A DNA stretch of 64,000 nt from an uncultured Eubacteriales bacterium (GTDB taxonomy: Bacteria > Bacillota > Clostridia > Christensenellales > Aristaeellaceae), in NCBI GenBank assembly GCA_900315675.1, contig OMZY01000004.1:62001-126000 (forward strand). Reading direction: 5' to 3'. The stretch's first letter is position 1. The number at the start of each line of letters is the position of its first letter. A program made the translations under genes and the position numbers. Positions 1 through 64,000 of the stretch are shown piece by piece. The notes beneath the pieces are model-generated. The model ran no database searches, was not told where the DNA came from, and saw nothing but the letters and a program-made list of their open reading frames with translations.

Positions 1-416
1 TGTGCTTCTGCCATGAGTTTCGGCTGGATCAGGGGATAGGTCCAGTTTTCAACCGGTTCATCCGCCAGGACAATCTTCTCGATTTCGCTGTGCAGTTCTT
101 CTTCAAAACGCTGAATATCGGCACAGCAGATCAAACCGAAGGTTTTCCGGCCATCAAAGTATTCCGGCGCGGTAACAGAGTAGACGAAGGCTGGTGAGAG
201 GCTGAATTCCAGTGCACCGGTTTCCTCATACAGCTCGCGGCGGGCTGTTTCAATAATTGCTTCGCCAGGTTCCCTGTGCCCTCCCGGGATTTCGTAAGTG
301 CTGCGGTCCTTGTGCTTGCAGAAGACCCATTTCCCGTTGCTCCGCGCGATGATGACGGCGAACTTCAGCAGCGCGTCATCCACTTTTTCTTTGTCATAGA
401 ATCTGACTTCAACCAT
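1..416 (-). CDS. Nudix hydrolase, C-terminus cut by window edge
   Basis: This is a partial gene. It starts at ATG 414-416 and remains open to base 1, giving about 138 residues. The complete Nudix box GX5EX7REXXEEXG is visible at about residues 40-62 (GHREPGEAIIE, then TARRELYEETGA), so a catalytic Mg-dependent diphosphatase is expected. The family cleaves nucleoside diphosphates linked to another moiety, such as oxidised dNTPs, but the substrate cannot be told from the sequence. The ribosome site is weak (an A-rich stretch only). It follows a P-loop kinase gene with a 25 bp gap, so co-transcription is likely. Confidence 0.85.
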   Translation of the reverse strand, partial: MVEVRFYDKEKVDDALLKFAVIIARSNGKWVFCKHKDRSTYEIPGGHREPGEAIIETARRELYEETGALEFSLSPAFVYSVTAPEYFDGRKTFGLICCADIQRFEEELHSEIEKIVLADEPVENWTYPLIQPKLMAEA

Positions 417-441
417 TCTTTTTTGTTTCCATTTCTTCAGA

Positions 442-930
442 TTAGCGTTTCAGAATCAAATCCGCGATACGTTCAGGCGATAACCCGGCGGTATCGAGCG
501 TGTTTTCCATGGCGGCAAAAGCGGGCAGGGAAGAAAGGCTGACCTTCAGCCATTCATTCGTCCGCCATTCACAGGTATGATCATTTTCCCAACGGCAGAG
601 CAGGTTTTCCCGGTCACAAACCAGCGTCACATTCCTTATTTCTGCATGCAGGGCGATGAGCCCCTCCGTAAGGCTTTGGAGAACCCAGGGATCATCCATG
701 AGCCAGACCAGCACGATCATTTTACAGGCAGAGCATTTCATGTAGTTGCCAATCATGTGCAGGATGTTATCGACTGCCATGGCTTTTGTTTCCCGGCTGC
801 CGACAAAGGGATGGAGATCCATACACCAGTCCCCGTCAATAAAGGCAGTCCCGGGGCACTTTTCTGCAATCAACTTGCCGACAGTGGTTTTTCCAACGCC
901 CATCGGCCCGTTCAGAATAATGACTTTCAT
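442..930 (-). CDS. P-loop (AAA/shikimate-kinase-like) nucleotide kinase
   Basis: The predicted protein has 162 residues. A Walker A motif, GPMGVGKTTVGK, lies at the very N-terminus (residues 9-20), as in small nucleoside or gluconate/shikimate-type kinases and tRNA-splicing-ligase-associated kinases. The start is set by GGAG seven bases upstream of ATG 928-930; an in-frame TTG 18 bases further upstream is less likely. Substrate is unknown. It lies between two Nudix genes on the same strand with short gaps, which fits a small nucleotide-metabolism or clean-up operon, but that grouping is inference. Confidence 0.75.
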   Translation of the reverse strand: MKVIILNGPMGVGKTTVGKLIAEKCPGTAFIDGDWCMDLHPFVGSRETKAMAVDNILHMIGNYMKCSACKMIVLVWLMDDPWVLQSLTEGLIALHAEIRNVTLVCDRENLLCRWENDHTCEWRTNEWLKVSLSSLPAFAAMENTLDTAGLSPERIADLILKR

Positions 931-954
931 AATTGCTCCACGCCTCAAAATGAA

Positions 955-1602
955 TCAGAACAGCGAAAGGAAAATGCTGAGAACCATCCAGGCAGCAAGG
1001 GAATAGAAATTACCCTGTTCGTCCCGGCCGGTCCGGAAGATTTCCTGCGCGCGCTGCCGGTCGAGCAGTTCGAACCCGTTGAAAAGTTCGGAGCCTTCCG
1101 CTCCGTCCTGATTCAGGGCGTCCAGGCTGTTCAGGGTGAGCTCTGCACAGAGGAATGCGTTGCTTTCATCCGTCATTCCCGGGGAAGAAAAAGCGCAGGG
1201 ATTCAGGACGTAGACTTTATCGGTTTCCTTTACCGTGAGGCCTGTTTCCTCCCGGATTTCCCGGATTGCAGCGCTTACCAGGGGATCGGGGCCTGACTGA
1301 TCCTCCGGATCCAGCAGGCCTGCTACCGGACTGAGCAGGAACTGGCCGACGGGATAGCGGTATTCATAAGACATCAGGAGCCGGGTTTCATTGCCGGGCA
1401 GGTGCAGGATGACAGCAATGGTGACGGCATCCGGCAGCATACTCCGGAATTCAGCGTCATTTTTTTTCAGGACGAGGCTGTCTTTGCTGCGGCGCGTGGC
1501 TTCGTAATAATGCCTGCCCTCCGTATACTGCAGATCGAACATGTTCAGGAAACGTGATTCATACAGCGTTTCGATACGATCCTTATTGATTTCCCGGTTC
1601 AT
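955..1602 (-). CDS. Nudix hydrolase, ADP-ribose pyrophosphatase-like
   Basis: The protein has 215 residues. The Nudix region around residues 109-140 starts GLLDPED and ends in REIREETGL; the loop between glycine and the REXXEE helix is longer than in the minimal box. The N-terminal strand-rich half, the SYEYRYPVG segment and the overall length resemble ADP-ribose/sugar-nucleotide pyrophosphatases (NudF-like). The start is ATG 1600-1602, which follows a near-consensus GGAAAGGAGT site eight bases upstream; an upstream in-frame ATG would add 15 residues and has no ribosome site. Specificity is inferred from general resemblance only. Confidence 0.8.
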   Translation of the reverse strand: MNREINKDRIETLYESRFLNMFDLQYTEGRHYYEATRRSKDSLVLKKNDAEFRSMLPDAVTIAVILHLPGNETRLLMSYEYRYPVGQFLLSPVAGLLDPEDQSGPDPLVSAAIREIREETGLTVKETDKVYVLNPCAFSSPGMTDESNAFLCAELTLNSLDALNQDGAEGSELFNGFELLDRQRAQEIFRTGRDEQGNFYSLAAWMVLSIFLSLF

Positions 1603-1730
1603 CAGAAAAGACTCCTTTCCAGAAGGCGGTTGTGAATCTTCAGCCATTAATCAAAATCTGACTGAGTGAGAATGATATCCAGGGTACCAGTTGATTTTTA
1701 TTGAGATGTATCCTACCTGATTTATGCAGA

Positions 1731-2240
1731 TCAGCCGAGGATCTTTCCCATATAGTATTCATCGACATAACTGCCGTTCACCAGCATGGACTTGGGCCGG
1801 ACGCCTTCCACGCTGAACCCCTGTTTTTCATACAGAGTTTTCGCATGGATGTTATTGCATTCAACGGTCAGTTCCAGGCGGACGATATCATTTTTCCGGG
1901 CCCAGTCATCCACCAGACGGAAAAAGGCGGTTCCGATGCCCTGGTGCCGGTAGGTCAGGCGCACACCAATGACAATATAAGCAGTATGAGCGATACGGTT
2001 CAGAGTTCCACGCTCCGCCCAGATAAAACCGGCGAGGGTTCCATGCTCATCTTCTGCGACGAGCAGCAGATCTGTGCCGGATACGGCAGATTCGATACGC
2101 CCTTTCAGGGGTTCCAGACTTATCGTCCTCTGCAGACGCTCTCCGGGCTCATACATCATGAAGTCAGTTTCTTCATCCAGCTGGCACAGCATATGGAAGA
2201 ACCGCTCCACATCGTTTTCCGTAATGGGACGAATGTTCAT
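1731..2240 (-). CDS. GNAT-family N-acetyltransferase
   Basis: The protein has 169 residues. Acetyl-CoA motif A (RHQGIGTAFFRLV, about residues 97-109) and the following ECNNIHAKTLYEKQGF motif B are typical of RimI-like GNAT enzymes acting on amines or protein N-termini. Its start codon overlaps the stop of the upstream nucleoside phosphorylase gene by four bases (ATGA), which indicates translational coupling. The acceptor substrate cannot be predicted. Confidence 0.85.
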   Translation of the reverse strand: MNIRPITENDVERFFHMLCQLDEETDFMMYEPGERLQRTISLEPLKGRIESAVSGTDLLLVAEDEHGTLAGFIWAERGTLNRIAHTAYIVIGVRLTYRHQGIGTAFFRLVDDWARKNDIVRLELTVECNNIHAKTLYEKQGFSVEGVRPKSMLVNGSYVDEYYMGKILG

Positions 2241-3031
2241 TTCTTCACCGCCTTCAGGGCATATTCAACGCAATCCTGTATAAACCGGACAGCCATATCC
2301 CCGAAGTTTACAGAACCCCATTCCCAGACAGGGTCATTTTCGTTGAGCGGATGACGGTCAGAGACCATCAGAACTACCGTATTCCGTATTTTATAGATGT
2401 TGCACAGGTTTACCAGCGCGGAGGCTTCCATATCCACGCCCACGCAGCCCAGCTGCCGCCAGAACCGTTCCTTGCCGAAGGTCTGGCGATAAACGGCGTC
2501 GGTGGTGACGGTGGCGTTATGGCCGACCTGATAGCCTTTTTCCCGGAAAAAGGACGCGATTCCTTCAATCGGAGAGGAGGGCGTTACCCGGGCAAAACCG
2601 GGCAGCTCCACGTAATGCAGGGAGGTTCCTTCCTCGCACCAGATTTTTTCGGGAAGAAGGATATCGCCGACGGACTGGTTTTCCCCGAATCCGCCGCAAA
2701 GGCCGACCATGAGAATTTCCTTTACGCCAAGGACACGAAGCGTTTCAACAGTACAGGCAACCTGCGGGGCGCCGCGGCCTCCATGCAGGAAGCAAATGCC
2801 GGGAACATTCTCAATGCCCAGAACTTCGGCGCGCGTGATAAAGCCGGGAAGATGTTCCATGATCTGATAACAGGGATAAGTCTCCTTCAGAACGGGAATG
2901 CCTTTTCCCAGACAGAAAACGACGGCCTTCTCAGGCAGTACAGGGACCTTTGTTCCAGGATATTTGCTTTCAATCTGTTTCCGGGGCTCAATGATGGGTC
3001 TGGACTGATCTTTCGGGTCAAACCACGGCAT
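2237..3031 (-). CDS. Nucleoside phosphorylase (uridine/purine phosphorylase-like)
   Basis: The protein has 264 residues. It shows the PNP/UDP phosphorylase family core: a phosphate-binding HGGRGAPQV-type loop, GLCGGFGENQSVGDILLP near the middle, and the nucleoside-binding VDMEASAL motif (around residue 200) that carries the conserved Glu of hexameric NP-I enzymes. The expected reaction is phosphorolysis of a nucleoside to base and (deoxy)ribose-1-phosphate in the cytosol. Extra residues at the N-terminus set it apart from canonical Udp or DeoD, so base preference is uncertain. GGAG lies about eight bases before the ATG. Confidence 0.82.
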   Translation of the reverse strand: MPWFDPKDQSRPIIEPRKQIESKYPGTKVPVLPEKAVVFCLGKGIPVLKETYPCYQIMEHLPGFITRAEVLGIENVPGICFLHGGRGAPQVACTVETLRVLGVKEILMVGLCGGFGENQSVGDILLPEKIWCEEGTSLHYVELPGFARVTPSSPIEGIASFFREKGYQVGHNATVTTDAVYRQTFGKERFWRQLGCVGVDMEASALVNLCNIYKIRNTVVLMVSDRHPLNENDPVWEWGSVNFGDMAVRFIQDCVEYALKAVKK

Positions 3032-3148
3032 GGCGCAAAGCTCCTTTTTTCAAATTCTGGCCAGGTCTCCGGGAGAAACAGATACCGTTTTATTCCAGAG
3101 GACAGTTTATTATACACCGGATTGCTCCTTTAGCGTGAGCCGGAGGAT

Positions 3149-3595
3149 TTATCGGCATACAGCCTGCCGGATCAGCGGAATCCAGGCTTCATCAAAATGC
3201 CGGAGAGCAGGAATGTGGATCAATACGGCGCGGCCGCTGAACCTGCGCAGCAGACGCCAGTAAGCTTCATTGCACAGGTAATGCGTCGGGGCTCCTGAAA
3301 AGCCTGTTCTAATGCCGGCTGCTTCCAGGTGTTTCCGAAGAGCATCTGTATCGAGACAGGTTTCAAACCGGGTACCTTCCTTTTCAGCGGCTGTTTCGAC
3401 GCGAAGGGAATCCTTCAGGTTTTTATCGATACCGAAAAGATAAACGGCATCGCAGCCTTCTTTTATTCCTTCAATATCTTTCTCCAGCCCGGAAAAGGAA
3501 TTTGTCAGGAGACAGCAGCAGGGTGAGAGCGCTTCCGCCAGGACTGCAGACGCGTTGTTCTTCCCTTTAAAGCCAATGAATAATGAATTGCCCAT
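3149..3595 (-). CDS. Pyroglutamyl-peptidase-like (C15 family) protein
   Basis: The protein has 148 residues, much shorter than pyrrolidone-carboxylate peptidase (about 200-215). Family landmarks are visible: an N-terminal GFKGKNNAS segment resembling the family's FGG..N.S loop, a Glu in DSLRVETAAE, the catalytic-Cys block APTHYLCNEAYW and the catalytic-His block VLIHIPAL. All three catalytic positions therefore appear to be present in a reduced scaffold. Activity on N-terminal pyroglutamate is possible but unproven. GGGAGG lies only four bases before the ATG. The preceding 117 bp hold no gene. Confidence 0.55.
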   Translation of the reverse strand: MGNSLFIGFKGKNNASAVLAEALSPCCCLLTNSFSGLEKDIEGIKEGCDAVYLFGIDKNLKDSLRVETAAEKEGTRFETCLDTDALRKHLEAAGIRTGFSGAPTHYLCNEAYWRLLRRFSGRAVLIHIPALRHFDEAWIPLIRQAVCR

Positions 3596-3622
3596 ATGGC
3601 CTCCCTGATCCGACTGCGGCGG

Positions 3623-4420
3623 TTATGGTTTCCTGGCCAGCTGCAGATCAATGGTATCATCAATTGTGATGGAACCGCCATGCCGGTTGATTGCCTCTTC
3701 TATCGCGTCATGGAAAGACTCCCGGACGCTTTCCCCGATGGCGATATGGTCCGAGTAAGTTCCGATCAGCGATCTGTATTCAGCGGCTGTCAGGATCCGC
3801 TGCCTGTGAAACAGGGCATACCGCGTATCGGTAAACCCGTATTTATCCGCGATTTTCGCTATCGCCGCAGCACGGTCTTCCGTAAACTCGGCAGGTTTTG
3901 CCGGCTGCTTTTTGTAATAAGGATAATAGTATTGAGCATAGGCATGCTGTATGGCTTCGGATAACTCCGGATTATCCTTTGCCTGGTACGGATGATTGGC
4001 AAACCTTGCAAAGGCACCGCCCGGTTTCAGGACCCGGAAAACCTTCGGATATCCGGTTTCCTCCGGAATCCAGTGAAAGGCGGTTGCAGAGTAAACCAGG
4101 TCAAACGCGTTCTCCGGAAGGCAGGCGTCCTCAAATTTGCCGGTAATCACTGAGAAACGGGGATAATCACGGAACTTTTCCCTGCATACCTGTGCCAGCT
4201 GGTCACCGTATTCCACTGCAGTCAGTGCGCAGCCGGTTTTCAGGACGGGCGGTGCCGCCTGTCCCGTACCGATGCCGATTTCCAGGGCTGCGCAGGCGGG
4301 ACCAAGCTGAACATACGCGAATACCGCCTGATACAATTCCTCCGGATAACCGGGACGGAGCTTTTCATAGACCTCCGGTACAGCGTTGAAGGTCCAGCCT
4401 TTTCCATTGTTTATCTGCAT
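3623..4420 (-). CDS. Class I SAM-dependent methyltransferase
   Basis: The protein has 265 residues. The SAM-binding glycine-rich motif I, ALEIGIGTGQAAPPVL, is near residue 50, and post-motifs include YSATAFHWIP and RVLKPGGAFARFANH. This is the layout of the UbiE/Methyltransf_11 small-molecule group. It is followed by a paralogue at 4459-5229 with the same ordered motifs (GTGQA, HWIP/QWIP, LKPGG, YXXYY/RYF, Y...GTYSDH/GTHCTS), so a tandem duplication is likely. GGGAGG precedes the ATG by nine bases. The substrate is unknown. Confidence 0.85.
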   Translation of the reverse strand: MQINNGKGWTFNAVPEVYEKLRPGYPEELYQAVFAYVQLGPACAALEIGIGTGQAAPPVLKTGCALTAVEYGDQLAQVCREKFRDYPRFSVITGKFEDACLPENAFDLVYSATAFHWIPEETGYPKVFRVLKPGGAFARFANHPYQAKDNPELSEAIQHAYAQYYYPYYKKQPAKPAEFTEDRAAAIAKIADKYGFTDTRYALFHRQRILTAAEYRSLIGTYSDHIAIGESVRESFHDAIEEAINRHGGSITIDDTIDLQLARKP

Positions 4421-4458
4421 CTGTTTCCGCCTCCCCGCAGCAGCATTATTTAATCAAT

Positions 4459-5229
4459 TCAGTCAGCCTTTGGCTTCCTGGTGAGATAAAGGACATACGT
4501 ATCATTGAACACGATCCTGTTTCCGGCTTCCAGCACCGCTTCCCTCAGGCCGCTGAAGAATTTTGTTTTATAAGGTTCCGGAATCACGAGGGAAGTGCAG
4601 TGGGTTCCGCAGTATGAAATATATTCATCCGCGGTAAAGACGCGCTGCCCATGAAATTCCCGCCGCTCAAAATCCACATAGCCGTAATTGACAGCGTTGG
4701 TGTAGGAGAATGGATCATGCATCTCCGTATATTTCGCTTCCGGTTTGAAATACCTGGCATAAACATCCTGAATCCGGTTATACAGCGCTTCGTTAGGTGT
4801 CCTGTAGTCATCGCTTGTGAGCATCATGGCGAGCGTTCCGCCCGGCTTCAGAAGGTCAAAGGTTTTTGAGAAGGCGATGGCTTCCGGGATCCACTGGATT
4901 GTGGCGGCGGAATAGATCATGTCGAACTTCTGTGTTCCGTAATCATGGGTGATGAAATCATCGTTCACGATATGGAAGTTGGGTTGGCTTCCGTATTTTT
5001 CCTTCATCTTCGCGTAAAGATGCTCACCCAATTCAATCGCGTGATAATCACAGCCGGTTTCCAGAATCGGATCGGTCGCCTGACCTGTTCCCGGACCGAT
5101 CTCAAGCACCGGTACCCCAGGACCGATTCCCGCGTATTGAATCAGGCTGGTAAAGAGTTCGGCACTGTATCGGGGACGGTATTTGTCAAACTGTTCAGGG
5201 ATTTCATCAAACACTTTCCTGTATTCCAT
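4459..5229 (-). CDS. Class I SAM-dependent methyltransferase, paralogue of the neighbouring gene
   Basis: The protein has about 256 residues. Motif I reads VLEIGPGTGQATDPIL, followed by IYSAATIQWIPEA and DLLKPGGTLAMML, matching the downstream paralogue motif for motif. The start is placed at ATG 5227-5229 because AAAGGAGG lies about ten bases upstream and because the paralogue begins at the equivalent point. An alternative ATG at 5257-5259 overlaps the stop of the DUF402 gene and would add ten residues. The paired paralogues may methylate related small molecules; this is inference. Confidence 0.83.
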   Translation of the reverse strand: MEYRKVFDEIPEQFDKYRPRYSAELFTSLIQYAGIGPGVPVLEIGPGTGQATDPILETGCDYHAIELGEHLYAKMKEKYGSQPNFHIVNDDFITHDYGTQKFDMIYSAATIQWIPEAIAFSKTFDLLKPGGTLAMMLTSDDYRTPNEALYNRIQDVYARYFKPEAKYTEMHDPFSYTNAVNYGYVDFERREFHGQRVFTADEYISYCGTHCTSLVIPEPYKTKFFSGLREAVLEAGNRIVFNDTYVLYLTRKPKAD

Positions 5230-5255
5230 GGGCGGAGTGCCTCCTTTATGTTCTG

Positions 5256-5795
5256 TCATTTCTGGAGCATGGCGCGGTATTCATACAGTTTCCGGCGGAC
5301 GCTTTCCCGGTGAGCGGTATAAAAGCTTGCGATCTCACCGGCAGTCTGTTTTGCCAGCGCATACTGCTCCGGTGTAACGACGCCGCCGGCCAGCGCGGCA
5401 TCCAGCTCATCCTCGTCCAGGATCACCGGATTTCCATCCGACAGGATCACTACATCCAGGAGCAGATCCGTGAACACGGCATTTCCGTCTCCGGACACCC
5501 GGTTCTCAAGGGTGATATCGATATACTGCTCGAAGAGGGCGTCGCCGCGGAACATGGCGGTTAAGGCCCAGCGGCCGTTTTCGGGTACAAGCTCCAGCCA
5601 CTGGTATCCGTTATCCGCGATGCACATCTCCCCACGGACGCTGCGGACTATTTCCGGCTTTTTCAGACCGGTGAAAGTCAGCAGACCGACCGCACCGGTA
5701 AAGCATTCATCCTGATGATACACAGAGACGAAATCCCGGTCGGTATCGGTATACCATTCACGCCTGTCCAGATGCTTTTGTTTCAGTTCTTTCAC
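5256..5795 (-). CDS. DUF402-domain protein, probable nucleoside di/triphosphatase
   Basis: The protein has 179 residues with a GTG start, AGGAG lying nine bases upstream. The C-terminal half carries the DUF402 signature: a YIDITLENRVSGDGNAVFTD strand pair, then LLLDVVILSDG and a VILDEDELDAAL helix, whose acidic residues bind metal in the family. Characterised relatives are the Staphylococcus Ntdp nucleoside tri-/diphosphatase and FomD-like phosphohydrolases. It sits among methyltransferases on one strand with very short gaps. The exact substrate cannot be assigned. Confidence 0.75.
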   Translation of the reverse strand: MKELKQKHLDRREWYTDTDRDFVSVYHQDECFTGAVGLLTFTGLKKPEIVRSVRGEMCIADNGYQWLELVPENGRWALTAMFRGDALFEQYIDITLENRVSGDGNAVFTDLLLDVVILSDGNPVILDEDELDAALAGGVVTPEQYALAKQTAGEIASFYTAHRESVRRKLYEYRAMLQK

Positions 5796-5816
5796 GATGC
5801 ATTACTCCTGCGCCTG

Positions 5817-6572
5817 TCAGCTTTTGACCGCAATGGCGGTGAATTCTCCCGGCAGGCCGGCGTTTTCCCAGGAGGGATGTTCGTCCAGCTGTTTCAGGCA
5901 GAACCCGCTGCGGATGATAGAATTGATAATCTCGCTCATGGTGTATCTCCGGTAGCTGCATTTCGGCATCTGACTGCGGATTTCCTCCGGATAGAAACGG
6001 GCATGGGCCATTTCGCCTTCATAGACTTCCGTTGAAAAATAGCTCATGGTGGGGCGCTGAAGGTTCAGGCTGTCATTGATTTTCGTAAAAGGATGGAAAT
6101 CGCTGCAGATCATTTTTCCGCCGGGCCTGAGCAGGGAATGCATCATGCCCATGAACTCATCAATGTTGTGGAAATAGTGGAGGATGCCGCCTTCCATGAA
6201 GACGATATCGAAGTATTCGCCGTACTTTTTCAGGTCGATCTCCAGGATGTCGCAAACCTCAAAATTCAGAGGAACACTTGCTGCCTGCGCTGTTTCCATG
6301 GCATACCTTTTGTTCTCTTCAGAAATATCGAATACTGTCACGTCTGCACCGAGAAGTGCCAAGGGAATGGCTTTCTTTCCGCATGATCCGCAGATGTTGG
6401 CAATCCGGACGCCTTTATAGCGGTCAAAATAACCGGCAAACTGCTTGAGCATCCTTTCGGGATTCTCCATGTCTTTCCGGGCACGTTCCGTCGGAGTACC
6501 TGCCGTCCTGGTCCAGAAATTATAAGCGTTGAATTCCCAGGCTTTCTTGTGCTGCTTCGTGTACTCTTTCAT
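5817..6572 (-). CDS. Class I SAM-dependent methyltransferase
   Basis: The protein has 251 residues. A degenerate motif I (IANICGSCGKKAIPLALLG, about residues 58-76) is followed by VTVFDISEENKRYA (the acidic residue that binds the SAM ribose), FMEGGILHYF and LLRPGGKMICSDFHPF. The GSCGKK loop is unlike the GXGTG form of the two other methyltransferases nearby, so this is a different subfamily. GGAG is present upstream of the ATG. It could be the first gene of the transcript covering the downstream DUF402 and methyltransferase genes. Confidence 0.82.
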   Translation of the reverse strand: MKEYTKQHKKAWEFNAYNFWTRTAGTPTERARKDMENPERMLKQFAGYFDRYKGVRIANICGSCGKKAIPLALLGADVTVFDISEENKRYAMETAQAASVPLNFEVCDILEIDLKKYGEYFDIVFMEGGILHYFHNIDEFMGMMHSLLRPGGKMICSDFHPFTKINDSLNLQRPTMSYFSTEVYEGEMAHARFYPEEIRSQMPKCSYRRYTMSEIINSIIRSGFCLKQLDEHPSWENAGLPGEFTAIAVKS

Positions 6573-6667
6573 GTCGGCTCACACTCCTGTCTGTGTTTTA
6601 TATTTTACATAATTGAGAAGGGAATTGCCATCGGAGAAATGATGAATTCGCTGCACAGCGGCGAATA

Positions 6668-8860
6668 TTATGCAAGCAAAGGAGTCAAGGCACCTTTGTG
6701 CCAGATGGAAAGGCGATGCAGGGGACGGGTCATCATGACATACAGGATGCGGCAGATGAACTCGTCATCGGGATAATTGACGGCGGAAGCATCACAGATG
6801 CCGACACAGTCAAATTCCATGCCCTTGACAATGCTGGCCGGGAGAATCATGACGCCGGCTTTGTACTCCGCATCTGTTTCTGATAGCAGGTGCGCATCCA
6901 GTTCCCGACCGATCAGGCGGTACAGCGATTTTGCCTGTTCGGCAGTCTTTTCGATCAGGGCAATGCTGTGATATCCTTCCTGCCGCCAGGCCTGGACCTG
7001 ATCACAGATCATTGCCAGGCGGGCTTTGTCGTTCTCCGCACGAATGATCCGCGGCTCTTCACCATGCCGGAGCACCGGCCTGGTTTCACAAATATCCGGA
7101 ATCGGATAGCGGGCGGAAACGGACCGGGCGAGATTCATAATCTCAACTGTGTTCCGGTAACTGACGGTCAGCTGTTTCAGATCCGCCTTGTTTTCAAAGA
7201 CCGGCTCCTTCCATTCCTCCCAGCTGCGGATTCCTTCATCCGCCCGGATACCCTGGTAAAGGTCCCCGACGAGGGTGAAGGTTGCCGCGGGATTGGACTG
7301 CTTCAGCAGCTCAATCTGGAAGGGGGAGAAGTCCTGGCATTCATCGATGACGATATGCTTCATCTGCTTTGCTTTCAGTCCGTAAAGGGCTTTGCAGATC
7401 ATGACCAGCATCGGCAGATCCTCCTGCCGCAGGGCGCCGTCCTCCGGAAGCAGTTCTTCACCGGGATAACATTCCTGCAGGAAGGCTTTGTATAACCCCG
7501 GCAGATCCGGAAGGGGGAATTTGTCCCGGTATTTTCCGAGATATTCCTCCGCACGGGCGTCGATCTCCTTATACCGCTGATCCCGGACCGTATACAGCTC
7601 CTTGATTCTCTGCTGACGCAGAGCGCTATCCCGCATATTGGCCCGGATCTTCTGAACCATCTGTTCCGCACCGGCATTATAACGGTCTTTCAGCAGGGCA
7701 ACGGCGGACTGGACTCTTTTGCGGACGATCTTCTTCAACTCGCTGATCCGCTGCTCCAGCGGGAAATAGCGCAGATCCCGGAGGAAGACGGTTTCAAGCT
7801 CTTCATGCTCCATGAGGGGGACACCGGCCATTTTGAAGCCCTTTTCCGGCAGAATGGCGGTCTGCAGATGATCCAGATAGGTTTCCAGCTTCCGCATCAT
7901 GGCCAGGGAACCTTTGAGACGAAGGATCCGGCCGGCTTTTTCCCGTTCCGCCTCCGAAAGGGTCAGGTTCTTTTCCAGCCGGCTTTCCCGCTGCAGCCTG
8001 GGCATCCGGCGGCCCATGCCTTCCCGGCACCAGCCTTCAAAGGTGGTCTGTACCACCCGCTCCACACCCAGGTCCGGAAGCACCTGGGAAATGTAGGAGA
8101 GGAAGAGCGGGTTGGGAGCCAGGATCATCATGTTTTCCGGCTTCAGGGTTTTCTGGAAGGTATAGAGCAGATAAGCGATGCGGTGCAGGGCAATGGTGGT
8201 TTTCCCGCTGCCCGCGGCGCCCTGCACCAGCAGGTTCGCGGCCAGCGGATGACGGATGACGATGTTCTGCTCCGCCTGGATGGTGGTGACGATTTCCCGG
8301 AGACGGTCGGTTGAGACACTCCCCAGCACTCCCTGGAGATATTCCTCCTGGGAAACGATGCCGCTGTCAAACAGGCTGACCAGATCCCGCTGCCTAACGG
8401 TCAGCATCCGCTTCAGGGTCAGTTCTCCCTCTACGCGGCCGTCCGGCGCTTCATAATCCATTTTGCCGATCTGGCCTGAGTAGTACAGATTGGCAACAGG
8501 GGAGCGCCAGTCCACCACGACGGGGGTCAGCGCCGCCGGGTCCAGAACGCCCCAGCGTCCCAGGTACCAGGTTTCCGGAATACTTCCGGAGGGAATGAAG
8601 TCCAGCCGTGCAAAATAGGCCTGGCCGGAAGCCATGTGCAGCTGCCGGAGCCGGTCCAGCTTTGCCTTGAACAACTGAAGGTATACCTCCTCCTGGTCGT
8701 CCGGCACGATGTCCGCATGAACATCCATTTCCTCACCGGCTTTAGCTCCGGTAAGCGCTTCCACTTCCCTGATTTCCCGGTCAATGATGTCGCAGGATTG
8801 CTGAAGGTGAAGATACTCTTCCTTCGCTGACGGATGATCGGGCAATGTGACTGATTCCAT
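6668..8860 (-). CDS. helD: RNA polymerase recycling motor ATPase HelD (UvrD/Rep-like)
   Basis: The protein has 730 residues, close to the usual HelD size. It begins with a predicted coiled-coil arm, then the HelD-specific YLGRWGVLD...VVVDWRSPVANLYY segment (residues about 98-125). Walker A is GAAGSGKTTIALHRIAYLLY near residue 215, Walker B is HIVIDECQDFSPFQIELL, and motif VI lies near the C-terminus (LYVMMTRPLHRL). HelD proteins pry stalled or antibiotic-bound RNA polymerase off DNA and nucleic acid at the expense of ATP. The gene has its own promoter with an intrinsic terminator in the leader (separate entries), which suggests conditional expression. Confidence 0.9.
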   Translation of the reverse strand: MESVTLPDHPSAKEEYLHLQQSCDIIDREIREVEALTGAKAGEEMDVHADIVPDDQEEVYLQLFKAKLDRLRQLHMASGQAYFARLDFIPSGSIPETWYLGRWGVLDPAALTPVVVDWRSPVANLYYSGQIGKMDYEAPDGRVEGELTLKRMLTVRQRDLVSLFDSGIVSQEEYLQGVLGSVSTDRLREIVTTIQAEQNIVIRHPLAANLLVQGAAGSGKTTIALHRIAYLLYTFQKTLKPENMMILAPNPLFLSYISQVLPDLGVERVVQTTFEGWCREGMGRRMPRLQRESRLEKNLTLSEAEREKAGRILRLKGSLAMMRKLETYLDHLQTAILPEKGFKMAGVPLMEHEELETVFLRDLRYFPLEQRISELKKIVRKRVQSAVALLKDRYNAGAEQMVQKIRANMRDSALRQQRIKELYTVRDQRYKEIDARAEEYLGKYRDKFPLPDLPGLYKAFLQECYPGEELLPEDGALRQEDLPMLVMICKALYGLKAKQMKHIVIDECQDFSPFQIELLKQSNPAATFTLVGDLYQGIRADEGIRSWEEWKEPVFENKADLKQLTVSYRNTVEIMNLARSVSARYPIPDICETRPVLRHGEEPRIIRAENDKARLAMICDQVQAWRQEGYHSIALIEKTAEQAKSLYRLIGRELDAHLLSETDAEYKAGVMILPASIVKGMEFDCVGICDASAVNYPDDEFICRILYVMMTRPLHRLSIWHKGALTPLLA

Positions 8861-8875
8861 AATCGTCCTTTCCCG

Positions 8876-8922
8876 GCAAAAATATAAAAGCCTCTGCCGT
8901 TTTTTAATCTGCGCAGAGGCTT
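8876..8922 (-). terminator. Intrinsic terminator / attenuator in the helD leader
   Basis: On the minus strand a perfect 10-bp stem (AAGCCTCTGC / GCAGAGGCTT, arms at 8913-8922 and 8888-8897) with a 15-nt loop is followed by TTATATTTTT. It ends only about 16 bases before the helD ribosome site and lies downstream of a good promoter at 8957-8986. It therefore sits inside the helD leader as an attenuator, besides possibly stopping transcription arriving from the upstream ywlG-like gene. Confidence 0.75.
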
Positions 8923-8956
8923 ACGGATTCTATGTCCTGCAAGCGTGTGGAAGTGC

Positions 8957-8986
8957 ATAGTAGCAGATGAAAACCTGTTTTGTCAA
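8957..8986 (-). promoter_or_regulatory. Sigma-A promoter of helD
   Basis: On the minus strand TTGACA (8981-8986) is separated by 18 bases from TACTAT (8957-8962). The predicted start is about 90 bases before the helD ATG, giving a leader that contains the terminator hairpin at 8888-8922. No convincing leader-peptide ORF with a ribosome site is seen in that leader. Confidence 0.7.
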
Positions 8987-9022
8987 GAACAAATTTCACT
9001 TCTTTGCAAAAACTTTACACTT

Positions 9023-9598
9023 TTACAGGATTTCTTCGGATTCCGGAACATACCGGGCTCTATCCCCGCCCACCAGCAGCGGCCGTGTACGGGCTGCTGA
9101 AACAACGGCTTCCCCGATCCGGGAAATACCGAGACGGACAGGGACAGCTACCCGGCGCAGGTGCATCCCGATCAGGGTCTGGCCGATATCAAGACCGGCA
9201 TCTGCCTGAACGGCCAGCACAGCCACCGGATCACGGAAATGCTTCCAGGCGGCTGTCGCCAGAGAACCGCCGGCCTTGATCCGGGGAACCACCCATACGG
9301 TTTCATAACCGAAGCGTTCAGCTGTCTCCCGTTCCATAATCAGCGCGCGGTTCAGATGCTCACAGCACTGGAAAGCGACCGCTGTGCCCGCATCGCCGCA
9401 AACCTTCAAAGCAGCTTTGACAACCGCTTCTCCCAGTTCATAGGTTGAATTATGACCGATCGTTCCGCCGGCAATCTCACTGGAGCTGCCGCCGATTACC
9501 AGCAGCTTTACCGGATTGAAGTGGGGACGGTTTTCTTCCAGCAGGGAGGTGACAGCCTGTTCGGCCTGCACAAATGCCTGTTCGGCAGTGATGCTCAT
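9023..9598 (-). CDS. ywlG: YwlG-family (DUF436, TIGR01440) protein
   Basis: The protein has 191 residues, the usual family length. It matches the YwlG/DUF436 pattern along its whole length: LLVIGGSSSEIAGGTIGHNS near the N-terminus, VAFQCCEHLNRALIMER in the middle, and the tail VQADAGLDIGQTLIGMHLRRVAVPVR. The conserved Cys-Cys-Glu-His-Leu-Asn-Arg block suggests a thiol-dependent or ligand-binding role. The function is unestablished; the family is widespread in Firmicutes. It is followed by helD after 162 bp that hold the helD promoter and attenuator. Confidence 0.88.
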   Translation of the reverse strand: MSITAEQAFVQAEQAVTSLLEENRPHFNPVKLLVIGGSSSEIAGGTIGHNSTYELGEAVVKAALKVCGDAGTAVAFQCCEHLNRALIMERETAERFGYETVWVVPRIKAGGSLATAAWKHFRDPVAVLAVQADAGLDIGQTLIGMHLRRVAVPVRLGISRIGEAVVSAARTRPLLVGGDRARYVPESEEIL

Positions 9599-9674
9599 AG
9601 TTGTTTGATCCTTTCCTGATCTTTCTGAGTTTATGCTTTGGGCTAATGGATTGCATCTTGCGGTTTCAGCGGGA

Positions 9675-10664
9675 TCATATCCGTTCCAGCAGGTTACGGA
9701 TCTGATCTTCCTTTTCCCGGATATACCGGATGCGATTGATGGTGTTCCGGACTTCCGAGACGCCTATAGCCCGTTCGTCTTCATTCCGGCAATGCCTCAA
9801 AACCCTGGTGATATTATACTCCAGCCATTCAATCCAGGTATAGGCCAATCCCATTACGCTTCCGTAATCCCTGAAACCGTTATCCCAGTTTTCCAGGTAT
9901 CCGTCAAAAAAGGCTTTTACTTTTTTCATGTCCAGTGTGCAGGTTGTGATACCGGACCATTGCAGGGAAAGCTGAATGACACTGGATACAGGGTTGCCGT
10001 AATCCAGGCATTCCAGATCGATCATCACCGGTTTTCCTTCATCCCACATGACATTCTTGGGATCCATGTCATCATTGGTGATGCATTCAATCCCAGGCAA
10101 GGCGAGACGGGCATTGTTCAATGCATCCTGCGCATCGTTCAGTAATTGTTCATTTTCCTTCAGCATGGGAGTGATAACTCTGCTCTGCCTGTCTGATTCG
10201 GCAATGTATTCTGACCAGTTAACTGCGCTCAGTTCCGGATTGGCATGATCCGTATACAGGGGCTGAAGGGCGTGAATCCGAGCCTGAATTGTTCCGGCCT
10301 GATGACATTGTTCCGGTGCGATATTGTTCCAGTCTGTGATGCTGCCATTCTGCCAGGGAAAGATATAGAAAAACTCATTTTCCACTTCCTGCATTTTCCG
10401 GCCGTTAATCGTTAAGGCGGCGACAACCGGAATTCCGGCATCCCCGATGATTTTTTCAAGTGCTTCCGCTTTCCGGTAGTTTTCCATGACGTTCGGACGT
10501 TTCATAATCTCTGGATTCAGGTGCTTGACGGCATAGGAACGATTGGCGGTATTCACCCTGTACATCCTGTGCATCAGTCCGCCCGAAACCGGAGTAACAG
10601 GCGGCAGAATTTTTCCCAAAGACAGGGATTGAAATAATAAGGCAATTGTTTTTTCTGCTTCCAT
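9675..10664 (-). CDS. Aminoglycoside-phosphotransferase-like (APH) kinase
   Basis: The protein has 329 residues of APH/choline-kinase fold. The N-lobe Lys is in SYAVKHLNPE. The catalytic loop reads TNDDMDPKNVMW, in which the Brenner HXDXXXXN motif has Asn in place of His but keeps the catalytic Asp and Asn; the metal-binding Asp is in VMIDLECLDYG. The family phosphorylates small alcohols, amines, sugars or antibiotics, and nothing indicates aminoglycoside resistance specifically. The N-terminal part (KILPPVTPVSGGLMHRMYRV) is like other APH-fold small-molecule kinases. Confidence 0.75.
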   Translation of the reverse strand: MEAEKTIALLFQSLSLGKILPPVTPVSGGLMHRMYRVNTANRSYAVKHLNPEIMKRPNVMENYRKAEALEKIIGDAGIPVVAALTINGRKMQEVENEFFYIFPWQNGSITDWNNIAPEQCHQAGTIQARIHALQPLYTDHANPELSAVNWSEYIAESDRQSRVITPMLKENEQLLNDAQDALNNARLALPGIECITNDDMDPKNVMWDEGKPVMIDLECLDYGNPVSSVIQLSLQWSGITTCTLDMKKVKAFFDGYLENWDNGFRDYGSVMGLAYTWIEWLEYNITRVLRHCRNEDERAIGVSEVRNTINRIRYIREKEDQIRNLLERI

Positions 10665-10726
10665 AAACGACAGTGCTCCGGAATAAAAAAGTTGATTATC
10701 GGAAGGTCAGAGGGCGCGATACCCGG

Positions 10727-11272
10727 TCACTGATCCAGCCAGGCTTCCTGCTCCAGGAAGGTGCCGAGCGTTTGTTCATAATCGTCACTGATCAGGAGAA
10801 CGTCTTCACCGTGATCCCGGAATCCGTTGATAAAGTGACGGTTGCAGGTTTTCAGCCTTTCCTTTGTACAGTCGGGTACCTCCGGCCGTGATTCAATTTC
10901 AGATTCATGCCGCAGGATATCCTCATAATGGGCGTCAATGTATTCATCGGTCATTCCCAGACAGATAAAGCGGATGGATGGCTGATAGCGTTCATCAAAA
11001 TCCCGACGCCAGTCAAGCGGGATATAACAGCCTTCCACGATCAGATTCTGATTGTTTTCAACGGCTGTTTTGATCATTTCACGGACGATGGGCCACAGGT
11101 AAGCGGTGAGCACAGGATTGTCATCTGTCGGTTTCAGGTTTGTACAGCCGCTGCGGATGAGTCCCATTTTCAGATGATCAATGGAAAGATAAGGATATTG
11201 ATATTTTTCGAGCAGCCGCTGTGCCAGCAGGGTTTTACCCGTACGCGACGAACCGGCAATCAGGATAATCAT
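10727..11272 (-). CDS. Small P-loop ATP-binding kinase
   Basis: The protein has 181 residues. Walker A AGSSRTGKTLLAQRL is at residues 6-20, followed by YLSIDHLKMGLIRSG (acceptor-binding Asp region) and LIVEGCYIP, the layout of nucleoside/2-phosphoglycerate/zeta-like kinases. GGAG lies eight bases before ATG 11270-11272. It is next to the APH-fold kinase on the same strand with a 62 bp gap. Substrate unknown; a zeta-toxin relationship is conceivable but no antitoxin gene is adjacent. Confidence 0.7.
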   Translation of the reverse strand: MIILIAGSSRTGKTLLAQRLLEKYQYPYLSIDHLKMGLIRSGCTNLKPTDDNPVLTAYLWPIVREMIKTAVENNQNLIVEGCYIPLDWRRDFDERYQPSIRFICLGMTDEYIDAHYEDILRHESEIESRPEVPDCTKERLKTCNRHFINGFRDHGEDVLLISDDYEQTLGTFLEQEAWLDQ

Positions 11273-11323
11273 AGATCCAACTCCCGTTAGTTATTTGTTG
11301 TGCAAGCAGCTGAAACGCGTTTT

Positions 11324-11761
11324 TCAGCAGTTCAGGCGCATTTCAATCATATTGTTCTCAAAAACACCGGTTTCCCTGAATCCAAGGGATTCGTACAAGC
11401 CTTTCGCAACGCTGTTCCCGGGAATCACGCCTGTATAGATCTCAGTGACATGAAACTGATCCTTCAGGTAGCGGACGCCCTGCTGCAAGGCAGCTTTCCC
11501 ATATCCACGGTGCTGATAATTCCGGTCTATCAGCAGTTTCCACAGGGTATAATACTTTTTTGTCTCATAGTATCCCATCATGATAAAGCCGACGATTTCC
11601 CGATCACTGTATACCGCGAAAGGGAAGGCGGTTTTCTGATAAACGTAGGCCTGGGCCAGGGATTCCGCTGTTGTGGAGACATAACCTGCCTGGCTTTCGT
11701 TGATGCGCAGGCTGAGCACTTCCTCCAGGTTTTCGTTGGTGACAGGCTCCAGATGTACCAT
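11324..11761 (-). CDS. GNAT-family N-acetyltransferase, polyamine-acetylase-like
   Basis: The protein has 145 residues. Motif A is DRNYQHRGYGKAALQQGVRYL and motif B is VIPGNSVAKGLYESLGF. The N-terminal LEPVTNENLEEVLSL segment and FIMMGYYETKKYYTLWKLLID resemble diamine/spermidine acetyltransferases of the BltD/PaiA type. ATG 11759-11761 is chosen because GGAGG ends six bases before it; the in-frame ATG 15 bases upstream would put the ribosome site inside the gene. The polyamine assignment is by resemblance only. Confidence 0.8.
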   Translation of the reverse strand: MVHLEPVTNENLEEVLSLRINESQAGYVSTTAESLAQAYVYQKTAFPFAVYSDREIVGFIMMGYYETKKYYTLWKLLIDRNYQHRGYGKAALQQGVRYLKDQFHVTEIYTGVIPGNSVAKGLYESLGFRETGVFENNMIEMRLNC

Positions 11762-11782
11762 CTTGCACCTCCGCATGGATGA

Positions 11783-12331
11783 TTATCCGCACTGATGCCG
11801 GCGGACAAACGCAATGATATCCTTAACAGCTTCCTCACTGTCCAGCAGGTCACCGCTGATGCTCTTTTTCCCGTATTTCTTCGCAGACAGAAAGAGCATT
11901 TCCGGCATTTCTTCCGATTGATAAGCCAAGACCTGCCTGAAGTTGCTTTCGTTTGTGTTGCTGACAACGACGACGTGCTTGGGGACTTTTTCATAAGCAG
12001 CCAGAAGGTCCGGCCTGTTCTGGAAATAACACTGGCTCCGCTCGTTAAAAGCGAAGAAATTGGCGCAGGGCCAGTCGCAATAATTCGGCAGGACAAACCA
12101 GGTCCGGCTGCTGTGCGTGACCGTGTCCAGCAGCCTGTACTCCATATCATCCATATAGGGACAGCGGCCGTGTGGAGCAAAGCACTCGCAGCCGCATTTC
12201 CCGCAGGGATGAATCTCAAATTCCGAAAAGTCAAAGAAGGAAGCCTCTCCGGACAGGGAAAGGATCAGTTTCCCGATCCGGGAACAGTTTCCATCCGCCC
12301 TGGAACTGAATGAAATGATACAGGGATCCAT
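11783..12331 (-). CDS. Flavodoxin-fold / NADPH-FMN-reductase-like protein with Cys cluster
   Basis: The protein has 182 residues. The N-terminal IISFSSRADGNCSRIGKL matches the FMN phosphate-binding loop of iron-sulfur-flavoprotein and NADPH-dependent FMN reductase families. A cysteine cluster (PCGKCGCECFAPHGRC, about residues 42-57) could hold a metal or iron-sulfur centre. ATG 12329-12331 is preceded by AAAGGAA. It overlaps nothing and sits 29 bp after the XRE/DUF5680 regulator gene. Redox partner unknown. Confidence 0.68.
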   Translation of the reverse strand: MDPCIISFSSRADGNCSRIGKLILSLSGEASFFDFSEFEIHPCGKCGCECFAPHGRCPYMDDMEYRLLDTVTHSSRTWFVLPNYCDWPCANFFAFNERSQCYFQNRPDLLAAYEKVPKHVVVVSNTNESNFRQVLAYQSEEMPEMLFLSAKKYGKKSISGDLLDSEEAVKDIIAFVRRHQCG

Positions 12332-12360
12332 GGTTTTTCCTTTCTGCGGGAACGGTGTGA

Positions 12361-13032
12361 TTAACAGACCGAGCCGCCGTGGAACACGCATTCATAGACT
12401 TTGGTTTCATTCCGGTAGATTTCCTCGCAGCCCTGGAACCAGGTGAAATCACCGGTGACCTTACAGCGATAGGTATATTCACCGGACTGATAGTATTCCG
12501 GCCCCCTGTAAGGCATTTTGCTGTCCGCTTTGCACAGGGCTTCCTTCAGGAAATTGCCGCTGAAGCTGTCACTGAGCACCCGACCCATGTAGTTCATGGC
12601 ATAAACAGATACCCCGTCATGCCAGACGGCCTCTTCACCGGCAAAACGTTCTCCACCGATGTATGTGTCATGATAAAGCCAGCTGCCGTTTTCGTACCGG
12701 AAATCATGGGATTGCGGCCGGGTGGAATCCACTTCGTTTTTGAAGGCCGCATAGGTATTCACGTTTGCTTCCAGCCTGAAAGCGATCAGCTTTTCCATAT
12801 CAGTCTGCCGGGAAGCAACAGCCTGGACGGCACAGTCCTGATCCCGGACAAGATAATCCACGCTGACATTCAGCAGATCGCTGATCCGGATCAGATTGGC
12901 AATGTCCGGATAAGCCTGTCCGGCTTCCCATTTGGCAACAGCCTGTCTGGAGACATTGAGCTTTTCCGCTGTTTCCTCCTGCGTCAGTCCTTTGTTTTTC
13001 CTGAGCAGCTGCAGTTTTTCCGAAAAAATCAT
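12361..13032 (-). CDS. XRE-family regulator with C-terminal DUF5680 domain
   Basis: The protein has 223 residues. An N-terminal helix-turn-helix of Cro/CI type (LRKNKGLTQEETAEKLNVS, then RQAVAKWEAGQAYPDI) is followed by a linker and a C-terminal DUF5680 domain, recognised by GGERFAGEEAVWHDG, MNYMGRVL, SGNFLKEAL, PYRGPEYY and WFQGCEEIYRNETKVYEC. The C-domain is probably a ligand or protein sensor of unknown specificity. The start is ATG 13030-13032, with GGAGG eight bases upstream. The downstream flavodoxin-like gene (29 bp gap) is a plausible co-transcribed partner. Confidence 0.82.
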   Translation of the reverse strand: MIFSEKLQLLRKNKGLTQEETAEKLNVSRQAVAKWEAGQAYPDIANLIRISDLLNVSVDYLVRDQDCAVQAVASRQTDMEKLIAFRLEANVNTYAAFKNEVDSTRPQSHDFRYENGSWLYHDTYIGGERFAGEEAVWHDGVSVYAMNYMGRVLSDSFSGNFLKEALCKADSKMPYRGPEYYQSGEYTYRCKVTGDFTWFQGCEEIYRNETKVYECVFHGGSVC

Positions 13033-13152
13033 TTTATCCACCTCCGGAAACAAGCATACAGGACACAGCCGGTAAAAGACACCATCCGGCAGTTGCGTTT
13101 TTGCCGCTTTTATTATACATCCAGCAGCAGAAACAGACCGCCGGGGAACGGA

Positions 13153-13578
13153 CTATGCCCTGTAAACAAGATCAAACTCTTCACAGACAAGCTTTATATC
13201 TTCACTGAATTCCATACCTGCCGCTTCCAGTTCTTCCGTAAAGAACTTTTTATGAACATCACGCCAATAAGCCAGAGAGCGGTCTCCTTCACCTTCCCTG
13301 TACGCATGATCAGCGGTTACCTGACTGAAAGGAGTGACGTATACTTTTGCGGTTCTGGTAATGCAGACAGCTTGATCGCCGGCATCCAGAATGATATTGT
13401 ATCCGCCTGGCTCCGGAAGCGCTTCATTCTCCATCTCATAAAAGCAGTACGCGGAGCAGGTGGCTGTTTTGATTCCATCCTTTACCAGGTTGGCAAGAAG
13501 GTCTGCGTCATCTCCGAAAGACCAGGCGTCATATTTACCGGTCAGGCCGGACTTTTTCCACATTTCTTCAGCGGTCAT
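13153..13578 (-). CDS. ASCH-domain protein
   Basis: The protein has 141 residues. It shows the ASCH order seen in small bacterial ASCH proteins: DLLANLVKDGIKTATCSAY (the conserved K-T-ATxS basic/hydroxyl motif), a GDQAVCITRTAKV beta strand, and HAYREGEGDRSLAYWRDVHK near the C-terminus. ASCH domains are PUA-like RNA-binding folds; some members cleave N4-acetylcytidine nucleoside. ATG 13576-13578 has GGAGG eight bases upstream; an in-frame ATG 33 bases further upstream is unlikely. Confidence 0.82.
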   Translation of the reverse strand: MTAEEMWKKSGLTGKYDAWSFGDDADLLANLVKDGIKTATCSAYCFYEMENEALPEPGGYNIILDAGDQAVCITRTAKVYVTPFSQVTADHAYREGEGDRSLAYWRDVHKKFFTEELEAAGMEFSEDIKLVCEEFDLVYRA

Positions 13579-13748
13579 TGATCTATCCTCCGGCAGTCCG
13601 GATCCCGGCAAAACCGGCAGGTTCAGGCTGCGGACTGTTAAGTACTTTTCCTGCTTGCAGGGGACGGACTATATTATCACAGAAACAGGCTTATGCCAAC
13701 GGAACGGCCTGCCAGGCATACAGATAACGCGTTCGCCCGCAAACAAAA

Positions 13749-14249
13749 TCACAGCAGACTGATCCGATTCAGAATGGTATAACCTTTTTCATCAACCCTG
13801 GAAAACTCAATGGCTTCGATCCGGGCATCGAACGGAACAAAGTATTTCCGCATTTCCGCACAGACAGCCTCCAGATCCATTGAGGGATTATACAGCAGTG
13901 TGGAGTGAGGATACCACCTGATGGAGGTCCACTGATCCAGAAAGCTGCCGTATTCCTTTGCAATACGGTTGTGTATGGATACAAGCTCATCGGACATGGA
14001 CGGTATCGCGACGATAATAGAAGTTTCGGAGAACACTTCGATCCGTTCATAACAGACGGTAAAGGATGAGACATTCCGGAACATCTTTTCGCAGGCCTCC
14101 ATAAACGCGCCGGCATCTTCCGGCAGCCAGGTGGCAAGGGTGATATGTGCATGGAGGGGAGGAAACTTTACCCCCGGCAGGGCTTTTTCCCGAAGCTGTT
14201 CCAGCTTCTTTTCTGCTTCAGCAGAGAGCATGGCAAGGACACAAAGCAT
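13749..14249 (-). CDS. 2H phosphoesterase (2'-5' RNA ligase-like)
   Basis: The protein has 166 residues with the two HXT/S motifs that define the 2H superfamily: HAHITLAT at about residue 36 and YPHSTLLYN at about residue 118. The LigT/ThpR-like fold hydrolyses or ligates cyclic and 2'-5' phosphodiesters in RNA or nucleotides. GGAGG lies eight bases before ATG 14247-14249; an overlapping TTG two codons earlier is too close to the ribosome site. The preceding region 13612-13748, downstream of it, holds no gene. Confidence 0.82.
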   Translation of the reverse strand: MLCVLAMLSAEAEKKLEQLREKALPGVKFPPLHAHITLATWLPEDAGAFMEACEKMFRNVSSFTVCYERIEVFSETSIIVAIPSMSDELVSIHNRIAKEYGSFLDQWTSIRWYPHSTLLYNPSMDLEAVCAEMRKYFVPFDARIEAIEFSRVDEKGYTILNRISLL

Positions 14250-14288
14250 TTTCAACGCCTCCTGTCTGTCCGGTCAGATCTGACGCCT

Positions 14289-14819
14289 TTACTCTTTGTC
14301 CAGAAAAGGCGCAAGCCTGTCATTCTCTGAAAGGATCAGATCTGTGCCGGGAAGATCCAGACGGATTGTGGGATCCCGGAAACTGACAGCCGCGGCATAG
14401 CCGCGGACGAAGGCCCTGTCAGCGGCAAAATACTGTACCGTGTTTTCCGTGAGGGAGAGGAACGCGTGGCCAAAACCAGACGGAATATAAACCAGGACCG
14501 GCTGTGCTGAATCCAGTTCCACGGACTGCCATTGCGCAAAGGTTTCAGCCCCCGGCCGCAGATCCACCACATAGTCCAGTCCTTTTCCCTGCAGGACGGA
14601 GATGAGCTTTGCCTGCGGATAAGGATCTTTCTGGAAATGAATACCGAAGAAGGTGTGCCGTTCAGGCATGGTATAGATACGCTGCAAGATCCATTCCTTA
14701 TCCGGCAGGACTGTCCGGATCATCTCCGGGGAAAAATCTGCCATGGTCCCGCGCCTGTCCGCACGGACCGGCGGTTCCAGAACGAGGACCTCATCAAACA
14801 GGCGCTTTGTGATTTTCAT
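14289..14819 (-). CDS. rfbC: dTDP-4-dehydrorhamnose 3,5-epimerase-like (RmlC family)
   Basis: The protein has 176 residues, the usual RmlC length. The cupin core is clear: FFGIHFQKDPYPQAKLISVL (catalytic His in GIHFQ), GLDYVVDLRPG, and VYIPSGFGHAFLSLTENT. RmlC epimerises dTDP-4-keto-6-deoxyglucose on the route to dTDP-rhamnose. No rmlA, rmlB or rmlD is in the window, so it is either a solo copy serving a distant cell-surface sugar locus or a paralogue acting on another nucleotide sugar. Confidence 0.8.
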   Translation of the reverse strand: MKITKRLFDEVLVLEPPVRADRRGTMADFSPEMIRTVLPDKEWILQRIYTMPERHTFFGIHFQKDPYPQAKLISVLQGKGLDYVVDLRPGAETFAQWQSVELDSAQPVLVYIPSGFGHAFLSLTENTVQYFAADRAFVRGYAAAVSFRDPTIRLDLPGTDLILSENDRLAPFLDKE

Positions 14820-14835
14820 CTTTCCGATGCCTCAT

Positions 14836-15603
14836 TCAGTCCAGAGACTGATCCTTATATACAATCCTGCGGTCTTCGGGCTGGAACGGGTGAGCCTTGC
14901 TGATCCGGCCGTACCATTCGTAATCAATATCATCCGCCGTATTGCCGGCAGCCAGGTCTTTCAACGCGGCAAGCATGGTATCGAACAGCTCGGCACCGCA
15001 GGGCGCCTGGCAGTGACCATGAAGAATGATATCAAACTGGTCACGCAGAGGCAGGAGACGCTCCATGCTCTCGATCTGTTTTGCGACGGGAAGACTCTCC
15101 TCCAGCTGCAGCCAGAGATGCTGGACCAGCCCGTCCCCGGCAAAGAGAATTCTGTCCTTCCGGTCCAGAAGGACGATTTCGCCGGGAGTATGGCCGGGGA
15201 AACAAATGACTTCCAGCTCCAAGCCGCCGAGATCGAATACCTGACCGTCGGTGACATTCTCAAAGGGAGGGAAGCGGATACCGAACTGTTTCATGGCGGC
15301 CTGGAGCTCGGGCTGGCTGAAAGTTTCCTCCGCAAGAGGCATATCTTCCAGATTCATGTAGGCCTTCTCAAAAGCCCAGTTTCCGCCTATATGATCGTTG
15401 TGACCGTGGGTGTTGATGCAGATGAGCGGCAGCGGGGTCAGGGCTTCCGCAACGGCACGGATATTACTCATGCCGAGCGAGGTATCGATAACGGCTGCCA
15501 GCTTTGTACCGGCTACCACATAGCAGGTGGCATCATGGTTATCGTCCAGGAGCCAGACATGGTCATTTACGGGAATGACATTGGGAACACGAAATTCAGG
15601 CAT
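14836..15603 (-). CDS. MBL-fold metallo-hydrolase
   Basis: The protein has 255 residues. The metal site HGHNDHIGG (about residue 68) is complete, and further ligands appear in FPGHTPGEIVLLD and the C-terminal LHGHCQAP. The glyoxalase-II-like metallo-beta-lactamase fold hydrolyses thioesters, lactones or phosphodiesters; the substrate cannot be read from the sequence. GGAGGA lies just upstream of ATG 15601-15603. It is the first gene of the long minus-strand block and diverges from the DUF2975/XRE operon. Confidence 0.82.
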   Translation of the reverse strand: MPEFRVPNVIPVNDHVWLLDDNHDATCYVVAGTKLAAVIDTSLGMSNIRAVAEALTPLPLICINTHGHNDHIGGNWAFEKAYMNLEDMPLAEETFSQPELQAAMKQFGIRFPPFENVTDGQVFDLGGLELEVICFPGHTPGEIVLLDRKDRILFAGDGLVQHLWLQLEESLPVAKQIESMERLLPLRDQFDIILHGHCQAPCGAELFDTMLAALKDLAAGNTADDIDYEWYGRISKAHPFQPEDRRIVYKDQSLD

Positions 15604-15708
15604 TATTCTCTTCCTCCAGTGTAAGGATAGGACGCAATTTGATTGTACAATATCAGTTCGTTACACAACTGTCAATGACAGGCGGAGAGGGCATGAGGAG
15701 GCAGTAAA

Positions 15709-15756
15709 ATGAAACGAAAAAATGATATACGTCTAAAAATTAACGAAAAACGTTAA
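15709..15756 (+). CDS. Possible 15-residue leader or remnant ORF
   Basis: An ATG at 15709 preceded by GGAGG at seven to eight bases opens a 15-codon frame (MKRKNDIRLKINEKR) ending in TAA at 15754-15756. Its last codons form the inverted repeat next to the promoter of the DUF2975 operon. The start resembles the beginning of a ribbon-helix-helix protein, so it could be a decayed gene, a leader peptide, or chance. No separate promoter is certain. Confidence 0.25.
   Translation: MKRKNDIRLKINEKR
15740..15756. promoter_or_regulatory. Inverted-repeat operator candidate
   Basis: TTAACG-AAAAA-CGTTAA is a perfect 6-bp inverted repeat ending seven bases before the -35 box of the DUF2975/XRE promoter. 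The ACGT core recurs at 15771-15774 in the promoter spacer. It is a plausible operator for the XRE protein encoded in the same operon. Confidence 0.45.
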
Positions 15757-15763
15757 AAATGTG

Positions 15764-15793
15764 TTGACAAACGTATAATATCAGTGCTATGCT
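15764..15793 (+). promoter_or_regulatory. Sigma-A promoter of the DUF2975/XRE operon
   Basis: TTGACA at 15764 and TATGCT at 15788 are 18 bases apart. A palindrome GTAAAGTTTAC follows further downstream in the leader, before the GGAGGAG ribosome site of the DUF2975 gene. Confidence 0.65.
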
Positions 15794-15859
15794 GAAAACG
15801 TGAAAAGCAGGTAAAGGTTTTGTAAAGTTTACAGAACTTCCTGCAGCGGAGGAGAAAGT

Positions 15860-16423
15860 ATGGAAACGAATGATATTCTGGAGAGGACATTGGCACAGGA
15901 AAAAAGCCGTTATGAGAAATTCTGCAGGATCATGTACGGCATCAGTACAGTTATGACGATTTTCTTTCTTCTGGCAGCTGTTTTCTGCCTGATTGTAACC
16001 ATCGTTCAGGAAATTCAGTATAAAAATAATGGGGGAGAAACCGATATACTGGCTACGGTGATCTCTGCACTGTATGTGACCCTGGTGCTTGGCGGAATCG
16101 GCCTGCTGTGGAATGCGGCACGCCATATTTTCCGGCGGCTTAAAACCGCGGAGACACCTTTCTGCTACGATATTGCTGACAAGATCAAGGGGGCCGGGTT
16201 TCTTGCAATTCTGGTCGGTGTAATCAGCTGTGTTTACAGGCTTATCGTTGACGTGCTGCTCCGGAATGGAGTGATCAGAACGTTTGTAAAGTCTGACGGA
16301 TATATGGACATTGGTTATCCGTTTATCGGTTTTCTGGGGATCCTGGGTATTGTGCTGATCATGGTAGCCTATGTTTTCAATTATGGCTGCAAACTGCAGC
16401 AGGAAGCGGACGAGACGCTGTAA
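15860..16423 (+). CDS. DUF2975-type integral membrane protein
   Basis: The protein has 187 residues with four predicted membrane segments: about 25-49, 66-86, 112-131 and 152-173. This four-helix layout together with an immediately downstream small XRE gene is the known DUF2975-YozG-type arrangement of Firmicutes. The function is unknown; the pair resembles membrane-protein/regulator modules involved in stress or differentiation. GGAGGAG precedes the ATG. The operon is driven by the promoter at 15764-15793. Confidence 0.75.
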   Translation: METNDILERTLAQEKSRYEKFCRIMYGISTVMTIFFLLAAVFCLIVTIVQEIQYKNNGGETDILATVISALYVTLVLGGIGLLWNAARHIFRRLKTAETPFCYDIADKIKGAGFLAILVGVISCVYRLIVDVLLRNGVIRTFVKSDGYMDIGYPFIGFLGILGIVLIMVAYVFNYGCKLQQEADETL

Positions 16424-16436
16424 GGACGGTGGCAGA

Positions 16437-16649
16437 ATGATCATTTTACGTCTGGACAGGGTTATGGCTGACCGGAAGATGTCCCTGAACGAGCTTTCAG
16501 AGAAGGTGGGCGTTGCGAACGTCAACCTTTCCAAGCTGAAAACAGGGAAAGTCAGCGCGGTGCGTTTTTCCACGCTGAACGCGATCTGCAAGGCGCTGCA
16601 CTGCCAGCCGGGAGACATACTGGAATATGCCGAAGATGAAGAGGACTGA
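16437..16649 (+). CDS. Small XRE-family (YozG-like) regulator
   Basis: The protein has 70 residues and is almost entirely a helix-turn-helix: DRKMSLNELSEKVGVANVNL, then SKLKTGKVSAVRFSTLNAIC and LHCQPGDILEY, the YozG/HTH_26 pattern. It starts 13 bases after the DUF2975 stop with a purine-rich ribosome site. It probably autoregulates the operon, possibly through the inverted repeat at 15740-15756, and may respond to the membrane partner; both are inference. Confidence 0.85.
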   Translation: MIILRLDRVMADRKMSLNELSEKVGVANVNLSKLKTGKVSAVRFSTLNAICKALHCQPGDILEYAEDEED

Positions 16650-16686
16650 AACGCGAGCGTTTGCCCTCTTCTTCGGCATATTCCAA

Positions 16687-16714
16687 ATGAAGAATGAAGA
16701 ATGAAAAATGAAAA
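16687..16714 (+). repeat. Period-7 intergenic repeat tract
   Basis: Four tandem heptamers (ATGAAGA twice, ATGAAAA twice) lie 37 bases after the XRE stop. They belong to the dispersed ATTNANA-type heptamer family seen elsewhere in the window. Confidence 0.5.
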
Positions 16715-16724
16715 ATGGCGGAAA

Positions 16725-16757
16725 AAACTCCTTCGTGGGCGAAGGAGTTTTATTTCA
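16725..16757 (+). terminator. Intrinsic terminator after the DUF2975/XRE operon
   Basis: An 11-bp stem AAACTCCTTCG / CGAAGGAGTTT with a TGGG loop is followed by a T-rich stretch (TATTTCATTT). Confidence 0.8.
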
Positions 16758-16790
16758 TTTGTAATGGATGATCGATCTGAAGAATAGGGT

Positions 16791-16820
16791 TTGACAAGCT
16801 GCGGGGTCAGGTGGTAGGAT
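16791..16820 (+). promoter_or_regulatory. Sigma-A promoter of the ABC-F gene
   Basis: TTGACA at 16791 and TAGGAT at 16815 are 18 bases apart. The start site is expected near 16827, giving a leader of roughly 165 bases before the ABC-F ATG. Confidence 0.65.
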
Positions 16821-16851
16821 ACAAACAACGATTGATGAGAGGGGCGGGAAG

Positions 16852-16863
16852 ATGCGCAAGTAA
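16852..16863 (+). promoter_or_regulatory. Minimal leader ORF (Met-Arg-Lys-stop) upstream of the ABC-F gene
   Basis: ATG CGC AAG TAA follows a G-rich GAGGGGCGGG ribosome-site-like stretch. An overlapping 12-codon frame starts at 16835 and ends at 16873, where its stop overlaps another ATG (TGATG). Short translated leaders are the sensing part of ribosome-mediated attenuation in several ABC-F resistance genes; which of these frames is used here is unknown. Confidence 0.35.
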
Positions 16864-16907
16864 CGGATTTTGATGTCAGAGATGGCCGCAGGAGCGGTCT
16901 GTTTTCG

Positions 16908-16974
16908 GGCGTCAAAATTCCGGAGCGCAGCTTCCGGCTTTTTTTCGTGCCGTTCTGTTTCCGGATTTGACGCC
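16908..16974 (+). promoter_or_regulatory. Terminator / anti-terminator pair in the ABC-F leader
   Basis: An intrinsic terminator (CCGGAGC with GCTTCCGG, 16920-16937, one bulge) is followed by a run of seven T at 16939-16945. A second pairing competes with it: GGCGTCAAA at 16908-16916 is complementary to TTTGACGCC at 16966-16974, and the adjacent TTCCGG and CCGGA extend this helix into the terminator's 5' arm. A further GGCCGC-AGGA-GCGGTC hairpin precedes it at 16883-16898. Confidence 0.65.
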
Positions 16975-16994
16975 TCAACGGAGGTGTTATTTAT

Positions 16995-18539
16995 ATGCTT
17001 ACAGTACGGAATTTATCTGTTTCTCATAACAAGGATCTGCGGCCGCTGATCAGGGACCTGTCCTTTACGCTGGCAGGGCGGGAACGCCTGGCTGTCATTG
17101 GCGAAGAGGGCAATGGCAAATCTGCACTGCTGCAGGCCATCATACGCCCGGAGAAACTGAAGGAGTGGGCGGAGATCAGCGGGGAAATTCATTACCCCGG
17201 GGAAAGACTGGGTTATCTGTCCCAGGAAGCACCGGAAGAATGGAACGACCTGCCGGCCTATAAACTATGCATGGAGAACACGGCTTTCGCGGATACGGAT
17301 CCGGGAGAGCTTGCCGAACTATGCAGGCAGCTGTCCATGGATCAGGAGCTATGCTGGAGCGATACCCGATTCGGATTGCTGTCCGGCGGTGAAAAGGTGC
17401 GGCTGAGACTGCTTCTGCTGCTGTGTGAAAAGCCGACTATGCTGCTGCTGGATGAACCGGGAAACGATCTGGATCTGGACGCGATCCGGGCGCTAGAACG
17501 ATTTCTGCTTTCCTGCGGACTTCCGGTTCTCTATGTAAGCCATGACGAGGAACTGCTGCGCGCCACCGCGACGCAGGTGCTGCATCTGGAAAGCCTGCAC
17601 GGCAGGGCAGAACCCCGGTGGACCTGGGACAGGGAACCTTACGCAACCTATGTTACCAACCGGCGGAACGCACTGGACCGGCAGGAGCAGCTATGGAAGA
17701 ACGAGCAGAGGGAACGGCAGATCCAGGAAGAAAAGTTCCGGAAGATTGAAGACGCCGTTGCCCGCGCACAGGAGAATATTTCCAGAAAAGATCCCCACGG
17801 AGGACGGCTGCTGAAAAAGAAAATGAAAGCGGTCAAGAGCCTGGAACACCGCTATGAGCGGGAACGGGAAAACGATACGGAACGGCCTGCGGAGGAAATG
17901 TCCATGTACGCGCTGTTCGAAGGCATCCAGCCCGTTCCCAACGGCAAGGGAGTGCTGGACCTGGAGCTGGAAGAGCTGAACGCAGGAGGACGGAAACTGG
18001 CGGGTAACCTCCGGCTGAAGATTCGCGGCGCTGAGAAAGTGATGATCATAGGCAATAACGGAACTGGAAAAACAACGCTGCTGCGCCTGATTGAAAACAG
18101 ACTGAAGGAGGATTCCAGCCTGAAGACAGCGCTGATGCCCCAGCACTATGAGGAAGGGCTTAACTTTGATATGACCCCGGTGGAATACCTGAACACTGAC
18201 GGAAGCAAGGAACAGATGACCTCCATCCGCGCCTCACTGATTGCCATGAAATTCAACCGGGACGAGCTGGAACATCCGATCCGGTCTCTGTCCGGGGGCC
18301 AGAAGGCAAAGGTGCTGCTGCTGAAGCTGATGACAGCCCGTCCGGATGTACTGCTGATGGATGAACCGACCCGCAATCTCTCGCCGCTTTCAGCTCCGGT
18401 GATGCGGGAAATGATCCGGAACTTTCCGGGAGCGGTGATCTGCGTTACCCACGACCGGCTGCTGATCCGGGACTGGCCGGGAAGGATCCTGAGGCTGACC
18501 GGGCAAGGGCTGGAACCAGCGGAAGAAACGGGCAAATGA
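16995..18539 (+). CDS. ABC-F family ATPase, probable ribosome-protection type
   Basis: The protein has 514 residues with two ABC domains and no membrane segment. Domain 1: Walker A GEEGNGKS (about residue 36), signature LSGGEKVRL, Walker B LLLDEPGNDLDLD, switch SHDEEL. Domain 2: GNNGTGKTTLL, LSGGQKAKVLLLKL, LLMDEPTRNLSPLS, VTHDRLL. Between them lies a long charged linker (about residues 215-300, rich in Arg, Lys and Glu), the segment that reaches the ribosomal P/A site in ABC-F proteins. The attenuator-type leader is characteristic of antibiotic-inducible members (VmlR, Msr, Lsa groups). GGAGGTG lies eight bases before the ATG. The drug range is unknown. Confidence 0.85.
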   Translation: MLTVRNLSVSHNKDLRPLIRDLSFTLAGRERLAVIGEEGNGKSALLQAIIRPEKLKEWAEISGEIHYPGERLGYLSQEAPEEWNDLPAYKLCMENTAFADTDPGELAELCRQLSMDQELCWSDTRFGLLSGGEKVRLRLLLLLCEKPTMLLLDEPGNDLDLDAIRALERFLLSCGLPVLYVSHDEELLRATATQVLHLESLHGRAEPRWTWDREPYATYVTNRRNALDRQEQLWKNEQRERQIQEEKFRKIEDAVARAQENISRKDPHGGRLLKKKMKAVKSLEHRYERERENDTERPAEEMSMYALFEGIQPVPNGKGVLDLELEELNAGGRKLAGNLRLKIRGAEKVMIIGNNGTGKTTLLRLIENRLKEDSSLKTALMPQHYEEGLNFDMTPVEYLNTDGSKEQMTSIRASLIAMKFNRDELEHPIRSLSGGQKAKVLLLKLMTARPDVLLMDEPTRNLSPLSAPVMREMIRNFPGAVICVTHDRLLIRDWPGRILRLTGQGLEPAEETGK

Positions 18540-18552
18540 AAGGAGTTTTATT

Positions 18553-19191
18553 ATGAAAAAGATCGCGGTTCTGCTTTATCCGGCATTTTCACTGCAGGAA
18601 ATTACCTGCCTGACTTCCGTACTGACGGTCTGGTTCGATGAGAAAATAGATTATATTGCCAGCAGCAGGGAGACACTGTTCAGTGAAGAAGGCCTGCCTG
18701 TTCAGCAAACAAAAACAACGGCGGAAACAAAGGCTGCAGACTATGACTGTGTGATTCTGCCGGGAACCGTAAATCCGCTGCCGGCACTTTTTGATGAGGA
18801 ACTGATCCGCTTTCTGAGGGAAGACGCCCAGGCTGATACGCTGTTTGCTGCCATTTCTTCCGCTCCGATCCTGCTCTCCAAAGCAGGGATTCTGAAGGGC
18901 AGGAAATTTACAGCTGGATATTTTATGCAGATGACGGAAACATTCGGGTTTATCGAGAAGGATCATTTTATCCATAAAGGAATCGTGGAGGACGGAAACG
19001 TGATCACCGGAATCGGCATGTTCTTCCGCGAGTTTGCCGAGACAGTGCTGCGTAAAATGGATTATGACATCGGGGATCATTTCATGCAGGACAAGCCGGA
19101 TGAATATACGGAAGAAGATCTGACCTACCGATGGACAGAGGATGAATATCAGGAGTTCCTGGAGGAACTGAAAGAATACACCGGCGAATGA
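18553..19191 (+). CDS. DJ-1/PfpI-family protein lacking the nucleophile Cys
   Basis: The protein has 212 residues of class-I-glutamine-amidotransferase-like fold: KKIAVLLYPAFSLQEIT at the N-terminus, DYDCVILPGTVNP, and the nucleophile-elbow equivalent LFAAISSAPILLSKAGIL. In canonical DJ-1/PfpI proteins the elbow reads AIC..P; here Ser occupies the Cys position. It may therefore be a binding or regulatory protein rather than a glyoxalase or protease. It starts 13 bases after the ABC-F stop with AGGAG upstream, so it is probably co-transcribed and under the same attenuator. Confidence 0.78.
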   Translation: MKKIAVLLYPAFSLQEITCLTSVLTVWFDEKIDYIASSRETLFSEEGLPVQQTKTTAETKAADYDCVILPGTVNPLPALFDEELIRFLREDAQADTLFAAISSAPILLSKAGILKGRKFTAGYFMQMTETFGFIEKDHFIHKGIVEDGNVITGIGMFFREFAETVLRKMDYDIGDHFMQDKPDEYTEEDLTYRWTEDEYQEFLEELKEYTGE

Positions 19192-19200
19192 GGGCCGGCG

Positions 19201-19229
19201 TGGACAAAAGAACGGCGAAGGGATACAAT
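19201..19229 (+). promoter_or_regulatory. Promoter of the L,D-transpeptidase gene
   Basis: TGGACA at 19201 and TACAAT at 19224 are 17 bases apart, in the 91 bp gap before the ATG. Confidence 0.55.
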
Positions 19230-19282
19230 ACAAACAAGCAGACAGATCCAGCCCAAACCGCAGACAGGAGGATGTTCCCCCG

Positions 19283-20674
19283 ATGAAAAGGACAGCCGCA
19301 GCGCTTATCATTTCACTGCTGCTCGCAGCCGTTTCTCCTGCGCGTGCGCTGGAACTGGAAACAGGCATGATCCGGCCATTCGCGGACAATGTACTGACTG
19401 TAACATCAGAGGACGGCGGAGTGCTGACAATTAAGGCAGTCAACGGCACAGTACCGCTGGATAACCCGGTGACTGACATGCGGGTGGAAGGCGGCACGAT
19501 AGAGATTCCCTGGACGGCACTGACCTTCGGCGGGGAACCGCTGTCTCCCGGCAGCGTGACACTCCAGGCTACCCTGAAAGGCTATGACCGGACCGTGGAA
19601 GCGGCAGAGATCCGGCAAAAAGTCGGAACACCGATGCCGGCGGTTTTGTGCTGCCTGCCGGCGGCCCGGGATTTCTATCCGGACGGGAAGCATGTGCTGA
19701 AAATAGAGATTGCGGTCTCCGGCCGCGGAACCTATGAGATGGATATTGCGCGGAAGGATAAACCGGAAGAAAGTATATGGCATTACCGGACGACCTACAG
19801 CGGCCGGGGCGAGCCGATGGTGGTGCGATGGGACGGCAAGGGCAGGAACCACAGATTCTGTGATCCGGGAGAGTATATTATCTCGGCCCGATCAGCACAC
19901 CGGCCGCAGTTTGTGCAGACCGGGGAGATCACCATCCTGGATGAGCCGCTGCCAGAACTCAGCCTGGCCGTAACCGGGCCGCTGATTCCCGGGAACCTGT
20001 CGGATGACGCCGCGGTATGGGCAGCCCTGATCGCACCGGTGGCCGTCGGGGACGGGGGAGAAGGTAAGGGACTGATCCTGATGAGTGAAAAGAGCGCACG
20101 GTCTGAACGTGCCGGATCGGTAAACTGCCGGACAGTCGGACTGGAAATCCTCGAACTGTATGCGGACGGGTGGGCAAAGGTGGCCGGATGGCGGCAGCCG
20201 GACGGCGTTTATACAGAGGGCTATGTGAAACAGGATAAGCTGAAAATGATCCGGCCGAACACCCGGTACGGCGCGGTGGTGGACAAGAAAAACCAGACAA
20301 TGACGGTGTATGAAGACGGTAAACGGATCGGCACCGTGCTGGTATCCACCGGATGGATCTCAGAAGCAGACCGGTCAGCGGATACCCGCAGCGGAGTTTA
20401 CCTGATGGGAACCCGGATGGATGATTTCGCGGATTACGGACACAATTACTGCTATCCGGTGCGAATTGACGGATACAACCTGATCCATCAGATGGGATAT
20501 ATCCCGGATAACGGCAGCAGGAATTTCACCGATGAAATGGAAGCACTGGGGACAAAGGCAAGCCACGGATGTATCCGGGTAGACGCACGCGCCGGAGAGG
20601 AAAACAACGGGATAAACGCCTGGTGGATCTGGACGCATATGGGGCATGACACGAAAATCATTATTTCGGAATGA
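19283..20674 (+). CDS. Secreted L,D-transpeptidase (YkuD domain)
   Basis: The protein has 463 residues. A signal peptide (residues 1-22, ending SPARA) is followed by an Ig-like/FlgD-like beta region, an SH3-like segment (about 265-330, VNCRTVGLEILELYADGWAK) and a C-terminal YkuD domain (about 335-463). The catalytic motif is present as ASHGCIRVDARAG with the upstream His in NLIHQMGY. The enzyme would cross-link peptidoglycan stem peptides (3-3 links) or attach ligands outside the membrane. GGAGG is 12 bases upstream of the ATG. Confidence 0.88.
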   Translation: MKRTAAALIISLLLAAVSPARALELETGMIRPFADNVLTVTSEDGGVLTIKAVNGTVPLDNPVTDMRVEGGTIEIPWTALTFGGEPLSPGSVTLQATLKGYDRTVEAAEIRQKVGTPMPAVLCCLPAARDFYPDGKHVLKIEIAVSGRGTYEMDIARKDKPEESIWHYRTTYSGRGEPMVVRWDGKGRNHRFCDPGEYIISARSAHRPQFVQTGEITILDEPLPELSLAVTGPLIPGNLSDDAAVWAALIAPVAVGDGGEGKGLILMSEKSARSERAGSVNCRTVGLEILELYADGWAKVAGWRQPDGVYTEGYVKQDKLKMIRPNTRYGAVVDKKNQTMTVYEDGKRIGTVLVSTGWISEADRSADTRSGVYLMGTRMDDFADYGHNYCYPVRIDGYNLIHQMGYIPDNGSRNFTDEMEALGTKASHGCIRVDARAGEENNGINAWWIWTHMGHDTKIIISE

Positions 20675-20725
20675 TTTTCGTATCATGAATGACATTGCGG
20701 ATACCCAGACCCGGGATGTGAAAAC

Positions 20726-20754
20726 TTGTTGATTTGGAAAGGATAGAGTATAAT
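20726..20754 (+). promoter_or_regulatory. Strong sigma-A promoter of the orphan-sensor operon
   Basis: TTGTTG at 20726 and TATAAT at 20749 are 17 bases apart. Transcription would begin near 20762, which rules out a further-upstream in-frame ATG at 20734 as the start of the next gene. Confidence 0.7.
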
Positions 20755-20817
20755 TATAGAAACGATCGGACAAACAACCTGATGAGCGGCTATGCATGGG
20801 GACGGGGGAACAGAAAA

Positions 20818-21696
20818 ATGGAAAGAAAGATACGAGGCAACGGAGAGGGAATTTCCCTGCGGACTGTTCACATCGCAATGATCATCTGCGCAGTGGTGAT
20901 TTCACTGCTTCTTGTTTTTTCCACCTACCAGTCTGCCAGCGTTTTTTCCGCCCTGAACAAAGCGGCGGGAGACTATTCCGTGCGGCAGAAAGCTGCCCAT
21001 GAACTGATGGAAGCCTCTGATTACCTGACAGAAATGGTTCAGCGTTTTACACTGGAAGGGGATACCCAGTACCTGGAGCATTATTTGGAGGAAGTGTTTG
21101 TTTCACGCAGACGTGAAGAGTCCATAACCAGCATGTCTGAAGGAGAAACAGAAAAGAGCCTGGTGACGCAGCTTGGTGAGGCCATGGCTGAATCAAACTC
21201 TCTGTCATACCGGGAATACTATGCGATGAAGCTGGTGATTGAAGCCAGGGAAATCCGGGACTATCCGGATACACTCCGGGGCGTTGAGCTCAAGGAGGAG
21301 GATACCCTGTTATCCGCACAGGAAAAAATGGACCTGGCGCGGGAAATGGTGATGGGCACGGAATACTACGAAAAAAAGGAAAGCATCCGCAACAAGCTGA
21401 AGGCGAGTCTGGAGGTGCTGGAACAGCAGATGACAGCTGCCCGGCAGAGCACATCAACGGAGCTTAACAGGGAACTGACCATTGTACGTATTGTTATTGC
21501 GATTCTGACCGTTGTGATTATCCTTCTGATCTGGCTGACCGCACGTCTGGGAACTATTCCGCTGATGGAAGCCGGAAAACAGGCAGAGGAAGGCGGAAAG
21601 ATTCCCGTTACCGGCGCAAAGGAATTCCGGAGGCTGGCCGGGAAATATAATATGATGCTGGACAAAATGAACGAAAGCAAGGAGGAAAACCAGTGA
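20818..21696 (+). CDS. Two-TM extracytoplasmic sensor-like protein without output domain
   Basis: The protein has 292 residues. Membrane helix 1 is at about 17-37 (HIAMIICAVVISLLLVFSTY), followed by an extracellular helical, partly coiled-coil domain of about 190 residues, membrane helix 2 at about 222-245 (IVRIVIAILTVVIILLIWL) and a 45-residue cytoplasmic tail (IPLMEAGKQAEEGGKIPVTG). This is the input module of a chemoreceptor/GGDEF/histidine-kinase sensor, but the protein ends where HAMP or output would begin. The ATG at 20818 has GGGGGA upstream. It overlaps the hydrolase gene by four bases. Confidence 0.65.
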   Translation: MERKIRGNGEGISLRTVHIAMIICAVVISLLLVFSTYQSASVFSALNKAAGDYSVRQKAAHELMEASDYLTEMVQRFTLEGDTQYLEHYLEEVFVSRRREESITSMSEGETEKSLVTQLGEAMAESNSLSYREYYAMKLVIEAREIRDYPDTLRGVELKEEDTLLSAQEKMDLAREMVMGTEYYEKKESIRNKLKASLEVLEQQMTAARQSTSTELNRELTIVRIVIAILTVVIILLIWLTARLGTIPLMEAGKQAEEGGKIPVTGAKEFRRLAGKYNMMLDKMNESKEENQ

Positions 21697-22598
21697 GCTA
21701 TCAGGAAAAAACGATTGCCTCCAAAGACGGTTACCCGCTTGCCTTGAGAATTTATGAGTCCGATACACCCAAAGCTGTGGTAAAATGCATTCACGGGATG
21801 GAGGAGTACCAGGACCGGTATATGGCCTTTGCAGAATACCTGCAGGAGGCCGGATATACCGTTGTGACTGCGAACCTGCGAGGACACGGTCCGGACGCAC
21901 CGCGGCTGTCCCACATCGCGGACAGGGAAGGACACCTGCGCCTGCTGGAGGATGAAGAAGCCATCCTGAATGATATTCACGCGCAGTGGCCCGGTGTGCC
22001 GGTGATTCTCTTCGGACATTCAATGGGCACGATTATTGCCCGCGTTTTCCTGCAGAAGTTCAGCCGGGAATTCCACAAGGTGGTGCTCTCAGGCTATCCC
22101 AATCCAAACGGAGCTGCCGGCGCGGGAATTGTGCTGACAGAGCTGATTGCGTCGTTCAAGGGCGCGGGCGGCTATTCCAAACTGGTGGACGGTATGGTGC
22201 TCGGACCTTTTGCCAAAGCTATACCGGACGCAAAGACGCCGCAGGACTGGCTTTCCGTCAATCAGGAGAATGTCCGGAGATACATTGAGGATCCACTGTG
22301 CGGCGCACGGTTTACCCTGGGAAGCTATAACGCGCTTTTTCACCTGATCAGGATGATGGACTGCCCGGAACTGTATGAAGATGTATGGAAGGAACTGCCC
22401 ATCCTGATGATCTCCGGCAAGGATGATCCCTGTACAGGCGGGGAAAAAGGCCGTGAGGACTCAGAAAACCGGTTGCGCAGAGCAGGATTCCGGGAACTGG
22501 AAATTGTTACGCTGGAAGGCATGCGCCACGAAATCCTGAATGAGTCCGGACGGAAAGAGGTTTTTCGCAGGATCCTTGCTTTTATGAATAAAGAATAA
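21693..22598 (+). CDS. Alpha/beta hydrolase (serine aminopeptidase S33 / monoacylglycerol-lipase-like)
   Basis: The protein has 301 residues. The nucleophile elbow GHSMGTIIAR (about residue 107), the oxyanion-region CIHGMEEYQDRY and ANLRGHGPDA, the acid in ISGKDDPCTGGEKG and the His in EGMRHEILNE form a complete triad in PldB-like order. It would hydrolyse (lyso)lipid or other ester bonds. The GTG start overlaps the preceding sensor stop (GTGA) and has GGAGG seven bases upstream, so the two genes are translationally coupled. A link between the sensor and lipid hydrolysis is inference. Confidence 0.82.
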   Translation: MSYQEKTIASKDGYPLALRIYESDTPKAVVKCIHGMEEYQDRYMAFAEYLQEAGYTVVTANLRGHGPDAPRLSHIADREGHLRLLEDEEAILNDIHAQWPGVPVILFGHSMGTIIARVFLQKFSREFHKVVLSGYPNPNGAAGAGIVLTELIASFKGAGGYSKLVDGMVLGPFAKAIPDAKTPQDWLSVNQENVRRYIEDPLCGARFTLGSYNALFHLIRMMDCPELYEDVWKELPILMISGKDDPCTGGEKGREDSENRLRRAGFRELEIVTLEGMRHEILNESGRKEVFRRILAFMNKE

Positions 22599-22654
22599 AA
22601 CCGCACAAGCGGTTTATCACAAGGCCGCGGAGACGGCGAAAGGAGTTACTGTCA

Positions 22655-23182
22655 ATGAGCAAGAAACTGGAAGAATATGTGGTAACCATTCCTGATTTTC
22701 CCGAACCCGGGATTATGTTCCGGGATATTACTTCCGTAATCCAGGATCCTGACGGACTGAAGCTGGCGGTAGACGGGCTGGCGAATCTGCTGAAGGATAC
22801 AGAATTTGACCTGATTGTAGGGCCGGAGTCCCGGGGCTTTATCTTTGGCGTACCGGTTGCCTACCTGACCGGGAAGGGATTTATTCCGGTGCGGAAAAAG
22901 GGAAAGCTTCCCCGCCAGACAGTCAGCCAGAAGTATGATCTGGAATATGGCCAGGCAGAGGTTGAAATCCATGTGGACGCAATCAAGCCCGGACAAAAGG
23001 TAGTGATTGTGGATGACCTGATTGCCACCGGAGGCAGCGCGGAAGCCGCGGTTAAACTGGTGGAAAAGCTGGGCGGGCAGGTCGTCAAAATGATATTTGT
23101 TATGGAACTGGCCGGACTGAAAGGTCGGGAGAAGCTGAAGGACTATGACGTTGAATCACTGATCGTGTACGAGGGAAAATAA
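22655..23182 (+). CDS. apt: Adenine phosphoribosyltransferase
   Basis: The protein has 175 residues, the standard Apt length. The N-terminal IPDFPEPGIMFRDIT, GPESRGFIFG, RKKGKLPRQTVSQKY and the PRPP-binding VVIVDDLIATGGSAEAA motif are all intact. It salvages adenine to AMP using PRPP in the cytosol. AAAGGAG lies nine bases before the ATG. It is followed by an inverted pair of heptamer-repeat tracts enclosing a strong bidirectional terminator. Confidence 0.95.
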   Translation: MSKKLEEYVVTIPDFPEPGIMFRDITSVIQDPDGLKLAVDGLANLLKDTEFDLIVGPESRGFIFGVPVAYLTGKGFIPVRKKGKLPRQTVSQKYDLEYGQAEVEIHVDAIKPGQKVVIVDDLIATGGSAEAAVKLVEKLGGQVVKMIFVMELAGLKGREKLKDYDVESLIVYEGK

Positions 23183-23188
23183 TAAATA

Positions 23189-23216
23189 ATTCAGAATTAA
23201 GAATTCAGAATTAATA
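23189..23216 (+). repeat. Period-7 repeat tract (left arm of an inverted pair)
   Basis: Tandem heptamers ATTCAGA, ATTAAGA, ATTCAGA, ATTAATA begin six bases after the apt stop. A matching tract in reverse orientation lies at 23334-23361, so the two flank a 117-bp core like a miniature inverted-repeat element. Confidence 0.6.
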
Positions 23217-23285
23217 CTTTGGCCGAAACATTTGGACAATTGTTTCGGTCATTTTCTGTTGCATGAGAAGTTATATATGTGCAGA

Positions 23286-23320
23286 AAAACCGTCCGAAGA
23301 AAATCTTCGGACGGTTTTGT
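23286..23320. terminator. Bidirectional intrinsic terminator
   Basis: A perfect 15-bp stem (AAAACCGTCCGAAGA with TCTTCGGACGGTTTT) and an AAA loop lie between the convergent apt and secreted-protein genes. A and T runs on either side let it work in both directions. Confidence 0.85.
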
Positions 23321-23333
23321 ATGTGGGTATCAG

Positions 23334-23361
23334 TATTCATTCTTCATTCTTAATTCTTAAT
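23334..23361 (-). repeat. Period-7 repeat tract (right arm of an inverted pair)
   Basis: Read on the minus strand, this gives ATTAAGA, ATTAAGA, ATGAAGA, ATGAATA. It is the inverted counterpart of 23189-23216 and ends six bases before the stop of the gene at 23367-23825. Confidence 0.6.
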
Positions 23362-23366
23362 TACTC

Positions 23367-23825
23367 TCAGTGTCCCGCGTCGAACTGAATGGAATTGATG
23401 ATGGAATTAACGGTTTTCAGGACGGAGGATTCCTCTGCAGAATAGGTAAATTCCATGGTTACGCTGTTTCCGCGGTCCATCCAGGTGTAGGAGATGATCA
23501 CATCGCCGTATTCCTCTGTACGGGAATAAAGCATGTTCATCCCGTTGATGTTTACATAGCCGGAATCTATTTCCGAACCGGTCAGCACTTCGAACATATC
23601 TGAACCGGCCACTTCACCCTGATAAGAGGCGTAAGCCTGCACGGTCAGTTTATTTCCGTGCCAGTAGAAGCACAGATCCGGATCACCGGTGGCCGGTTCC
23701 TCGACAAAATGATCCGGCAGTTTGACGGAAAAACCGCCTGCGCTGCATTCCACCCTTTGCGCCAGTGCGACAGAAAGGCAGGATACCAATAACAAAGCCA
23801 AAACAATCCCGGTAAAACGCTTCAT
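23367..23825 (-). CDS. Secreted hypothetical protein
   Basis: The protein has 152 residues with a typical signal peptide (MKRFTGIVLALLLVSCLSVALA, cleavage after ALA near residue 22). The mature part is about 130 residues, mainly predicted beta strand, ending in a helix (SSVLKTVNSIINSIQF) as in PsbP/DUF1795-like small secreted folds. I do not recognise a specific family. GGAGG precedes the ATG. It converges on apt. Confidence 0.65.
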   Translation of the reverse strand: MKRFTGIVLALLLVSCLSVALAQRVECSAGGFSVKLPDHFVEEPATGDPDLCFYWHGNKLTVQAYASYQGEVAGSDMFEVLTGSEIDSGYVNINGMNMLYSRTEEYGDVIISYTWMDRGNSVTMEFTYSAEESSVLKTVNSIINSIQFDAGH

Positions 23826-23976
23826 GGGAAAACCTCCTTCGGAACCATCCCACTATATAACGGGCGTAAGACACTTTTCCCTGCAATCAAAAAGTAAAAA
23901 AGTTACATTTTTTCTTTGCAGAACGCATTTTATCACACCCTGACAGGAAAATAAAAACTTTTTTTACGGAGATACC

Positions 23977-24005
23977 TTGACAGGCGAGGTATATTTGTGT
24001 ATTAT
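23977..24005 (+). promoter_or_regulatory. Sigma-A promoter of the padR operon
   Basis: TTGACA at 23977 and TATTAT at 24000 are 17 bases apart. The start near 24012 fits a padR start at 24030. PadR autoregulation at this site is likely by family precedent. Confidence 0.7.
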
Positions 24006-24029
24006 CTATCTCGAAAGGGGGAAGCAATC

Positions 24030-24386
24030 ATGACAATTTCAGCAGATCTGCTGCGGGGATACACCGATACAATCATCATGCAGCAGCTGACAGACGCAGA
24101 CGGTTACGGATACGGTATCAGCCGCGCCATCGCAGAAAAAAGCGAAGGCATGGTGCAGCTGAAGGAAGCGACATTGTACACGGCTTTCCGCAGGATGGAG
24201 GAAAACGGATACATCCGTTCCTACTGGGGAGATGAGGCTACCGGTGCCCGGCGGCGGTATTACAGTCTCACGGAACCCGGCAGAACCAAACTGGCGGAAG
24301 AAAAGGACGCATGGGAAGAAACAAGGCGTGTAATGGATACGCTGCTGGATATATGGCAGAAACACTGGTCCAATAATGATCAATAA
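24030..24386 (+). CDS. PadR-family transcriptional regulator
   Basis: The protein has 118 residues. The PadR winged helix-turn-helix is complete: LLRGYTDTIIMQQLTDADGYGYGISRAI, LKEATLYTAFRRMEENGYI, RRRYYSLTEPGRTKL, followed by the short helical dimerisation segment (TRRVMDTLLDIWQ). AAAGGGGGAAG precedes the ATG. The next gene, 30 bp downstream, encodes a DUF1700/DUF4097 protein; PadR plus this type of partner is a common cell-envelope-stress arrangement in Firmicutes. The effector is unknown. Confidence 0.9.
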   Translation: MTISADLLRGYTDTIIMQQLTDADGYGYGISRAIAEKSEGMVQLKEATLYTAFRRMEENGYIRSYWGDEATGARRRYYSLTEPGRTKLAEEKDAWEETRRVMDTLLDIWQKHWSNNDQ

Positions 24387-24416
24387 TATAAGAATTCTTT
24401 GAGAGGGGAAAAGAAT

Positions 24417-25532
24417 ATGAATCAGACAGTAAAGCGTATCGTGGATATCCTGTTCCAGGAAACCGTGGAAAATGATGAGACCCGCGCATTGCACGAAGAG
24501 CTGATGAACAACTGTCAGGAACACTATCAGGATCTGATTGGCCGCGGACTGAGCGAGGATGAAGCTGTGGCCGAGGTTGTGGAAAGCCTGAAGGGCATGA
24601 AAGACGTTATTGCCCAGTATCCCAAAAAGGCGGCCGGTTCGTCTTCCTTCTCCGGTGATGAGGAGACGGAAGAAGGAAAAAGTTTCGTCTTTGACGGGGT
24701 GGACACGCTGAAGGTGGAAACCACGGACCAGGATATCTGTGTGAGTCCTTCCGCGGACGGAGCTGTACACATCTGGTGTGAAGATCCTGAAGGAATGAAG
24801 GCTGAACGGAACGGAAACGAAGTATACGTTACCGGCGTGAAAAAGACGGAGAAAGCGGCCGCTTCCTTCCAGTTTCCGGAGGGAGAAGAGATCAGCATTA
24901 CCGGCATTCTGAACATGGTGGGCAAAGCCATCCGCAATGTAGCTACCAATTTCCAGGGCGGCGCTCCGATTACCATTGAGGTGCCGGACGGACAGATGAA
25001 GGAAATTGAGCTGAACAGCCGCAGCGGCGATATTGAATGCAGCTGCGCCCTGGCCCGCAAAATGACCGCGCGTTCCACCAGCGGCGATGTAACGCTCCAG
25101 CCTGAAACCGAAAAGACAGCGGAAAAGCTGATCGTCAGCACGGTAAGCGGCGACGCTGAAGTAAACGGTTCCGCACTGGAAAGCGAAATCAGCAGCATGA
25201 GCGGCAGCGTGACTGTGGACGGTGTGTTTGAGAAACTTGAGATGAAGAGCACCAGCGGCGATGTGGAGTTCAACGGATCGGTGCTGGACGTCACAGCCTC
25301 CGCCATCAGCGGCGACGTCAGCGTGACCGTGGAGAACACTTCGCTGAAACGGGCTGCCGGAAAGAGCACCAGCGGCGATGTGGAGATTTACCTGCCCCGC
25401 GGCCTTCGCAGCGTGCACGCGGAATGCTCCACCGTCAGCGGCGATTGCTGCTCCAGGGTTTCCGACGCCGGCATGAACGCGGAAGTGAAAATCTACGCGA
25501 AGAGTATCAGCGGCGATGTAACCGTTGAATAA
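24417..25532 (+). CDS. DUF4097 beta-helix protein with N-terminal DUF1700-like region
   Basis: The protein has 371 residues. An N-terminal helical region (about 1-70) ending in RGLSEDEAVAEVVESLKGMK resembles the HAAS/DUF1700 domain. The rest is a DUF4097 putative-adhesin beta-helix whose rungs are marked by repeated [S/T]-x-SGD turns (for example STSGDVTLQ, TVSGDAEVN, STSGDVEFN, AISGDVSVT, STSGDVEIY, SISGDVTVE). No signal peptide or membrane helix is visible, so a cytoplasmic or PadR-interacting role is possible. ATG 24417 follows AGGGG at nine bases. Confidence 0.8.
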   Translation: MNQTVKRIVDILFQETVENDETRALHEELMNNCQEHYQDLIGRGLSEDEAVAEVVESLKGMKDVIAQYPKKAAGSSSFSGDEETEEGKSFVFDGVDTLKVETTDQDICVSPSADGAVHIWCEDPEGMKAERNGNEVYVTGVKKTEKAAASFQFPEGEEISITGILNMVGKAIRNVATNFQGGAPITIEVPDGQMKEIELNSRSGDIECSCALARKMTARSTSGDVTLQPETEKTAEKLIVSTVSGDAEVNGSALESEISSMSGSVTVDGVFEKLEMKSTSGDVEFNGSVLDVTASAISGDVSVTVENTSLKRAAGKSTSGDVEIYLPRGLRSVHAECSTVSGDCCSRVSDAGMNAEVKIYAKSISGDVTVE

Positions 25533-25585
25533 AAAAAAACAAAAATAATGTAACACGGTTTCAGAAAAATAATGGTAATGCATAG

Positions 25586-25625
25586 GAATACCTGTTATAA
25601 TGCAAGTAACAGGTATTCTTTTTTT
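25586..25625 (+). terminator. Intrinsic terminator after the padR operon
   Basis: A perfect 12-bp stem (GAATACCTGTTA with TAACAGGTATTC, 9-nt loop) is followed by a run of T. A TATAAT with extended -10 (TGTTATAAT) lies inside the stem at 25596-25601 and might double as a promoter element for the next operon, but no good -35 is seen. Confidence 0.75.
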
Positions 25626-25682
25626 CTGCCTTTCTGTGCTTTTCCGTGGATGGCCGGCCGCGCCGGCAGAGGAGAAGGAACG

Positions 25683-26609
25683 ATGAAAAGCCAGCGCTTT
25701 CGCAAGATTGTGTGTTGGATGACAGGGATGACCCTGTTTTTCTGTCTGCCGTTTTTGCCGGCAATGGCAGAGTTTTATTATGTGGAAAATGAGTGGAATT
25801 ATGTGGACGGTTCCATGGATATCAGCCGCGGCATACCGGAAAACGCCACGGGAGTGATGGACCGCATCCGGCGCAAAGGCGTCCTGCGTGTAGCAACAGA
25901 GCCCTATTTCGCACCGCAGGAGTTTATTGACCCGGAAAAATCCGGAATGGATCAGTACGCAGGAGCGGATATGGAACTGGCCCGGATGATTGCCTCCAGG
26001 ATGGGCGTTGAACTGGAAATTGTGCCGATGGAGTACACCCAGGTTCTGCCCGCCCTGACGGATAATCTGGTAGACCTGACGATTTCCGCCATGGCCTTTA
26101 CTCCCAGGCGGGCCGCATCCTACACGATGTCCAAAGGATATTATTTTACGGAAAGCGCGGCGACAACCGCATTTGTGATCAGAGAGAGCGACCGGGAACT
26201 GTATACTTCCGTTGAGGATCTGTACGACAAAACACTGATTGTCCAGAGCAGTTCCCTGCAGGAAGCACTGGTGGCAAAACATGTGAGGAACTACCGGGAG
26301 TTCCGGCGTGTTTCCTCTGTCCAGACAGTCTATGAAGCGGTCAGGCAGGGAAAAGCGGACGTCGGCATTGTTGACCTGGAAACTGCGCAGACCTACATCC
26401 GGAACAACCAGGGATCGGGACTGATTCTGGCAGAGGGACTGTACTATGTGCCGGAAGAACAGTATCTGGGGAACCGGGTGATTGCCAAAAAGGGCGAACT
26501 TCAGCTGATTTATTTTGTGAACGGTGTTATTGATGAGATCCTGGAAAGCGGAACCTATGAGAAATGGATCGAAGCCGCCCAGGAACGGGCTGATGAGCTG
26601 GGGCTCTGA
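25683..26609 (+). CDS. Secreted amino-acid-type solute-binding protein (SBP_bac_3)
   Basis: The protein has 308 residues. A signal peptide ends at LPAMA (about residue 29) without a lipobox Cys. The mature part shows the family-3 binding-protein order: GVLRVATEPYFAPQEFIDP, AGADMELARMIASRMGVELEIVP, LPALTDNLVDLTISAMAFTPRRA, and a hinge/second lobe with GKADVGIVDLETAQTYI. Such proteins capture amino acids outside the membrane, usually for an ABC importer, but no importer ATPase or permease is nearby. It is followed after 24 bp by the HD-GYP sensor, for which it is a plausible extracytoplasmic ligand subunit. Confidence 0.83.
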   Translation: MKSQRFRKIVCWMTGMTLFFCLPFLPAMAEFYYVENEWNYVDGSMDISRGIPENATGVMDRIRRKGVLRVATEPYFAPQEFIDPEKSGMDQYAGADMELARMIASRMGVELEIVPMEYTQVLPALTDNLVDLTISAMAFTPRRAASYTMSKGYYFTESAATTAFVIRESDRELYTSVEDLYDKTLIVQSSSLQEALVAKHVRNYREFRRVSSVQTVYEAVRQGKADVGIVDLETAQTYIRNNQGSGLILAEGLYYVPEEQYLGNRVIAKKGELQLIYFVNGVIDEILESGTYEKWIEAAQERADELGL

Positions 26610-26633
26610 AGCGGACGCTGAGGAGGGACACAG

Positions 26634-29600
26634 GTGAAGAACAGAAAAATCTTCATATTGGCTTTCAGCCTGCAGATTCTGCTGTGCCTGTTCCTGGACT
26701 GGGGCGGACAGCAGCTGGCCTCCCGCCTGAACTGGCCTTTATGGCTTGATTCGGTCGGAACAGCGCTGGCTGCCTATTTTGCCGGACCCTGGTGCGGCGC
26801 GGTGGTGGGCATGACCTTCAATTTGCTGATTTATATCCTGTACGGCAATCCCTGGTATTATGCCCTGATCAGCATGATTATCGCGATCTTTATCGGCTTT
26901 GCCACAAGGAAAAAGCTTCTGGAGACCCTGCTCGGCACACTTACGGCAGGAACGATCCTCGCCATCATTACGACAGTGAGCGCATATCCGGTCAACCTGA
27001 TCCTGAATCACGGAGATACCGGAAACGCATGGGGCAATGCGGTCATCGGCTATCTCGGGGAAGCGGGCATACCGGTCTGGTCCGGCCTGTTTGCCGGTGA
27101 GCTGTATGTGGAACTTCCTGACAAGCTGCTTTCCCTGCTGATTATTTTCGTGATTGCCAGGATTGTCCGGGCAATCAAGAAAAGCCGGCAGGGGAGAGGA
27201 AAAAACGGATACCGTTCGGGCCCGCTCCGCGGTATTGCGGTTCTGACTGCGGCAGGACTGTGCCTGGCGGGTGCGGGATCCGCTGTGGTTCCGGCACAGG
27301 CAGAGGAAGACAGCCTGTCCGGAGATATCAATTACAACGATTATGTCCAGACCGTTTATTCCAGCACCAACGGACTGCCCTGCGGAGAAGCCAACGATAT
27401 TGACATTACCGGTGACGGGATTATCTGGATTGGCACGTATGCCGGCCTGTACCGTTATAACGGAAGGGAATTCAAGTGGATGGACGGCTTTGATTCCGTC
27501 CGGAATGTCAACTGCCTGTATGTGGACGAGGAAGGACGCCTGTGGATCGGTACAAATGATAACGGCCTGTCCATTGTGATCAATGAACAGGTTGTCAATG
27601 TGATCGACCAGAGCCAGGGCCTGCCCTCCAATTCTGTAAAATCCATTATCCGAAGCTCAGACGGATACTACTACATCGGTACAACCGGCAGCATGCAGAT
27701 TCTGACGCTGAACTGCGGACTGAAGAAGCTGAGCAACCTGTCGGAAGTGGCTTATGCGGATCAGGTGACGGCGGATGACAAAGGAAATGTTGTCGCGGTT
27801 ACCAACGAAGGAACCCTGTTTCTGCTGCAGCAGGGACAGATTATTTCCTCCCGCCAGCTGCCGGAACGGCAGACGGTTTTCAAAAGCTGCACATTTGATC
27901 CGGAAGGTTATCTGCTGGCCGCCACATCAGGCAACGAAGTTTTCCGTTTTGATATCAGCAAAGGCTGGTTTGATCTCAAAAGCACAATTGAATGTCCTGG
28001 CCTGGTGACCATCAAGAACCTTCACTTCCTGGATAACGGAGGGCTCTTCATCTGCGCGGACAACGGCATCGCCTACGTGAAGACGGACGGCACGTATGAA
28101 AGAATCAATACCAATGAATTCAACAATTCCATTGACAACATGATGATGGACTACCAGGGCAACCTGTGGTTTACCTCCTCCAGACTGGGCCTGCTGAGGC
28201 TGGCCGCATCCGATTTCCGGGATATCTATTCCACAGCGGGAATGGAAAACAGGGTAACCAATACCGTTGTACAATGGAACGGCACATACTATTTCGGAAC
28301 GGATAAGGGAATGGATGCGGTGGACCTGAAGGGGATGAACCGGGTCAGGGATGACGTGACCAGACGTTTCAACGGCGTCAGGATCCGATGCATGATGGTG
28401 GACGCGCAGGATCATCTGTGGGTGTGTACCTACGGAAACGGACTGGTGGAGATGGAACCGGACGGCACAGAATATGTCTACAACCGGGACAACGGCGCTT
28501 TCGGAAACCGTGCACGCGTGGTTATGCAGCTGCGGGACGGAACGATCCTGGCGGCGGGAGATACGGGACTGAGCTACATCCGGGACCATATGATCGAGCA
28601 TACCATAGTCTATACTGAAGGCAGGATCAGCAGCATGGTGCTGACCATCACGGAGATGCCCGACGGAACGATCCTGGCCGGTACGGACGGAAACGGACTG
28701 GCGGTGATTGAAAACGGGGAAGTTGTCCGGATGCTCACGCGGGTCAACGGGCTGAGCAGCGAGGTGATTCTCCGGACGGTTCCCGATACCAGGACCGGCG
28801 GCGTGTTTGTGGTTACAAGCAACGGCCTGTGCTACATGAATACGGATGAAACCATCCGCAAACTGGACAATTTCCCTTATTTCAACAATTACGACATCTG
28901 GATCAAGGGAACGGACAGCCTGTTTGTGCTGTCCAGCGCCGGAATATATACGGTGGACAGAAACGAACTGCTCAGCGGTAAAGATGAAATATCCTATGAT
29001 CTGCTGGATTCGCGCAGGGGTCTGAACAGCAGCCTGACAGCCAATGCATGGACCTGGTACAACGAGGACAACGGAGAACTGTACCTGCCCTGTGATACCG
29101 GTGTATTTGTGATTAACACCAATACATTCTCTTCCGGCGCCAAGGTATACAGGATGAGCGTGCCGACCATGCGGATGGACGGACTGATCCACCGGGTGGA
29201 CCGGAGTGTGACGCAGAAGATTCCAAGGGGCATCAGCAGGCTGGAGATCAATCCGGAAGTTATCAACTACACGATCCAGGATCCCAATGTGGGCTATATG
29301 CTGGAAGGCTTTGACAGCGAATGGACCGTTGTGCCCCAGAATTCCCTGGGAACCATATCCTATACAAACCTGTCCGCCGGAGATTATGTATTCCATCTGG
29401 CGGTGTTTGACAACAACTGTGAGAATGTGATTGTTGAGCGTACATACAACATTACCAAGGAAAAGGAAATGTATGACAACAACTGGTTCATATTCTACAT
29501 TCTGTCTGTTCCGATGTTTGCTGTGGGCTGGGTAACCTGGCTGCTGGTGAAACGCCATGAACGTAAAATGCAGGAACAGCTGGAAATGGCGAACAAACAG

Positions 29601-30323
29601 ATTGAGATGGGTAAGCAGACGGTGATTGCCATTGCGCGGACGGTGGACGCCAAGGATCAGCGGACAAGCGATCACAGTAAACGCGTTGCCATCTATTCCG
29701 CTCAGATTGCCCGGGCATACGGGCTGGACGAAAAACAGTGCAGGGATATTGAATGGTCTGCCCAGATGCATGATATCGGTAAGATAGGCATTCCGGACGC
29801 GATCCTGAACAAACCGGCCAGACTGACGGATGATGAATACGCAACCATGAAATCCCATACCACCCGGGGCGCGGAAATCCTGAAGGATTTTACGCTGCTG
29901 GACAATGTTATTGACGGGGCCCAGTACCACCACGAACGGTATGACGGCCGCGGCTATCCGAAAGGCCTGAAGGGGGAGGAAATCCCGCTGTTTGCCCGGA
30001 TTATCGGTGTGGCGGACGCTTTCGACGCCATGACTGCGAACCGTATTTACCGCCAGCAGATGGACTTCAGTTATGTGCTGGGTGAGATGCAGCGGTGCAG
30101 GGGAACGCAGTTTGACCCGAAATTTGTGGACATCCTGCTGAAACTGATCCATGACGGAACCATTGACCTGAATATGATTTACCATGTTCCGAAGGAGGAA
30201 AGCGACCAGGCGGAAAAAGACGCCGCGATCGCCCGGGACGAAAAGGCAAGGGAAGCCGGTCCGGCTGTGGCGCCGCAGAGTTTTGCTGAAATTAAAACAA
30301 AAGAGCAGGGAGGGAAGGCGTGA
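26634..30323 (+). CDS. ECF-S-like / beta-propeller / Y_Y_Y / HD-GYP membrane c-di-GMP phosphodiesterase
   Basis: The protein has 1229 residues with a GTG start behind GGAGG. In order: five to six membrane helices (about 1-182) of ECF-transporter-S-component character (WPLWLDSVGTALAAYFAGPW, GAVVGMTFNLLIYILYGNPW); another hydrophobic segment (about 198-220) ending in a cleavage-like AQA; Reg_prop beta-propeller blades from about 235 (IIWIGTYAGLYRY, RLWIGTNDNGLS, HLWVCTYGNGLVE); a Y_Y_Y domain (about 868-935); a membrane helix (about 949-971); a short coiled coil; and an HD-GYP domain (about 990-1180) with HDIGKIGIPD and DGRGYPKG intact. The expected output is cleavage of c-di-GMP in response to an extracytoplasmic signal. 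Confidence 0.85.
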   Translation: MKNRKIFILAFSLQILLCLFLDWGGQQLASRLNWPLWLDSVGTALAAYFAGPWCGAVVGMTFNLLIYILYGNPWYYALISMIIAIFIGFATRKKLLETLLGTLTAGTILAIITTVSAYPVNLILNHGDTGNAWGNAVIGYLGEAGIPVWSGLFAGELYVELPDKLLSLLIIFVIARIVRAIKKSRQGRGKNGYRSGPLRGIAVLTAAGLCLAGAGSAVVPAQAEEDSLSGDINYNDYVQTVYSSTNGLPCGEANDIDITGDGIIWIGTYAGLYRYNGREFKWMDGFDSVRNVNCLYVDEEGRLWIGTNDNGLSIVINEQVVNVIDQSQGLPSNSVKSIIRSSDGYYYIGTTGSMQILTLNCGLKKLSNLSEVAYADQVTADDKGNVVAVTNEGTLFLLQQGQIISSRQLPERQTVFKSCTFDPEGYLLAATSGNEVFRFDISKGWFDLKSTIECPGLVTIKNLHFLDNGGLFICADNGIAYVKTDGTYERINTNEFNNSIDNMMMDYQGNLWFTSSRLGLLRLAASDFRDIYSTAGMENRVTNTVVQWNGTYYFGTDKGMDAVDLKGMNRVRDDVTRRFNGVRIRCMMVDAQDHLWVCTYGNGLVEMEPDGTEYVYNRDNGAFGNRARVVMQLRDGTILAAGDTGLSYIRDHMIEHTIVYTEGRISSMVLTITEMPDGTILAGTDGNGLAVIENGEVVRMLTRVNGLSSEVILRTVPDTRTGGVFVVTSNGLCYMNTDETIRKLDNFPYFNNYDIWIKGTDSLFVLSSAGIYTVDRNELLSGKDEISYDLLDSRRGLNSSLTANAWTWYNEDNGELYLPCDTGVFVINTNTFSSGAKVYRMSVPTMRMDGLIHRVDRSVTQKIPRGISRLEINPEVINYTIQDPNVGYMLEGFDSEWTVVPQNSLGTISYTNLSAGDYVFHLAVFDNNCENVIVERTYNITKEKEMYDNNWFIFYILSVPMFAVGWVTWLLVKRHERKMQEQLEMANKQIEMGKQTVIAIARTVDAKDQRTSDHSKRVAIYSAQIARAYGLDEKQCRDIEWSAQMHDIGKIGIPDAILNKPARLTDDEYATMKSHTTRGAEILKDFTLLDNVIDGAQYHHERYDGRGYPKGLKGEEIPLFARIIGVADAFDAMTANRIYRQQMDFSYVLGEMQRCRGTQFDPKFVDILLKLIHDGTIDLNMIYHVPKEESDQAEKDAAIARDEKAREAGPAVAPQSFAEIKTKEQGGKA

Positions 30324-31513
30324 TGAAAAGAATCCTGCTGACCGTGGTCATCTGTCTGCTTGTGCTGGCTGCCGCGTCTTTCCTGACCGGCTTCTGGAAT
30401 AATTCTCCGAAGATTAACGTGACGCGAGTCGGATTTGTATATTCCGAAGATGAGAGCACGCCCTATTCCGCCAACTTTGCCAAGGCGCAGCACGCGCTGG
30501 AAGAGGAATATGGAGACAAGGTGGAAATTCTTTTCAAAAGCAACGTGCACAGCCGCGATTCTGAACAGCCTATACGGGATCTGATCAGGGACGGGGTCAG
30601 GATTCTCTTTATCAACCTGGATTCCGATATTCCCGTTACGCTGGCCAGAGAGTTTCCGGATGTACAGTTCTGCCAGGTTTCGCTGCCGACGATCGGTATG
30701 GACGGGACGCCGGAGAATTATCATTCTTTCAACGGAGAGATCTTTCAGGCACGGTATGTGAGCGGTATTGCCGCGGGCATGAAACTGAGACAGCTCCTGG
30801 ATAACGGTGCGCTGCTGCCGCGGGACGCGCTGGTCGGGTATGTGGGCGCAAATGCCAGCACAGAGGTAATCTCCGGTTATACAGCCTTCCTGCTGGGTGT
30901 GCGCAGCGTGGCGCCGGAAGCAACGATGCGGGTCCGTTATACCGGAAGCTGGAGCAACTATGCGGAGGAGAAGGAACAGACAAAGGAACTGATTGAGGAA
31001 GGCTGTGTGATTATCGCGCAGCATGTCAATACGACGGCTTCCGCGATGGCCTGTGAGGAGGCCGTTGCCTCCGGACGGAACGTATATCACGTGGGCTATC
31101 ACCAGAGCATGATGGATATCGCGCCCTCCTGCGCACTGGTCAGCATACGGACCAACTGGGCACCGTATGCCATCCAGGCGGTGAAGGCAGTTATGAAAAA
31201 CGAAAAGATTGAAAACGTGGTGGAAGCCCACGCACATGGCCGGGATATGAGCGCAGGCTTTGAAAACGGGTGGGTGGAACTGCTGGAGCTGAATCAATCC
31301 ATTGCCGCTGAGGGAACGAAAGAGAAGACCGACAATGCCATTGAGAATATGATCAAAGGCAAAACGAAGGTTTTCAGCGGCAATTATACAGGCGTGAACC
31401 CGCTGAATCCGGCTAACATTATTGATCTGAACACCGGTTATACCGAGAACCAGTATTCCTCCAACCCGTCTTTCGGATATGTTCTGAAGGAAGTTATTAC
31501 AGTGGAAAACTGA
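30323..31513 (+). CDS. Membrane-anchored BMP-family solute-binding protein
   Basis: The protein has 396 residues. An N-terminal hydrophobic helix (about 4-23, ILLTVVICLLVLAAASFLTG) is not followed by a lipobox, so the protein is probably held by an uncleaved anchor. The rest follows BMP/PnrA-type nucleoside-binding proteins: VGFVYSEDESTPYSANFAKA, YVSGIAAGMKL, VGYVGANASTEVISGYTAFLLGVRS, and the late VYHVGYHQSMMDIAP. It overlaps the HD-GYP gene by one base (TGATG). With no transporter genes present, it probably feeds ligand information to the neighbouring sensor. Confidence 0.83.
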   Translation: MKRILLTVVICLLVLAAASFLTGFWNNSPKINVTRVGFVYSEDESTPYSANFAKAQHALEEEYGDKVEILFKSNVHSRDSEQPIRDLIRDGVRILFINLDSDIPVTLAREFPDVQFCQVSLPTIGMDGTPENYHSFNGEIFQARYVSGIAAGMKLRQLLDNGALLPRDALVGYVGANASTEVISGYTAFLLGVRSVAPEATMRVRYTGSWSNYAEEKEQTKELIEEGCVIIAQHVNTTASAMACEEAVASGRNVYHVGYHQSMMDIAPSCALVSIRTNWAPYAIQAVKAVMKNEKIENVVEAHAHGRDMSAGFENGWVELLELNQSIAAEGTKEKTDNAIENMIKGKTKVFSGNYTGVNPLNPANIIDLNTGYTENQYSSNPSFGYVLKEVITVEN

Positions 31514-31634
31514 TGTTCTCCCAAAGAGCCGATAAGTCGGTGAATGTGAACTGATCGTATTGCGAAGAAGGTTACAGATGGTTTACATTCCAATAAGGTT
31601 TGTCCTATGTTCCCGACAGAGCAGGGGAATTGAA

Positions 31635-31667
31635 AAAGCGCGATCCGGAAGGATCGCGCTTTGTTTT
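31635..31667. terminator. Bidirectional intrinsic terminator
   Basis: A perfect 12-bp stem (AAAGCGCGATCC / GGATCGCGCTTT, GGAA tetraloop) is followed by GTTTTG. It lies between the solute-binding operon and the convergent small membrane-protein gene. Confidence 0.85.
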
Positions 31668-31678
31668 GTATCCTGGGT

Positions 31679-31930
31679 TTATTCACGGTTGTGCTTTCTC
31701 TCTTTGATCAGGCTCCGTATAAAGGAGAAGAAGAAAAGCGGAATACCGATGATTCCTGCCGGAAGCCAGACGGAAGCACAGAAGGTTCCGAACTGTTCCA
31801 GCGCAAAGTCATAACTGTGAGGCCTTATCAGAGCCATCGGATTGTTGTCTACAGCCAGGCCCACACCGAAAATGACGATCAGGAGCAAACCGATAAAGAT
31901 GGAGAGAGCGCCTGATTTTTTTTCGTTCAT
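31679..31930 (-). CDS. Small two-TM membrane protein, hypothetical
   Basis: The protein has 83 residues with two hydrophobic helices (about 9-27, SIFIGLLLIVIFGVGLA, and 49-70, CASVWLPAGIIGIPLFFFSF) and a basic C-terminus (IRSLIKERKHNRE). No family is recognised. It lies 11 bp downstream of the SH3-repeat protein on the same strand and is probably co-transcribed with it. Confidence 0.6.
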   Translation of the reverse strand: MNEKKSGALSIFIGLLLIVIFGVGLAVDNNPMALIRPHSYDFALEQFGTFCASVWLPAGIIGIPLFFFSFIRSLIKERKHNRE

Positions 31931-31941
31931 ACAGGTGTTCC

Positions 31942-33156
31942 TCAGTTGAGGTACTTCTTATGCACCCAGCCGGTGAAACCATTGTATTTGACTTTGGCCC
32001 AGTCGCCGGAAACGGCAAGCACTTCAACGGTATCGCCCTGCTGCAGACGGCCGACGCCATCTACGTTGGAGGACCAGTCGCCCTTCTGCTTGTGGAAGTT
32101 CAGGTCGTTGATATTCACCGTGGTGGTGTAGGGCTGGAATTCCTGCTTGGGCGCGGGCGTGATGGAAGGATCCAGCGTCTCGATCGCAGGAGCGTCTCCC
32201 GGAGCGGCAAGACGCAGGAAGCTGTTATCCATATAGCCCTTCTGGCCGTTGTACTGAATGTAATCCCACTTGGTGTCATGCTTCAGAACGGTTACGGGAG
32301 CGCCGTAGGGAACATCAAACTGTACGGAATAGCCTTTGGAATTGCCCTTGCGTACGTGAACGCCCTTCTTGTTGGCGCTGACCACGTAAGCGGTGTAGGA
32401 ATTTCCGCCGTCCGGAACGGGAGTGACGGAAGGATCCACAACAGGCGTCGGAGCGGGAACGCTGGTGGAGAGGAAGCGGTTCATCATCCAGCCTTCATGG
32501 CCGTCCACCTGAACCTTGTCCCACTCAACACTGTGGTAAACGACATACACCTGCGTGCCGGAAGGATACTCGGCAATCACGGGCGCACTCGTGTTCGGGG
32601 ACTGACGCAGGTTGACAGTGCGGTAGCCGGCATTGAAAACATACGCAGTGTAGTTTCCGCCGGTAGCGGCAGTGGAAGTGGACTGATTTCCGGAAGCCTT
32701 CACCTGCTTTTTGCTGAGCAGGCCGTTCATAATATAGCCGCTGCCCAGATCGCCGGCGCTGACATAATCATATTTGGAACCATGGGAAAGAACAGACACC
32801 TTTGTACCTTTGGCAAGGCTGGCAATAGCATCGAAGTTGCCGTCCGGGCCCTTCCGCAGGGAAGTGTCATCCTTGGTGACCCAGGCCTTATAGGTACTGG
32901 CCTTGGAAATATACTTGGACTGGACATAGCCTTCCGTTCCGTTGGAGAAGGTTACGTAGGACCAGCCGTTCTTTGTGCTGGAAACGGTGCAGGCATAGTC
33001 CTTACGATAACTTCCGAGTACCTTTGCGCTGTCATCCGGCAGGAAACGCACCTTCAGAGAGGAGGTGTTGACCCGGTACCAGGTAGCAGCGGAAGCTATA
33101 CCCGCGGGAATCAGCAGGGCAAGCACCAGCAGCAAAGCAATCAAACGTTTTTTCAT
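31942..33156 (-). CDS. Secreted protein with five SH3-like repeats
   Basis: The protein has 404 residues. A signal peptide (ends GIASA, about residue 23) is followed by five bacterial SH3 (SH3b) repeats, each ending in a G-Y/W-x(4)-x-L/I-S-like strand: GYVQSKYIS, GYIMNGLLS, GWMMNRFLS, GYMDNSFLR and GWVHKKYLN. Repeats 3-5 are separated by Pro/Thr-rich linkers (PAPTPVVDPSVTPVPDG, DPSITPAPKQ). No catalytic domain is present, so it is probably a cell-wall-binding or structural protein. GGGAGGG precedes ATG 33154-33156; the in-frame codon further upstream is not needed. Confidence 0.85.
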   Translation of the reverse strand: MKKRLIALLLVLALLIPAGIASAATWYRVNTSSLKVRFLPDDSAKVLGSYRKDYACTVSSTKNGWSYVTFSNGTEGYVQSKYISKASTYKAWVTKDDTSLRKGPDGNFDAIASLAKGTKVSVLSHGSKYDYVSAGDLGSGYIMNGLLSKKQVKASGNQSTSTAATGGNYTAYVFNAGYRTVNLRQSPNTSAPVIAEYPSGTQVYVVYHSVEWDKVQVDGHEGWMMNRFLSTSVPAPTPVVDPSVTPVPDGGNSYTAYVVSANKKGVHVRKGNSKGYSVQFDVPYGAPVTVLKHDTKWDYIQYNGQKGYMDNSFLRLAAPGDAPAIETLDPSITPAPKQEFQPYTTTVNINDLNFHKQKGDWSSNVDGVGRLQQGDTVEVLAVSGDWAKVKYNGFTGWVHKKYLN

Positions 33157-33202
33157 CAGAGTTCCCTCCCAAAATGTAGTACCACTAGAAAAAACCACAA
33201 TG

Positions 33203-33231
33203 ATTATATACAATATTTTTCAAATTGAAAA
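33203..33231 (-). promoter_or_regulatory. Promoter of the SH3-repeat gene
   Basis: On the minus strand TTTTCA (33226-33231) and TATAAT (33203-33208) are 17 bases apart, about 47 bases before the ATG. The -35 is only a partial match. Confidence 0.5.
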
Positions 33232-33328
33232 CCCTTTTTGAACAAATATTTACGAAAATATTATAGAAAGAAAACGAAATAGTTACTTAAAGAATAAACA
33301 TCTACAATATCTTGTGGTAAAAAAAACC

Positions 33329-33357
33329 TTGACTTTATCACAGTAAAGCATTATCAT
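33329..33357 (+). promoter_or_regulatory. hisZp: Sigma-A promoter of the his operon
   Basis: TTGACT at 33329 and TATCAT at 33352 are 17 bases apart. CAGTAAA in the spacer (33341-33347) and TTTACTG downstream (33384-33390) form an inverted pair that could bind a repressor. I see no T-box or histidine-rich leader peptide in the 60-base leader. Confidence 0.65.
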
Positions 33358-33418
33358 GGTAAAGAAATTTTAAAAAGGGAAGGTTTACTGACCGAATTGT
33401 AACCTTGGAGGAATGAAC

Positions 33419-34366
33419 ATGCAGATTGATGACAGCGTGATGAACGGACAGGAGCGGATCAGTTTCCGCCTGCGTTCCCTGTATTCCGAATACGGATATG
33501 AACGTTACCGGATGAGCAAGTTTGAGGAATATGACTTGTACAGCCGGAACAAGGATTTCCTTTTTTCAGAGGGAGTTATCACTTTTACGGATACCAACGG
33601 ACGGCTGATGGCGCTGAAACCGGACGTGACGCTCTCCATTGTCAAAAACCGGAAGGATACGCCCGGTGAGATCCAGAAACTGTACTACCATGAAAACGTG
33701 TACCGCGTTTCCACCGCGGCGGACGGTTTCCGGGAGCAGACACAGGTAGGCCTGGAATGCATGGGTGAGGTGGACGGCGCCTGCATCGCGGAAGTTCTGA
33801 AGCTGGCTGCGGAGAGCCTGAAGCTCTGCTCGGATGAATTCGTGCTGGAGATCAGCCATGTGGGAATCCTGAGCGCCTTTGTAGACGCCATCGCACCGGA
33901 TGAGGGCGTGAAGGATGAGATCCTGCAGTGTGCCGGACAGAAGAATCTGCACGGAATCAGCCGGATCTGCCGGGACAACGGTATTGCAGAGGGAGCGGAA
34001 GACGCGCTGAAACAGCTGCTGAGCCTGTACGGAACGCCCCGTACAGTCATGCCAAAAATCCGGGCGCTTGCAGAAGAATACGGTGCCGGAGAAATGGCGG
34101 CCCAGCTGGGCCGGGCAGTAGCCGGATTTACAGGCAGCGATATCGAGGACCGGATCCAGATTGACTTTTCCGCCACGGGCGACCTGAAATATTACAACGG
34201 TATTGCTTTCAAGGGCTTTATCAGCGGAATCCCGGGAAGCGTACTGAGCGGCGGCCAGTATGACACGCTGATGAAAAAGATGGGCCGGAAAGACCGGGCA
34301 ATCGGTTTCGCAGTGTTCCTGGATATGCTGGAGAGACTGACAGAGGAGGATGACTTCCGTGCTTAA
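33419..34366 (+). CDS. hisZ: ATP phosphoribosyltransferase regulatory subunit HisZ
   Basis: The protein has 315 residues, a class II tRNA-synthetase-like paralogue lacking the catalytic signature of HisRS. Visible are the motif-2-like MALKPDVTLSIVKNR and YYHENVYRVS region, and LKYYNGIAFKGFISG with VLSGGQYD near the C-terminus. HisZ activates the short HisG encoded next to it. ATG 33419 is preferred because GGAGG lies seven bases upstream; ATG 33413 would be one base from it. First gene of a complete histidine operon. Confidence 0.92.
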   Translation: MQIDDSVMNGQERISFRLRSLYSEYGYERYRMSKFEEYDLYSRNKDFLFSEGVITFTDTNGRLMALKPDVTLSIVKNRKDTPGEIQKLYYHENVYRVSTAADGFREQTQVGLECMGEVDGACIAEVLKLAAESLKLCSDEFVLEISHVGILSAFVDAIAPDEGVKDEILQCAGQKNLHGISRICRDNGIAEGAEDALKQLLSLYGTPRTVMPKIRALAEEYGAGEMAAQLGRAVAGFTGSDIEDRIQIDFSATGDLKYYNGIAFKGFISGIPGSVLSGGQYDTLMKKMGRKDRAIGFAVFLDMLERLTEEDDFRA

Positions 34367-34985
34367 TATTGCGCTGCCTAAGGGAAGACTGGGCGAAAAA
34401 GTATATGCCATGTTCGCCAAGGCCGGCTTCGAGTGCCCGGCACTGATGGAAAACAGCCGGAAACTGATTTTTGACAATGAGGAAGCCGGCGTACGGTATT
34501 TCTGGGTGAAGCCCTCTGACGTGGCGATCTATGTGGAACGCGGCGCTGCCGATATCGGCGTGGCCGGCAAGGATATTCTGCTGGAGTACCAGCCGGACGT
34601 GTATGAGCTGCTGGACCTGAATGTGGGAAAATGCCGGATGGCGGTAGCCGCTCCGGCCGGATTCCGGGACGATATGAACCGTACGCTGCGGGTCGCCACT
34701 AAATTTTCCCGTATTGCCCGGAACTATTACAGCTCCATGGGCCGTGACATTGATATCATCCATCTGAACGGGTCTATTGAGATCGCCCCGATCCTGGGAC
34801 TCTCAGACGTGATCGTGGATATTGTGGAAACCGGAACAACCCTGCGGGAGAACAACCTCTCGGTGATTGAAGAGATCGTACCGATTTCCGCCAGGCTGAT
34901 AGCCAACAAATCCGGATTTAAGTTCCGGACAGAGCAGATTGAGAAACTGACAGAGGGACTGAGAAAGGAAGTACAGGAAGCATGA
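34359..34985 (+). CDS. hisG: ATP phosphoribosyltransferase, short form
   Basis: The protein has 208 residues, the HisZ-dependent short form without the C-terminal regulatory domain. NIALPKGRLGEKV opens the protein, and the PRPP-binding SDVIVDIVETGTTLRENNL loop is intact. It catalyses the first, committed step of histidine synthesis. A GTG at 34359 has GGAGG nine bases upstream; the ATG at 34350 directly abuts the ribosome site and is less likely. Either way it overlaps the end of hisZ. Confidence 0.95.
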   Translation: MLNIALPKGRLGEKVYAMFAKAGFECPALMENSRKLIFDNEEAGVRYFWVKPSDVAIYVERGAADIGVAGKDILLEYQPDVYELLDLNVGKCRMAVAAPAGFRDDMNRTLRVATKFSRIARNYYSSMGRDIDIIHLNGSIEIAPILGLSDVIVDIVETGTTLRENNLSVIEEIVPISARLIANKSGFKFRTEQIEKLTEGLRKEVQEA

Positions 34986-36256
34986 TCCGCATTCTGAAAT
35001 ACGGTGAAGTCTCAAACGATGAAATCTTTGCCCGCTCCATGCCGACAGTAAACGTGACCGACAAGGTTGCGGAGATTATCCGGAACGTACGGGAGCGGGG
35101 AGACGAGGCACTGCTGGAATATACAGAAAAATATGACGGCGCAAAACTGGACAGCGTGCTGGTGACCCCGGAGGAAATGGAGGAAGCGCTTGCGCAGACC
35201 GATCCGGCTTTCCTGGCAATCCTGGAGAAGGCAGCAGCCAACATCCGCAAATTCCACAGCCGTCAGGTACGCAATTCCTTCATTATTAATGATGAACCGG
35301 GCGTTGTGATGGGACAGAAGGTGATCCCGGTGGACAGAGCCGGCATTTATGTGCCCGGCGGAACAGCCCCGCTTTCTTCCACAGTACTGATGGATGTGAT
35401 TCCCGCCAAGATCGCCGGAGTGAAGGAAGTCGTTGTGACCACACCGCCCGGAAAAGACGGGAAGATCAATGCGGCTATCCTGGCTGCCGCCAAAGTGGCA
35501 GGAGCAGACCGGATTGTGAAAGCCGGCGGCGCACAGGCCATTGCTGCACTGGCTTACGGAACCGAATCCGTGCCGAAGACCGATAAGATAGTCGGACCCG
35601 GAAACGCCTTTGTGGCAGAAGCAAAGCGGCAGGTGTACGGCGTTGTTTCCATTGATATGATTGCCGGTCCCAGCGAAATCCTTGTGGCGGCAGACGGTAA
35701 ATCCAATCCCGCTTACCTGGCGGCAGACCTGCTGAGCCAGGCGGAACACGACAAGGTGGCCAGCGCGGTGCTGGTAACCGATTCCATGGAACTGGCTGAA
35801 CAGGTGCGGGATGAGCTGGAAAAGCAGATTCCCCGGCTGGAACGTGCGGAGATTGCACGGGTATCCATTGACAATAACGGCAAGATTATTGTGGCGGATG
35901 ACCTGAAGACCGTTATCGACATTGCCAATGAAATCGCGCCTGAACACCTGGAACTGTGCGTGGACAATCCCTTTGACTGGCTGGACAGCATCCGGCATGC
36001 CGGATCCGTGTTCATGGGCCGGAACTGCCCGGAAGCGCTGGGGGATTACCTGGCAGGACCCAACCACACGCTGCCGACCCAGGGAACCGCGAAGTTTTCC
36101 AGTCCGCTTTCCGTAGATGACTTTGTGAAGAAAACACAGTATACTTATTTCACGAAGGAAGCGCTGGCAGCCGTTGCGGAGGACGTGGCCGCGTTTGCAC
36201 GGATGGAGGGTCTGACAGGACACGCACGGAGTGCGCTGATCAGGACACAGCAATGA
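34982..36256 (+). CDS. hisD: Histidinol dehydrogenase
   Basis: The protein has 424 residues. It carries PVDRAGIYVPGGTAPLSSTV, the NAD-binding region IVGPGNAFVAEAKRQVYG, DMIAGPSEILVAAD, the Zn ligands in LLSQAEHDKVASAVLVTDS, and GPNHTLPTQGTAKFSSPLSV near the C-terminus. It oxidises L-histidinol to L-histidine in two NAD-dependent steps. Its ATG overlaps the hisG stop by four bases. It is followed by a 148-bp spacer holding inverted heptamer repeats before hisC. Confidence 0.97.
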   Translation: MIRILKYGEVSNDEIFARSMPTVNVTDKVAEIIRNVRERGDEALLEYTEKYDGAKLDSVLVTPEEMEEALAQTDPAFLAILEKAAANIRKFHSRQVRNSFIINDEPGVVMGQKVIPVDRAGIYVPGGTAPLSSTVLMDVIPAKIAGVKEVVVTTPPGKDGKINAAILAAAKVAGADRIVKAGGAQAIAALAYGTESVPKTDKIVGPGNAFVAEAKRQVYGVVSIDMIAGPSEILVAADGKSNPAYLAADLLSQAEHDKVASAVLVTDSMELAEQVRDELEKQIPRLERAEIARVSIDNNGKIIVADDLKTVIDIANEIAPEHLELCVDNPFDWLDSIRHAGSVFMGRNCPEALGDYLAGPNHTLPTQGTAKFSSPLSVDDFVKKTQYTYFTKEALAAVAEDVAAFARMEGLTGHARSALIRTQQ

Positions 36257-36272
36257 AATTGCATTGTCATGA

Positions 36273-36300
36273 ATTCACAATTCATAATTCATAATTATGG
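36273..36300 (+). repeat. Period-7 repeat tract inside the his operon (left arm)
   Basis: Heptamers ATTCACA, ATTCATA, ATTCATA, ATTATGG begin 16 bases after the hisD stop. They are inverted with respect to the tract at 36368-36388, so the hisD-hisC spacer can fold into a long AT-rich hairpin with a core of about 70 bases. Confidence 0.6.
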
Positions 36301-36367
36301 ATTGCGTTACCACGAATGATCCTGGCGTAAAAGAACTTCTTGCTTTGAAAAGGCCTCAGTAACCAGC

Positions 36368-36388
36368 ATTATGAATTATGAATTAAAC
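36368..36388 (-). repeat. Period-7 repeat tract inside the his operon (right arm)
   Basis: ATTATGA, ATTATGA, ATTAAAC read on the plus strand; on the minus strand this is the TCATAAT series matching the left arm at 36273-36300. It ends 16 bases before the hisC start. Confidence 0.6.
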
Positions 36389-36404
36389 GAAGGGACTGAG
36401 TGTG

Positions 36405-37472
36405 ATGAGCCGGTTTTTTTCGGACAAGTATAAAGACCTTGTGCCTTATGTTCCCGGCGAGCAGCCGAGGGGACAGAAGTATATCAAGCTGAACACGAAT
36501 GAAAATCCCTATCCGCCGCCTCCGGAAGTTACGGAAGCAGTCAGGAAGGAAAGCGAAAAGCTCTGCCTTTATTCCGATACGGAATGCACAGAGCTGAGAA
36601 AAGCGCTTGCCGGACGGCTGAATGTATCGGAAGATGAACTGCTGATGACCAACGGTTCAGATGAAATCCTGAATTTCGCCTTCATGGCTTTCTGTGACAA
36701 ACATACCCCCGCCTATTTTGCGGATGTGACCTACGGTTTTTATCCGGTATTCGCGGACATTAACCAGGTGCCCTATGAGGAAATTCCCCTGAAGGACGAC
36801 CTGACCATCGATATTACCGATTATTTCCAGAAAGCAGGCACCATCTTTATTGCCAATCCGAACGCGCCGACAGCCATTGCCCTCCGGAGAAACGAAATTG
36901 AGGAAATCCTGAAGCAGAATCTTTACAACGTTGTTGTTGTGGATGAGGCTTATGTGGACTTCGGCGCGGAAAGCTGCGTTCCGCTGATCCGGGAATACGA
37001 CAACCTGCTGGTAACCCAGACATTTTCAAAGTCACGTTCCATGGCAGGTGCGCGCCTGGGAATGGGCATCGGCAATCCGGAACTGATCCGCGACCTGAAT
37101 ACGATCAAGTTTTCCCTTAATCCCTATAATGTTAACAGCATGACTGCCGCCGCGGGCACAGCGACCCTGAAACACGATGAGTATAATATGAAGAATTGTG
37201 AACTCATCATGGAAACACGGAGCTGGAGCGAACGCGCGCTGCGGGAACTGGGCTTTGAAATGACTACTTCACAGACCAATTTCCTTTTTGCAAGACACCC
37301 GGCGATCTCCGGCCTGGATCTGTACCTGGAGCTGAAGAGGAAAGGATTCCTGATCCGGCACTTTAACAGGGAAAGGATCCGCGATTACAACCGGATTACT
37401 ATCGGCACTCCTGAACAGATGGAAAAACTGGTGGCAGCGACCAAACAGATTCTGGCAGACAGAAAGGCCTGA
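36405..37472 (+). CDS. hisC: Histidinol-phosphate aminotransferase
   Basis: The protein has 355 residues of PLP fold-type I: KLNTNENPYPPPPEV at the N-terminus, FIANPNAPTAIALRRNEIE, VVVDEAYVDFG, the PLP-lysine region TQTFSKSRSMAGARLGMGIG, and Arg in the C-terminal FLIRHFNRERIRDYNRITIG. It converts imidazole-acetol phosphate plus glutamate to histidinol phosphate. ATG 36405 follows AAGGGA; an overlapping GTG three bases earlier is possible. Confidence 0.95.
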   Translation: MSRFFSDKYKDLVPYVPGEQPRGQKYIKLNTNENPYPPPPEVTEAVRKESEKLCLYSDTECTELRKALAGRLNVSEDELLMTNGSDEILNFAFMAFCDKHTPAYFADVTYGFYPVFADINQVPYEEIPLKDDLTIDITDYFQKAGTIFIANPNAPTAIALRRNEIEEILKQNLYNVVVVDEAYVDFGAESCVPLIREYDNLLVTQTFSKSRSMAGARLGMGIGNPELIRDLNTIKFSLNPYNVNSMTAAAGTATLKHDEYNMKNCELIMETRSWSERALRELGFEMTTSQTNFLFARHPAISGLDLYLELKRKGFLIRHFNRERIRDYNRITIGTPEQMEKLVAATKQILADRKA

Positions 37473-37551
37473 AAAGCCGGAATCTGCATACGGCCAAGCA
37501 GGGCGGTCATGAAGACGGACAAGCGGAAATGATACGGGAGGATGAATACAG

Positions 37552-38139
37552 ATGAGAAAGGCTGAAGTGAGCCGGACGACAGGAGAGACCGATATCCGGA
37601 TTCTGCTGGAGCTGGACGGTACCGGCAAGAGCAGTATTGATACCGGAGTGGGTTTCCTGGACCATATGCTGACGCTGTTTGCGCGTCACGGGCGTTTTGA
37701 CCTGGAGGTTTCCTGCAAGGGTGATACATATGTGGACGATCACCACTCTGTGGAGGATATCGGGATTGCCCTCGGAAAAGCATTCGCGCAGGCTCTGGGC
37801 GATAAAAAAGGCGTAACCCGTTACGGAAGTACGATCCTGCCGATGGATGAAAGCCTGATTCTCAGCGCTGTGGATCTTTCCGGCCGCGGACTGCTGGTCT
37901 ATGACCTGCAGATTCCCACGGAAAAAGTCGGCACATTTGATACGGAACTGACGGAAGAGTTTTTCCGGTCACTGGCTCACAATGCCGGCGCTACGCTGCA
38001 CATCCGGCAGCTGGCCGGCGGCAACAGCCATCACATTATTGAAGGCGCGTTCAAGAGCGTTGCCCGCAGTCTGCGCACCGCGGTGGCGATCGATCCCGCC
38101 TGTGCGGAAGAAATTCCTTCAACGAAAGGAGTTCTGTGA
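37552..38139 (+). CDS. hisB: Imidazoleglycerol-phosphate dehydratase
   Basis: The protein has 195 residues, the monofunctional length. The Mn-binding motifs are present twice as expected: GVGFLDHMLTLFARHGRFD with DDHHSVEDIG, and the C-terminal GGNSHHIIEGAFKSVARSLR. It dehydrates imidazole-glycerol phosphate to imidazole-acetol phosphate. GGAGG lies ten bases before the ATG. The stop overlaps the hisH start (TGATG). Confidence 0.97.
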   Translation: MRKAEVSRTTGETDIRILLELDGTGKSSIDTGVGFLDHMLTLFARHGRFDLEVSCKGDTYVDDHHSVEDIGIALGKAFAQALGDKKGVTRYGSTILPMDESLILSAVDLSGRGLLVYDLQIPTEKVGTFDTELTEEFFRSLAHNAGATLHIRQLAGGNSHHIIEGAFKSVARSLRTAVAIDPACAEEIPSTKGVL

Positions 38140-38759
38140 TGATCGCAATCATCGACTACGGCGTGGGGAATCTGTTTTCCCTGCGGTCTTCCTTTGCCGC
38201 AATCGGACAGGAAGCGGTTGTGACAAACAACATTGAGGAAATCCGCAGGGCAGACAGGCTGCTGCTTCCCGGCGTAGGCGCTTTCCAGGACGCGGCGGAA
38301 AAACTCCGCGCTTCCGGTATGGATAAAGCCGTGACTGAGGAGGCGGCCAAAGGGAAACCTCTGCTGGGCGTATGCCTGGGCATGCAGATGCTGTTTGAAA
38401 AAAGCTATGAGTACGGTGTCCACGAGGGACTGGGCCTGCTCAGGGGTGAAATCCGTCCGATTGAGGAACGAATCCCCGGCGGACTCAAAATACCTCAGAT
38501 GGGATGGAACGGCCTGAAGATTGTGAAGGAATCCCCGTTGCTGAAATATACCCGGGAAGGGGATTATGTTTATTTTGTCCATTCCTACAGCGCGGTGAAC
38601 TGCGAGGAAAGCCTGCTGGCTGTGACGGAATACGGCGCGGAACTGACTGCATGCGTGGGGAAAGGAAACGTCTTCGGCTGTCAGTTCCATCCGGAAAAGA
38701 GCGGCGAGGTTGGATTGCGGATTCTGAAAGCTTTTTGTGAAACGGAGGGAATGGCGTGA
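38139..38759 (+). CDS. hisH: Imidazole glycerol phosphate synthase glutaminase subunit
   Basis: The protein has 206 residues. The class-I amidotransferase triad is complete: nucleophile Cys in LLGVCLGMQMLF, and His/Glu in GCQFHPEKSGEVG. It opens IAIIDYGVGNLFSL. It supplies ammonia to HisF for ring closure. AAAGGAG lies eight bases before ATG 38139, which overlaps the hisB stop by one base. Its end overlaps hisA by four bases. Confidence 0.97.
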   Translation: MIAIIDYGVGNLFSLRSSFAAIGQEAVVTNNIEEIRRADRLLLPGVGAFQDAAEKLRASGMDKAVTEEAAKGKPLLGVCLGMQMLFEKSYEYGVHEGLGLLRGEIRPIEERIPGGLKIPQMGWNGLKIVKESPLLKYTREGDYVYFVHSYSAVNCEESLLAVTEYGAELTACVGKGNVFGCQFHPEKSGEVGLRILKAFCETEGMA

Positions 38760-39469
38760 TCCTTTTTCCTGCGATTGACCTGCTTGAAGGAAAGGCTGTG
38801 CGTCTGTACAAAGGCGATTACGCACAGATGACGGTATACAGCGAGCATCCGGAGGAGATTGCGCTGGACTTTGCGGCGAAGGGTGCTACCCATGCGCATC
38901 TGGTGGATCTTGAAGGAGCAAAAAGCGGAACCACCCCGAACCTGGACACGGTGCTGCGGATCAAGGAGGCTGCCGGGCTTTTCTGTGAGATCGGCGGCGG
39001 AATCCGGAGTATGGACACCGTGAAGACCTACCTGAACGCCGGACTGGACCGGGTAATCCTGGGAACCGCGGCAGTGGAGGATCCCGTTTTCCTCCGGAAA
39101 GCGGTAGACGCGTACGGAGAAAGAATTGCCGTGGGCGTTGACGTCCGGGACGGCTGTGTAGCGATCAAAGGCTGGATGGAGAAGTCTGCCCTGCAGTTTA
39201 TGGATTTCTGCCGGAAAATGGAGCAACTGGGCGTGAAGACACTGATCTGTACGGATATATCCAGGGACGGTGCCATGCGCGGGACGAACCGGGAGATGTA
39301 CCGGGAACTGTCTGAAAGCCTGGGACTGCAGATTACGGCTTCCGGCGGAGTATCCACCCTGGAGGATGTGGAAAGCCTGCGGAAGATGAACCTGTACGGC
39401 GCAATCATCGGCAAGGCATACTATACCGGTGATATTGACCTGAAAAAAGCAATTGAGGTGTCACGTTGA
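38756..39469 (+). CDS. hisA: ProFAR isomerase
   Basis: The protein has 237 residues of TIM-barrel fold with a GTG start. LFPAIDLLEGKAVRLYKGDY, LVDLEGAKSG, FCEIGGGIRSMDTVK and the C-terminal phosphate site ITASGGVSTLEDVESL are intact, with catalytic Asp residues in AIDLL and CTDISRDG. It performs the Amadori isomerisation producing PRFAR for HisHF. It overlaps both hisH and hisF by four bases. Confidence 0.97.
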   Translation: MILFPAIDLLEGKAVRLYKGDYAQMTVYSEHPEEIALDFAAKGATHAHLVDLEGAKSGTTPNLDTVLRIKEAAGLFCEIGGGIRSMDTVKTYLNAGLDRVILGTAAVEDPVFLRKAVDAYGERIAVGVDVRDGCVAIKGWMEKSALQFMDFCRKMEQLGVKTLICTDISRDGAMRGTNREMYRELSESLGLQITASGGVSTLEDVESLRKMNLYGAIIGKAYYTGDIDLKKAIEVSR

Positions 39470-40227
39470 TTACGAAAAGAATTATTCCCTGCCTGGACGT
39501 GAAGGACGGGCGGGTGGTCAAGGGCGTCAATTTCCAGAAGCTCGGAGACGTGGCGTCCCCCGTGGAACTGGCAAAGTATTACAGTGGAAACGGGGCAGAT
39601 GAGCTGGTGTTCTATGACATTACGGCTTCCGCTGAAGGGCGGGCGCTGTTTACGGACATTCTGACGGAAACCGCACGGACGGTCTTTATTCCCCTGACGG
39701 TGGGCGGAGGAATCAATACCACAGACGATTTTGACCGGGTGCTGAAGTGCGGGGCTGACAAGGTGTCGGTCAATTCCGGCGCTATCCGGGATCCCTCGCT
39801 GGTCGGGAAAGCCGCGAAACTGTACGGAGATCAGTGCGTGGTACTGAGCGTGGATGTGAAAAGAGTGGACGGCGTTTTCCGGATCTTTGCCAAAGGCGGC
39901 AGGGAAAACACCGGCATGGAGGCCATTGAGTGGGTTCGGCGCTGCGTGGGTGAAGGAGCCGGCGAGGTAGTGGTCAACTCCATGGATACGGACGGCGTGA
40001 AGCAGGGCTTTGACCTGGAACTGCTGGAAAAGGTGTGTGACGCGGTGCGGGTACCGGTTATCGCATCCGGCGGCGCAGGATGCATCCGGGATTTCATCAC
40101 GCTGTTCAATACCCTGCCGGGTGTGGACGCGGGGCTGGCTGCATCGATTTTCCACTTCGGGGAAGTGGCAATCAATGACCTGAAGGCAGAAATGAAGCGG
40201 AATGGCATTCCGGCGAGAATTGTGTAA
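39466..40227 (+). CDS. hisF: Imidazole glycerol phosphate synthase cyclase subunit
   Basis: The protein has 253 residues of TIM-barrel fold. It has KRIIPCLDVKDGRVVKGVNF, LTVGGGINTTDDFDRVLKCG, KVSVNSGAIRDPSLV, and PVIASGGAGCIRDFITLF; the catalytic Asp residues are in CLDVKD and SMDTDG. The start is a TTG overlapping the hisA stop by four bases with GAGGTG upstream, an uncommon start codon in this window. The stop is followed at once by a heptamer-repeat tract. Confidence 0.96.
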   Translation: MITKRIIPCLDVKDGRVVKGVNFQKLGDVASPVELAKYYSGNGADELVFYDITASAEGRALFTDILTETARTVFIPLTVGGGINTTDDFDRVLKCGADKVSVNSGAIRDPSLVGKAAKLYGDQCVVLSVDVKRVDGVFRIFAKGGRENTGMEAIEWVRRCVGEGAGEVVVNSMDTDGVKQGFDLELLEKVCDAVRVPVIASGGAGCIRDFITLFNTLPGVDAGLAASIFHFGEVAINDLKAEMKRNGIPARIV

Positions 40228-40262
40228 ATTCAGAATTCAGAATTAAGAATTCAGAATGAATA
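40228..40262 (+). repeat. Period-7 repeat tract directly after hisF
   Basis: Five heptamers (ATTCAGA, ATTCAGA, ATTAAGA, ATTCAGA, ATGAATA) start at the base after the hisF stop codon. A weaker partner series ATTGTGG, ATTATGA lies at 40293-40306 just before the hisIE ribosome site. Confidence 0.65.
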
Positions 40263-40321
40263 CTTATGGACAGTGAGCCACAAGACATGATAATTGTGGA
40301 TTATGAATTGGAGGATTGACC

Positions 40322-40969
40322 ATGTTGAACATTGACGAACTGAAATTTGACGAGAAGGGCCTGATTCCGGCCATTGTGGTGGACGCGGAAAACGGGAAGG
40401 TGCTGACCCTGGCTTATATGAACAAGGAAAGTTTGAAGATCTCCATGGAAAAGGAGCTGACCTGCTTCTGGAGCCGCAGCCGGCAGGAACTGTGGCTGAA
40501 AGGTGAAACCAGCGGCAACTATCAGCACATCGTGTCCATTACTGCGGACTGCGACAGGGACGCGCTGATTGTGAAGGTGGAGAAGGACGGACCGGCCTGC
40601 CATAAGGGCACGGAAAGCTGCTTCAATGACCTGGTCTGGGAGAGCGAAGAACGGCATGAATTCACCTATGAAGGACTCATGGAACTGATTGCCGGCCGGA
40701 AGACAGAGAAGAAGGAAGGGTCCTACACAACCTATCTGTTTGAAAAGGGTCTGGACAAGATCCTGAAAAAGGTGGGCGAGGAGACCACGGAAGTGATCAT
40801 TGCCGCCAAAGACAAGGATAAGAAAAACACGATCTATGAAATTGCGGATCTGACCTACCATGTGATGGTGCTGATGATTGAGGCGGGTATCTCCCTGGAT
40901 GATATTCACAAGGAGCTGGCTTCCCGCCACGTGATTGATCACAAAGTCAAGCAGGAGAAAATGGTCTGA
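40322..40969 (+). CDS. hisIE: Bifunctional phosphoribosyl-AMP cyclohydrolase / phosphoribosyl-ATP pyrophosphatase
   Basis: The protein has 215 residues. The N-terminal HisI part has [31 protein letters not shown], the metal-site Asp/Cys in [15 protein letters not shown], and [12 protein letters not shown]. The C-terminal HisE part (from about 115) has [32 protein letters not shown] and a [14 protein letters not shown] helix. It carries out steps 2 and 3 of histidine synthesis. ATG 40322 has GGAGG seven bases upstream. It overlaps the downstream phosphatase gene by one base. Confidence 0.96.
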
Positions 40970-41721
40970 TGAGAGATCTGCACATGCATACTGTTTTTTC
41001 CGACGGAAAGAATACGCCGGAAGAGATGGTACAGGAAGCCATCCGGCTGGGCCTGGACACGGTCGGCATTTCAGATCACAGCCACCTGGACCCCTGCGGT
41101 ATGACGCTGGAAACCAGTGCTGAATACCGGGCGGAAATCGCCAGGCTGAAGCAGAAATACGCAGGGCAGATCCGGGTGTTGTGCGGACTGGAACGGGATT
41201 TTATATCGGATGATTTTGCTGAATACGACTATGTGATCGGTTCTGTTCACCTGCTAACAATGCCGGACGGCCATCATGTATCCATTGACTGGACCGCAGA
41301 CAAGCAGCGGGAAGGAGTGGAGAAGTATTTCGGGGGAGACTGGTATGCCTTTGCCGAGGCTTTCTATGCAACCGAGGCAAGGGTGGTGGAAGTGACCCGG
41401 TGTGATATCATCGGCCACTTTGATCTGATTACGAAGTTTATTGAGCAGGAGCCTGCGTTTGATGTACATCATCCGAGGTATGTAAAAGCCTGGCAGAACG
41501 CGGCAGACCAGCTGCTGAAGACGGGTAAACCCTTTGAGATCAATACAGGCGCCATATCCCGGGGTTACCGGACAAGCCCTTATCCCAGCAGGGAAATCCG
41601 GGATTATATCCGGGCGCACGGCGGAAAGCTGATCCTGTCCAGCGACAGCCACAGTAAAGAGACGATTGCGTATAAGTTTGCGGATTATCTCGGCGAAACG
41701 GACGATGTTTCAATTCTGTGA
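40969..41721 (+). CDS. hisJ: Histidinol-phosphatase, PHP type (HisJ/HisK)
   Basis: The protein has 250 residues of PHP fold. Metal ligands are visible as RDLHMHTVFSDG, ISDHSHLDP, GLERDF, the mid-protein DIIGHFDLITKF, and LSSDSHSKE. It matches the HisJ-type family that dephosphorylates histidinol phosphate, and its position as last gene of the operon, coupled to hisIE by TGATG, completes the histidine pathway in one transcript. Confidence 0.92.
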   Translation: MRDLHMHTVFSDGKNTPEEMVQEAIRLGLDTVGISDHSHLDPCGMTLETSAEYRAEIARLKQKYAGQIRVLCGLERDFISDDFAEYDYVIGSVHLLTMPDGHHVSIDWTADKQREGVEKYFGGDWYAFAEAFYATEARVVEVTRCDIIGHFDLITKFIEQEPAFDVHHPRYVKAWQNAADQLLKTGKPFEINTGAISRGYRTSPYPSREIRDYIRAHGGKLILSSDSHSKETIAYKFADYLGETDDVSIL

Positions 41722-41731
41722 TCGCTGTTAC

Positions 41732-41905
41732 CAAAAGGCTGCAAAGCCTTTTGACAGCTGTAGCATGGCAACTGTATTCCGCAACTTCAGTCGGCGCGAC
41801 TGCCCACTGGGCAGCTCGCTTGCTTCGGTTGACCTCAGATCCGATGAAATTTCTGCCACTGGCAGTCATCGGCTCTTCGCCCAAATCAAAGATTTGGACA
41901 GTTGC
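41732..41905 (+). ncRNA. Compact multi-stem RNA-like element at the end of the his operon
   Basis: This 174-bp gene-free stretch can fold extensively. A first hairpin is CAAAAGGCT / AGCCTTTTG (41732-41753). An outer stem GCAACTGT / ACAGTTGC (41768-41775 with 41898-41905) then encloses three hairpins: CTGCCC-ACT-GGGCAG (41800-41814, flanked by GCGA/TCGC); CCGATGA with TCATCGG (41841-41847, 41866-41872) capped by CTGCC-ACT-GGCAG; and CCAAATC-AAA-GATTTGG (41881-41897). Two hairpins share the same ACT loop. It matches no family I recognise. It could be a structured 3' UTR, a small RNA or a mobile repeat. Confidence 0.45.
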
Positions 41906-41930
41906 TCAACAATTCAGAATGAATGGTAAA

Positions 41931-41964
41931 AAAAAAGTTCCTGAAGAAATTCGGGAACTTTTTT
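41931..41964 (+). terminator. Strong intrinsic terminator of the his operon
   Basis: A 13-bp stem (AAAAGTTCCTGAA with TTCGGGAACTTTT, one G-U) capped by a GAAA tetraloop is followed by T's. It lies 210 bases after the last his-operon gene, directly after the structured element and a short heptamer remnant (41912-41925). Confidence 0.85.
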
Positions 41965-42026
41965 CATTGAGGCGCGTCTTACAGAGTGAGACCGGGAAGA
42001 CCGGGACACGAAAGGAGACGAAAACA

Positions 42027-43886
42027 ATGAAGCGGTTTACGGCTATTCTTCTGGTGCTGCTGATGGTGCTGACTGCAGCGGCCGGCGCTATGGGCGAGGA
42101 AAACAAAATCTGGATGAAAGGCGACCGGGGCGAAAAGGTCAGCTGGATTCAGATGAGGCTGAAGGAACTTGAATATCTGGAGAAGGAACCTGACGGCATT
42201 TTTGATGAAGAGACTGAGAAGGCATTGCTGGAATTCCAGCAGGATCAGGGGCTGCTGAGAAGCGGCATGGCGGATCAAACCACCATGCAGGCGCTTGAAA
42301 AGGCCACACAGAAAAAAACAGAGAAAAGAACCTGGACATATGATGATGCAGAATACGAAGCAACAGAGGCGATGTCGGGGTCTTCGTATTTCATGACGGC
42401 TGCTACCGGCATGCCGGCTCCGATGGCGAATGCCGGCAAAGCCTGGTCTGCGGAAACGGTATGGAACACGGAGGAGTACACGACTTTCAGGAGCAACATG
42501 TTCCTGAGTACACTGACATCACCGCTGTCCACTTTTGCGGCGGATGTTGATACTTCTTCCTATGCGCTTTTCCGGCGCAAGGTGCTGAACGGGGAAAGAA
42601 TCCCTGCGGACAGCATCCGGATTGAGGAAATGATGAACTATTTCCATTATAATTATACGCAGCCGAAAAACGGCGATCCGTTCGGAGTGACCACTGAAAT
42701 CGGACCGTGCCCCTGGAATGAAAAAACGAAACTGCTGCTGATCGGCCTGCAGGCAGCGGAGATCAAACATGACAACCGCCCGGGACACAATCTTGTTTTT
42801 CTGATTGACACATCCGGCAGTATGTACGGAAGCGACCGGCTGGATCTGGTGAAGCGGGCATTCCTGCTGCTTCTGGACGAGCTGGAGCCGGAAGATACCG
42901 TATCGATCGTGACGTATGCAAGCCAGGACCGGGTGCTGCTGGAAGGTGTGCCCGCAGCGGATAAAACGCGGATTATGGAAGCAATCACGGAACTGGAGGC
43001 TCATGGTTCCACGAACGGGAGCGCCGGTATTCTCCGGGCTTATGAAATTGCCTCGAAGTATTACCGTGAAGGCGGTGTAAACCGGATCCTGCTGGCGACG
43101 GACGGGGATCTGAATGTTGGGGTAACCAGTGAAGGAGATCTGGCGAAACTGGTGACGGAAAAGAAGGAAAGCGGCATCAGCCTGACCTGCCTGGGCTTCG
43201 GCATGGGAAATTACAAGGATAACAAAATGGAAGCCCTGGCGGATTACGGGAACGGAAACTGCCGATATATCGATACGGTTTATGAAGCACGCAAGGCCCT
43301 GGTGGAGGAAGGCGGCGGAACCTTTATTACTGTGGCAAAGGACGTGAAGATCCAGGCGGATTTCAATCCGGCCATGGTGAAAGGCTACCGGCTGATCGGT
43401 TATGAAGACCGGGTGATGGCGGCGGAGGATTTCGCAAACGATGAAAAGGACGGCGGGGAAATCGGCAGCGGCCACCGGATGACTGCGCTGTATGAGATCG
43501 TTCCTGCAGATTCCGACTTTGATTTCGGCGAGGTATCCAGCCGTTATCAGACCACACAGGCTGCGGAGACGACCGCGGATACAGACTGGCTGACGGTGTC
43601 CATCCGGGCTAAGGAACCGGAGAGTACAGTGAGCAAACTGTACGAGTATCCGGTGAACGTGGAAGCGGCTGAGGACACACTGAGCAGCAATCTCCGATTT
43701 GCGGCGGGCGTCGCTGAAGCCGGAATGCTTCTGAGGGACAGCGAATGGAAGGGAACAGCCTCCTGGGCACAGGCGCTGGAACTGATCCGCGGATGCGAAG
43801 ATGTGACGGGAGATGTGTATAAAGAGGAATTCGTATACCTGCTGACGCTGCTGGAAAGAGGAGAATCCTCAATTAACAATGAATAA
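42027..43886 (+). CDS. Secreted YfbK-type von Willebrand factor A protein with peptidoglycan-binding domain
   Basis: The protein has 619 residues. Signal peptide 1-22 is followed by a PG_binding_1 domain (about 25-85: GDRGEKVSWIQMRLKELEYL, DGIFDEETEKALLEFQQDQG). A YfbK-type N-domain has STFAADVDTSSYALFRRKVL, then a vWA domain has the MIDAS motif DTSGSMYGS (about residue 260) with GSTNG and LLATDGD completing the metal site. A DUF3520-like C-terminal domain follows. The real start is ATG 42027 behind AAAGGAG; the open frame upstream is the structured intergenic region. The last codons lie in a heptamer-like AATTAACAATGAATAA sequence. The partner is unknown. Confidence 0.87.
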   Translation: MKRFTAILLVLLMVLTAAAGAMGEENKIWMKGDRGEKVSWIQMRLKELEYLEKEPDGIFDEETEKALLEFQQDQGLLRSGMADQTTMQALEKATQKKTEKRTWTYDDAEYEATEAMSGSSYFMTAATGMPAPMANAGKAWSAETVWNTEEYTTFRSNMFLSTLTSPLSTFAADVDTSSYALFRRKVLNGERIPADSIRIEEMMNYFHYNYTQPKNGDPFGVTTEIGPCPWNEKTKLLLIGLQAAEIKHDNRPGHNLVFLIDTSGSMYGSDRLDLVKRAFLLLLDELEPEDTVSIVTYASQDRVLLEGVPAADKTRIMEAITELEAHGSTNGSAGILRAYEIASKYYREGGVNRILLATDGDLNVGVTSEGDLAKLVTEKKESGISLTCLGFGMGNYKDNKMEALADYGNGNCRYIDTVYEARKALVEEGGGTFITVAKDVKIQADFNPAMVKGYRLIGYEDRVMAAEDFANDEKDGGEIGSGHRMTALYEIVPADSDFDFGEVSSRYQTTQAAETTADTDWLTVSIRAKEPESTVSKLYEYPVNVEAAEDTLSSNLRFAAGVAEAGMLLRDSEWKGTASWAQALELIRGCEDVTGDVYKEEFVYLLTLLERGESSINNE

Positions 43887-43911
43887 ATGACAGTATAAGA
43901 CATAATATACC

Positions 43912-43940
43912 GTGACAAAGCCGGGGAAAATGAATATAAT
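43912..43940 (+). promoter_or_regulatory. Promoter of the PHP-domain gene
   Basis: GTGACA at 43912 and a consensus TATAAT at 43935 are 17 bases apart, ending 33 bases before the ATG at 43973. Confidence 0.65.
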
Positions 43941-43972
43941 GGCATGGATGCAAATCCGGAAGGAGAAACACC

Positions 43973-44755
43973 ATGCCATTTTTGTATGAAACCCATATGC
44001 ATACCTGCCAGGCAAGCGCCTGCGGAAAAGCTACAGGAAGGGAACAGGCCAGGGTCTATAAGGAAGCCGGTTTTACCGGAATCATCATTACGGATCACTT
44101 CTTCGGCGGCAATACCGCCGTCAGCAGGGAACTGCCCTGGGAAGAACGGATTGATCTTTTCTGGAAGGGATACGAGGACGCGAAGGAAGAAGGAGACCGG
44201 ATCGGACTGGATGTTTTCTTCGGCCTTGAACAGAATATCCACTTTGATGAATACCTGATCTACGGACTGACCAAGGATTATATGAAAGCCCATCCGGAGA
44301 TGGAGCACTGGACCCGCCATCAGCAGCTGGAAGAGGTTCACAAGGCCGGAGGCTGCGTGGTTCAGGCACATCCGTTCCGCATGCGGAACTATATGGACCG
44401 GATCCGGCTGGGACTGAAGTACTGCGACGCCATTGAAGTGGCCAATGCAGGCAACGAACAGCTGGATGACGCACGGGCGTGGCTGTACGGGAAGGAGTAC
44501 GGCCTGCTGATGACCGCGGGATCGGACAACCACTGCGCAACCAACTGGCCGCTGTATGGTGTTGCGCTGGATCACAAGCTGACCGATATAAAGGATTTCG
44601 TCAGCCTTATCCTGGCCGGGAAGCAGATGGAACTGCGGATTCCGGAAGGACGGCTGATCATGCCGGAAAACCCGGTGATTGATGAAAGGCATAAAGCTTA
44701 TATGCTGGATGAAGCGGAACAGGACGTTCCAACGGATAAGGAATGGACGGAATAA
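43973..44755 (+). CDS. PHP-domain phosphoesterase
   Basis: The protein has 260 residues. Metal-binding landmarks are ETHMHTCQAS, IITDHFFGG, GLEQNIHFDE, VVQAHPFRM and MTAGSDNHCATNW, in the PHP order. It is distinct from the HisJ-type enzyme at 40969-41721 and is the type usually annotated as a PHP-domain or RNase/AMP-like phosphoesterase. GGAGAAA precedes the ATG. It is monocistronic between its own promoter and the hairpin array downstream. Confidence 0.8.
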   Translation: MPFLYETHMHTCQASACGKATGREQARVYKEAGFTGIIITDHFFGGNTAVSRELPWEERIDLFWKGYEDAKEEGDRIGLDVFFGLEQNIHFDEYLIYGLTKDYMKAHPEMEHWTRHQQLEEVHKAGGCVVQAHPFRMRNYMDRIRLGLKYCDAIEVANAGNEQLDDARAWLYGKEYGLLMTAGSDNHCATNWPLYGVALDHKLTDIKDFVSLILAGKQMELRIPEGRLIMPENPVIDERHKAYMLDEAEQDVPTDKEWTE

Positions 44756-44759
44756 AATG

Positions 44760-44787
44760 TTACAGCCGGGCAGCAGCCCGGCTGTAA
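44760..44787 (+). terminator. GC-rich hairpin after the PHP gene
   Basis: TTACAGCCGGG / CCCGGCTGTAA forms a perfect 11-bp stem with a CAGCAG loop, five bases after the stop. There is no U-run, so termination probably relies on the hairpins that follow. Confidence 0.5.
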
Positions 44788-44794
44788 ATGAATT

Positions 44795-44879
44795 ATTGTC
44801 GCAGGCAATATGATATATTGTCTGCGACAATATGATGTGTTTGCCGCAGGCAAACATGATGTATCTGACTTTGTCGGAT
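44795..44879. repeat. Array of four small hairpins with identical 7-nt linkers
   Basis: Four short hairpins follow one another: ATTGTC-GCA-GGCAAT (44795-44809), ATTGTC-TGC-GACAAT (44817-44831), GTTTGCC-GCA-GGCAAAC (44839-44855) and ATCTGAC-TTT-GTCGGAT (44863-44879). Each neighbouring pair is separated by exactly seven bases, ATGATAT, ATGATGT and ATGATGT. The stems differ but loop size and linker are constant. It lies between convergent genes and is immediately followed by a strong terminator. Confidence 0.6.
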
Positions 44880-44880
44880 A

Positions 44881-44924
44881 TTCTAATCAAAAAATCTGCC
44901 ATGGGCAGATTTTTTTGATTAGAA
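44881..44924. terminator. Strong bidirectional terminator between convergent genes
   Basis: A stem of about 20 bp (arms 44881-44900 and 44904-44924, one bulged T) with an ATG loop carries A and T runs. It serves the PHP gene from the left and overlaps the last codon and stop of the metallophosphoesterase gene on the minus strand. Confidence 0.8.
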
Positions 44925-45584
44925 CTGGCTGGTTTTCTGCATGAGGCGGATACCTTTGCGGCTGGGCTCGATACGGTTCGGCGTTTCGGGAAGATCGAAC
45001 TCATAAGCCATGCTGGCGTTGATGACGGGAATACCGTGCCAGTCACGTTCCCGGATGAAATGAGACCCGGTGTAGGCCTGATGCACATGACCGTGGACCA
45101 TGACCGCAGGGTGCCAGGCGTCCAGCAAGGGACCGAAACATTCAAAGCCCCGGTGAGCCAGGTCCTCCTGGTCTCCGAAACCCCGGATCGGCGAATGGGT
45201 CAGCAGGATGTCAAAACCGCCGGTGGCTTTCAGCATGCGCTTATAGGACGCAATGCGGGAAGCCATTTCCTTTTCAGAGTACATATGCCGGCCATCCGGA
45301 CGATAACGGATGGATCCGCCCAGACCGAAGATCCGGACTCCTTTGATTTCCACAACGGTGCCGTCGGCGCACAGGCAGCCTTCCGGCGGCTCGGTCGCAT
45401 AACGGTCATCATGGTTGCCGTGCACGTAAATAATCGGTGCATTGGTGAAACAGGTCAGGAAGGACAGATATTTCGCGGGGAGATCCCCTGCAGAGAGAAT
45501 CAGATCCACACCCTGAAGCGCCTGCCGGCAGAGCTCTCCCCAGAGCCGGGGAGAGGGTTCATCCGCTAAAGCCAGAATCCGCAT
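44919..45584 (-). CDS. Metallophosphoesterase (calcineurin-like)
   Basis: The protein has 221 residues. Metal motifs are ILSAGDLPAKYL (GD), YVHGNHDDRY (GNHD), LLTHSPIRGFGD and MVHGHVHQAY (GHXH). The first D-x-H is degenerate (LALADEPSP), as in some family members. It probably hydrolyses a phosphodiester or phosphomonoester; the substrate is unknown. It starts nine bases after the stop of the ParB-BMP fusion gene, so the two form an operon. Confidence 0.82.
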   Translation of the reverse strand: MRILALADEPSPRLWGELCRQALQGVDLILSAGDLPAKYLSFLTCFTNAPIIYVHGNHDDRYATEPPEGCLCADGTVVEIKGVRIFGLGGSIRYRPDGRHMYSEKEMASRIASYKRMLKATGGFDILLTHSPIRGFGDQEDLAHRGFECFGPLLDAWHPAVMVHGHVHQAYTGSHFIRERDWHGIPVINASMAYEFDLPETPNRIEPSRKGIRLMQKTSQF

Positions 45585-45593
45585 ATTGCTCTC

Positions 45594-47513
45594 TCACTTT
45601 CTGTTCCAGCTGAAGGCTGAAAGCTCGGGTTTCAGTTCACCGTTGAATCCCTGAAGACGTACCAGCGGACGGGCGGATTCAATCAGTTCTTCCGTATCAG
45701 GCAGGCTGCCGATGATGTTGTCGGCAAGATAATCCATGCAGAGAATTTCGGCGGGGGTCAGCAGGCGGTCCGCTTCGCAGCGAAGCGTGCCGGACTGGTC
45801 ACGCAGCTGACCTTCAAAGGGATTGAAGGACCCTTCCCTGATCTGCTCCCGGAAATGGTGAACAATCCGGGCGGCATAGGGATCGAAACGGGAGGAAAAG
45901 GCTACGTCCAGAATGTTTGAACCGAGTCCCCACCAATAGTTGGTGGCGGTTTCCTTGCTATCCGCCGGCTTCAGAGTGCCGTTCAGGATCCGCTCGGTCA
46001 TCATCCTGTAGAACAGGCCCCAGTGGGGAACGAGGGTGGCCATATGGAGCAGCTCGTCACCGTCCCGGAGATACAGGCCGCAGTCCCGGGCGTCCCGGTT
46101 CGGCGCGGTGATATCCCGGTTGCAGATGACTTTGATTTCAGGATCCTCGAAGGGCATCTTCTCATCGAACCAGGAGGCAGAGAACCAGTTCAGGTAGATC
46201 TTCGCCTTGGGGTTCGTCATGCGGGCACCGAGCGCAAACGCGTTGGCGGCGGCGGGGACACCGTAAATCGGGAAGTCGGCAATGTAGCCGATTTTGCCGT
46301 TTTCAGAGAGGATACCGGCAGCCAGCCCCAGAAGGAACTTGGCTTCATAGAACCGGATATAATAGGAACGGATATTGGTGTAATTGGACAAAAGCGAACA
46401 GCACAGAAAGCGGACTTCAGGATGCTTGAGGGCAGGTTCCACCGTGCTGTTGAGCATCACCGGCGAGGTGGCAAAGATAGCGGTATAGCCGTCGGCGATG
46501 AGCTTGTCGACCTCTTCGGCAAATTCTGTTCTGGAAGGAACAATGCGCGTAGTGGTTTCCAGACGGTCGCCCAGCTTTTCCTCCGCTTCCAGCCGGCCAA
46601 GGTTGTGCCAGTAGTTCCAGGCGGAATCCTGGATGGAACGGTTGAACAGGAAGGCAGCTTTGACCTTGGAAGGATGGAAAAGAGCGGAAATCAGGGGAAC
46701 CGGAGGCTCGACCTTTTCCATGACCAGGGTAACCTTGCCGTCCCGGAGCTCGAACTCCTTGGACATCAGACGGACCTGCTCGCCGGTTTTGGCAAGATCG
46801 TCATCCCGGACATTCTCATAGCCGAAGGCGGTCAGGTAGAGCAGGAAGGCATCGCCGCAGGGCAGTACGGCCTTGCCGCGGGTCTGGGTCAGGTAGTTTT
46901 CCGCAAAATAATGATAGAGTTTCCGCAGGGAAAGGATTTCATCATCTGTCCATTTTTCCCCGGCACGGATACCCGGCAGGGAAAGCAGCTTCTGATAGGA
47001 GCCGGGACGGGAAAAGAAAAGGGCGTAAAGACCGGTTTCCTTGCAGAAATCGCAGTATTCATAATAGGAAACAATTTCCGGATCATCGCTCCTGGGCGGA
47101 TAGACGCGGGTCACATCCGCCTCAATATCCCGGGCGTCCAGATACTTCATGACGGAGGCACGCTTGTTGCCCTCGATGACATAGTAATACCCCATATATT
47201 CCAGCACTGTAATGGGCTGGTTCACACCCCGGGCTTCCACGCTTTCACAAAGCTGTTCCCATTTGCTGGCGAACTCGCTGCCGCCTTCCAGAATGGGCAT
47301 GAACCCGTTCGCAAAGGCATAGCTGCGGCCCCGGGAGACCGAACCGATGACACGGTCCAGCGGGATGGTCATGACGCCGAGGGACAGACGGCTCAGGGAG
47401 GAGAGGGTGGGAACCCGCTCCTCAAGAACAGGAAGGTAGGGGTCAGCGTTGGACTGTATGGCTGTCTGATAAATCCGCAGACCTTCCTTGCGCGCTTTGC
47501 TGTAATGATCCAT
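45594..47513 (-). CDS. Cytoplasmic ParB/Srx-like domain fused to a BMP-type ligand-binding domain
   Basis: The protein has 639 residues with no signal peptide or membrane helix. The N-terminal third contains a ParB/sulfiredoxin-like core (GVNQPITVLEYMGYYYVIEG then NKRASVMKYLDA, about residues 90-125). The C-terminal half (from about 285) is a BMP/PnrA periplasmic-binding fold: KVKAAFLFNRSIQDSAWNYW, YTAIFATSPVMLN, RFYEAKFLLGLAAGILSENG, IGYIADFPIYGVPAAANAFA. A nucleoside-sensing ParB-like protein in the cytosol is implied. A promoter lies at 47618-47646. The ribosome site is weak. Confidence 0.75.
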   Translation of the reverse strand: MDHYSKARKEGLRIYQTAIQSNADPYLPVLEERVPTLSSLSRLSLGVMTIPLDRVIGSVSRGRSYAFANGFMPILEGGSEFASKWEQLCESVEARGVNQPITVLEYMGYYYVIEGNKRASVMKYLDARDIEADVTRVYPPRSDDPEIVSYYEYCDFCKETGLYALFFSRPGSYQKLLSLPGIRAGEKWTDDEILSLRKLYHYFAENYLTQTRGKAVLPCGDAFLLYLTAFGYENVRDDDLAKTGEQVRLMSKEFELRDGKVTLVMEKVEPPVPLISALFHPSKVKAAFLFNRSIQDSAWNYWHNLGRLEAEEKLGDRLETTTRIVPSRTEFAEEVDKLIADGYTAIFATSPVMLNSTVEPALKHPEVRFLCCSLLSNYTNIRSYYIRFYEAKFLLGLAAGILSENGKIGYIADFPIYGVPAAANAFALGARMTNPKAKIYLNWFSASWFDEKMPFEDPEIKVICNRDITAPNRDARDCGLYLRDGDELLHMATLVPHWGLFYRMMTERILNGTLKPADSKETATNYWWGLGSNILDVAFSSRFDPYAARIVHHFREQIREGSFNPFEGQLRDQSGTLRCEADRLLTPAEILCMDYLADNIIGSLPDTEELIESARPLVRLQGFNGELKPELSAFSWNRK

Positions 47514-47530
47514 TTAATCACTTCGTTTCA

Positions 47531-47566
47531 ATTCAGAATTCAGAATTCAGAATTCGGAATTACAGA
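47531..47566 (+). repeat. Period-7 repeat tract upstream of the ParB-BMP gene
   Basis: ATTCAGA three times, ATTCGGA, then ATTACAGA. It lies between the start of the minus-strand ParB-BMP gene and that gene's promoter, so it would be in its transcribed leader. Confidence 0.6.
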
Positions 47567-47617
47567 ATCTTCTGACTCAATAATCCCGAACGAATTCAGA
47601 GTCCGAAGGACCTTATT

Positions 47618-47646
47618 ATTTTATCATTATTTACAAGAAAAGGCAA
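47618..47646 (-). promoter_or_regulatory. Promoter of the ParB-BMP / metallophosphoesterase operon
   Basis: On the minus strand TTGCCT (47641-47646) and TAAAAT (47618-47623) are 17 bases apart. The leader would be about 100 bases and include the heptamer tract. Confidence 0.6.
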
Positions 47647-47727
47647 AAAGGCGAACGTTCCGGATTCGGAGAAAGGGAAAGTACGATTTTTGTACAATAT
47701 GGGAGGAAAACGAACGATTTATCTGTC

Positions 47728-47756
47728 TTGAGAAATAAAAAGGAGAATGATAAAAT
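47728..47756 (+). promoter_or_regulatory. Promoter of purC
   Basis: TTGAGA at 47728 and TAAAAT at 47751 are 17 bases apart, about 35 bases before the purC ATG. No purine riboswitch or PurR-like palindrome is evident in the short leader. Confidence 0.6.
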
Positions 47757-47791
47757 AATTTCGTCTATTCTTAATGACGGAGGGACACGCA

Positions 47792-48508
47792 ATGCCGGAA
47801 ATCGGGATGATTCTGCGTGAAGGCAAAGGCAAGAAGGTTTACGCGACGGACGACCCGGACAAAGCGATCGTTTATTTCAAAGACGAGGCTATGGCGTTTC
47901 ACGGCCTGAAACGGGGCAGGATCCTCGGCAAAGGCGAAGTGAACAATTCGGTGTGTGAGCACCTTTTTCATCTTCTGGAAGAACACGGGATTGAAAGCCA
48001 CTACCTGGAGCACATTGACGCAAGGCACTGCCTGGTCAAACGGTGTGAGATGATTCCGCTTTCTGTCAAAATCCGCAACCGTTCCGCCGGTCAGCTGGCT
48101 GAACGTACCGGGATCCCGGTGGGGACGAAGCTGGAGCCGCCGGTGGTGGAATTCGAACTGCGGAATACCGGAATGGAAGCGGATCCGCTGGTGAACAACT
48201 CCCACATTTACGCAATGAAACTGGCAACGCCGGAAGAAATGGAAGAGATAACCCGGGTCAGCCTGAAGATCAATGAGATCCTGACGGCCTACCTGAAGGA
48301 TATCAGCATTGAACTGATTGACTTCAAACTGGAGTTTGGCCGCTACCACGGTCGGATTATCGTTGCGGATGAAATCACGCCGGACACGGCGCGTTTCTGG
48401 GACGCCGGCACGCATGAACCGCTGGACATCGACCGGTTCAGGAGAGACATGGACAATGTGGCGGAGGCCTACCAGGAAGTACTTCACCGCATGATGGGTG
48501 TGAGCTGA
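47792..48508 (+). CDS. purC: Phosphoribosylaminoimidazole-succinocarboxamide synthase
   Basis: The protein has 238 residues, the usual bacterial length. It shows LREGKGKKVYATDDPDKAIV, CLVKRCEMIPLSVKIRNRSA, the LIDFKLEFGRYHGRIIVADE block and EITPDTARFWDA, as in SAICAR synthetases. It joins aspartate to CAIR with ATP in purine synthesis. GGAGGG lies seven bases before ATG 47792; the in-frame ATG 18 bases earlier would contain the ribosome site. No other pur genes are near, so it stands alone. Confidence 0.95.
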   Translation: MPEIGMILREGKGKKVYATDDPDKAIVYFKDEAMAFHGLKRGRILGKGEVNNSVCEHLFHLLEEHGIESHYLEHIDARHCLVKRCEMIPLSVKIRNRSAGQLAERTGIPVGTKLEPPVVEFELRNTGMEADPLVNNSHIYAMKLATPEEMEEITRVSLKINEILTAYLKDISIELIDFKLEFGRYHGRIIVADEITPDTARFWDAGTHEPLDIDRFRRDMDNVAEAYQEVLHRMMGVS

Positions 48509-48513
48509 AAGAT

Positions 48514-49470
48514 ATGATCAGAAGAACGCTAGGACTGCTGACAGCGCTGATGATCCTCTGGACCGGGTGCATTGCGGCGGCGGAAGAAAAAGGCGAATTT
48601 CCGGCATTGAACGATGCCGGATTTCTGGATTCCGGAGAATTTGTCTGGGAAGATGATGAAAACGGGGTCTGGCGGTATGCCAGCGATACGCTGCGTATAG
48701 AAATCTTCCGCCGGCAGCAGAAACAACCGGCCAGGGTCTGGTACGAGGCGGAAGTTTTCTGCGCGGAAGGGTCAGCCGGTCCCCGGATGATTGCCAACGA
48801 TCCGGAACACTGGAAAACCGCAGCCAGTATGGAGTATCCCTATAAAATCGCCCGGAAATACGGGACGGTGCTGGCAATCTCCAACGATTTCGGCCAGCTC
48901 CGGCTGCAGCAGAAGAAAAGCCGGCCGGGGATTCTGATCCGGGACGGCAAGGTCTGGTCAGACAGGACCAAGAAAAAAGGCGTGAAGGATTTTCCGAATC
49001 TGGACTGTCTCGCAATCTGGCCGGACGGGGATATGAAGGTATACTACAGCAACGAGAAAACCGCTGAAGAATACCTGGCGGACGGAGCAATTGACGTGCT
49101 GGCTTTCGGGCCGATCCTGATCCGGGACGGAAAGCTGAATGAGGAAGCGCTGAAGAAATACGGCACCAGCCATGCGCAGCGTACAGCGGTGGGCATGGTG
49201 GAAAAAGGACATTATTTCTTCATGATGCTGGAGGGACGGATCAAACGGAGCAAAGGCGACGGGATCAGTTTCCTTGCGGAGAAGCTGCAGGAAAAAGGCT
49301 GCACCCTCGCGTTTAACCTGGACGGCGGGGAGACCGCATGCATCGTTTTTATGGGCCATCAGCTGTGCAAGCTGAAGGACCGGAAAAAGCCGTTATCCTC
49401 CAGGAGAACGAGCGATATTCTGGGCGTCGGAACCTCGGAACTGCTGCCCACGGTGTCTGATCCGTGGTAA
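48514..49470 (+). CDS. Secreted phosphodiester glycosidase (NAGPA) domain protein
   Basis: The protein has 318 residues with a signal peptide (residues 1-23, ending CIAAA). The NAGPA domain covers about 60-310: AISNDFGQLRLQQKKSRPGI, ILIRDGKVWSD, AFGPILIRDGKLNE, QRTAVGMVEKGHYFFMMLEG and the family's NLDGGETACIVFMG. Relatives remove sugars joined by phosphodiester bonds, including wall-linked glycans. It begins five bases after the purC stop, perhaps co-transcribed, but functionally unrelated to it. Confidence 0.83.
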   Translation: MIRRTLGLLTALMILWTGCIAAAEEKGEFPALNDAGFLDSGEFVWEDDENGVWRYASDTLRIEIFRRQQKQPARVWYEAEVFCAEGSAGPRMIANDPEHWKTAASMEYPYKIARKYGTVLAISNDFGQLRLQQKKSRPGILIRDGKVWSDRTKKKGVKDFPNLDCLAIWPDGDMKVYYSNEKTAEEYLADGAIDVLAFGPILIRDGKLNEEALKKYGTSHAQRTAVGMVEKGHYFFMMLEGRIKRSKGDGISFLAEKLQEKGCTLAFNLDGGETACIVFMGHQLCKLKDRKKPLSSRRTSDILGVGTSELLPTVSDPW

Positions 49471-49484
49471 AACCGCAGAAACTG

Positions 49485-49513
49485 TTGCAATACAAGGAAA
49501 CTTGTGATAGAAT
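49485..49513 (+). promoter_or_regulatory. Promoter of the tig-clp-lon region
   Basis: TTGCAA at 49485 and TAGAAT at 49508 are 17 bases apart, 63 bases before the tig ATG. I see no CIRCE (HrcA) or CtsR-type operator around it. Confidence 0.6.
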
Positions 49514-49576
49514 GCCATGCGGTGTTTTATGCGCACCGCTGTTTTATGCTGAAACGATTCAGGAGGAAAGATATTC

Positions 49577-51091
49577 ATGAGCCACACCTACGAGAAACTG
49601 TCCGGCAACAAAGCGAAACTGACCTTTACCATTCCCGCGGAACAGTTCGATGAAGCGATGACGCAGGCTTTTCTGAAGCTGCGCAAGCAGATCAACGTAC
49701 CGGGATTCCGGAAAGGAAAGGCCCCGCGCAAGATGATCGAGACTCTGTACGGCGAGAGCGTTTTCTATGATGACGCTTTTGAGATCATTTTCCCGGACGC
49801 TTACCGTGCGGCTGTTGAGGAATTTGATCTGAAACCCGTGGATCAGCCCCAGATTGACCTGGATGAGATCGGCGCCGGCCAGGATCTGAAGTTCCACCTG
49901 GAAGTGTTTGTGCGTCCCGACGTTACGCTGGGCGACTACAAGGGACTGACCGTTGAGGCAGATCTGCAGAAACTGACGGACGAAATGGTTGACGCCCGCA
50001 TTGAGGAAGACCGTAAAAAGGCCAGCCGCACGATCGATGTGGAAGACCGTCCCGTGCAGGAAGGCGACACAGTGAACCTGGACTATGCCGGTTCCGTGGA
50101 CGGCGTTGCTTTTGCCGGCGGCACTGCCCAGGGCCAGACCCTGACCATCGGCAGCCACCAGTTCATCCCCGGATTCGAGGAACAGATGGTTGGCATGCAG
50201 CTGGGTGAGGAGAAGGACCTGAACGTTAAGTTCCCCGATGAGTACCATGCTGAAGAGCTCAAGGGCAAGGACGCCGTGTTCCATGTCAAGGTGAACGGCA
50301 TCCAGATGACCGAAGTGCCGGAACTGGACGATGACTTTGCCGCGGACATCAGTGATTTCAATACCTTCAAAGAGTATAAAGAAGGCATCGTGAAGGAACT
50401 GAATGACCGGATCGCAAAGAACAACGATATCGCCACCGAAAATGCGCTGGTAGAGAAGGCCGCGGAGAATGCCCAGATCGACATTCCGCAGGCTATGATC
50501 GACGACCAGGCGGAGTACATGGTCCGCGAGATGGCCATGCGGATGAGCTATCAGGGCCTGCGCATGGAAGACTATCTGAAATACACCGGACAGACCATGG
50601 ACGGCGTGAAGCAGATGTATAAGCCCGAAGCCGAAAAGCGGGTGAGGATTGAACTGGTAATCGAAGCGATCCGCAAGGCCGAGAAGATCGAGCCCACCGA
50701 GGAAGACATCGAAAAGGCCATTGCCGAACAGGCCGAGCAGCTGGGCCAGGAAGTGGAAACCTTCAAGAAGAACCTGACCGAGGAACAGAAGGGCTACCTG
50801 AAGGACAACGCCGCGATCCGCCTGGTGCTGGATCTGCTGAAGAAGGACGCCAAGGTCGAAGAAAAGAAGGCGGAGGAACCCGCTGAGAAGAAGCCGGCGA
50901 AGAAGCCTGCCGCCAAGAAGACCACCAAGAAGGCTGAAGCTGCGGAAGCTCCCGCGGAAGAAAAGCCCGCGAAGAAGCCCGCCGCCAAGAAGACCACCAA
51001 GAAGGCTGAAGCTGCGGAAGCCCCCGCGGAAGAAAAGCCCGCGAAAAAGCCTGCTGCGAAAAAGACAACAAAGAAAACTGACGCTGAATAA
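49577..51091 (+). CDS. tig: Trigger factor with a histone-H1-like C-terminal repeat tail
   Basis: The protein has 504 residues, about 70-80 longer than typical trigger factor. The ribosome-binding domain carries the signature NVPGFRKGKAPRKMIE (about residue 40). The FKBP-type PPIase domain (about 160-240) has VNLDYAGSVDGVAFAGGTAQ and FIPGFEEQMVGMQLGEEKDL. The C-terminal chaperone domain runs to about 425. Beyond it, residues 425-504 are a low-complexity tail with near-identical 24-residue units built on KPAKKPAAKKTTKK and AEAAEAPAEE. The core chaperones nascent chains; the tail is an unusual addition that could bind RNA or the ribosome. GGAGG precedes the ATG. Confidence 0.93.
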   Translation: MSHTYEKLSGNKAKLTFTIPAEQFDEAMTQAFLKLRKQINVPGFRKGKAPRKMIETLYGESVFYDDAFEIIFPDAYRAAVEEFDLKPVDQPQIDLDEIGAGQDLKFHLEVFVRPDVTLGDYKGLTVEADLQKLTDEMVDARIEEDRKKASRTIDVEDRPVQEGDTVNLDYAGSVDGVAFAGGTAQGQTLTIGSHQFIPGFEEQMVGMQLGEEKDLNVKFPDEYHAEELKGKDAVFHVKVNGIQMTEVPELDDDFAADISDFNTFKEYKEGIVKELNDRIAKNNDIATENALVEKAAENAQIDIPQAMIDDQAEYMVREMAMRMSYQGLRMEDYLKYTGQTMDGVKQMYKPEAEKRVRIELVIEAIRKAEKIEPTEEDIEKAIAEQAEQLGQEVETFKKNLTEEQKGYLKDNAAIRLVLDLLKKDAKVEEKKAEEPAEKKPAKKPAAKKTTKKAEAAEAPAEEKPAKKPAAKKTTKKAEAAEAPAEEKPAKKPAAKKTTKKTDAE

Positions 51092-51102
51092 GAATACCTT
51101 TT

Positions 51103-51126
51103 ACGGCGGCCCGGCCGGGCCGCCGT
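51103..51126 (+). terminator. GC-rich hairpin between tig and clpP
   Basis: ACGGCGGCCC / GGGCCGCCGT with a GGCC loop is a perfect 10-bp stem, but it is followed only by TTCAG. It may be a weak terminator or an mRNA-stability/processing element separating tig from clpPX. Confidence 0.5.
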
Positions 51127-51148
51127 TTCAGTCAAAGGAGGGAACGAC

Positions 51149-51745
51149 ATGCCGCTTATTCCGATGGTCATTGAACAGACAAACCGGGGAGAACGCTCCT
51201 ACGATATTTATTCCAGGCTGCTGAAGGACAGAATTGTTTTCCTCGGCGGAGAAATCACCGATGAAACGGCCAATCTGGTCGTCGCGCAGCTGCTGTTCCT
51301 TGAAATGGAAGATCCGGACAGCGATATCAGCCTGTATATCAACAGCCCCGGAGGTTCCGTGACAGCTGGTATGGCAATTTACGACACCATGAAGTATATC
51401 CGTCCGCAGGTCCGTACGGTCTGCGTCGGAATGGCCGCCAGCATGGGCGCATTCCTGCTGATGGCCGGCGAGAAGGGTAAGCGGCTTGCGCTGCCCAACG
51501 CCGAAGTGATGATTCACCAGCCCCTGGGCGGAGCACAGGGCCAGGCTACAGACGTGGCGATCCGTGCCGAGTGGCTGATGAAAACCAAGAAGAAAATGAC
51601 CGCTATGATGGCGGAAATGACTGAACAGCCCCTGAAGAAGGTTCAGGCGGATGTGGAACGCGACTACTTTATGAGCGCTGAAGAAGCACTGGATTATCAT
51701 ATTATTGATGAAATCTATCAGCCGCGGGACAAGCAGAAAAAGTGA
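51149..51745 (+). CDS. clpP: ATP-dependent Clp protease proteolytic subunit
   Basis: The protein has 198 residues, the standard length. The catalytic triad is present: Ser in [12 protein letters not shown], His in VMIHQPLGG, Asp in [32 protein letters not shown] at the N-terminus and [12 protein letters not shown] are characteristic. It forms the double-heptamer protease chamber that works with ClpX, encoded nine bases downstream. AAAGGAGGG precedes the ATG. Confidence 0.98.
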
Positions 51746-51754
51746 GGTTGAAGC

Positions 51755-53050
51755 ATGGCGAACAATATGAACAGACAGACACCCCGCTGCTCCTTCTGCG
51801 GGAAGGAACAGCGCATGGTAAAACGGCTGGTGGCCGGTCCGAACGTTTATATCTGCGATGAATGCATAGCCCTGTGCAACGAGATCCTTGGAGAAGAAGA
51901 TCTCCTGTTTGAGGACGCTTCCCGCGAATCATACGGCCCGGTGAAGCTTCCTTCCCCCGCGGAGATGAAAAAAATCCTGGACGAATATGTCATTGGACAG
52001 GAACGGGCTAAGCGCGCCCTGAGCGTGGCGGTGTACAACCATTACAAGCGCATCAACCGGAAGCAGACCCGGGAGGATGTGGAACTCCAGAAGAGCAATA
52101 TCCTGCTGCTCGGCCCCACCGGAAGCGGCAAAACCTACCTGGCCCAGACACTGGCCAGGATTCTGGAGGTTCCTTTTGCCATCGCGGACGCAACCAGCGT
52201 CACGGAAGCCGGTTATGTGGGCGATGATGTGGAAACCATTCTGCTTCGCCTGATTCAGGCGGCGGACTGGGACATCGAAAAGGCCCAGCGCGGCATCGTC
52301 TATATCGATGAAATCGACAAGATCGCCCGTAAGGGAGAGAATATGTCCATAACCCGGGATGTCAGCGGCGAAGGCGTACAGCAGGCGCTGCTGAAGATCC
52401 TGGAAGGTACAGAAGCCGCAGTGCCGCCGCAGGGCGGCCGGAAGCATCCGCACCAGGAAATGATCAGGATTGATACAACCAACATCCTGTTCATCTGCGG
52501 CGGCGCTTTTGACGGACTGGTACCGATCATTGAAAACCGTATCGGCAAAAAGACCCTGGGCTTCGGAGCAGAGATCCAGAGCCAGCGTGATCCCGCACGG
52601 ACTGACGCGCTGAAAGATGTACAGCCGGAGGATCTGACCAAATACGGCCTGATCCCTGAATTTGTCGGACGTCTGCCGATCCTGGTTACCCTGGACGCGC
52701 TGGACGAGGACGCGCTGGTCAGGATCCTGACAGAGCCGAAGAACGCGCTGTGCAAGCAGTATGAGACCCTGCTGGATATGGACAATATCCGTCTGGTCTT
52801 CGAAAATGACGCCATCCGGGAAATTGCCCGCCAGGCCATTGAACGGAAATGCGGCGCCCGCGGCCTGCGCGCCATCATCGAAAACGCAATGCTGGACACC
52901 ATGTTTGAACTTCCGGGAATGCCGGACGTCAACGAATGTATTATTACAAAGGAAGCCATTAACGGCGGAAAGCCGACCCTGATCTCCGGCGTGGGCAAAA
53001 GGACAGCCCGGCGCGCGGAGAAAAAGGCGGATGAAACGGACGCCTCCTGA
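51755..53050 (+). CDS. clpX: ATP-dependent Clp protease ATP-binding subunit ClpX
   Basis: The protein has 431 residues. The N-terminal zinc-binding domain has [15 protein letters not shown] and ICDECI. The AAA+ core has Walker [19 protein letters not shown], Walker [13 protein letters not shown] and the pore-loop GYVGDD. The C-terminal small domain has [14 protein letters not shown]. It unfolds substrates into ClpP; the IGF-type loop that docks on ClpP is in the FGAEIQSQ region of the protein. It forms an operon with clpP. Confidence 0.97.
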
Positions 53051-53143
53051 ATTAAAAGCTGACGCCGCGGCTTTCCTGCATGCACGGCATGCACCGCATC
53101 CCGCCGCAGGATAACCGTGAGCTGTTCATAATAAGAGGATATC

Positions 53144-55450
53144 ATGAGAAAAAATCAGACAATCGAATTGCCTGTACTGCCCCTGAGAGGACTGATGCTC
53201 TTTCCGAACATGGTCCTTCATTTTGACGTGGGCAGAAAGAAGTCCCTGGCCGCACTGGAACAGGGAATGATGGAAAAACAGCGGGTATTCCTGATCAGCC
53301 AGAAAAGCGATGATACGGAGGACCCGGCCTGGAAAGACCTGTGCAAGGTCGGTACCATTGCGGAAATCAAACAGGTTATGAACCTGCCGGGAGAAAACAT
53401 CCGGGTTCTTGTGGAAGGGTCCAGCCGCGGCGTGATCCAGGAAAAGCTTGGCGATGAGCCCTGCATGAAGGCTGTGATCAAAGTCTGCGAAGACAAGGCT
53501 GTGCGTTCCGCCGAAGCGAAGGCACTGCTGCGCACCGCGCAGGATCTGTTTGAGGAATATGCACGGACTTCCCAGCGCGTAAGCCAGGATACCGTGGAAT
53601 CAATTCATGCCATTGAAAAGCCCGGTGAAGCCGCAGATCTGCTGGCAGCAAACGTGCTGACGAAACGGGAGGAACGGCAGGACATCCTGGATGAACTGAA
53701 TCCTGTTTCCCGCCTGGAGAAGGTTTGCGCGATCCTGATGCGTGAGACCGATATGGCGGATACGGAAAAACAGATTCAGGCCCGGATCCGGAAACAGGTG
53801 GAAAAGAACCAGAAGGATTATTATCTTCGGGAACAGATCAAGGCGATCCAGACAGAACTGGGCGACGGCGATGAAACAGATACCGCTGACCTGCGCAAAC
53901 GCCTGGCGGAGACGCCTCTCAACGAGGAAGCCAGAAGCAAATGCGAAAAGGAACTGGACCGGCTTTCCCGTATGGCGCCGGGCAGTCCGGAAAGCTCTGT
54001 CAGCCAGACCTATATTGAATGGATCCTGGACCTGCCCTGGGGCAAGGAAACAGAGGACAACCTGGATCTGAACCGGGCCAGGGAGATCCTGAACCGGGAT
54101 CATTACGGCCTGGAGGACGTAAAGGAACGGATTATTGAATATCTGGCGGTCCTGCAGCTGAAAAAGGATATGAAGGGACCGATCCTTTGCTTTGTCGGAC
54201 CTCCTGGTGTGGGTAAAACCAGTATTGTGAAAGCAATTGCCGAGGCAGTGGGCCGGAAGTTTGTTCAGGTCAGCCTGGGCGGCGTACGGGATGAAGCGGA
54301 AATCCGCGGTCACCGCCGTACCTATATCGGTTCCATTCCAGGCCGCATTATTGCGGGTATGAAGCAGGCAGGAACCTGCAATCCTGTGTTCCTGTTTGAT
54401 GAAATTGACAAGATGAGCGGAGACTTCCGGGGCGATCCGGCTTCCGCCATGCTGGAAGTACTGGATTCCGAACAGAACAATGCTTTCCGGGATCATTACA
54501 TGGAACTGCCGTTTGACCTGAGCAAGGTGATGTTTATCACCACGGCCAATACAATGGAAACCATCCCGGCTCCGCTGCTGGACCGTATGGAGCTGATTGA
54601 GGTTTCCAGCTATACGGAAGAGGAAAAGCTCCAGATCCTGAAGCGGCATCTGCTGCCCAAGCAGATCAGGGAACACGGGATGAAGCCGAACGCGCTGAAA
54701 GCGGATGACAAGATTCTCAAGGCAATGATCGAGGATTATACCCGTGAGGCAGGCGTCCGCACCCTGGAGAGAACCGCAGCCAAGCTTTGCCGAAAGGCGG
54801 CGGTGCGGATGCTTGATCAGGGGAAACATTCCATGACCATTACCCAAAAAGCACTGAGGGAAATGCTCGGCGCACCGCGGTATCTGCGCGAGCCGCCGGA
54901 GAAGGAACCCCGTGTGGGCGTGGTCAACGGACTGGCTTATACCAGCGTGGGCGGCGAAATGCTGGAAGTGGAATGCACCACAATGAGCGGCAAAGGCAGC
55001 CTGAAGCTGACCGGCCAGCTGGGTGATGTTATGAAGGAATCCGCGGAAGCCGCCTTTACCTGGGTTCGTGCCCACAGTGACGAGCTTGGACTGCAGAAGG
55101 ATTTCTATCAGAGCATGGATATCCACATTCATGTTCCCGAAGGCGCGGTTCCGAAGGACGGCCCTTCCGCCGGTGTGACGATGACCACCGCCCTGGTGAG
55201 CGCGCTGACCGGCAAACCCGTACGGCAGGATGTGGCGATGACCGGGGAAGTGACGCTTCGCGGCCGCGTGCTGCCGATCGGCGGACTGAAAGAGAAAACC
55301 ATGGCGGCATACCGGGCCGGTATCCGGACACTGGTGATCCCTGAAGAGAACCAGAAGGACCTGGAAAAGATTCCGGAACATGTGCTTGAGCAGTTTAAGA
55401 TTGTCAAAGTCAGCGATGTAAAGGAAGTGCTGAAGACAGCACTTATCTAA
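53144..55450 (+). CDS. lon: ATP-dependent protease Lon (LonA)
   Basis: The protein has 768 residues, the standard LonA size. The N-terminal LON substrate domain ([20 protein letters not shown]) is followed by a helical region ([20 protein letters not shown]), the AAA+ module with Walker [21 protein letters not shown] and [15 protein letters not shown], then the Ser-Lys protease domain with [11 protein letters not shown] (Ser) and [15 protein letters not shown] (Lys). It degrades misfolded and regulatory proteins. The 93-bp gap after clpX contains no clear terminator. A heptamer tract starts at its stop codon. Confidence 0.97.
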
Positions 55451-55470
55451 TTAAGAATTAAGAATTCATA
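55450..55470 (+). repeat. Period-7 repeat tract at the lon stop codon
   Basis: ATTAAGA, ATTAAGA, ATTCATA; the first base of the tract is the last base of the lon TAA. Same family as the tracts after apt, hisD and hisF. Confidence 0.55.
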
Positions 55471-55500
55471 CTCAATTGCTGATAAGGGGGCGGTATTTGA

Positions 55501-56100
55501 ATGAGCATGGAGATCAAAAGCGCTGAATTCGTGACTTCCATGGCGGATTACGGTCCTTTTACAGGAAGGGGACTGCCCCAGATTGCGGTAGCGGGCAAGA
55601 GCAACGTGGGTAAAAGCACGCTGATCAACCGGCTGTGCCGGCGGAACAAGCTGGCACGTACCAGCTCGACGCCCGGCAAAACCAGGCTGCTGAATGTGTT
55701 TCTGCTGAACAATGAATTTCATCTTGTGGACCTGCCGGGATACGGCTTTGCAAAGGTGGACAAGAAAGAGAAACTGCGTTGGGGCCAGATGATGCAGGAC
55801 TATTTTGAAAAGTCCGACGAGCTGCTTCATGTGCTGTGTCTGGTGGATATCCGCCATGAACCGACAGAAGACGATAAACAGATGAACCGTTTCCTGCGGG
55901 AAATGGACATTCCTTTTTCCGTGATCGCGACCAAGGCGGATAAGATCAGCCGCGGCGCACGGGGCAAATACCTGGCGCCGATCTGCAGGGCACTGAGCGT
56001 GCAGCCCTGGGAAATCATCTGTTTCAGCGGAGAAGACGGTACGGGCCGCGACGATCTGCTGAAGCTGATGGACGGCATCCTTCACCCGGACGAACCATAA
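55501..56100 (+). CDS. ysxC: Ribosome-biogenesis GTPase YsxC/EngB
   Basis: The protein has 199 residues, the usual length. G1 is AGKSNVGKSTLIN (about residue 33), the G2 threonine lies in TSSTPGKTR, G3 is VDLPGYGFAK, G4 is ATKADK and G5 is CFSGEDG. It assists 50S subunit assembly. AAGGGGG lies upstream of the ATG. Its position behind lon is the same as in Bacillus. Confidence 0.96.
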   Translation: MSMEIKSAEFVTSMADYGPFTGRGLPQIAVAGKSNVGKSTLINRLCRRNKLARTSSTPGKTRLLNVFLLNNEFHLVDLPGYGFAKVDKKEKLRWGQMMQDYFEKSDELLHVLCLVDIRHEPTEDDKQMNRFLREMDIPFSVIATKADKISRGARGKYLAPICRALSVQPWEIICFSGEDGTGRDDLLKLMDGILHPDEP

Positions 56101-56135
56101 GTTTTACTTATTTTGCCAAAAGTATTCTTTTCCTA

Positions 56136-56164
56136 TTGCATATGATGCATATGCATAGTATAAT
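56136..56164 (+). promoter_or_regulatory. Promoter with a palindromic operator in its spacer
   Basis: TTGCAT at 56136 and a consensus TATAAT at 56159 are 17 bases apart. The spacer and -35 contain a perfect inverted repeat GCATATG-ATG-CATATGC (56138-56154), the classic position for a repressor that blocks RNA polymerase. The leader to the zinc-ribbon gene is about 180 bases; the reading frame at 56167-56355 within it looks non-coding. Confidence 0.6.
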
Positions 56165-56351
56165 CCATGACCGTAGATCACGAGGTGCTTTCGGCAGAAA
56201 AGTGGAGGAGAAAGCCATTAAGTGGAGAAACGATCAGTTTTATCCTCTGTTTTTACTGCGCAAGTGTTACTGAAAGCATAAAAAGTGGATCTAACGAACA
56301 AGAATGTGGAGATTCGGTGCTGAATCGACATATTTTGAGGAGGAAATGTCA

Positions 56352-56768
56352 ATGAATCTGGTCAAGTGCCCACGCTGCGACCTGAACTACATCCGTGAGG
56401 ATGAAAAGTACTGCAAGGTATGCCTGCAGGAGATGAAAGGGGAGTCCCGCTCCGAAGAAATCGAACTGTGCAGCATCTGCAATGAGGAGCCGGCGCTGCC
56501 CGGAAAGGACGTTTGTCTGTTCTGCCTGCGGGAGATGAACAAGAGCAACAGCGCGGATGATTCCGATAACGGCACAGAGACTGAGAATGTGGATACTTCC
56601 ACCATCGGCGACATGGACGCGGTGAGCGGCATGGATGAGATTATTCCGGATGTGGAAGAAGACGACACGGGTGCCTTCGGCGAACTCGGCCAGGAGCTGA
56701 GCCTGGAGGATGTCCGGGAAGATGAAGAGAAGGATGTTGACGAAGACGCGGAGGATGAAGAAATCTGA
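56352..56768 (+). CDS. Zinc-ribbon protein with a long acidic tail
   Basis: The protein has 138 residues. Four CXXC pairs (CPRC, CKVC, CSIC, CLFC, within residues 6-63) form two probable zinc ribbons. The second half is very acidic and low-complexity (DVEEDDTGAFGELGQELSLE, DEEKDVDEDAEDEEI). No family is recognised. It could be a protein- or nucleic-acid-binding adaptor. ATG 56352 has GGAGG eight bases upstream; an ATG six bases earlier is too close to the site. It is followed after 36 bp by a metallophosphoesterase, suggesting a functional pair. Confidence 0.7.
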   Translation: MNLVKCPRCDLNYIREDEKYCKVCLQEMKGESRSEEIELCSICNEEPALPGKDVCLFCLREMNKSNSADDSDNGTETENVDTSTIGDMDAVSGMDEIIPDVEEDDTGAFGELGQELSLEDVREDEEKDVDEDAEDEEI

Positions 56769-56804
56769 CGCCGGATCTTCCGAAACACCAATAAAGGAGA
56801 AAAC

Positions 56805-57503
56805 ATGCGCCTGTTCGCCATTGGAGACCTGCACCTGCCCGGGGGAGACGATAAACCCATGGACGTGTTCGGTCCCCAGTGGGACAGGCATTTTTTGCGC
56901 ATTCGTGAGAACTGGCTCCGGCTTGTCGGAGATGAAGACACGGTTCTGATTCCGGGAGATATAAGCTGGGCCATGCAGCTTGCGGACGCAAAGGAGGATC
57001 TGGACGAGATCGGCCGGCTTCCGGGCCGGAAAGTTCTCTGTAAAGGAAACCATGATTACTGGTGGAATTCCATCAGCCGGGTACGTTCCATTCTGCCGCA
57101 CTCCATGATTGCACTGCAGCACAGCGCGGCAGATCTTGGGGAGACGGTTGTCTGCGGTACAAGAGGATGGCTGATTTCCACCGGAGAAGCACCGCTTGAC
57201 GCGCAGAATGAAAAGATCTGCAGGCGTGAAGCAGAAAGGCTCCGCCTTGCGCTGGATTCAGCAGCAAAGATGGCCGGGGGAAGACCGATCACGGCTATGA
57301 TGCATTATCCGCCGCTGCTGGCTGCGGAAAAGGACACGATATTTACGGGAGTCCTGGAAGAATATCATGTGAACACCGTGGTATACGGCCATCTGCACGG
57401 TGCCGGGATCCAGATCGGATTTACCGGTGAACATAACGGAATCAGCTATCATCTGGTTTCATGCGACAGTATCGGATTCGAACCGAAAGAGATTCTTCTA
57501 TAA
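56805..57503 (+). CDS. Metallophosphoesterase
   Basis: The protein has 232 residues with the complete calcineurin-like set: FAIGDLHLPGG (DxH), VLIPGDISWAMQ (GD), LCKGNHDYWW (GNHD), MMHYPPLL and VVYGHLHGAG (GHXH). Members of this subgroup are annotated as phosphohydrolases of unknown substrate. AAAGGAG precedes the ATG. It ends in front of a strong terminator that separates it from the dcw cluster. Confidence 0.87.
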   Translation: MRLFAIGDLHLPGGDDKPMDVFGPQWDRHFLRIRENWLRLVGDEDTVLIPGDISWAMQLADAKEDLDEIGRLPGRKVLCKGNHDYWWNSISRVRSILPHSMIALQHSAADLGETVVCGTRGWLISTGEAPLDAQNEKICRREAERLRLALDSAAKMAGGRPITAMMHYPPLLAAEKDTIFTGVLEEYHVNTVVYGHLHGAGIQIGFTGEHNGISYHLVSCDSIGFEPKEILL

Positions 57504-57537
57504 AAAATATTAATTTTTTCATACATATTTTTTTGCG

Positions 57538-57572
57538 GACCGAGCTCAAAAATGGAGCCCGGTCGTTTTTTT
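57538..57572 (+). terminator. Intrinsic terminator before the dcw cluster
   Basis: GACCG-A-GCTC with GAGC-C-CGGTC (one A/C mismatch) and an AAAAATG loop is followed by GTTTTTTT. Confidence 0.8.
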
Positions 57573-57623
57573 ATACAAAATATTGAGAGAATGAAAAACT
57601 CCACGCACAATCATTTTTCAATT

Positions 57624-57656
57624 ATTACAAAAGAATTACATAAATATTACAAAAAC
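57624..57656. promoter_or_regulatory. Three 11-bp phased ATTACA repeats upstream of mraZ
   Basis: ATTACA occurs at 57624, 57635 and 57646, exactly 11 bp apart, as ATTACAAAAGA, ATTACATAAAT and ATTACAAAAAC. This helical phasing, 36 bp upstream of the mraZ -35 box, suggests a protein-binding array or an intrinsically bent UP-like element. Confidence 0.45.
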
Positions 57657-57691
57657 ATACAGTTAAAGAACAAAAACAATTCGTTCAGGGG

Positions 57692-57720
57692 TTGCGGATA
57701 ATCAAAACTTGTGATAAATT
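57692..57720 (+). promoter_or_regulatory. Promoter of the dcw cluster
   Basis: TTGCGG at 57692 and TAAATT at 57715 are 17 bases apart. Since the -10 box lies here, translation of mraZ must start further downstream. G-rich patches in the leader (TGTGGGGAAAA, AGAGGGGGAAA) might bind MraZ, but spacing is not the known regular pattern. Confidence 0.5.
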
Positions 57721-57785
57721 TGTGGGGAAAAAGGGAAGAGAATCCCAAAAACAAGCATAAAAGTGGTAGAGAGGGGGAAAGCGTA

Positions 57786-58310
57786 GTGGATGATACCAAT
57801 ACCGTCAATCCTGAAGAAAACGCTGAAACCCTTGAAAAGAAAGAGAAAAACCGTGTTAAGCGGTTTATCGGATCTTTCAACCACAGCCTGGACAGCAAGG
57901 GACGTCTGGTGATTCCCCAGGGTTTCCGGGAAAAACTGGGCGAAACGTTCTGCATCGCACCTTCCTATGACTTCAAATCAGTTGCGATTTATCCGACTGA
58001 AAAATGGGAAGAAAGAAATGAAACATATGAAAGACTGGGCAAGCTGAATCCGGCGCTGAACCAGTATCTTGAACAGTTTTACGCGCTGAGCTATGACGAA
58101 CAGACCTGTGACGCGCAGGGAAGAGTGCTCCTGCCGGCCAATATCCGGCAAAAGATCCTCCGCGATGAGCGTGATATGGAAATCACCGGCGCAAACGATC
58201 ATGTACGTGTCGTCGCACTGACAGCCAGCGGAGACGCGTGGAATAAGTTTAATGATGAACTGCCTAAGCTCCTGGATATGATCGCGGGGCTGGAAACTCA
58301 GAAAGAATGA
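57786..58310 (+). CDS. mraZ: Transcriptional regulator MraZ
   Basis: The protein has 174 residues, longer than the usual 140-152. The two SpoVT/AbrB-like halves are clear: FIGSFNHSLDSKGRLVIPQG and YDEQTCDAQGRVLLPANIRQ. A charged 27-residue N-terminal extension (starting MDDTNTVNPEEN) precedes the first half. The GTG at 57786 has AGAGGGGG about eight bases upstream; earlier in-frame codons lie in or next to the promoter. MraZ represses the dcw cluster, including its own gene. Confidence 0.92.
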   Translation: MDDTNTVNPEENAETLEKKEKNRVKRFIGSFNHSLDSKGRLVIPQGFREKLGETFCIAPSYDFKSVAIYPTEKWEERNETYERLGKLNPALNQYLEQFYALSYDEQTCDAQGRVLLPANIRQKILRDERDMEITGANDHVRVVALTASGDAWNKFNDELPKLLDMIAGLETQKE

Positions 58311-58325
58311 AAGAGGTGAGTATGG

Positions 58326-58931
58326 ATGACTGAAATGACTGCCAGGGTCAGGAACAGGCTGCAGGACGGTATGATCAACTGGCAGGAAAAGCGGTTCCGT
58401 AAAGAGGACTTCCGTCAGCAGCAGGCAGACATACACAGGTCCAGAATGACTTGTTCTGCCTCACTCCCATCATTCCATCAGACTCAGGACTGGACAGGCG
58501 GCATTGCCGTCTGTGAAAACAGAAAGCCGGTGATCGAGGACACAAAACCGATGAGACGCGTACTCTCCTCTGAAGGTGTCCGGTGGGACGCCGCCCTGGC
58601 TGCTCTGATTGTTGCGGGAGTACTGCTGGTCGCTTTCCTGCTTGCCGATGTGGCGGCCATCGGATCCACCGGACATAATGTTGACAAACTGAATGCGAAC
58701 ATTGAATCCCTGACTGCCGAAAACGAGCAGATCAGAGGTCAGATCGAACAAAGCAGCAGCGGAGCAAACGTATGCACCGAAGCTGTCAAACTGAACCTGA
58801 TTTCATCCAAGGGCGCGAGAACCATTCGCCTGACGGCACCGGTCAATGCGCAGATGACTCTCTCTTCTGCAGCGCAGGCAGAGCAAAATGCAGAGCTGCA
58901 GAACAGAATGACTGCCTATGCGGGAGACTGA
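58326..58931 (+). CDS. ftsL: FtsL-like single-TM coiled-coil division protein
   Basis: The protein has 201 residues. A polar 85-residue cytoplasmic N-terminus is followed by one membrane helix (about 97-117, AALAALIVAGVLLVAFLLAD) and a short extracellular coiled coil (VDKLNANIESLTAENEQIRG). Sequence identity to FtsL is not obvious; the call rests on topology, coiled coil and position after mraZ and before murE. FtsL connects the FtsQB/DivIC complex to septal synthesis. AGGTG lies eight bases before ATG 58326. Confidence 0.55.
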   Translation: MTEMTARVRNRLQDGMINWQEKRFRKEDFRQQQADIHRSRMTCSASLPSFHQTQDWTGGIAVCENRKPVIEDTKPMRRVLSSEGVRWDAALAALIVAGVLLVAFLLADVAAIGSTGHNVDKLNANIESLTAENEQIRGQIEQSSSGANVCTEAVKLNLISSKGARTIRLTAPVNAQMTLSSAAQAEQNAELQNRMTAYAGD

Positions 58932-59035
58932 ACCATTCGGTCTCCCATTTCGCATTTCCGCCGAGTGGAAAAGAAAGCGGTTTTGTGGTAATCTTATAGC
59001 AGGCTGAACCGGCCGGAAATGAAAGGTGGACAAAC

Positions 59036-60502
59036 ATGAAACTGTGGGAATTACTGACGGAGCTCCCTTATGTTGAGGAGACCCGCGGCAATATGAATAC
59101 GGAAATCAAGGAACTGACATCCTCCAGCAGAGACAAGACGGAAGGAGGTCTGTTCTTCTGTATTGTCGGCGCCCGTTTTGACGCACATGACTATGCATGG
59201 GAAGCAGTGGAGAACGGCTGCGTGGCGCTGATTGTGGAACATTTTGTGGAAATGGACGTTCCGCAGGTCCTGGTCAATAACGGCCGGGCGGCTATGGCAC
59301 GTATTGCCGAAGCATTCTACGGACATCCGTCCAGGCAGATGCGCATGATCGGCATTACCGGAACCAAAGGAAAGACCACAACCACGTATCTGCTGCAGAG
59401 CATCTGCGAAAAGGCAGGCCTGAAGTGCGGTATCATCGGCTCCACGGGAACCGTGGTCGAGGAACAGCACCTGGACAGCAAGCTGACAACTCCCGATCCC
59501 ATTGAGCTGCAGAAAATGCTGCGGATGATGGCGGACGAGGGCGTGAAGGTTGTGTGCATGGAAGTATCCGCGCACGCGATTGATATGAACCGGCTTGACG
59601 GGATGACCTTTGAAGTGGGGTGCTATACAAACCTCAGCCAGGATCATCTGGATTACTTCTATACCATGGAGCGGTACTTCGAAACAAAGAAGCAGTTCTT
59701 CACCAGCGGTATGGTGAAGAATGCCGCCATGAATGCGGACGACGAAACTTCCGCCAAACTCAGGGACGGCATCTGCTGCCCCTATATCACCTACGGCATC
59801 TGCGTGGACGCGGACGTTTTCGCCCGGGATATCGAGATTACCGAAGAAGGCGCCCGGTTTAACGTACAGCTGCACGGCATGAACCAGATTGCCATCCAGA
59901 TGCGGATGACCGGTATGTTCAATGTTTATAATGCGCTGGCGGCTACCAGCTGCGCGCTGATCATGGGAATCGCGCCTGAGAAGATCAAGGCCGGTCTGGA
60001 AGCGGTAACGCGTGTGCCCGGCCGGATTGAAGTGCTGCAGACCGGAACGCCCTATAAGGTTATTCTGGATTACAGCCATTCGCCGGACGCCCTGGAAAAC
60101 ATTCTGAAGACGGTCCGTCAATTCACCCGGAACCGGGTCATTGCCGTGTTCGGCTGCGGCGGAGACAGGGATAAGGGAAAACGCCCGATGATGGGCGAGA
60201 TTGGCGGTCGGCTGGCCGACTACTGCATCCTGACATCAGACAATCCCCGGACCGAAAATCCGATGGTTATTCTTGCAGCCATTGAAAAGGGAATCAAACC
60301 AACAGGCAAAGCCTATGAGGTTATTGAAAACCGGCGTGAGGCAATTAAACGCGCACTGTATATGGCAGAGGACGGCGACGTGATCGTGCTGGCAGGCAAG
60401 GGTCACGAAACCTATCAGGAAATCATGGGAATCAAGCGGCCGTTTGACGAAAAGGTGATCGTCAGCGACCTGCTGCTGGAAATGCAGAAGGAGCAGGGTT
60501 AA
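59036..60502 (+). CDS. murE: UDP-MurNAc-tripeptide synthetase (meso-DAP-adding)
   Basis: The protein has 488 residues. It shows the ATP loop GITGTKGKTTTTYLL (about residue 105), TTPDPIELQKML, EVSAHAIDMNRLDG, the carbamylated-lysine region YFETKKQFF and YSHSPDALENIL. The amino-acid-specificity motif is DNPRTENP, the form typical of meso-diaminopimelate ligases, so the peptidoglycan is probably meso-DAP type. It acts in the cytosol. It begins 104 bp after the ftsL-like gene; the preceding gap has no recognised signal. Confidence 0.96.
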   Translation: MKLWELLTELPYVEETRGNMNTEIKELTSSSRDKTEGGLFFCIVGARFDAHDYAWEAVENGCVALIVEHFVEMDVPQVLVNNGRAAMARIAEAFYGHPSRQMRMIGITGTKGKTTTTYLLQSICEKAGLKCGIIGSTGTVVEEQHLDSKLTTPDPIELQKMLRMMADEGVKVVCMEVSAHAIDMNRLDGMTFEVGCYTNLSQDHLDYFYTMERYFETKKQFFTSGMVKNAAMNADDETSAKLRDGICCPYITYGICVDADVFARDIEITEEGARFNVQLHGMNQIAIQMRMTGMFNVYNALAATSCALIMGIAPEKIKAGLEAVTRVPGRIEVLQTGTPYKVILDYSHSPDALENILKTVRQFTRNRVIAVFGCGGDRDKGKRPMMGEIGGRLADYCILTSDNPRTENPMVILAAIEKGIKPTGKAYEVIENRREAIKRALYMAEDGDVIVLAGKGHETYQEIMGIKRPFDEKVIVSDLLLEMQKEQG

Positions 60503-60505
60503 AGT

Positions 60506-61525
60506 ATGTATTACAGAATGATCGGAGCCGCGCTGATCGCGCTGGCGGCAGCACTCCTGATCGGACCGGGACTGATCCGATATCTGAAAAAACTGCATTT
60601 CGGACAGACGATTTACGAACTGGGGCCCAGTCATCAGCAAAAGCAGGGAACGCCTGTCATGGGCGGCCTGATGATGGCAGCGGGCATCCTGCTGGGTTCC
60701 GTGATCTTCCATCCCGCACAGTGGGACGGCGCATGGGACTTTATCATTCCGCTGCTTGCGGTTTCCTTTCTCAGTATGGGCGTCGGGTTTGCGGATGACT
60801 ATATCAAGGCGGTCAAGAAACGCCATGACGGTCTGAATCCGTGGCAGAAGATTGCCGGGCAGGTCATCATTTCCCTGGCGTTCAGTATCTACTGCTATTT
60901 TTCTCCCCGGGTCGGCAGCTCAATCATTATTCCCTTCATCGGGACTGAGTGGAATCTGGGCATCTTCTATATTCCCCTGATGACGCTGCTTGTGATCTTC
61001 ATCGTAAACAGCTCCAATCTCCAGGACGGGCTGGACGGCCTGCTGGGTTCAGTTACGGCAGCCGGTTCATCGGCCTGGGCTGTGATCTGCGCCATCCTGA
61101 TCGTGAGCGCAAAACTGACGGGCAAAGGAGACGCAAACAGCCTGGCAACCATCGGCGTATTTGCTATGAGCATTGCAGGAGCATGTCTTGGTTTCCTCCG
61201 CTATAACCGTTATCCGGCCAGAACCTTTATGGGCGATACGGGCAGCATGCTGCTGGGAGGCGGCATGGTGTCCATCGCGATGCTGCTGAGGCAGCCTATC
61301 CTGCTGGTTTTGATCTGCTTCTGCCCCATCATGAGCAGCGTAAGCGTGATCATGCAGCGCTACTATTTCAAACTGACTCACGGGAAGCGGATCTTCCTGA
61401 TGAGCCCGATCCATCATCATTTCGAGAAAAAAGGATATTCTGAAACGCGGATCGTGAGTATGTACACAGGTATCACGCTGGTGCTCAGCCTGATTGCGGT
61501 GCTTGCGGTCTGCCAGGCGATCTGA
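60506..61525 (+). CDS. mraY: Phospho-MurNAc-pentapeptide transferase
   Basis: The protein has 339 residues with about ten membrane helices. Family motifs include SHQQKQGTPVMGGL, FADDYIKAVKKRHDGLNPWQ (Asp pair), NLQDGLDGLLGSV, FMGDTGSMLLGG and the SPIHHHFEKKGYSE loop with the HHH motif. It makes lipid I from UDP-MurNAc-pentapeptide and undecaprenyl phosphate. It starts three bases after murE; murF, which usually lies between them, is absent here. Confidence 0.97.
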   Translation: MYYRMIGAALIALAAALLIGPGLIRYLKKLHFGQTIYELGPSHQQKQGTPVMGGLMMAAGILLGSVIFHPAQWDGAWDFIIPLLAVSFLSMGVGFADDYIKAVKKRHDGLNPWQKIAGQVIISLAFSIYCYFSPRVGSSIIIPFIGTEWNLGIFYIPLMTLLVIFIVNSSNLQDGLDGLLGSVTAAGSSAWAVICAILIVSAKLTGKGDANSLATIGVFAMSIAGACLGFLRYNRYPARTFMGDTGSMLLGGGMVSIAMLLRQPILLVLICFCPIMSSVSVIMQRYYFKLTHGKRIFLMSPIHHHFEKKGYSETRIVSMYTGITLVLSLIAVLAVCQAI

Positions 61526-61536
61526 GGGGTATCATT

Positions 61537-62898
61537 ATGAATTACGAGAAGAAAAAAGTACTGGTGGTCGGCATGGCCCGCAGCGGCGTCGCCGCGGCAC
61601 AGCTGCTTCGGGCTTCGGGCGCGGAAGTGACCGTCAATGATTCCAAACCGGAGGAGGAACTCGGCCAGCAGCTGAAACCGCTGGAAGGACTGCAGCTGGA
61701 ACGGCGTTTTGGCTGCCCGGCCATGGAACTGCTGGAAGGAAAGGACTGCCTGGTTATTTCTCCCGGCATTCCGGATACTGCGCCGTTTGTTGTCAAGGCA
61801 AAGGAAATGGGGATCTATGTGATCGGTGAGCTGGAGCTTGCGGCCCAGCTGTCCCGGGGCACACTGATTTCCGTAACGGGCACCAACGGAAAAACCACCA
61901 CCGTTTCCCTCCTGGGCGAAATCTTCGCCAACAGCGGAAAGGTAACCCATGTGGTAGGCAATATCGGCTATCCTTTTTCGCTGGCCTCACTGGTCAGCCG
62001 GAAAGAGGATGTGATCGTCTGCGAAGTATCCTCCTTCCAGATGGAGACTGCAGACACATTCCATCCCCATGTGGCGCTGCTGACCAATATCACAGAGGAT
62101 CACCTGAACCGGCACGGAACCATGGAAGTCTATACCGCAATGAAAATGCGGATGTTCAAAAACCAGACCGCTTCGGATTTCGCGGTGTTTAACGCGGATG
62201 ATCCGGGCCTGGAAGGCCTGCACAAGCAGGTGAAGAGCCGGGTGCTTTTCTTCAGCCGGAAACAGGAAGTGAAGGAAGGCGCATTTGTCCGCGACGGACA
62301 GATCATGATCCGGATGGACGGAAACGAGAGAAAGATCTGCGGGACGGACGAGGTGTTTATTCCCGGTCCTCACAATCTGGAAAATGCGCTGGGCGCAGTC
62401 TGCGTAGCCGCCGCCATGAATGTGCCTGTTCCGGTCATCCGACACAGCCTGAAAACATTCCGGGGCGTGGAGCACCGGATTGAAACCGTGCGTGAACTGG
62501 ACGGTGTGGAATACATCAACGACAGCAAAGGAACCAATGTGGATTCCACCATCAAGGCCGTGCAGACAATGAGCCAGCCAACGGTGATTATCCTCGGCGG
62601 ATATGACAAGCATACCTCCTTTGACCCGCTGTCCCGGGAAATTATCAACAGCCCCATGATCCGTCACGCGGTACTGATCGGAGAAACGGCCGGTCTGATC
62701 CGAAACAGCCTGGAGCGGGTTGGATTCAATCATATGACCAACGCGGGATCCATGAGGGAAGCTGTGGAAACAGCCCGGAAGCTGGCGGATAAAGGCTGGA
62801 GCGTCCTGCTGAGTCCGGCATGCGCAAGCTTTGACATGTTCAAGGATTATGAGGAACGCGGTCGGGTGTTTAAAGAAATTGTCAGGGAACTGAAATAA
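61537..62898 (+). CDS. murD: UDP-MurNAc-L-alanine:D-glutamate ligase
   Basis: The protein has 453 residues. It has VVGMARSGVAAAQLLRASGA (UDP-binding loop), VTGTNGKTTTVSLLGEIFAN (ATP loop), EVSSFQMETADTFHPHVALL, NITEDHLNRHG and YINDSKGTNVDSTIKAV. It adds D-Glu to UDP-MurNAc-L-Ala in the cytosol. It begins 11 bases after mraY. A short palindromic hairpin follows its stop before ftsQ. Confidence 0.97.
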   Translation: MNYEKKKVLVVGMARSGVAAAQLLRASGAEVTVNDSKPEEELGQQLKPLEGLQLERRFGCPAMELLEGKDCLVISPGIPDTAPFVVKAKEMGIYVIGELELAAQLSRGTLISVTGTNGKTTTVSLLGEIFANSGKVTHVVGNIGYPFSLASLVSRKEDVIVCEVSSFQMETADTFHPHVALLTNITEDHLNRHGTMEVYTAMKMRMFKNQTASDFAVFNADDPGLEGLHKQVKSRVLFFSRKQEVKEGAFVRDGQIMIRMDGNERKICGTDEVFIPGPHNLENALGAVCVAAAMNVPVPVIRHSLKTFRGVEHRIETVRELDGVEYINDSKGTNVDSTIKAVQTMSQPTVIILGGYDKHTSFDPLSREIINSPMIRHAVLIGETAGLIRNSLERVGFNHMTNAGSMREAVETARKLADKGWSVLLSPACASFDMFKDYEERGRVFKEIVRELK

Positions 62899-62917
62899 AC
62901 AGACTAAAGTCTGTTTT
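62897..62917 (+). terminator. Short hairpin after murD
   Basis: AAACAGACT / AGTCTGTTT with an AA centre and a following T overlaps the murD stop. The U-run is only four bases, so it may attenuate rather than end transcription into ftsQ. Confidence 0.4.
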
Positions 62918-62980
62918 GCGGCGCATATATAGAAAAGATTGATTCAGCGTCTTCAGCATTCTGAAAGAGGGAGGACCCAG

Positions 62981-64000
62981 GTGGACGGACACAATGGCGG
63001 CTACAGGCCGCGAACCGCAGGCGAGCGGAACAATACGCCCGGCAACGGCGACAACAACGTCCGTGACTGGCAGCGCAACACCTGGTTTGGTCCCGCCCCT
63101 GTAAACACCAACCCCTTTGAGGAACCGGAAGACGCACCGGAACTGAAAGAAAGCCGGTCAGAGAACGTTAACGAGCGCCGGGGTGATTTCTGGAACGCTC
63201 CGGGACAGACCGGCCAGGACACTTCTCCGTTACAATCACAGCAAACAGGAACCGGCGTACACGTCAGGATTCCTGAAAAGAAAACAGAAAGACGGCCGCG
63301 AAGATTCCGCACGGCCGTGATTCTGCTTTTGTTCCTGATTGTTACCTTCCTGATCCTCCGATACGGGGTATACAGTGTGAAGGAAATCCGCGTCATCGGC
63401 AATAACGCTATTCCGGCGGAAGAGATTATCCGGACCAGCGGGATCCGTCAGGGTGACAGCATCATTATGCTTGACGAGAATACGGTGAGAAGCCGTATCC
63501 AGTCTGATTACCGTCTTCGATTCACCTATATGGCCAGAGAACTTCCCGGAACCGTGATTCTTTCCATCCGCGAAAGGGAGCCCTGCTGCTGGATTTCATA
63601 CTGCGGCATCCTCTATGTAATGGACAAGAACCGGATGATCCTGTACGAGAGCGAAGATCCGAACAGCAAACCCTCGGAACTTGTGGAGATCAAGGGCCTT
63701 GAAGTCCGGTCCAACACAGTGGTCGGACAGTTTGTTACCCTGGGAAACGAAGCCCAGCAGAGCATTTTCAAGGATCTGTTCCAGGAAATGAAGGTGCTGA
63801 AATGCACCGATAGGATTGCGGACGCGGATATCAGCAATACCAGTTCCATTCTGCTGACCACACGGGACGGATTTACGGTGAGTATGGGAGACCGTACAAA
63901 CATTCACGCAAAACTGCGGAGTATGCTGGCTGTACAGGATAAACTGAAGGAAATGGGATATACCAGCGGAACCATCAATGTCTCAAACCTGGAGGAACCG
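62981..64000 (+). CDS. ftsQ: Cell-division protein FtsQ/DivIB, C-terminus cut by window edge
   Basis: The frame is open for 340 codons to the last base. A GTG start has GGAGG six bases upstream. An unusually long polar N-terminus (about 106 residues, rich in Asn, Gly, Pro, Arg and Glu) precedes one membrane helix (about 107-126, TAVILLLFLIVTFLILRYGV). A POTRA domain follows (VKEIRVIGNNAIPAEEIIRT through VILSIREREPCCWI) and then the FtsQ/DivIB beta domain (GILYVMDKNRMILYE, LVEIKGLEVRSN). It is part of the septal FtsQLB complex. Confidence 0.92.
   Translation, partial: MDGHNGGYRPRTAGERNNTPGNGDNNVRDWQRNTWFGPAPVNTNPFEEPEDAPELKESRSENVNERRGDFWNAPGQTGQDTSPLQSQQTGTGVHVRIPEKKTERRPRRFRTAVILLLFLIVTFLILRYGVYSVKEIRVIGNNAIPAEEIIRTSGIRQGDSIIMLDENTVRSRIQSDYRLRFTYMARELPGTVILSIREREPCCWISYCGILYVMDKNRMILYESEDPNSKPSELVEIKGLEVRSNTVVGQFVTLGNEAQQSIFKDLFQEMKVLKCTDRIADADISNTSSILLTTRDGFTVSMGDRTNIHAKLRSMLAVQDKLKEMGYTSGTINVSNLEEP

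Follow-up and report, generated by a model that had tools for sequence, protein, structure and literature searches.

A putative binding-protein-assisted HD-GYP receptor encoded with Bmp and SBP_bac_3 genes in a clostridial operon

Regulation of a c-di-GMP enzyme by a periplasmic binding protein has been described for NspS-MbaA and PruR-DcpA in the accessible parts of two reports (PMC8967002; PMC13259868). In PruR-DcpA, the pterin receptor of Agrobacterium, transcription is coupled and the ligand drives c-di-GMP breakdown, and the available portion of the report also records numerous homologous gene pairs (PMC13259868). Interaction with signalling receptors was known for 13 of 22 families of solute-binding proteins (SBPs), as given in the part of the source at hand (PMC9602780), and SBP_bac_3 alone had been studied among PBP-clan domains within c-di-GMP-sensing proteins, as given in the accessible text of another (PMC8846402). 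A narrow search of the open-access literature returned no report in which an HD-GYP protein was linked with either a member of the Bmp family or an S component of ECF transporters. To our knowledge, the input signal is unknown for most HD-GYP proteins. The input becomes directly testable when an HD-GYP protein has constant binding-protein partners with pockets legible in their sequences. We describe here an operon that is probably a dedicated nutrient sensor, an SBP-assisted c-di-GMP phosphodiesterase receptor, and not an importer, as judged from its sequence and gene order.

The window, the whole 64,000-nucleotide stretch of DNA that was analyzed, comes from a gut bacterium. Three genes lie on its forward strand: an SBP_bac_3 solute-binding protein gene (25683..26609, 308 aa, ATG start), the gene for the HD-GYP receptor protein (26634..30323, 1229 aa, GTG start), and a Bmp (PnrA-like) solute-binding protein gene (30320..31513, 397 aa). 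The initial annotation had placed these three contiguously at 25683-31513, which the open reading frames and Pfam confirmed: SBP_bac_3 scored 7e-24 (84.5 bits, cut-off 26.4), Bmp 1.1e-23 (84.2 bits, cut-off 24.1), and the HD-GYP protein matched HD_5 at 2e-41 (142 bits, cut-off 27.2), Reg_prop at 3e-19, and Y_Y_Y at 1.6e-11, the latter two also above their cut-offs. The 24-bp gap reported between the first two genes was recovered from the ORF coordinates. The TGATG overlap reported at the second junction, which reads GTGATG, holds for an ATG start of Bmp (1 bp), whereas a GTG start gives an overlap of 4 bp. An intrinsic terminator with a 12-pair stem follows on the forward strand (31635..31662). 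Upstream, also on the forward strand, a palindrome with a T-run (25584..25620) overlaps the extended -10 element TGTTATAAT (25593-25601) and is a candidate for the operon promoter and/or the terminator of the upstream gene. TATAAT within this palindrome was also present at L033, L034, L112, L035, L036, L037, and L145, and was not found at L110. A second ATACCT-N-AGGTAT palindrome (23972..23992, forward strand) lies at the promoter of a gene that we take to be PadR-like (ORF from ATG 24030 to 24386), and the two could be a shared operator. Comparison of the window with two relatives, L035 and L112, gave dN/dS of approximately 0.03-0.11 for all three genes (dN 0.05-0.18, dS 0.92-2.13).

Within the central protein, which is encoded on the forward strand, an ECF-S-like/5TMR-LYT-like membrane domain (26715..27167, residues 28-178) is followed by an internal signal peptide (27213..27302) with a putative signal-peptidase I site between AQA and EED, after residue 223. 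Next come an extracellular Reg_prop beta-propeller with Y_Y_Y (27339..29456, residues ~236-941), a second membrane anchor read by eye (29475..29549, residues ~948-972), and the HD-GYP phosphodiesterase domain (29637..30122, residues 1002-1163), whose catalytic motif residues are intact. These motif positions were identical in all 109 orthologues covering them, and H1014 was identical in 110/110. The domain is predicted to hydrolyze c-di-GMP; its best solved match was 5z7c, a 3'3'-cGAMP phosphodiesterase, which counts against the sensor reading. Synthesis of c-di-GMP is plausible because the host genome itself has 16 GGDEF matches. The c-di-GMP-I riboswitch was not found in the 16 genus genomes searched, and was present in 1 of 25 genomes, outside the host's family.

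Orthologues were accepted when the alignment began no later than residue 30, with 44% identity or more, and over 900 aa, and 130 loci became 112 distinct full-length orthologues after merging by identical last 600 residues. This filter excluded L151, whose reported alignment begins at 216 and where SBP and Bmp genes both occur, and the fragment L176, where Bmp was present. Most of the orthologues sampled came from searches with the HD protein. L095-L097 and L110-L112 initially came from a Bmp search, and the HD query also recovered their six genomes. One set of matches comprised the best 80 of 533. A neighbour was counted if it lay no more than 400 bp away and on the same strand, a Bmp gene being scored present when a profile match was so placed. 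All 106 orthologues with a visible 3' side had a Bmp gene there, which ruled out a chance neighbourhood, and the offset between the HD-GYP and Bmp genes was -4 in 73 of 105 script-scored orthologue loci. Some Bmp copies were truncated by contig ends or divided between two frames (e.g., L164, L208, L220, L222, L230, L252), the HD frame of L237 ends prematurely, and L159 was scored as having Bmp, which there lies after the second piece of a split HD gene.

An SBP gene was found 5' of the HD-GYP gene in 77 of 110 visible cases. Its absence from the other 33 was mainly confined to one Lachnospiraceae-rich clade in a tree of 109 orthologues (at least 1100 aa) and 3 paralogues, made by a quick search and with several weak forks. 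Because the SBP is missing mainly in one clade, the core is the HD-GYP and Bmp pair and the SBP is dispensable. The receptor cannot depend on it, as 33/110 loci lack it, which counts against the sensor reading. The triad of the initial annotation was thus found well beyond this genome, with the HD-GYP and Bmp genes as a fixed unit, but the SBP gene is not an obligatory member. Among the other same-genus orthologue loci, 18 of 20 kept all three genes in unchanged order, the exceptions being L048, without SBP, and L050, where the contig stops inside the HD gene. Remnants of SBP were not found at L048, L239, or L211 by tblastn (E 0.19 or worse). One fixed substitute gene at the SBP-less loci was rejected, as the 5' neighbours vary by locus (ten proteins judged by eye). 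Correlated-distance values covered 65 triads.

The Bmp protein has an N-terminal membrane anchor, no lipobox, and a purine-base-type pocket, and the SBP has an N-terminal signal peptide that ends, by eye, at AMA before E, also with no lipobox. We compared 98 Bmp sequences (over 350 aa) and 74 SBP sequences (over 250 aa). The closest solved relatives of Bmp by sequence profile were AtzT and 3s99 (126 and 142 bits). Pocket residues of AtzT, as given in the available part of its description (PMC6834077), were mapped onto the Bmp set, and the mapped pocket (an aromatic at Y49, W211, E182, D/N237) was complete in 87/98, including the window's protein. At least one mapped residue was missing in 11/98, and the AtzT contact Ser97 was not kept in the Bmp proteins; both points weigh against a sensor. 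A nucleoside-type ligand had been proposed initially, but the mostly retained AtzT/3s99-like pocket fits a purine base better, and a purine base is the likelier ligand. In the SBP, Arg143, presumably the carboxylate-binding Arg, was present in 74/74, and the predicted ligand is an amino-acid-like carboxylate. Asp231, the expected amino-group holder, was D in 62/74, which again counts against the sensor reading.

In the mechanism that we favor, the membrane-tethered Bmp would capture a small ligand outside the cell, predicted to be a purine base, while the secreted SBP_bac_3, in this lineage, would capture an extracellular ligand, predicted to be an amino-acid-like carboxylate. Bmp and SBP would then bind the extracellular face of the receptor, either at the beta-propeller/Y_Y_Y or at the ECF-S-like membrane domain, and the signal would be relayed through the second transmembrane helix and the linker to the HD-GYP domain, which would break down c-di-GMP. 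We infer the docking, the ligands, the direction of the response, c-di-GMP as the substrate, and cleavage by signal peptidase. If true, this mechanism would add clostridial HD-GYP proteins to the receptors that work with a binding protein as co-receptor. It is unlikely, though conceivable, that the central gene encodes a polyprotein split by signal peptidase into an ECF-S-like protein and a propeller HD-GYP receptor, with Bmp and SBP as co-receptors and the supply of purines and amino acids integrated; this would make a two-input co-receptor built of transporter parts that reports through c-di-GMP breakdown. The possibly cleavable signal sequence that joins the transporter-like and sensor parts is a second testable point.

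Orphan SBPs serving distant permeases are known, and the gene order is compatible with a service of the operon's SBPs to distant importers. Bmp and SBP could then be ordinary importer subunits for distant ABC permeases, with the HD-GYP gene co-transcribed for joint induction of uptake and c-di-GMP, which we consider rather improbable. The host's second Bmp gene does adjoin an ABC ATPase (G000:C40), and importer genes accompany a few units, which counts against a sensor: an ABC ATPase and permease lie immediately 5' of the unit in L256 (a 370-aa gene 5' of these is taken as their SBP), an ABC ATPase is encoded 1.8 kb 5' of that in L241, with an SBP-like gene farther up, and genes for an SBP and two ABC ATPases follow the unit in L264. 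However, of the 69 units flanked on each side by 4 kb or more, only 4 had an ABC ATPase within 4 kb (8/112 loci when any available flank length was counted). For comparison, 14 ordinary Bmp genes of the same bacterial order were hand-picked from the best-scoring Bmp matches, and 11 of them had a same-strand ABC ATPase within 1 kb. These ATPases were called by profile; a motif test was rejected, having missed most of those beside ordinary Bmp genes. Importer genes are therefore not regular in homologous loci, and the claim that the operon has no transporter stands for adjacent ABC genes, although not for the ECF-S-like residues 28-178. No ABC ATPase was found near the operon in the window, and an ABC protein at 16995-18539 was rejected as its partner, because Pfam found two ABC domains in it but no membrane domain; we take it to resemble an ABC-F protein. 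The triad Bmp also forms a separate subfamily, scoring 439-776 bits (copies of at least 363 aa) against 208-274 for the 14 ordinary proteins with a profile built from triad members, and it is constant, whereas the 5' neighbours at SBP-less loci vary. Importer SBPs in monoderm bacteria usually carry a lipobox, but none was found in 68/74 SBP and 89/98 Bmp sequences from the triad's hosts, which we take to be monoderm.

The membrane domain itself offers another explanation, which also seems to us improbable, namely that the ECF-S-like part is freed by signal peptidase as a true vitamin or nucleobase S component, fed by Bmp and SBP and acting with the shared ECF module, which would make the locus a transporter fused to a sensor. 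In profile comparison, residues 28-178 come out as homologues of ECF S components, but with scores below family cut-offs (78.9 bits against 180 for NCBIfam ECF_S_CD3073, and 19.2 against 30.7 for Pfam PF12822). ECF_S_CD3073 was matched by all 82 orthologues scanned, from 111 available ECF-S stretches, and the transporter-like N-terminal part may be cut off by signal peptidase: a relaxed signal-peptidase rule was satisfied at the internal signal peptide in 112/112 orthologues, a count without a control, and the strict [AV]xA in 93/112, against a mean of 53 and a maximum of 71 in 1000 shuffles. A CbiQ/EcfT gene was present in 24 of 25 genomes, the host's included, but the host's match is on a different contig. 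Six shorter ECF-S/HD-GYP proteins share the domain, and the DNA stretch covered around them contains neither a Bmp nor an SBP match, which fits a sensory module; the ECF-S domain was likewise rejected as the cause of the Bmp pairing. Last, the propeller/Y_Y_Y could sense an oligosaccharide directly, with Bmp and SBP as scavengers that serve a separate purpose in a shared nutritional response. The propeller is homologous to those of the hybrid two-component sensors 3v9f and 4a2l, the latter presumably BT4663, and ectodomains of the BT4663 type can bind ligands directly with no binding protein. Furthermore, for 21 propeller paralogues (9 of them run through Pfam), the stretches covered contained neither Bmp nor SBP matches. 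Nevertheless, the Bmp gene is constant and mostly overlapping in this subfamily and absent beside the paralogues, and we regard direct sensing as very unlikely.

The favored SBP-assisted receptor resembles NspS-MbaA, the polyamine receptor of V. cholerae, in that a solute-binding protein is paired with a membrane c-di-GMP enzyme, but MbaA is bifunctional and makes or degrades c-di-GMP, as described in the accessible part of the report (PMC8967002). The operon also differs in its HD-GYP output, in its Bmp in all visible cases and optional SBP_bac_3, and in its hosts, which are mostly Bacillota. We assume that NspS, the single SBP partner of MbaA, is PotD-like. As in PruR-DcpA, a binding-protein gene adjoins the membrane-enzyme gene on the same strand, which is known here from gene order; the fold of PruR is sulfite-oxidase-like, however, and DcpA carries PDE and DGC domains, according to the available portion of that report (PMC13259868). 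Because its output is HD-GYP, the operon is not a member of either system, although it may work alike. We know of no propeller or ECF-S domain in DcpA.

The propeller ectodomain is shared with Bacteroides hybrid two-component sensors (4a2l), and the ectodomain of BT4663-type sensors, we presume, also includes Y_Y_Y. Unlike those sensors, the operon's receptor begins with an ECF-S-like domain, is partnered by Bmp and SBP, and has HD-GYP as its output. Most of the purine-stacking and hydrogen-bonding residues of AtzT and 3s99 are retained in Bmp; AtzT is thought to take part in uptake, in the text available (PMC6834077), whereas the operon's Bmp adjoins an HD-GYP gene. In S. aureus LtaS, SpsB cuts the polytopic N-terminal membrane domain from the extracellular domain, as described in the part of the source at hand (PMC10865820). 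The HD-GYP protein is like LtaS in its AxA-type site after a hydrophobic segment, where cleavage is predicted; LtaS releases its enzyme, whereas the distal part of the HD-GYP protein would remain anchored by the second helix.

Open reading frames on the + strand bore out the gene positions of the initial annotation: an SBP_bac_3 gene (308 aa, 25683-26609; its product is termed SBP here), an HD-GYP gene (1229 aa, 26634-30323) and a Bmp gene (397 aa, 30320-31513), together the triad. The Pfam domains which that annotation named for them were all above family cut-offs. The HD/Bmp junction is GTGATG, giving the Bmp gene an overlap of 4 bp with a GTG start or 1 bp with an ATG start, and a sequence scan placed a terminator 3' of the Bmp gene (31635-31662, + strand). 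Purifying selection was detected on all three genes by comparison with two relatives. An extended -10 that the promoter scan did not list, TGTTATAAT (25593-25601), lies upstream within a palindrome and T-run (25584-25620), so transcription of the operon probably starts from a promoter of its own. Two ATACCT-N-AGGTAT palindromes were observed, one in the triad promoter (25588-25616) and one in the promoter of a gene that we take to be PadR-like (23972-23992). None occurred in 100 window shuffles; across the genome the motif was present at 4 places and its reversed control at 3, so by itself it does not exceed chance. Where a PadR-like gene was found upstream (8 loci), the palindrome, allowing 1 mismatch, preceded the triad in 7 and the PadR-like gene in 5. 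A shared operator is possible, as is merely a terminator with a promoter inside.

An HD-GYP orthologue, matched for the greater part of its length, was present in 21 of 25 genomes of the same genus, own genome included; some were reported as two separate matches or truncated at the end of a contig. The family sample of 200 genomes gave 34 full-length matches in 32 genomes, own included. At E 1e-130, the class sample yielded matches in 2 of its 390 other genomes, and these two were also the ones recovered among the 397 others of the phylum sample. The best 80 of 533 confirmed relatives from a named search were mostly ruminant-gut Clostridia assemblies, with isolates of Lachnospiraceae also present, among them Butyrivibrio sp. 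NC2007 and Lachnospiraceae bacterium AB2028. Two contigs labelled Chloroflexi/Flexilinea were also among these 80; loci L236 and L238, on contigs so labelled, were complete triads nested among Bacillota on the tree, reflecting either transfer between phyla or mislabelled assemblies.

We reduced 130 loci to 112 distinct ones. The arrangement proved to be conserved beyond its own genome, with the complete triad in 72 of the 112; another 31 had HD and Bmp genes without SBP, and 8 were cut by contig ends (SBP/cut 4, no SBP/cut 2, cut/Bmp 2). In the last, L159, a stop or frameshift divides the HD gene and Bmp follows the second piece. Two genomes, G567 and G533, had two triad copies each (L156, L157, L158 and L159). 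As a single unit, the proposed operon held for Bmp, which followed the HD gene in 106/106 visible loci, and partially for SBP (upstream in 77/110 visible). On the HD tree the SBP label must change 6 times, and counting well-supported branches alone still demands at least 4. A 28-row clade, mostly labelled Lachnospiraceae (27 without SBP, 1 cut by a contig end), sits inside SBP-bearing rows, which suggests that SBP was lost there. The outermost HD orthologue, L264, also has no SBP gene upstream, so SBP may be ancestral or a later gain. Pairwise-distance correlations across 65 triads (Bmp-HD 0.81, SBP-HD 0.68, SBP-Bmp 0.44) fit common inheritance and are no proof of contact.

The initial annotation had proposed ligand reporting without a transporter, to be refuted if homologous loci regularly included ABC importer genes. 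ABC ATPases were sought with a profile partly built from six of the test loci. This profile works, since it recovered a same-strand ATPase within 1 kb of 11 out of 14 ordinary Bmp genes from the same order. Such genes were not regular companions of HD-Bmp units: among the 69 with flanks of 4 kb or more on each side, 4 had an ATPase no farther than 4 kb from the HD gene and 1 had a same-strand ATPase no farther than 2.3 kb. Counting all loci with whatever flank was available, the 4-kb figure was 8/112. Three loci are counter-examples. Immediately upstream of the unit in L256 are an ATPase gene and a permease-like gene, preceded by a 370-aa gene that may be the SBP of that adjoining pair; in L241 an ATPase lies 1.8 kb upstream, with an SBP-like gene beyond it; downstream of the unit in L264 are an SBP and two ATPases.

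Residues 28-178 of the HD-GYP protein resemble the ECF transporter S component family ECF_S_CD3073 (1e-20, under the family cut-off), and residues 41-110 weakly resemble 5TM-5TMR_LYT (1.6e-4, below cut-off; above it with the domain scanned alone). Among 82 orthologous N-terminal domains scanned (E 0.01), ECF_S_CD3073 matched 82, 5TM-5TMR_LYT 54 and PF12822 44. A basic linker follows, then a hydrophobic stretch ending AQA|EED (residue 223), a Reg_prop propeller, a Y_Y_Y domain, a membrane helix and finally the HD-GYP domain. Residues of the HD-GYP catalytic motif were kept in 109/109 orthologues long enough to include them. The hydrophobic stretch satisfied the relaxed -3/-1 signal peptidase rule in 112/112 orthologues, the shuffle control covering the strict form only; that form, [AV]xA, occurred in 93/112, whereas 1000 tail shuffles averaged 53 and never exceeded 71. 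Because the 21 propeller paralogues without the ECF-S part start with a signal peptide in the equivalent position (by eye), an ECF-S-like gene was probably fused ahead of a secreted-ectodomain sensor that kept its signal peptide. The site here is putative and predicted by sequence rule; as a precedent, Staphylococcus aureus LtaS is cut by signal peptidase behind its polytopic domain (PMC10865820). The ECF-S-like domain is a recurrent predicted input module of HD-GYP proteins. Loci L268-L272 and L058 (11236-13368), of the same genus, encode HD-GYP proteins of 711-746 aa also headed by it, with no Bmp or SBP match within the flanking stretch examined. No Bmp or SBP match was found in the stretches examined at the 21 propeller-paralogue loci either; outputs of 9 scanned paralogues were HD (4), SpoIIE phosphatase (2), GGDEF (1) or none (2). 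Reg_prop/Y_Y_Y-type sensors at L056, L060 and L171, in the family and genus, have a SpoIIE-type phosphatase or GGDEF in place of HD-GYP.

SBP Arg143, in a TPxR stretch, was present in 74/74 sequences, and Asp231 was D in 62/74 and N in 7/74; in relatives these presumably bind the carboxylate and amino group. A lipobox was absent from 68/74 SBP and 89/98 Bmp sequences. Bmp Cys12 (30353-30355) falls within the membrane anchor and lacks a surrounding lipobox; this position was C in 75/98, A in 14 and S in 9. The Bmp profile scored 142 bits against 3s99 and 126 bits against AtzT (6pi5), next chains reaching at most 32 bits. AtzT is reported to have held guanine, and 3s99 to have adenine modelled (PMC6834077). 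AtzT contacts were mapped by eye through the profile alignment, a numbering offset of 5 fitting 9/9 named residues: Tyr45 corresponds to Y49, Trp194 to W211, Glu165 to E182, Asn218 to H235 and Asn220 to N/D237. In 87/98 Bmp proteins, W211, E182 and D/N237 accompanied an aromatic residue at 49; Ser97 is not conserved (L100, variable).

The observation is real and the arrangement conserved, with more specificity than the initial annotation could know. The triad is most likely a binding-protein-assisted receptor, in which Bmp would be the main co-receptor, SBP a second, lineage-dependent input and the HD-GYP domain the output. Turnover of c-di-GMP in the host is plausible from gene content, because its genome has 16 GGDEF and 2 HD_5 matches, the triad protein being one of the two HD_5 proteins found. 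This kind of system is already known; what is new is the combination of HD-GYP, Bmp and optional SBP_bac_3 in clostridial hosts, together with an ECF-S-like domain with internal signal peptide on the HD-GYP protein. SBP binding to signaling receptors is described as widespread (PMC9602780). The parallels NspS-MbaA (PMC8967002) and PruR-DcpA (PMC13259868), which are likewise binding-protein-assisted, belong to Gram-negative bacteria.
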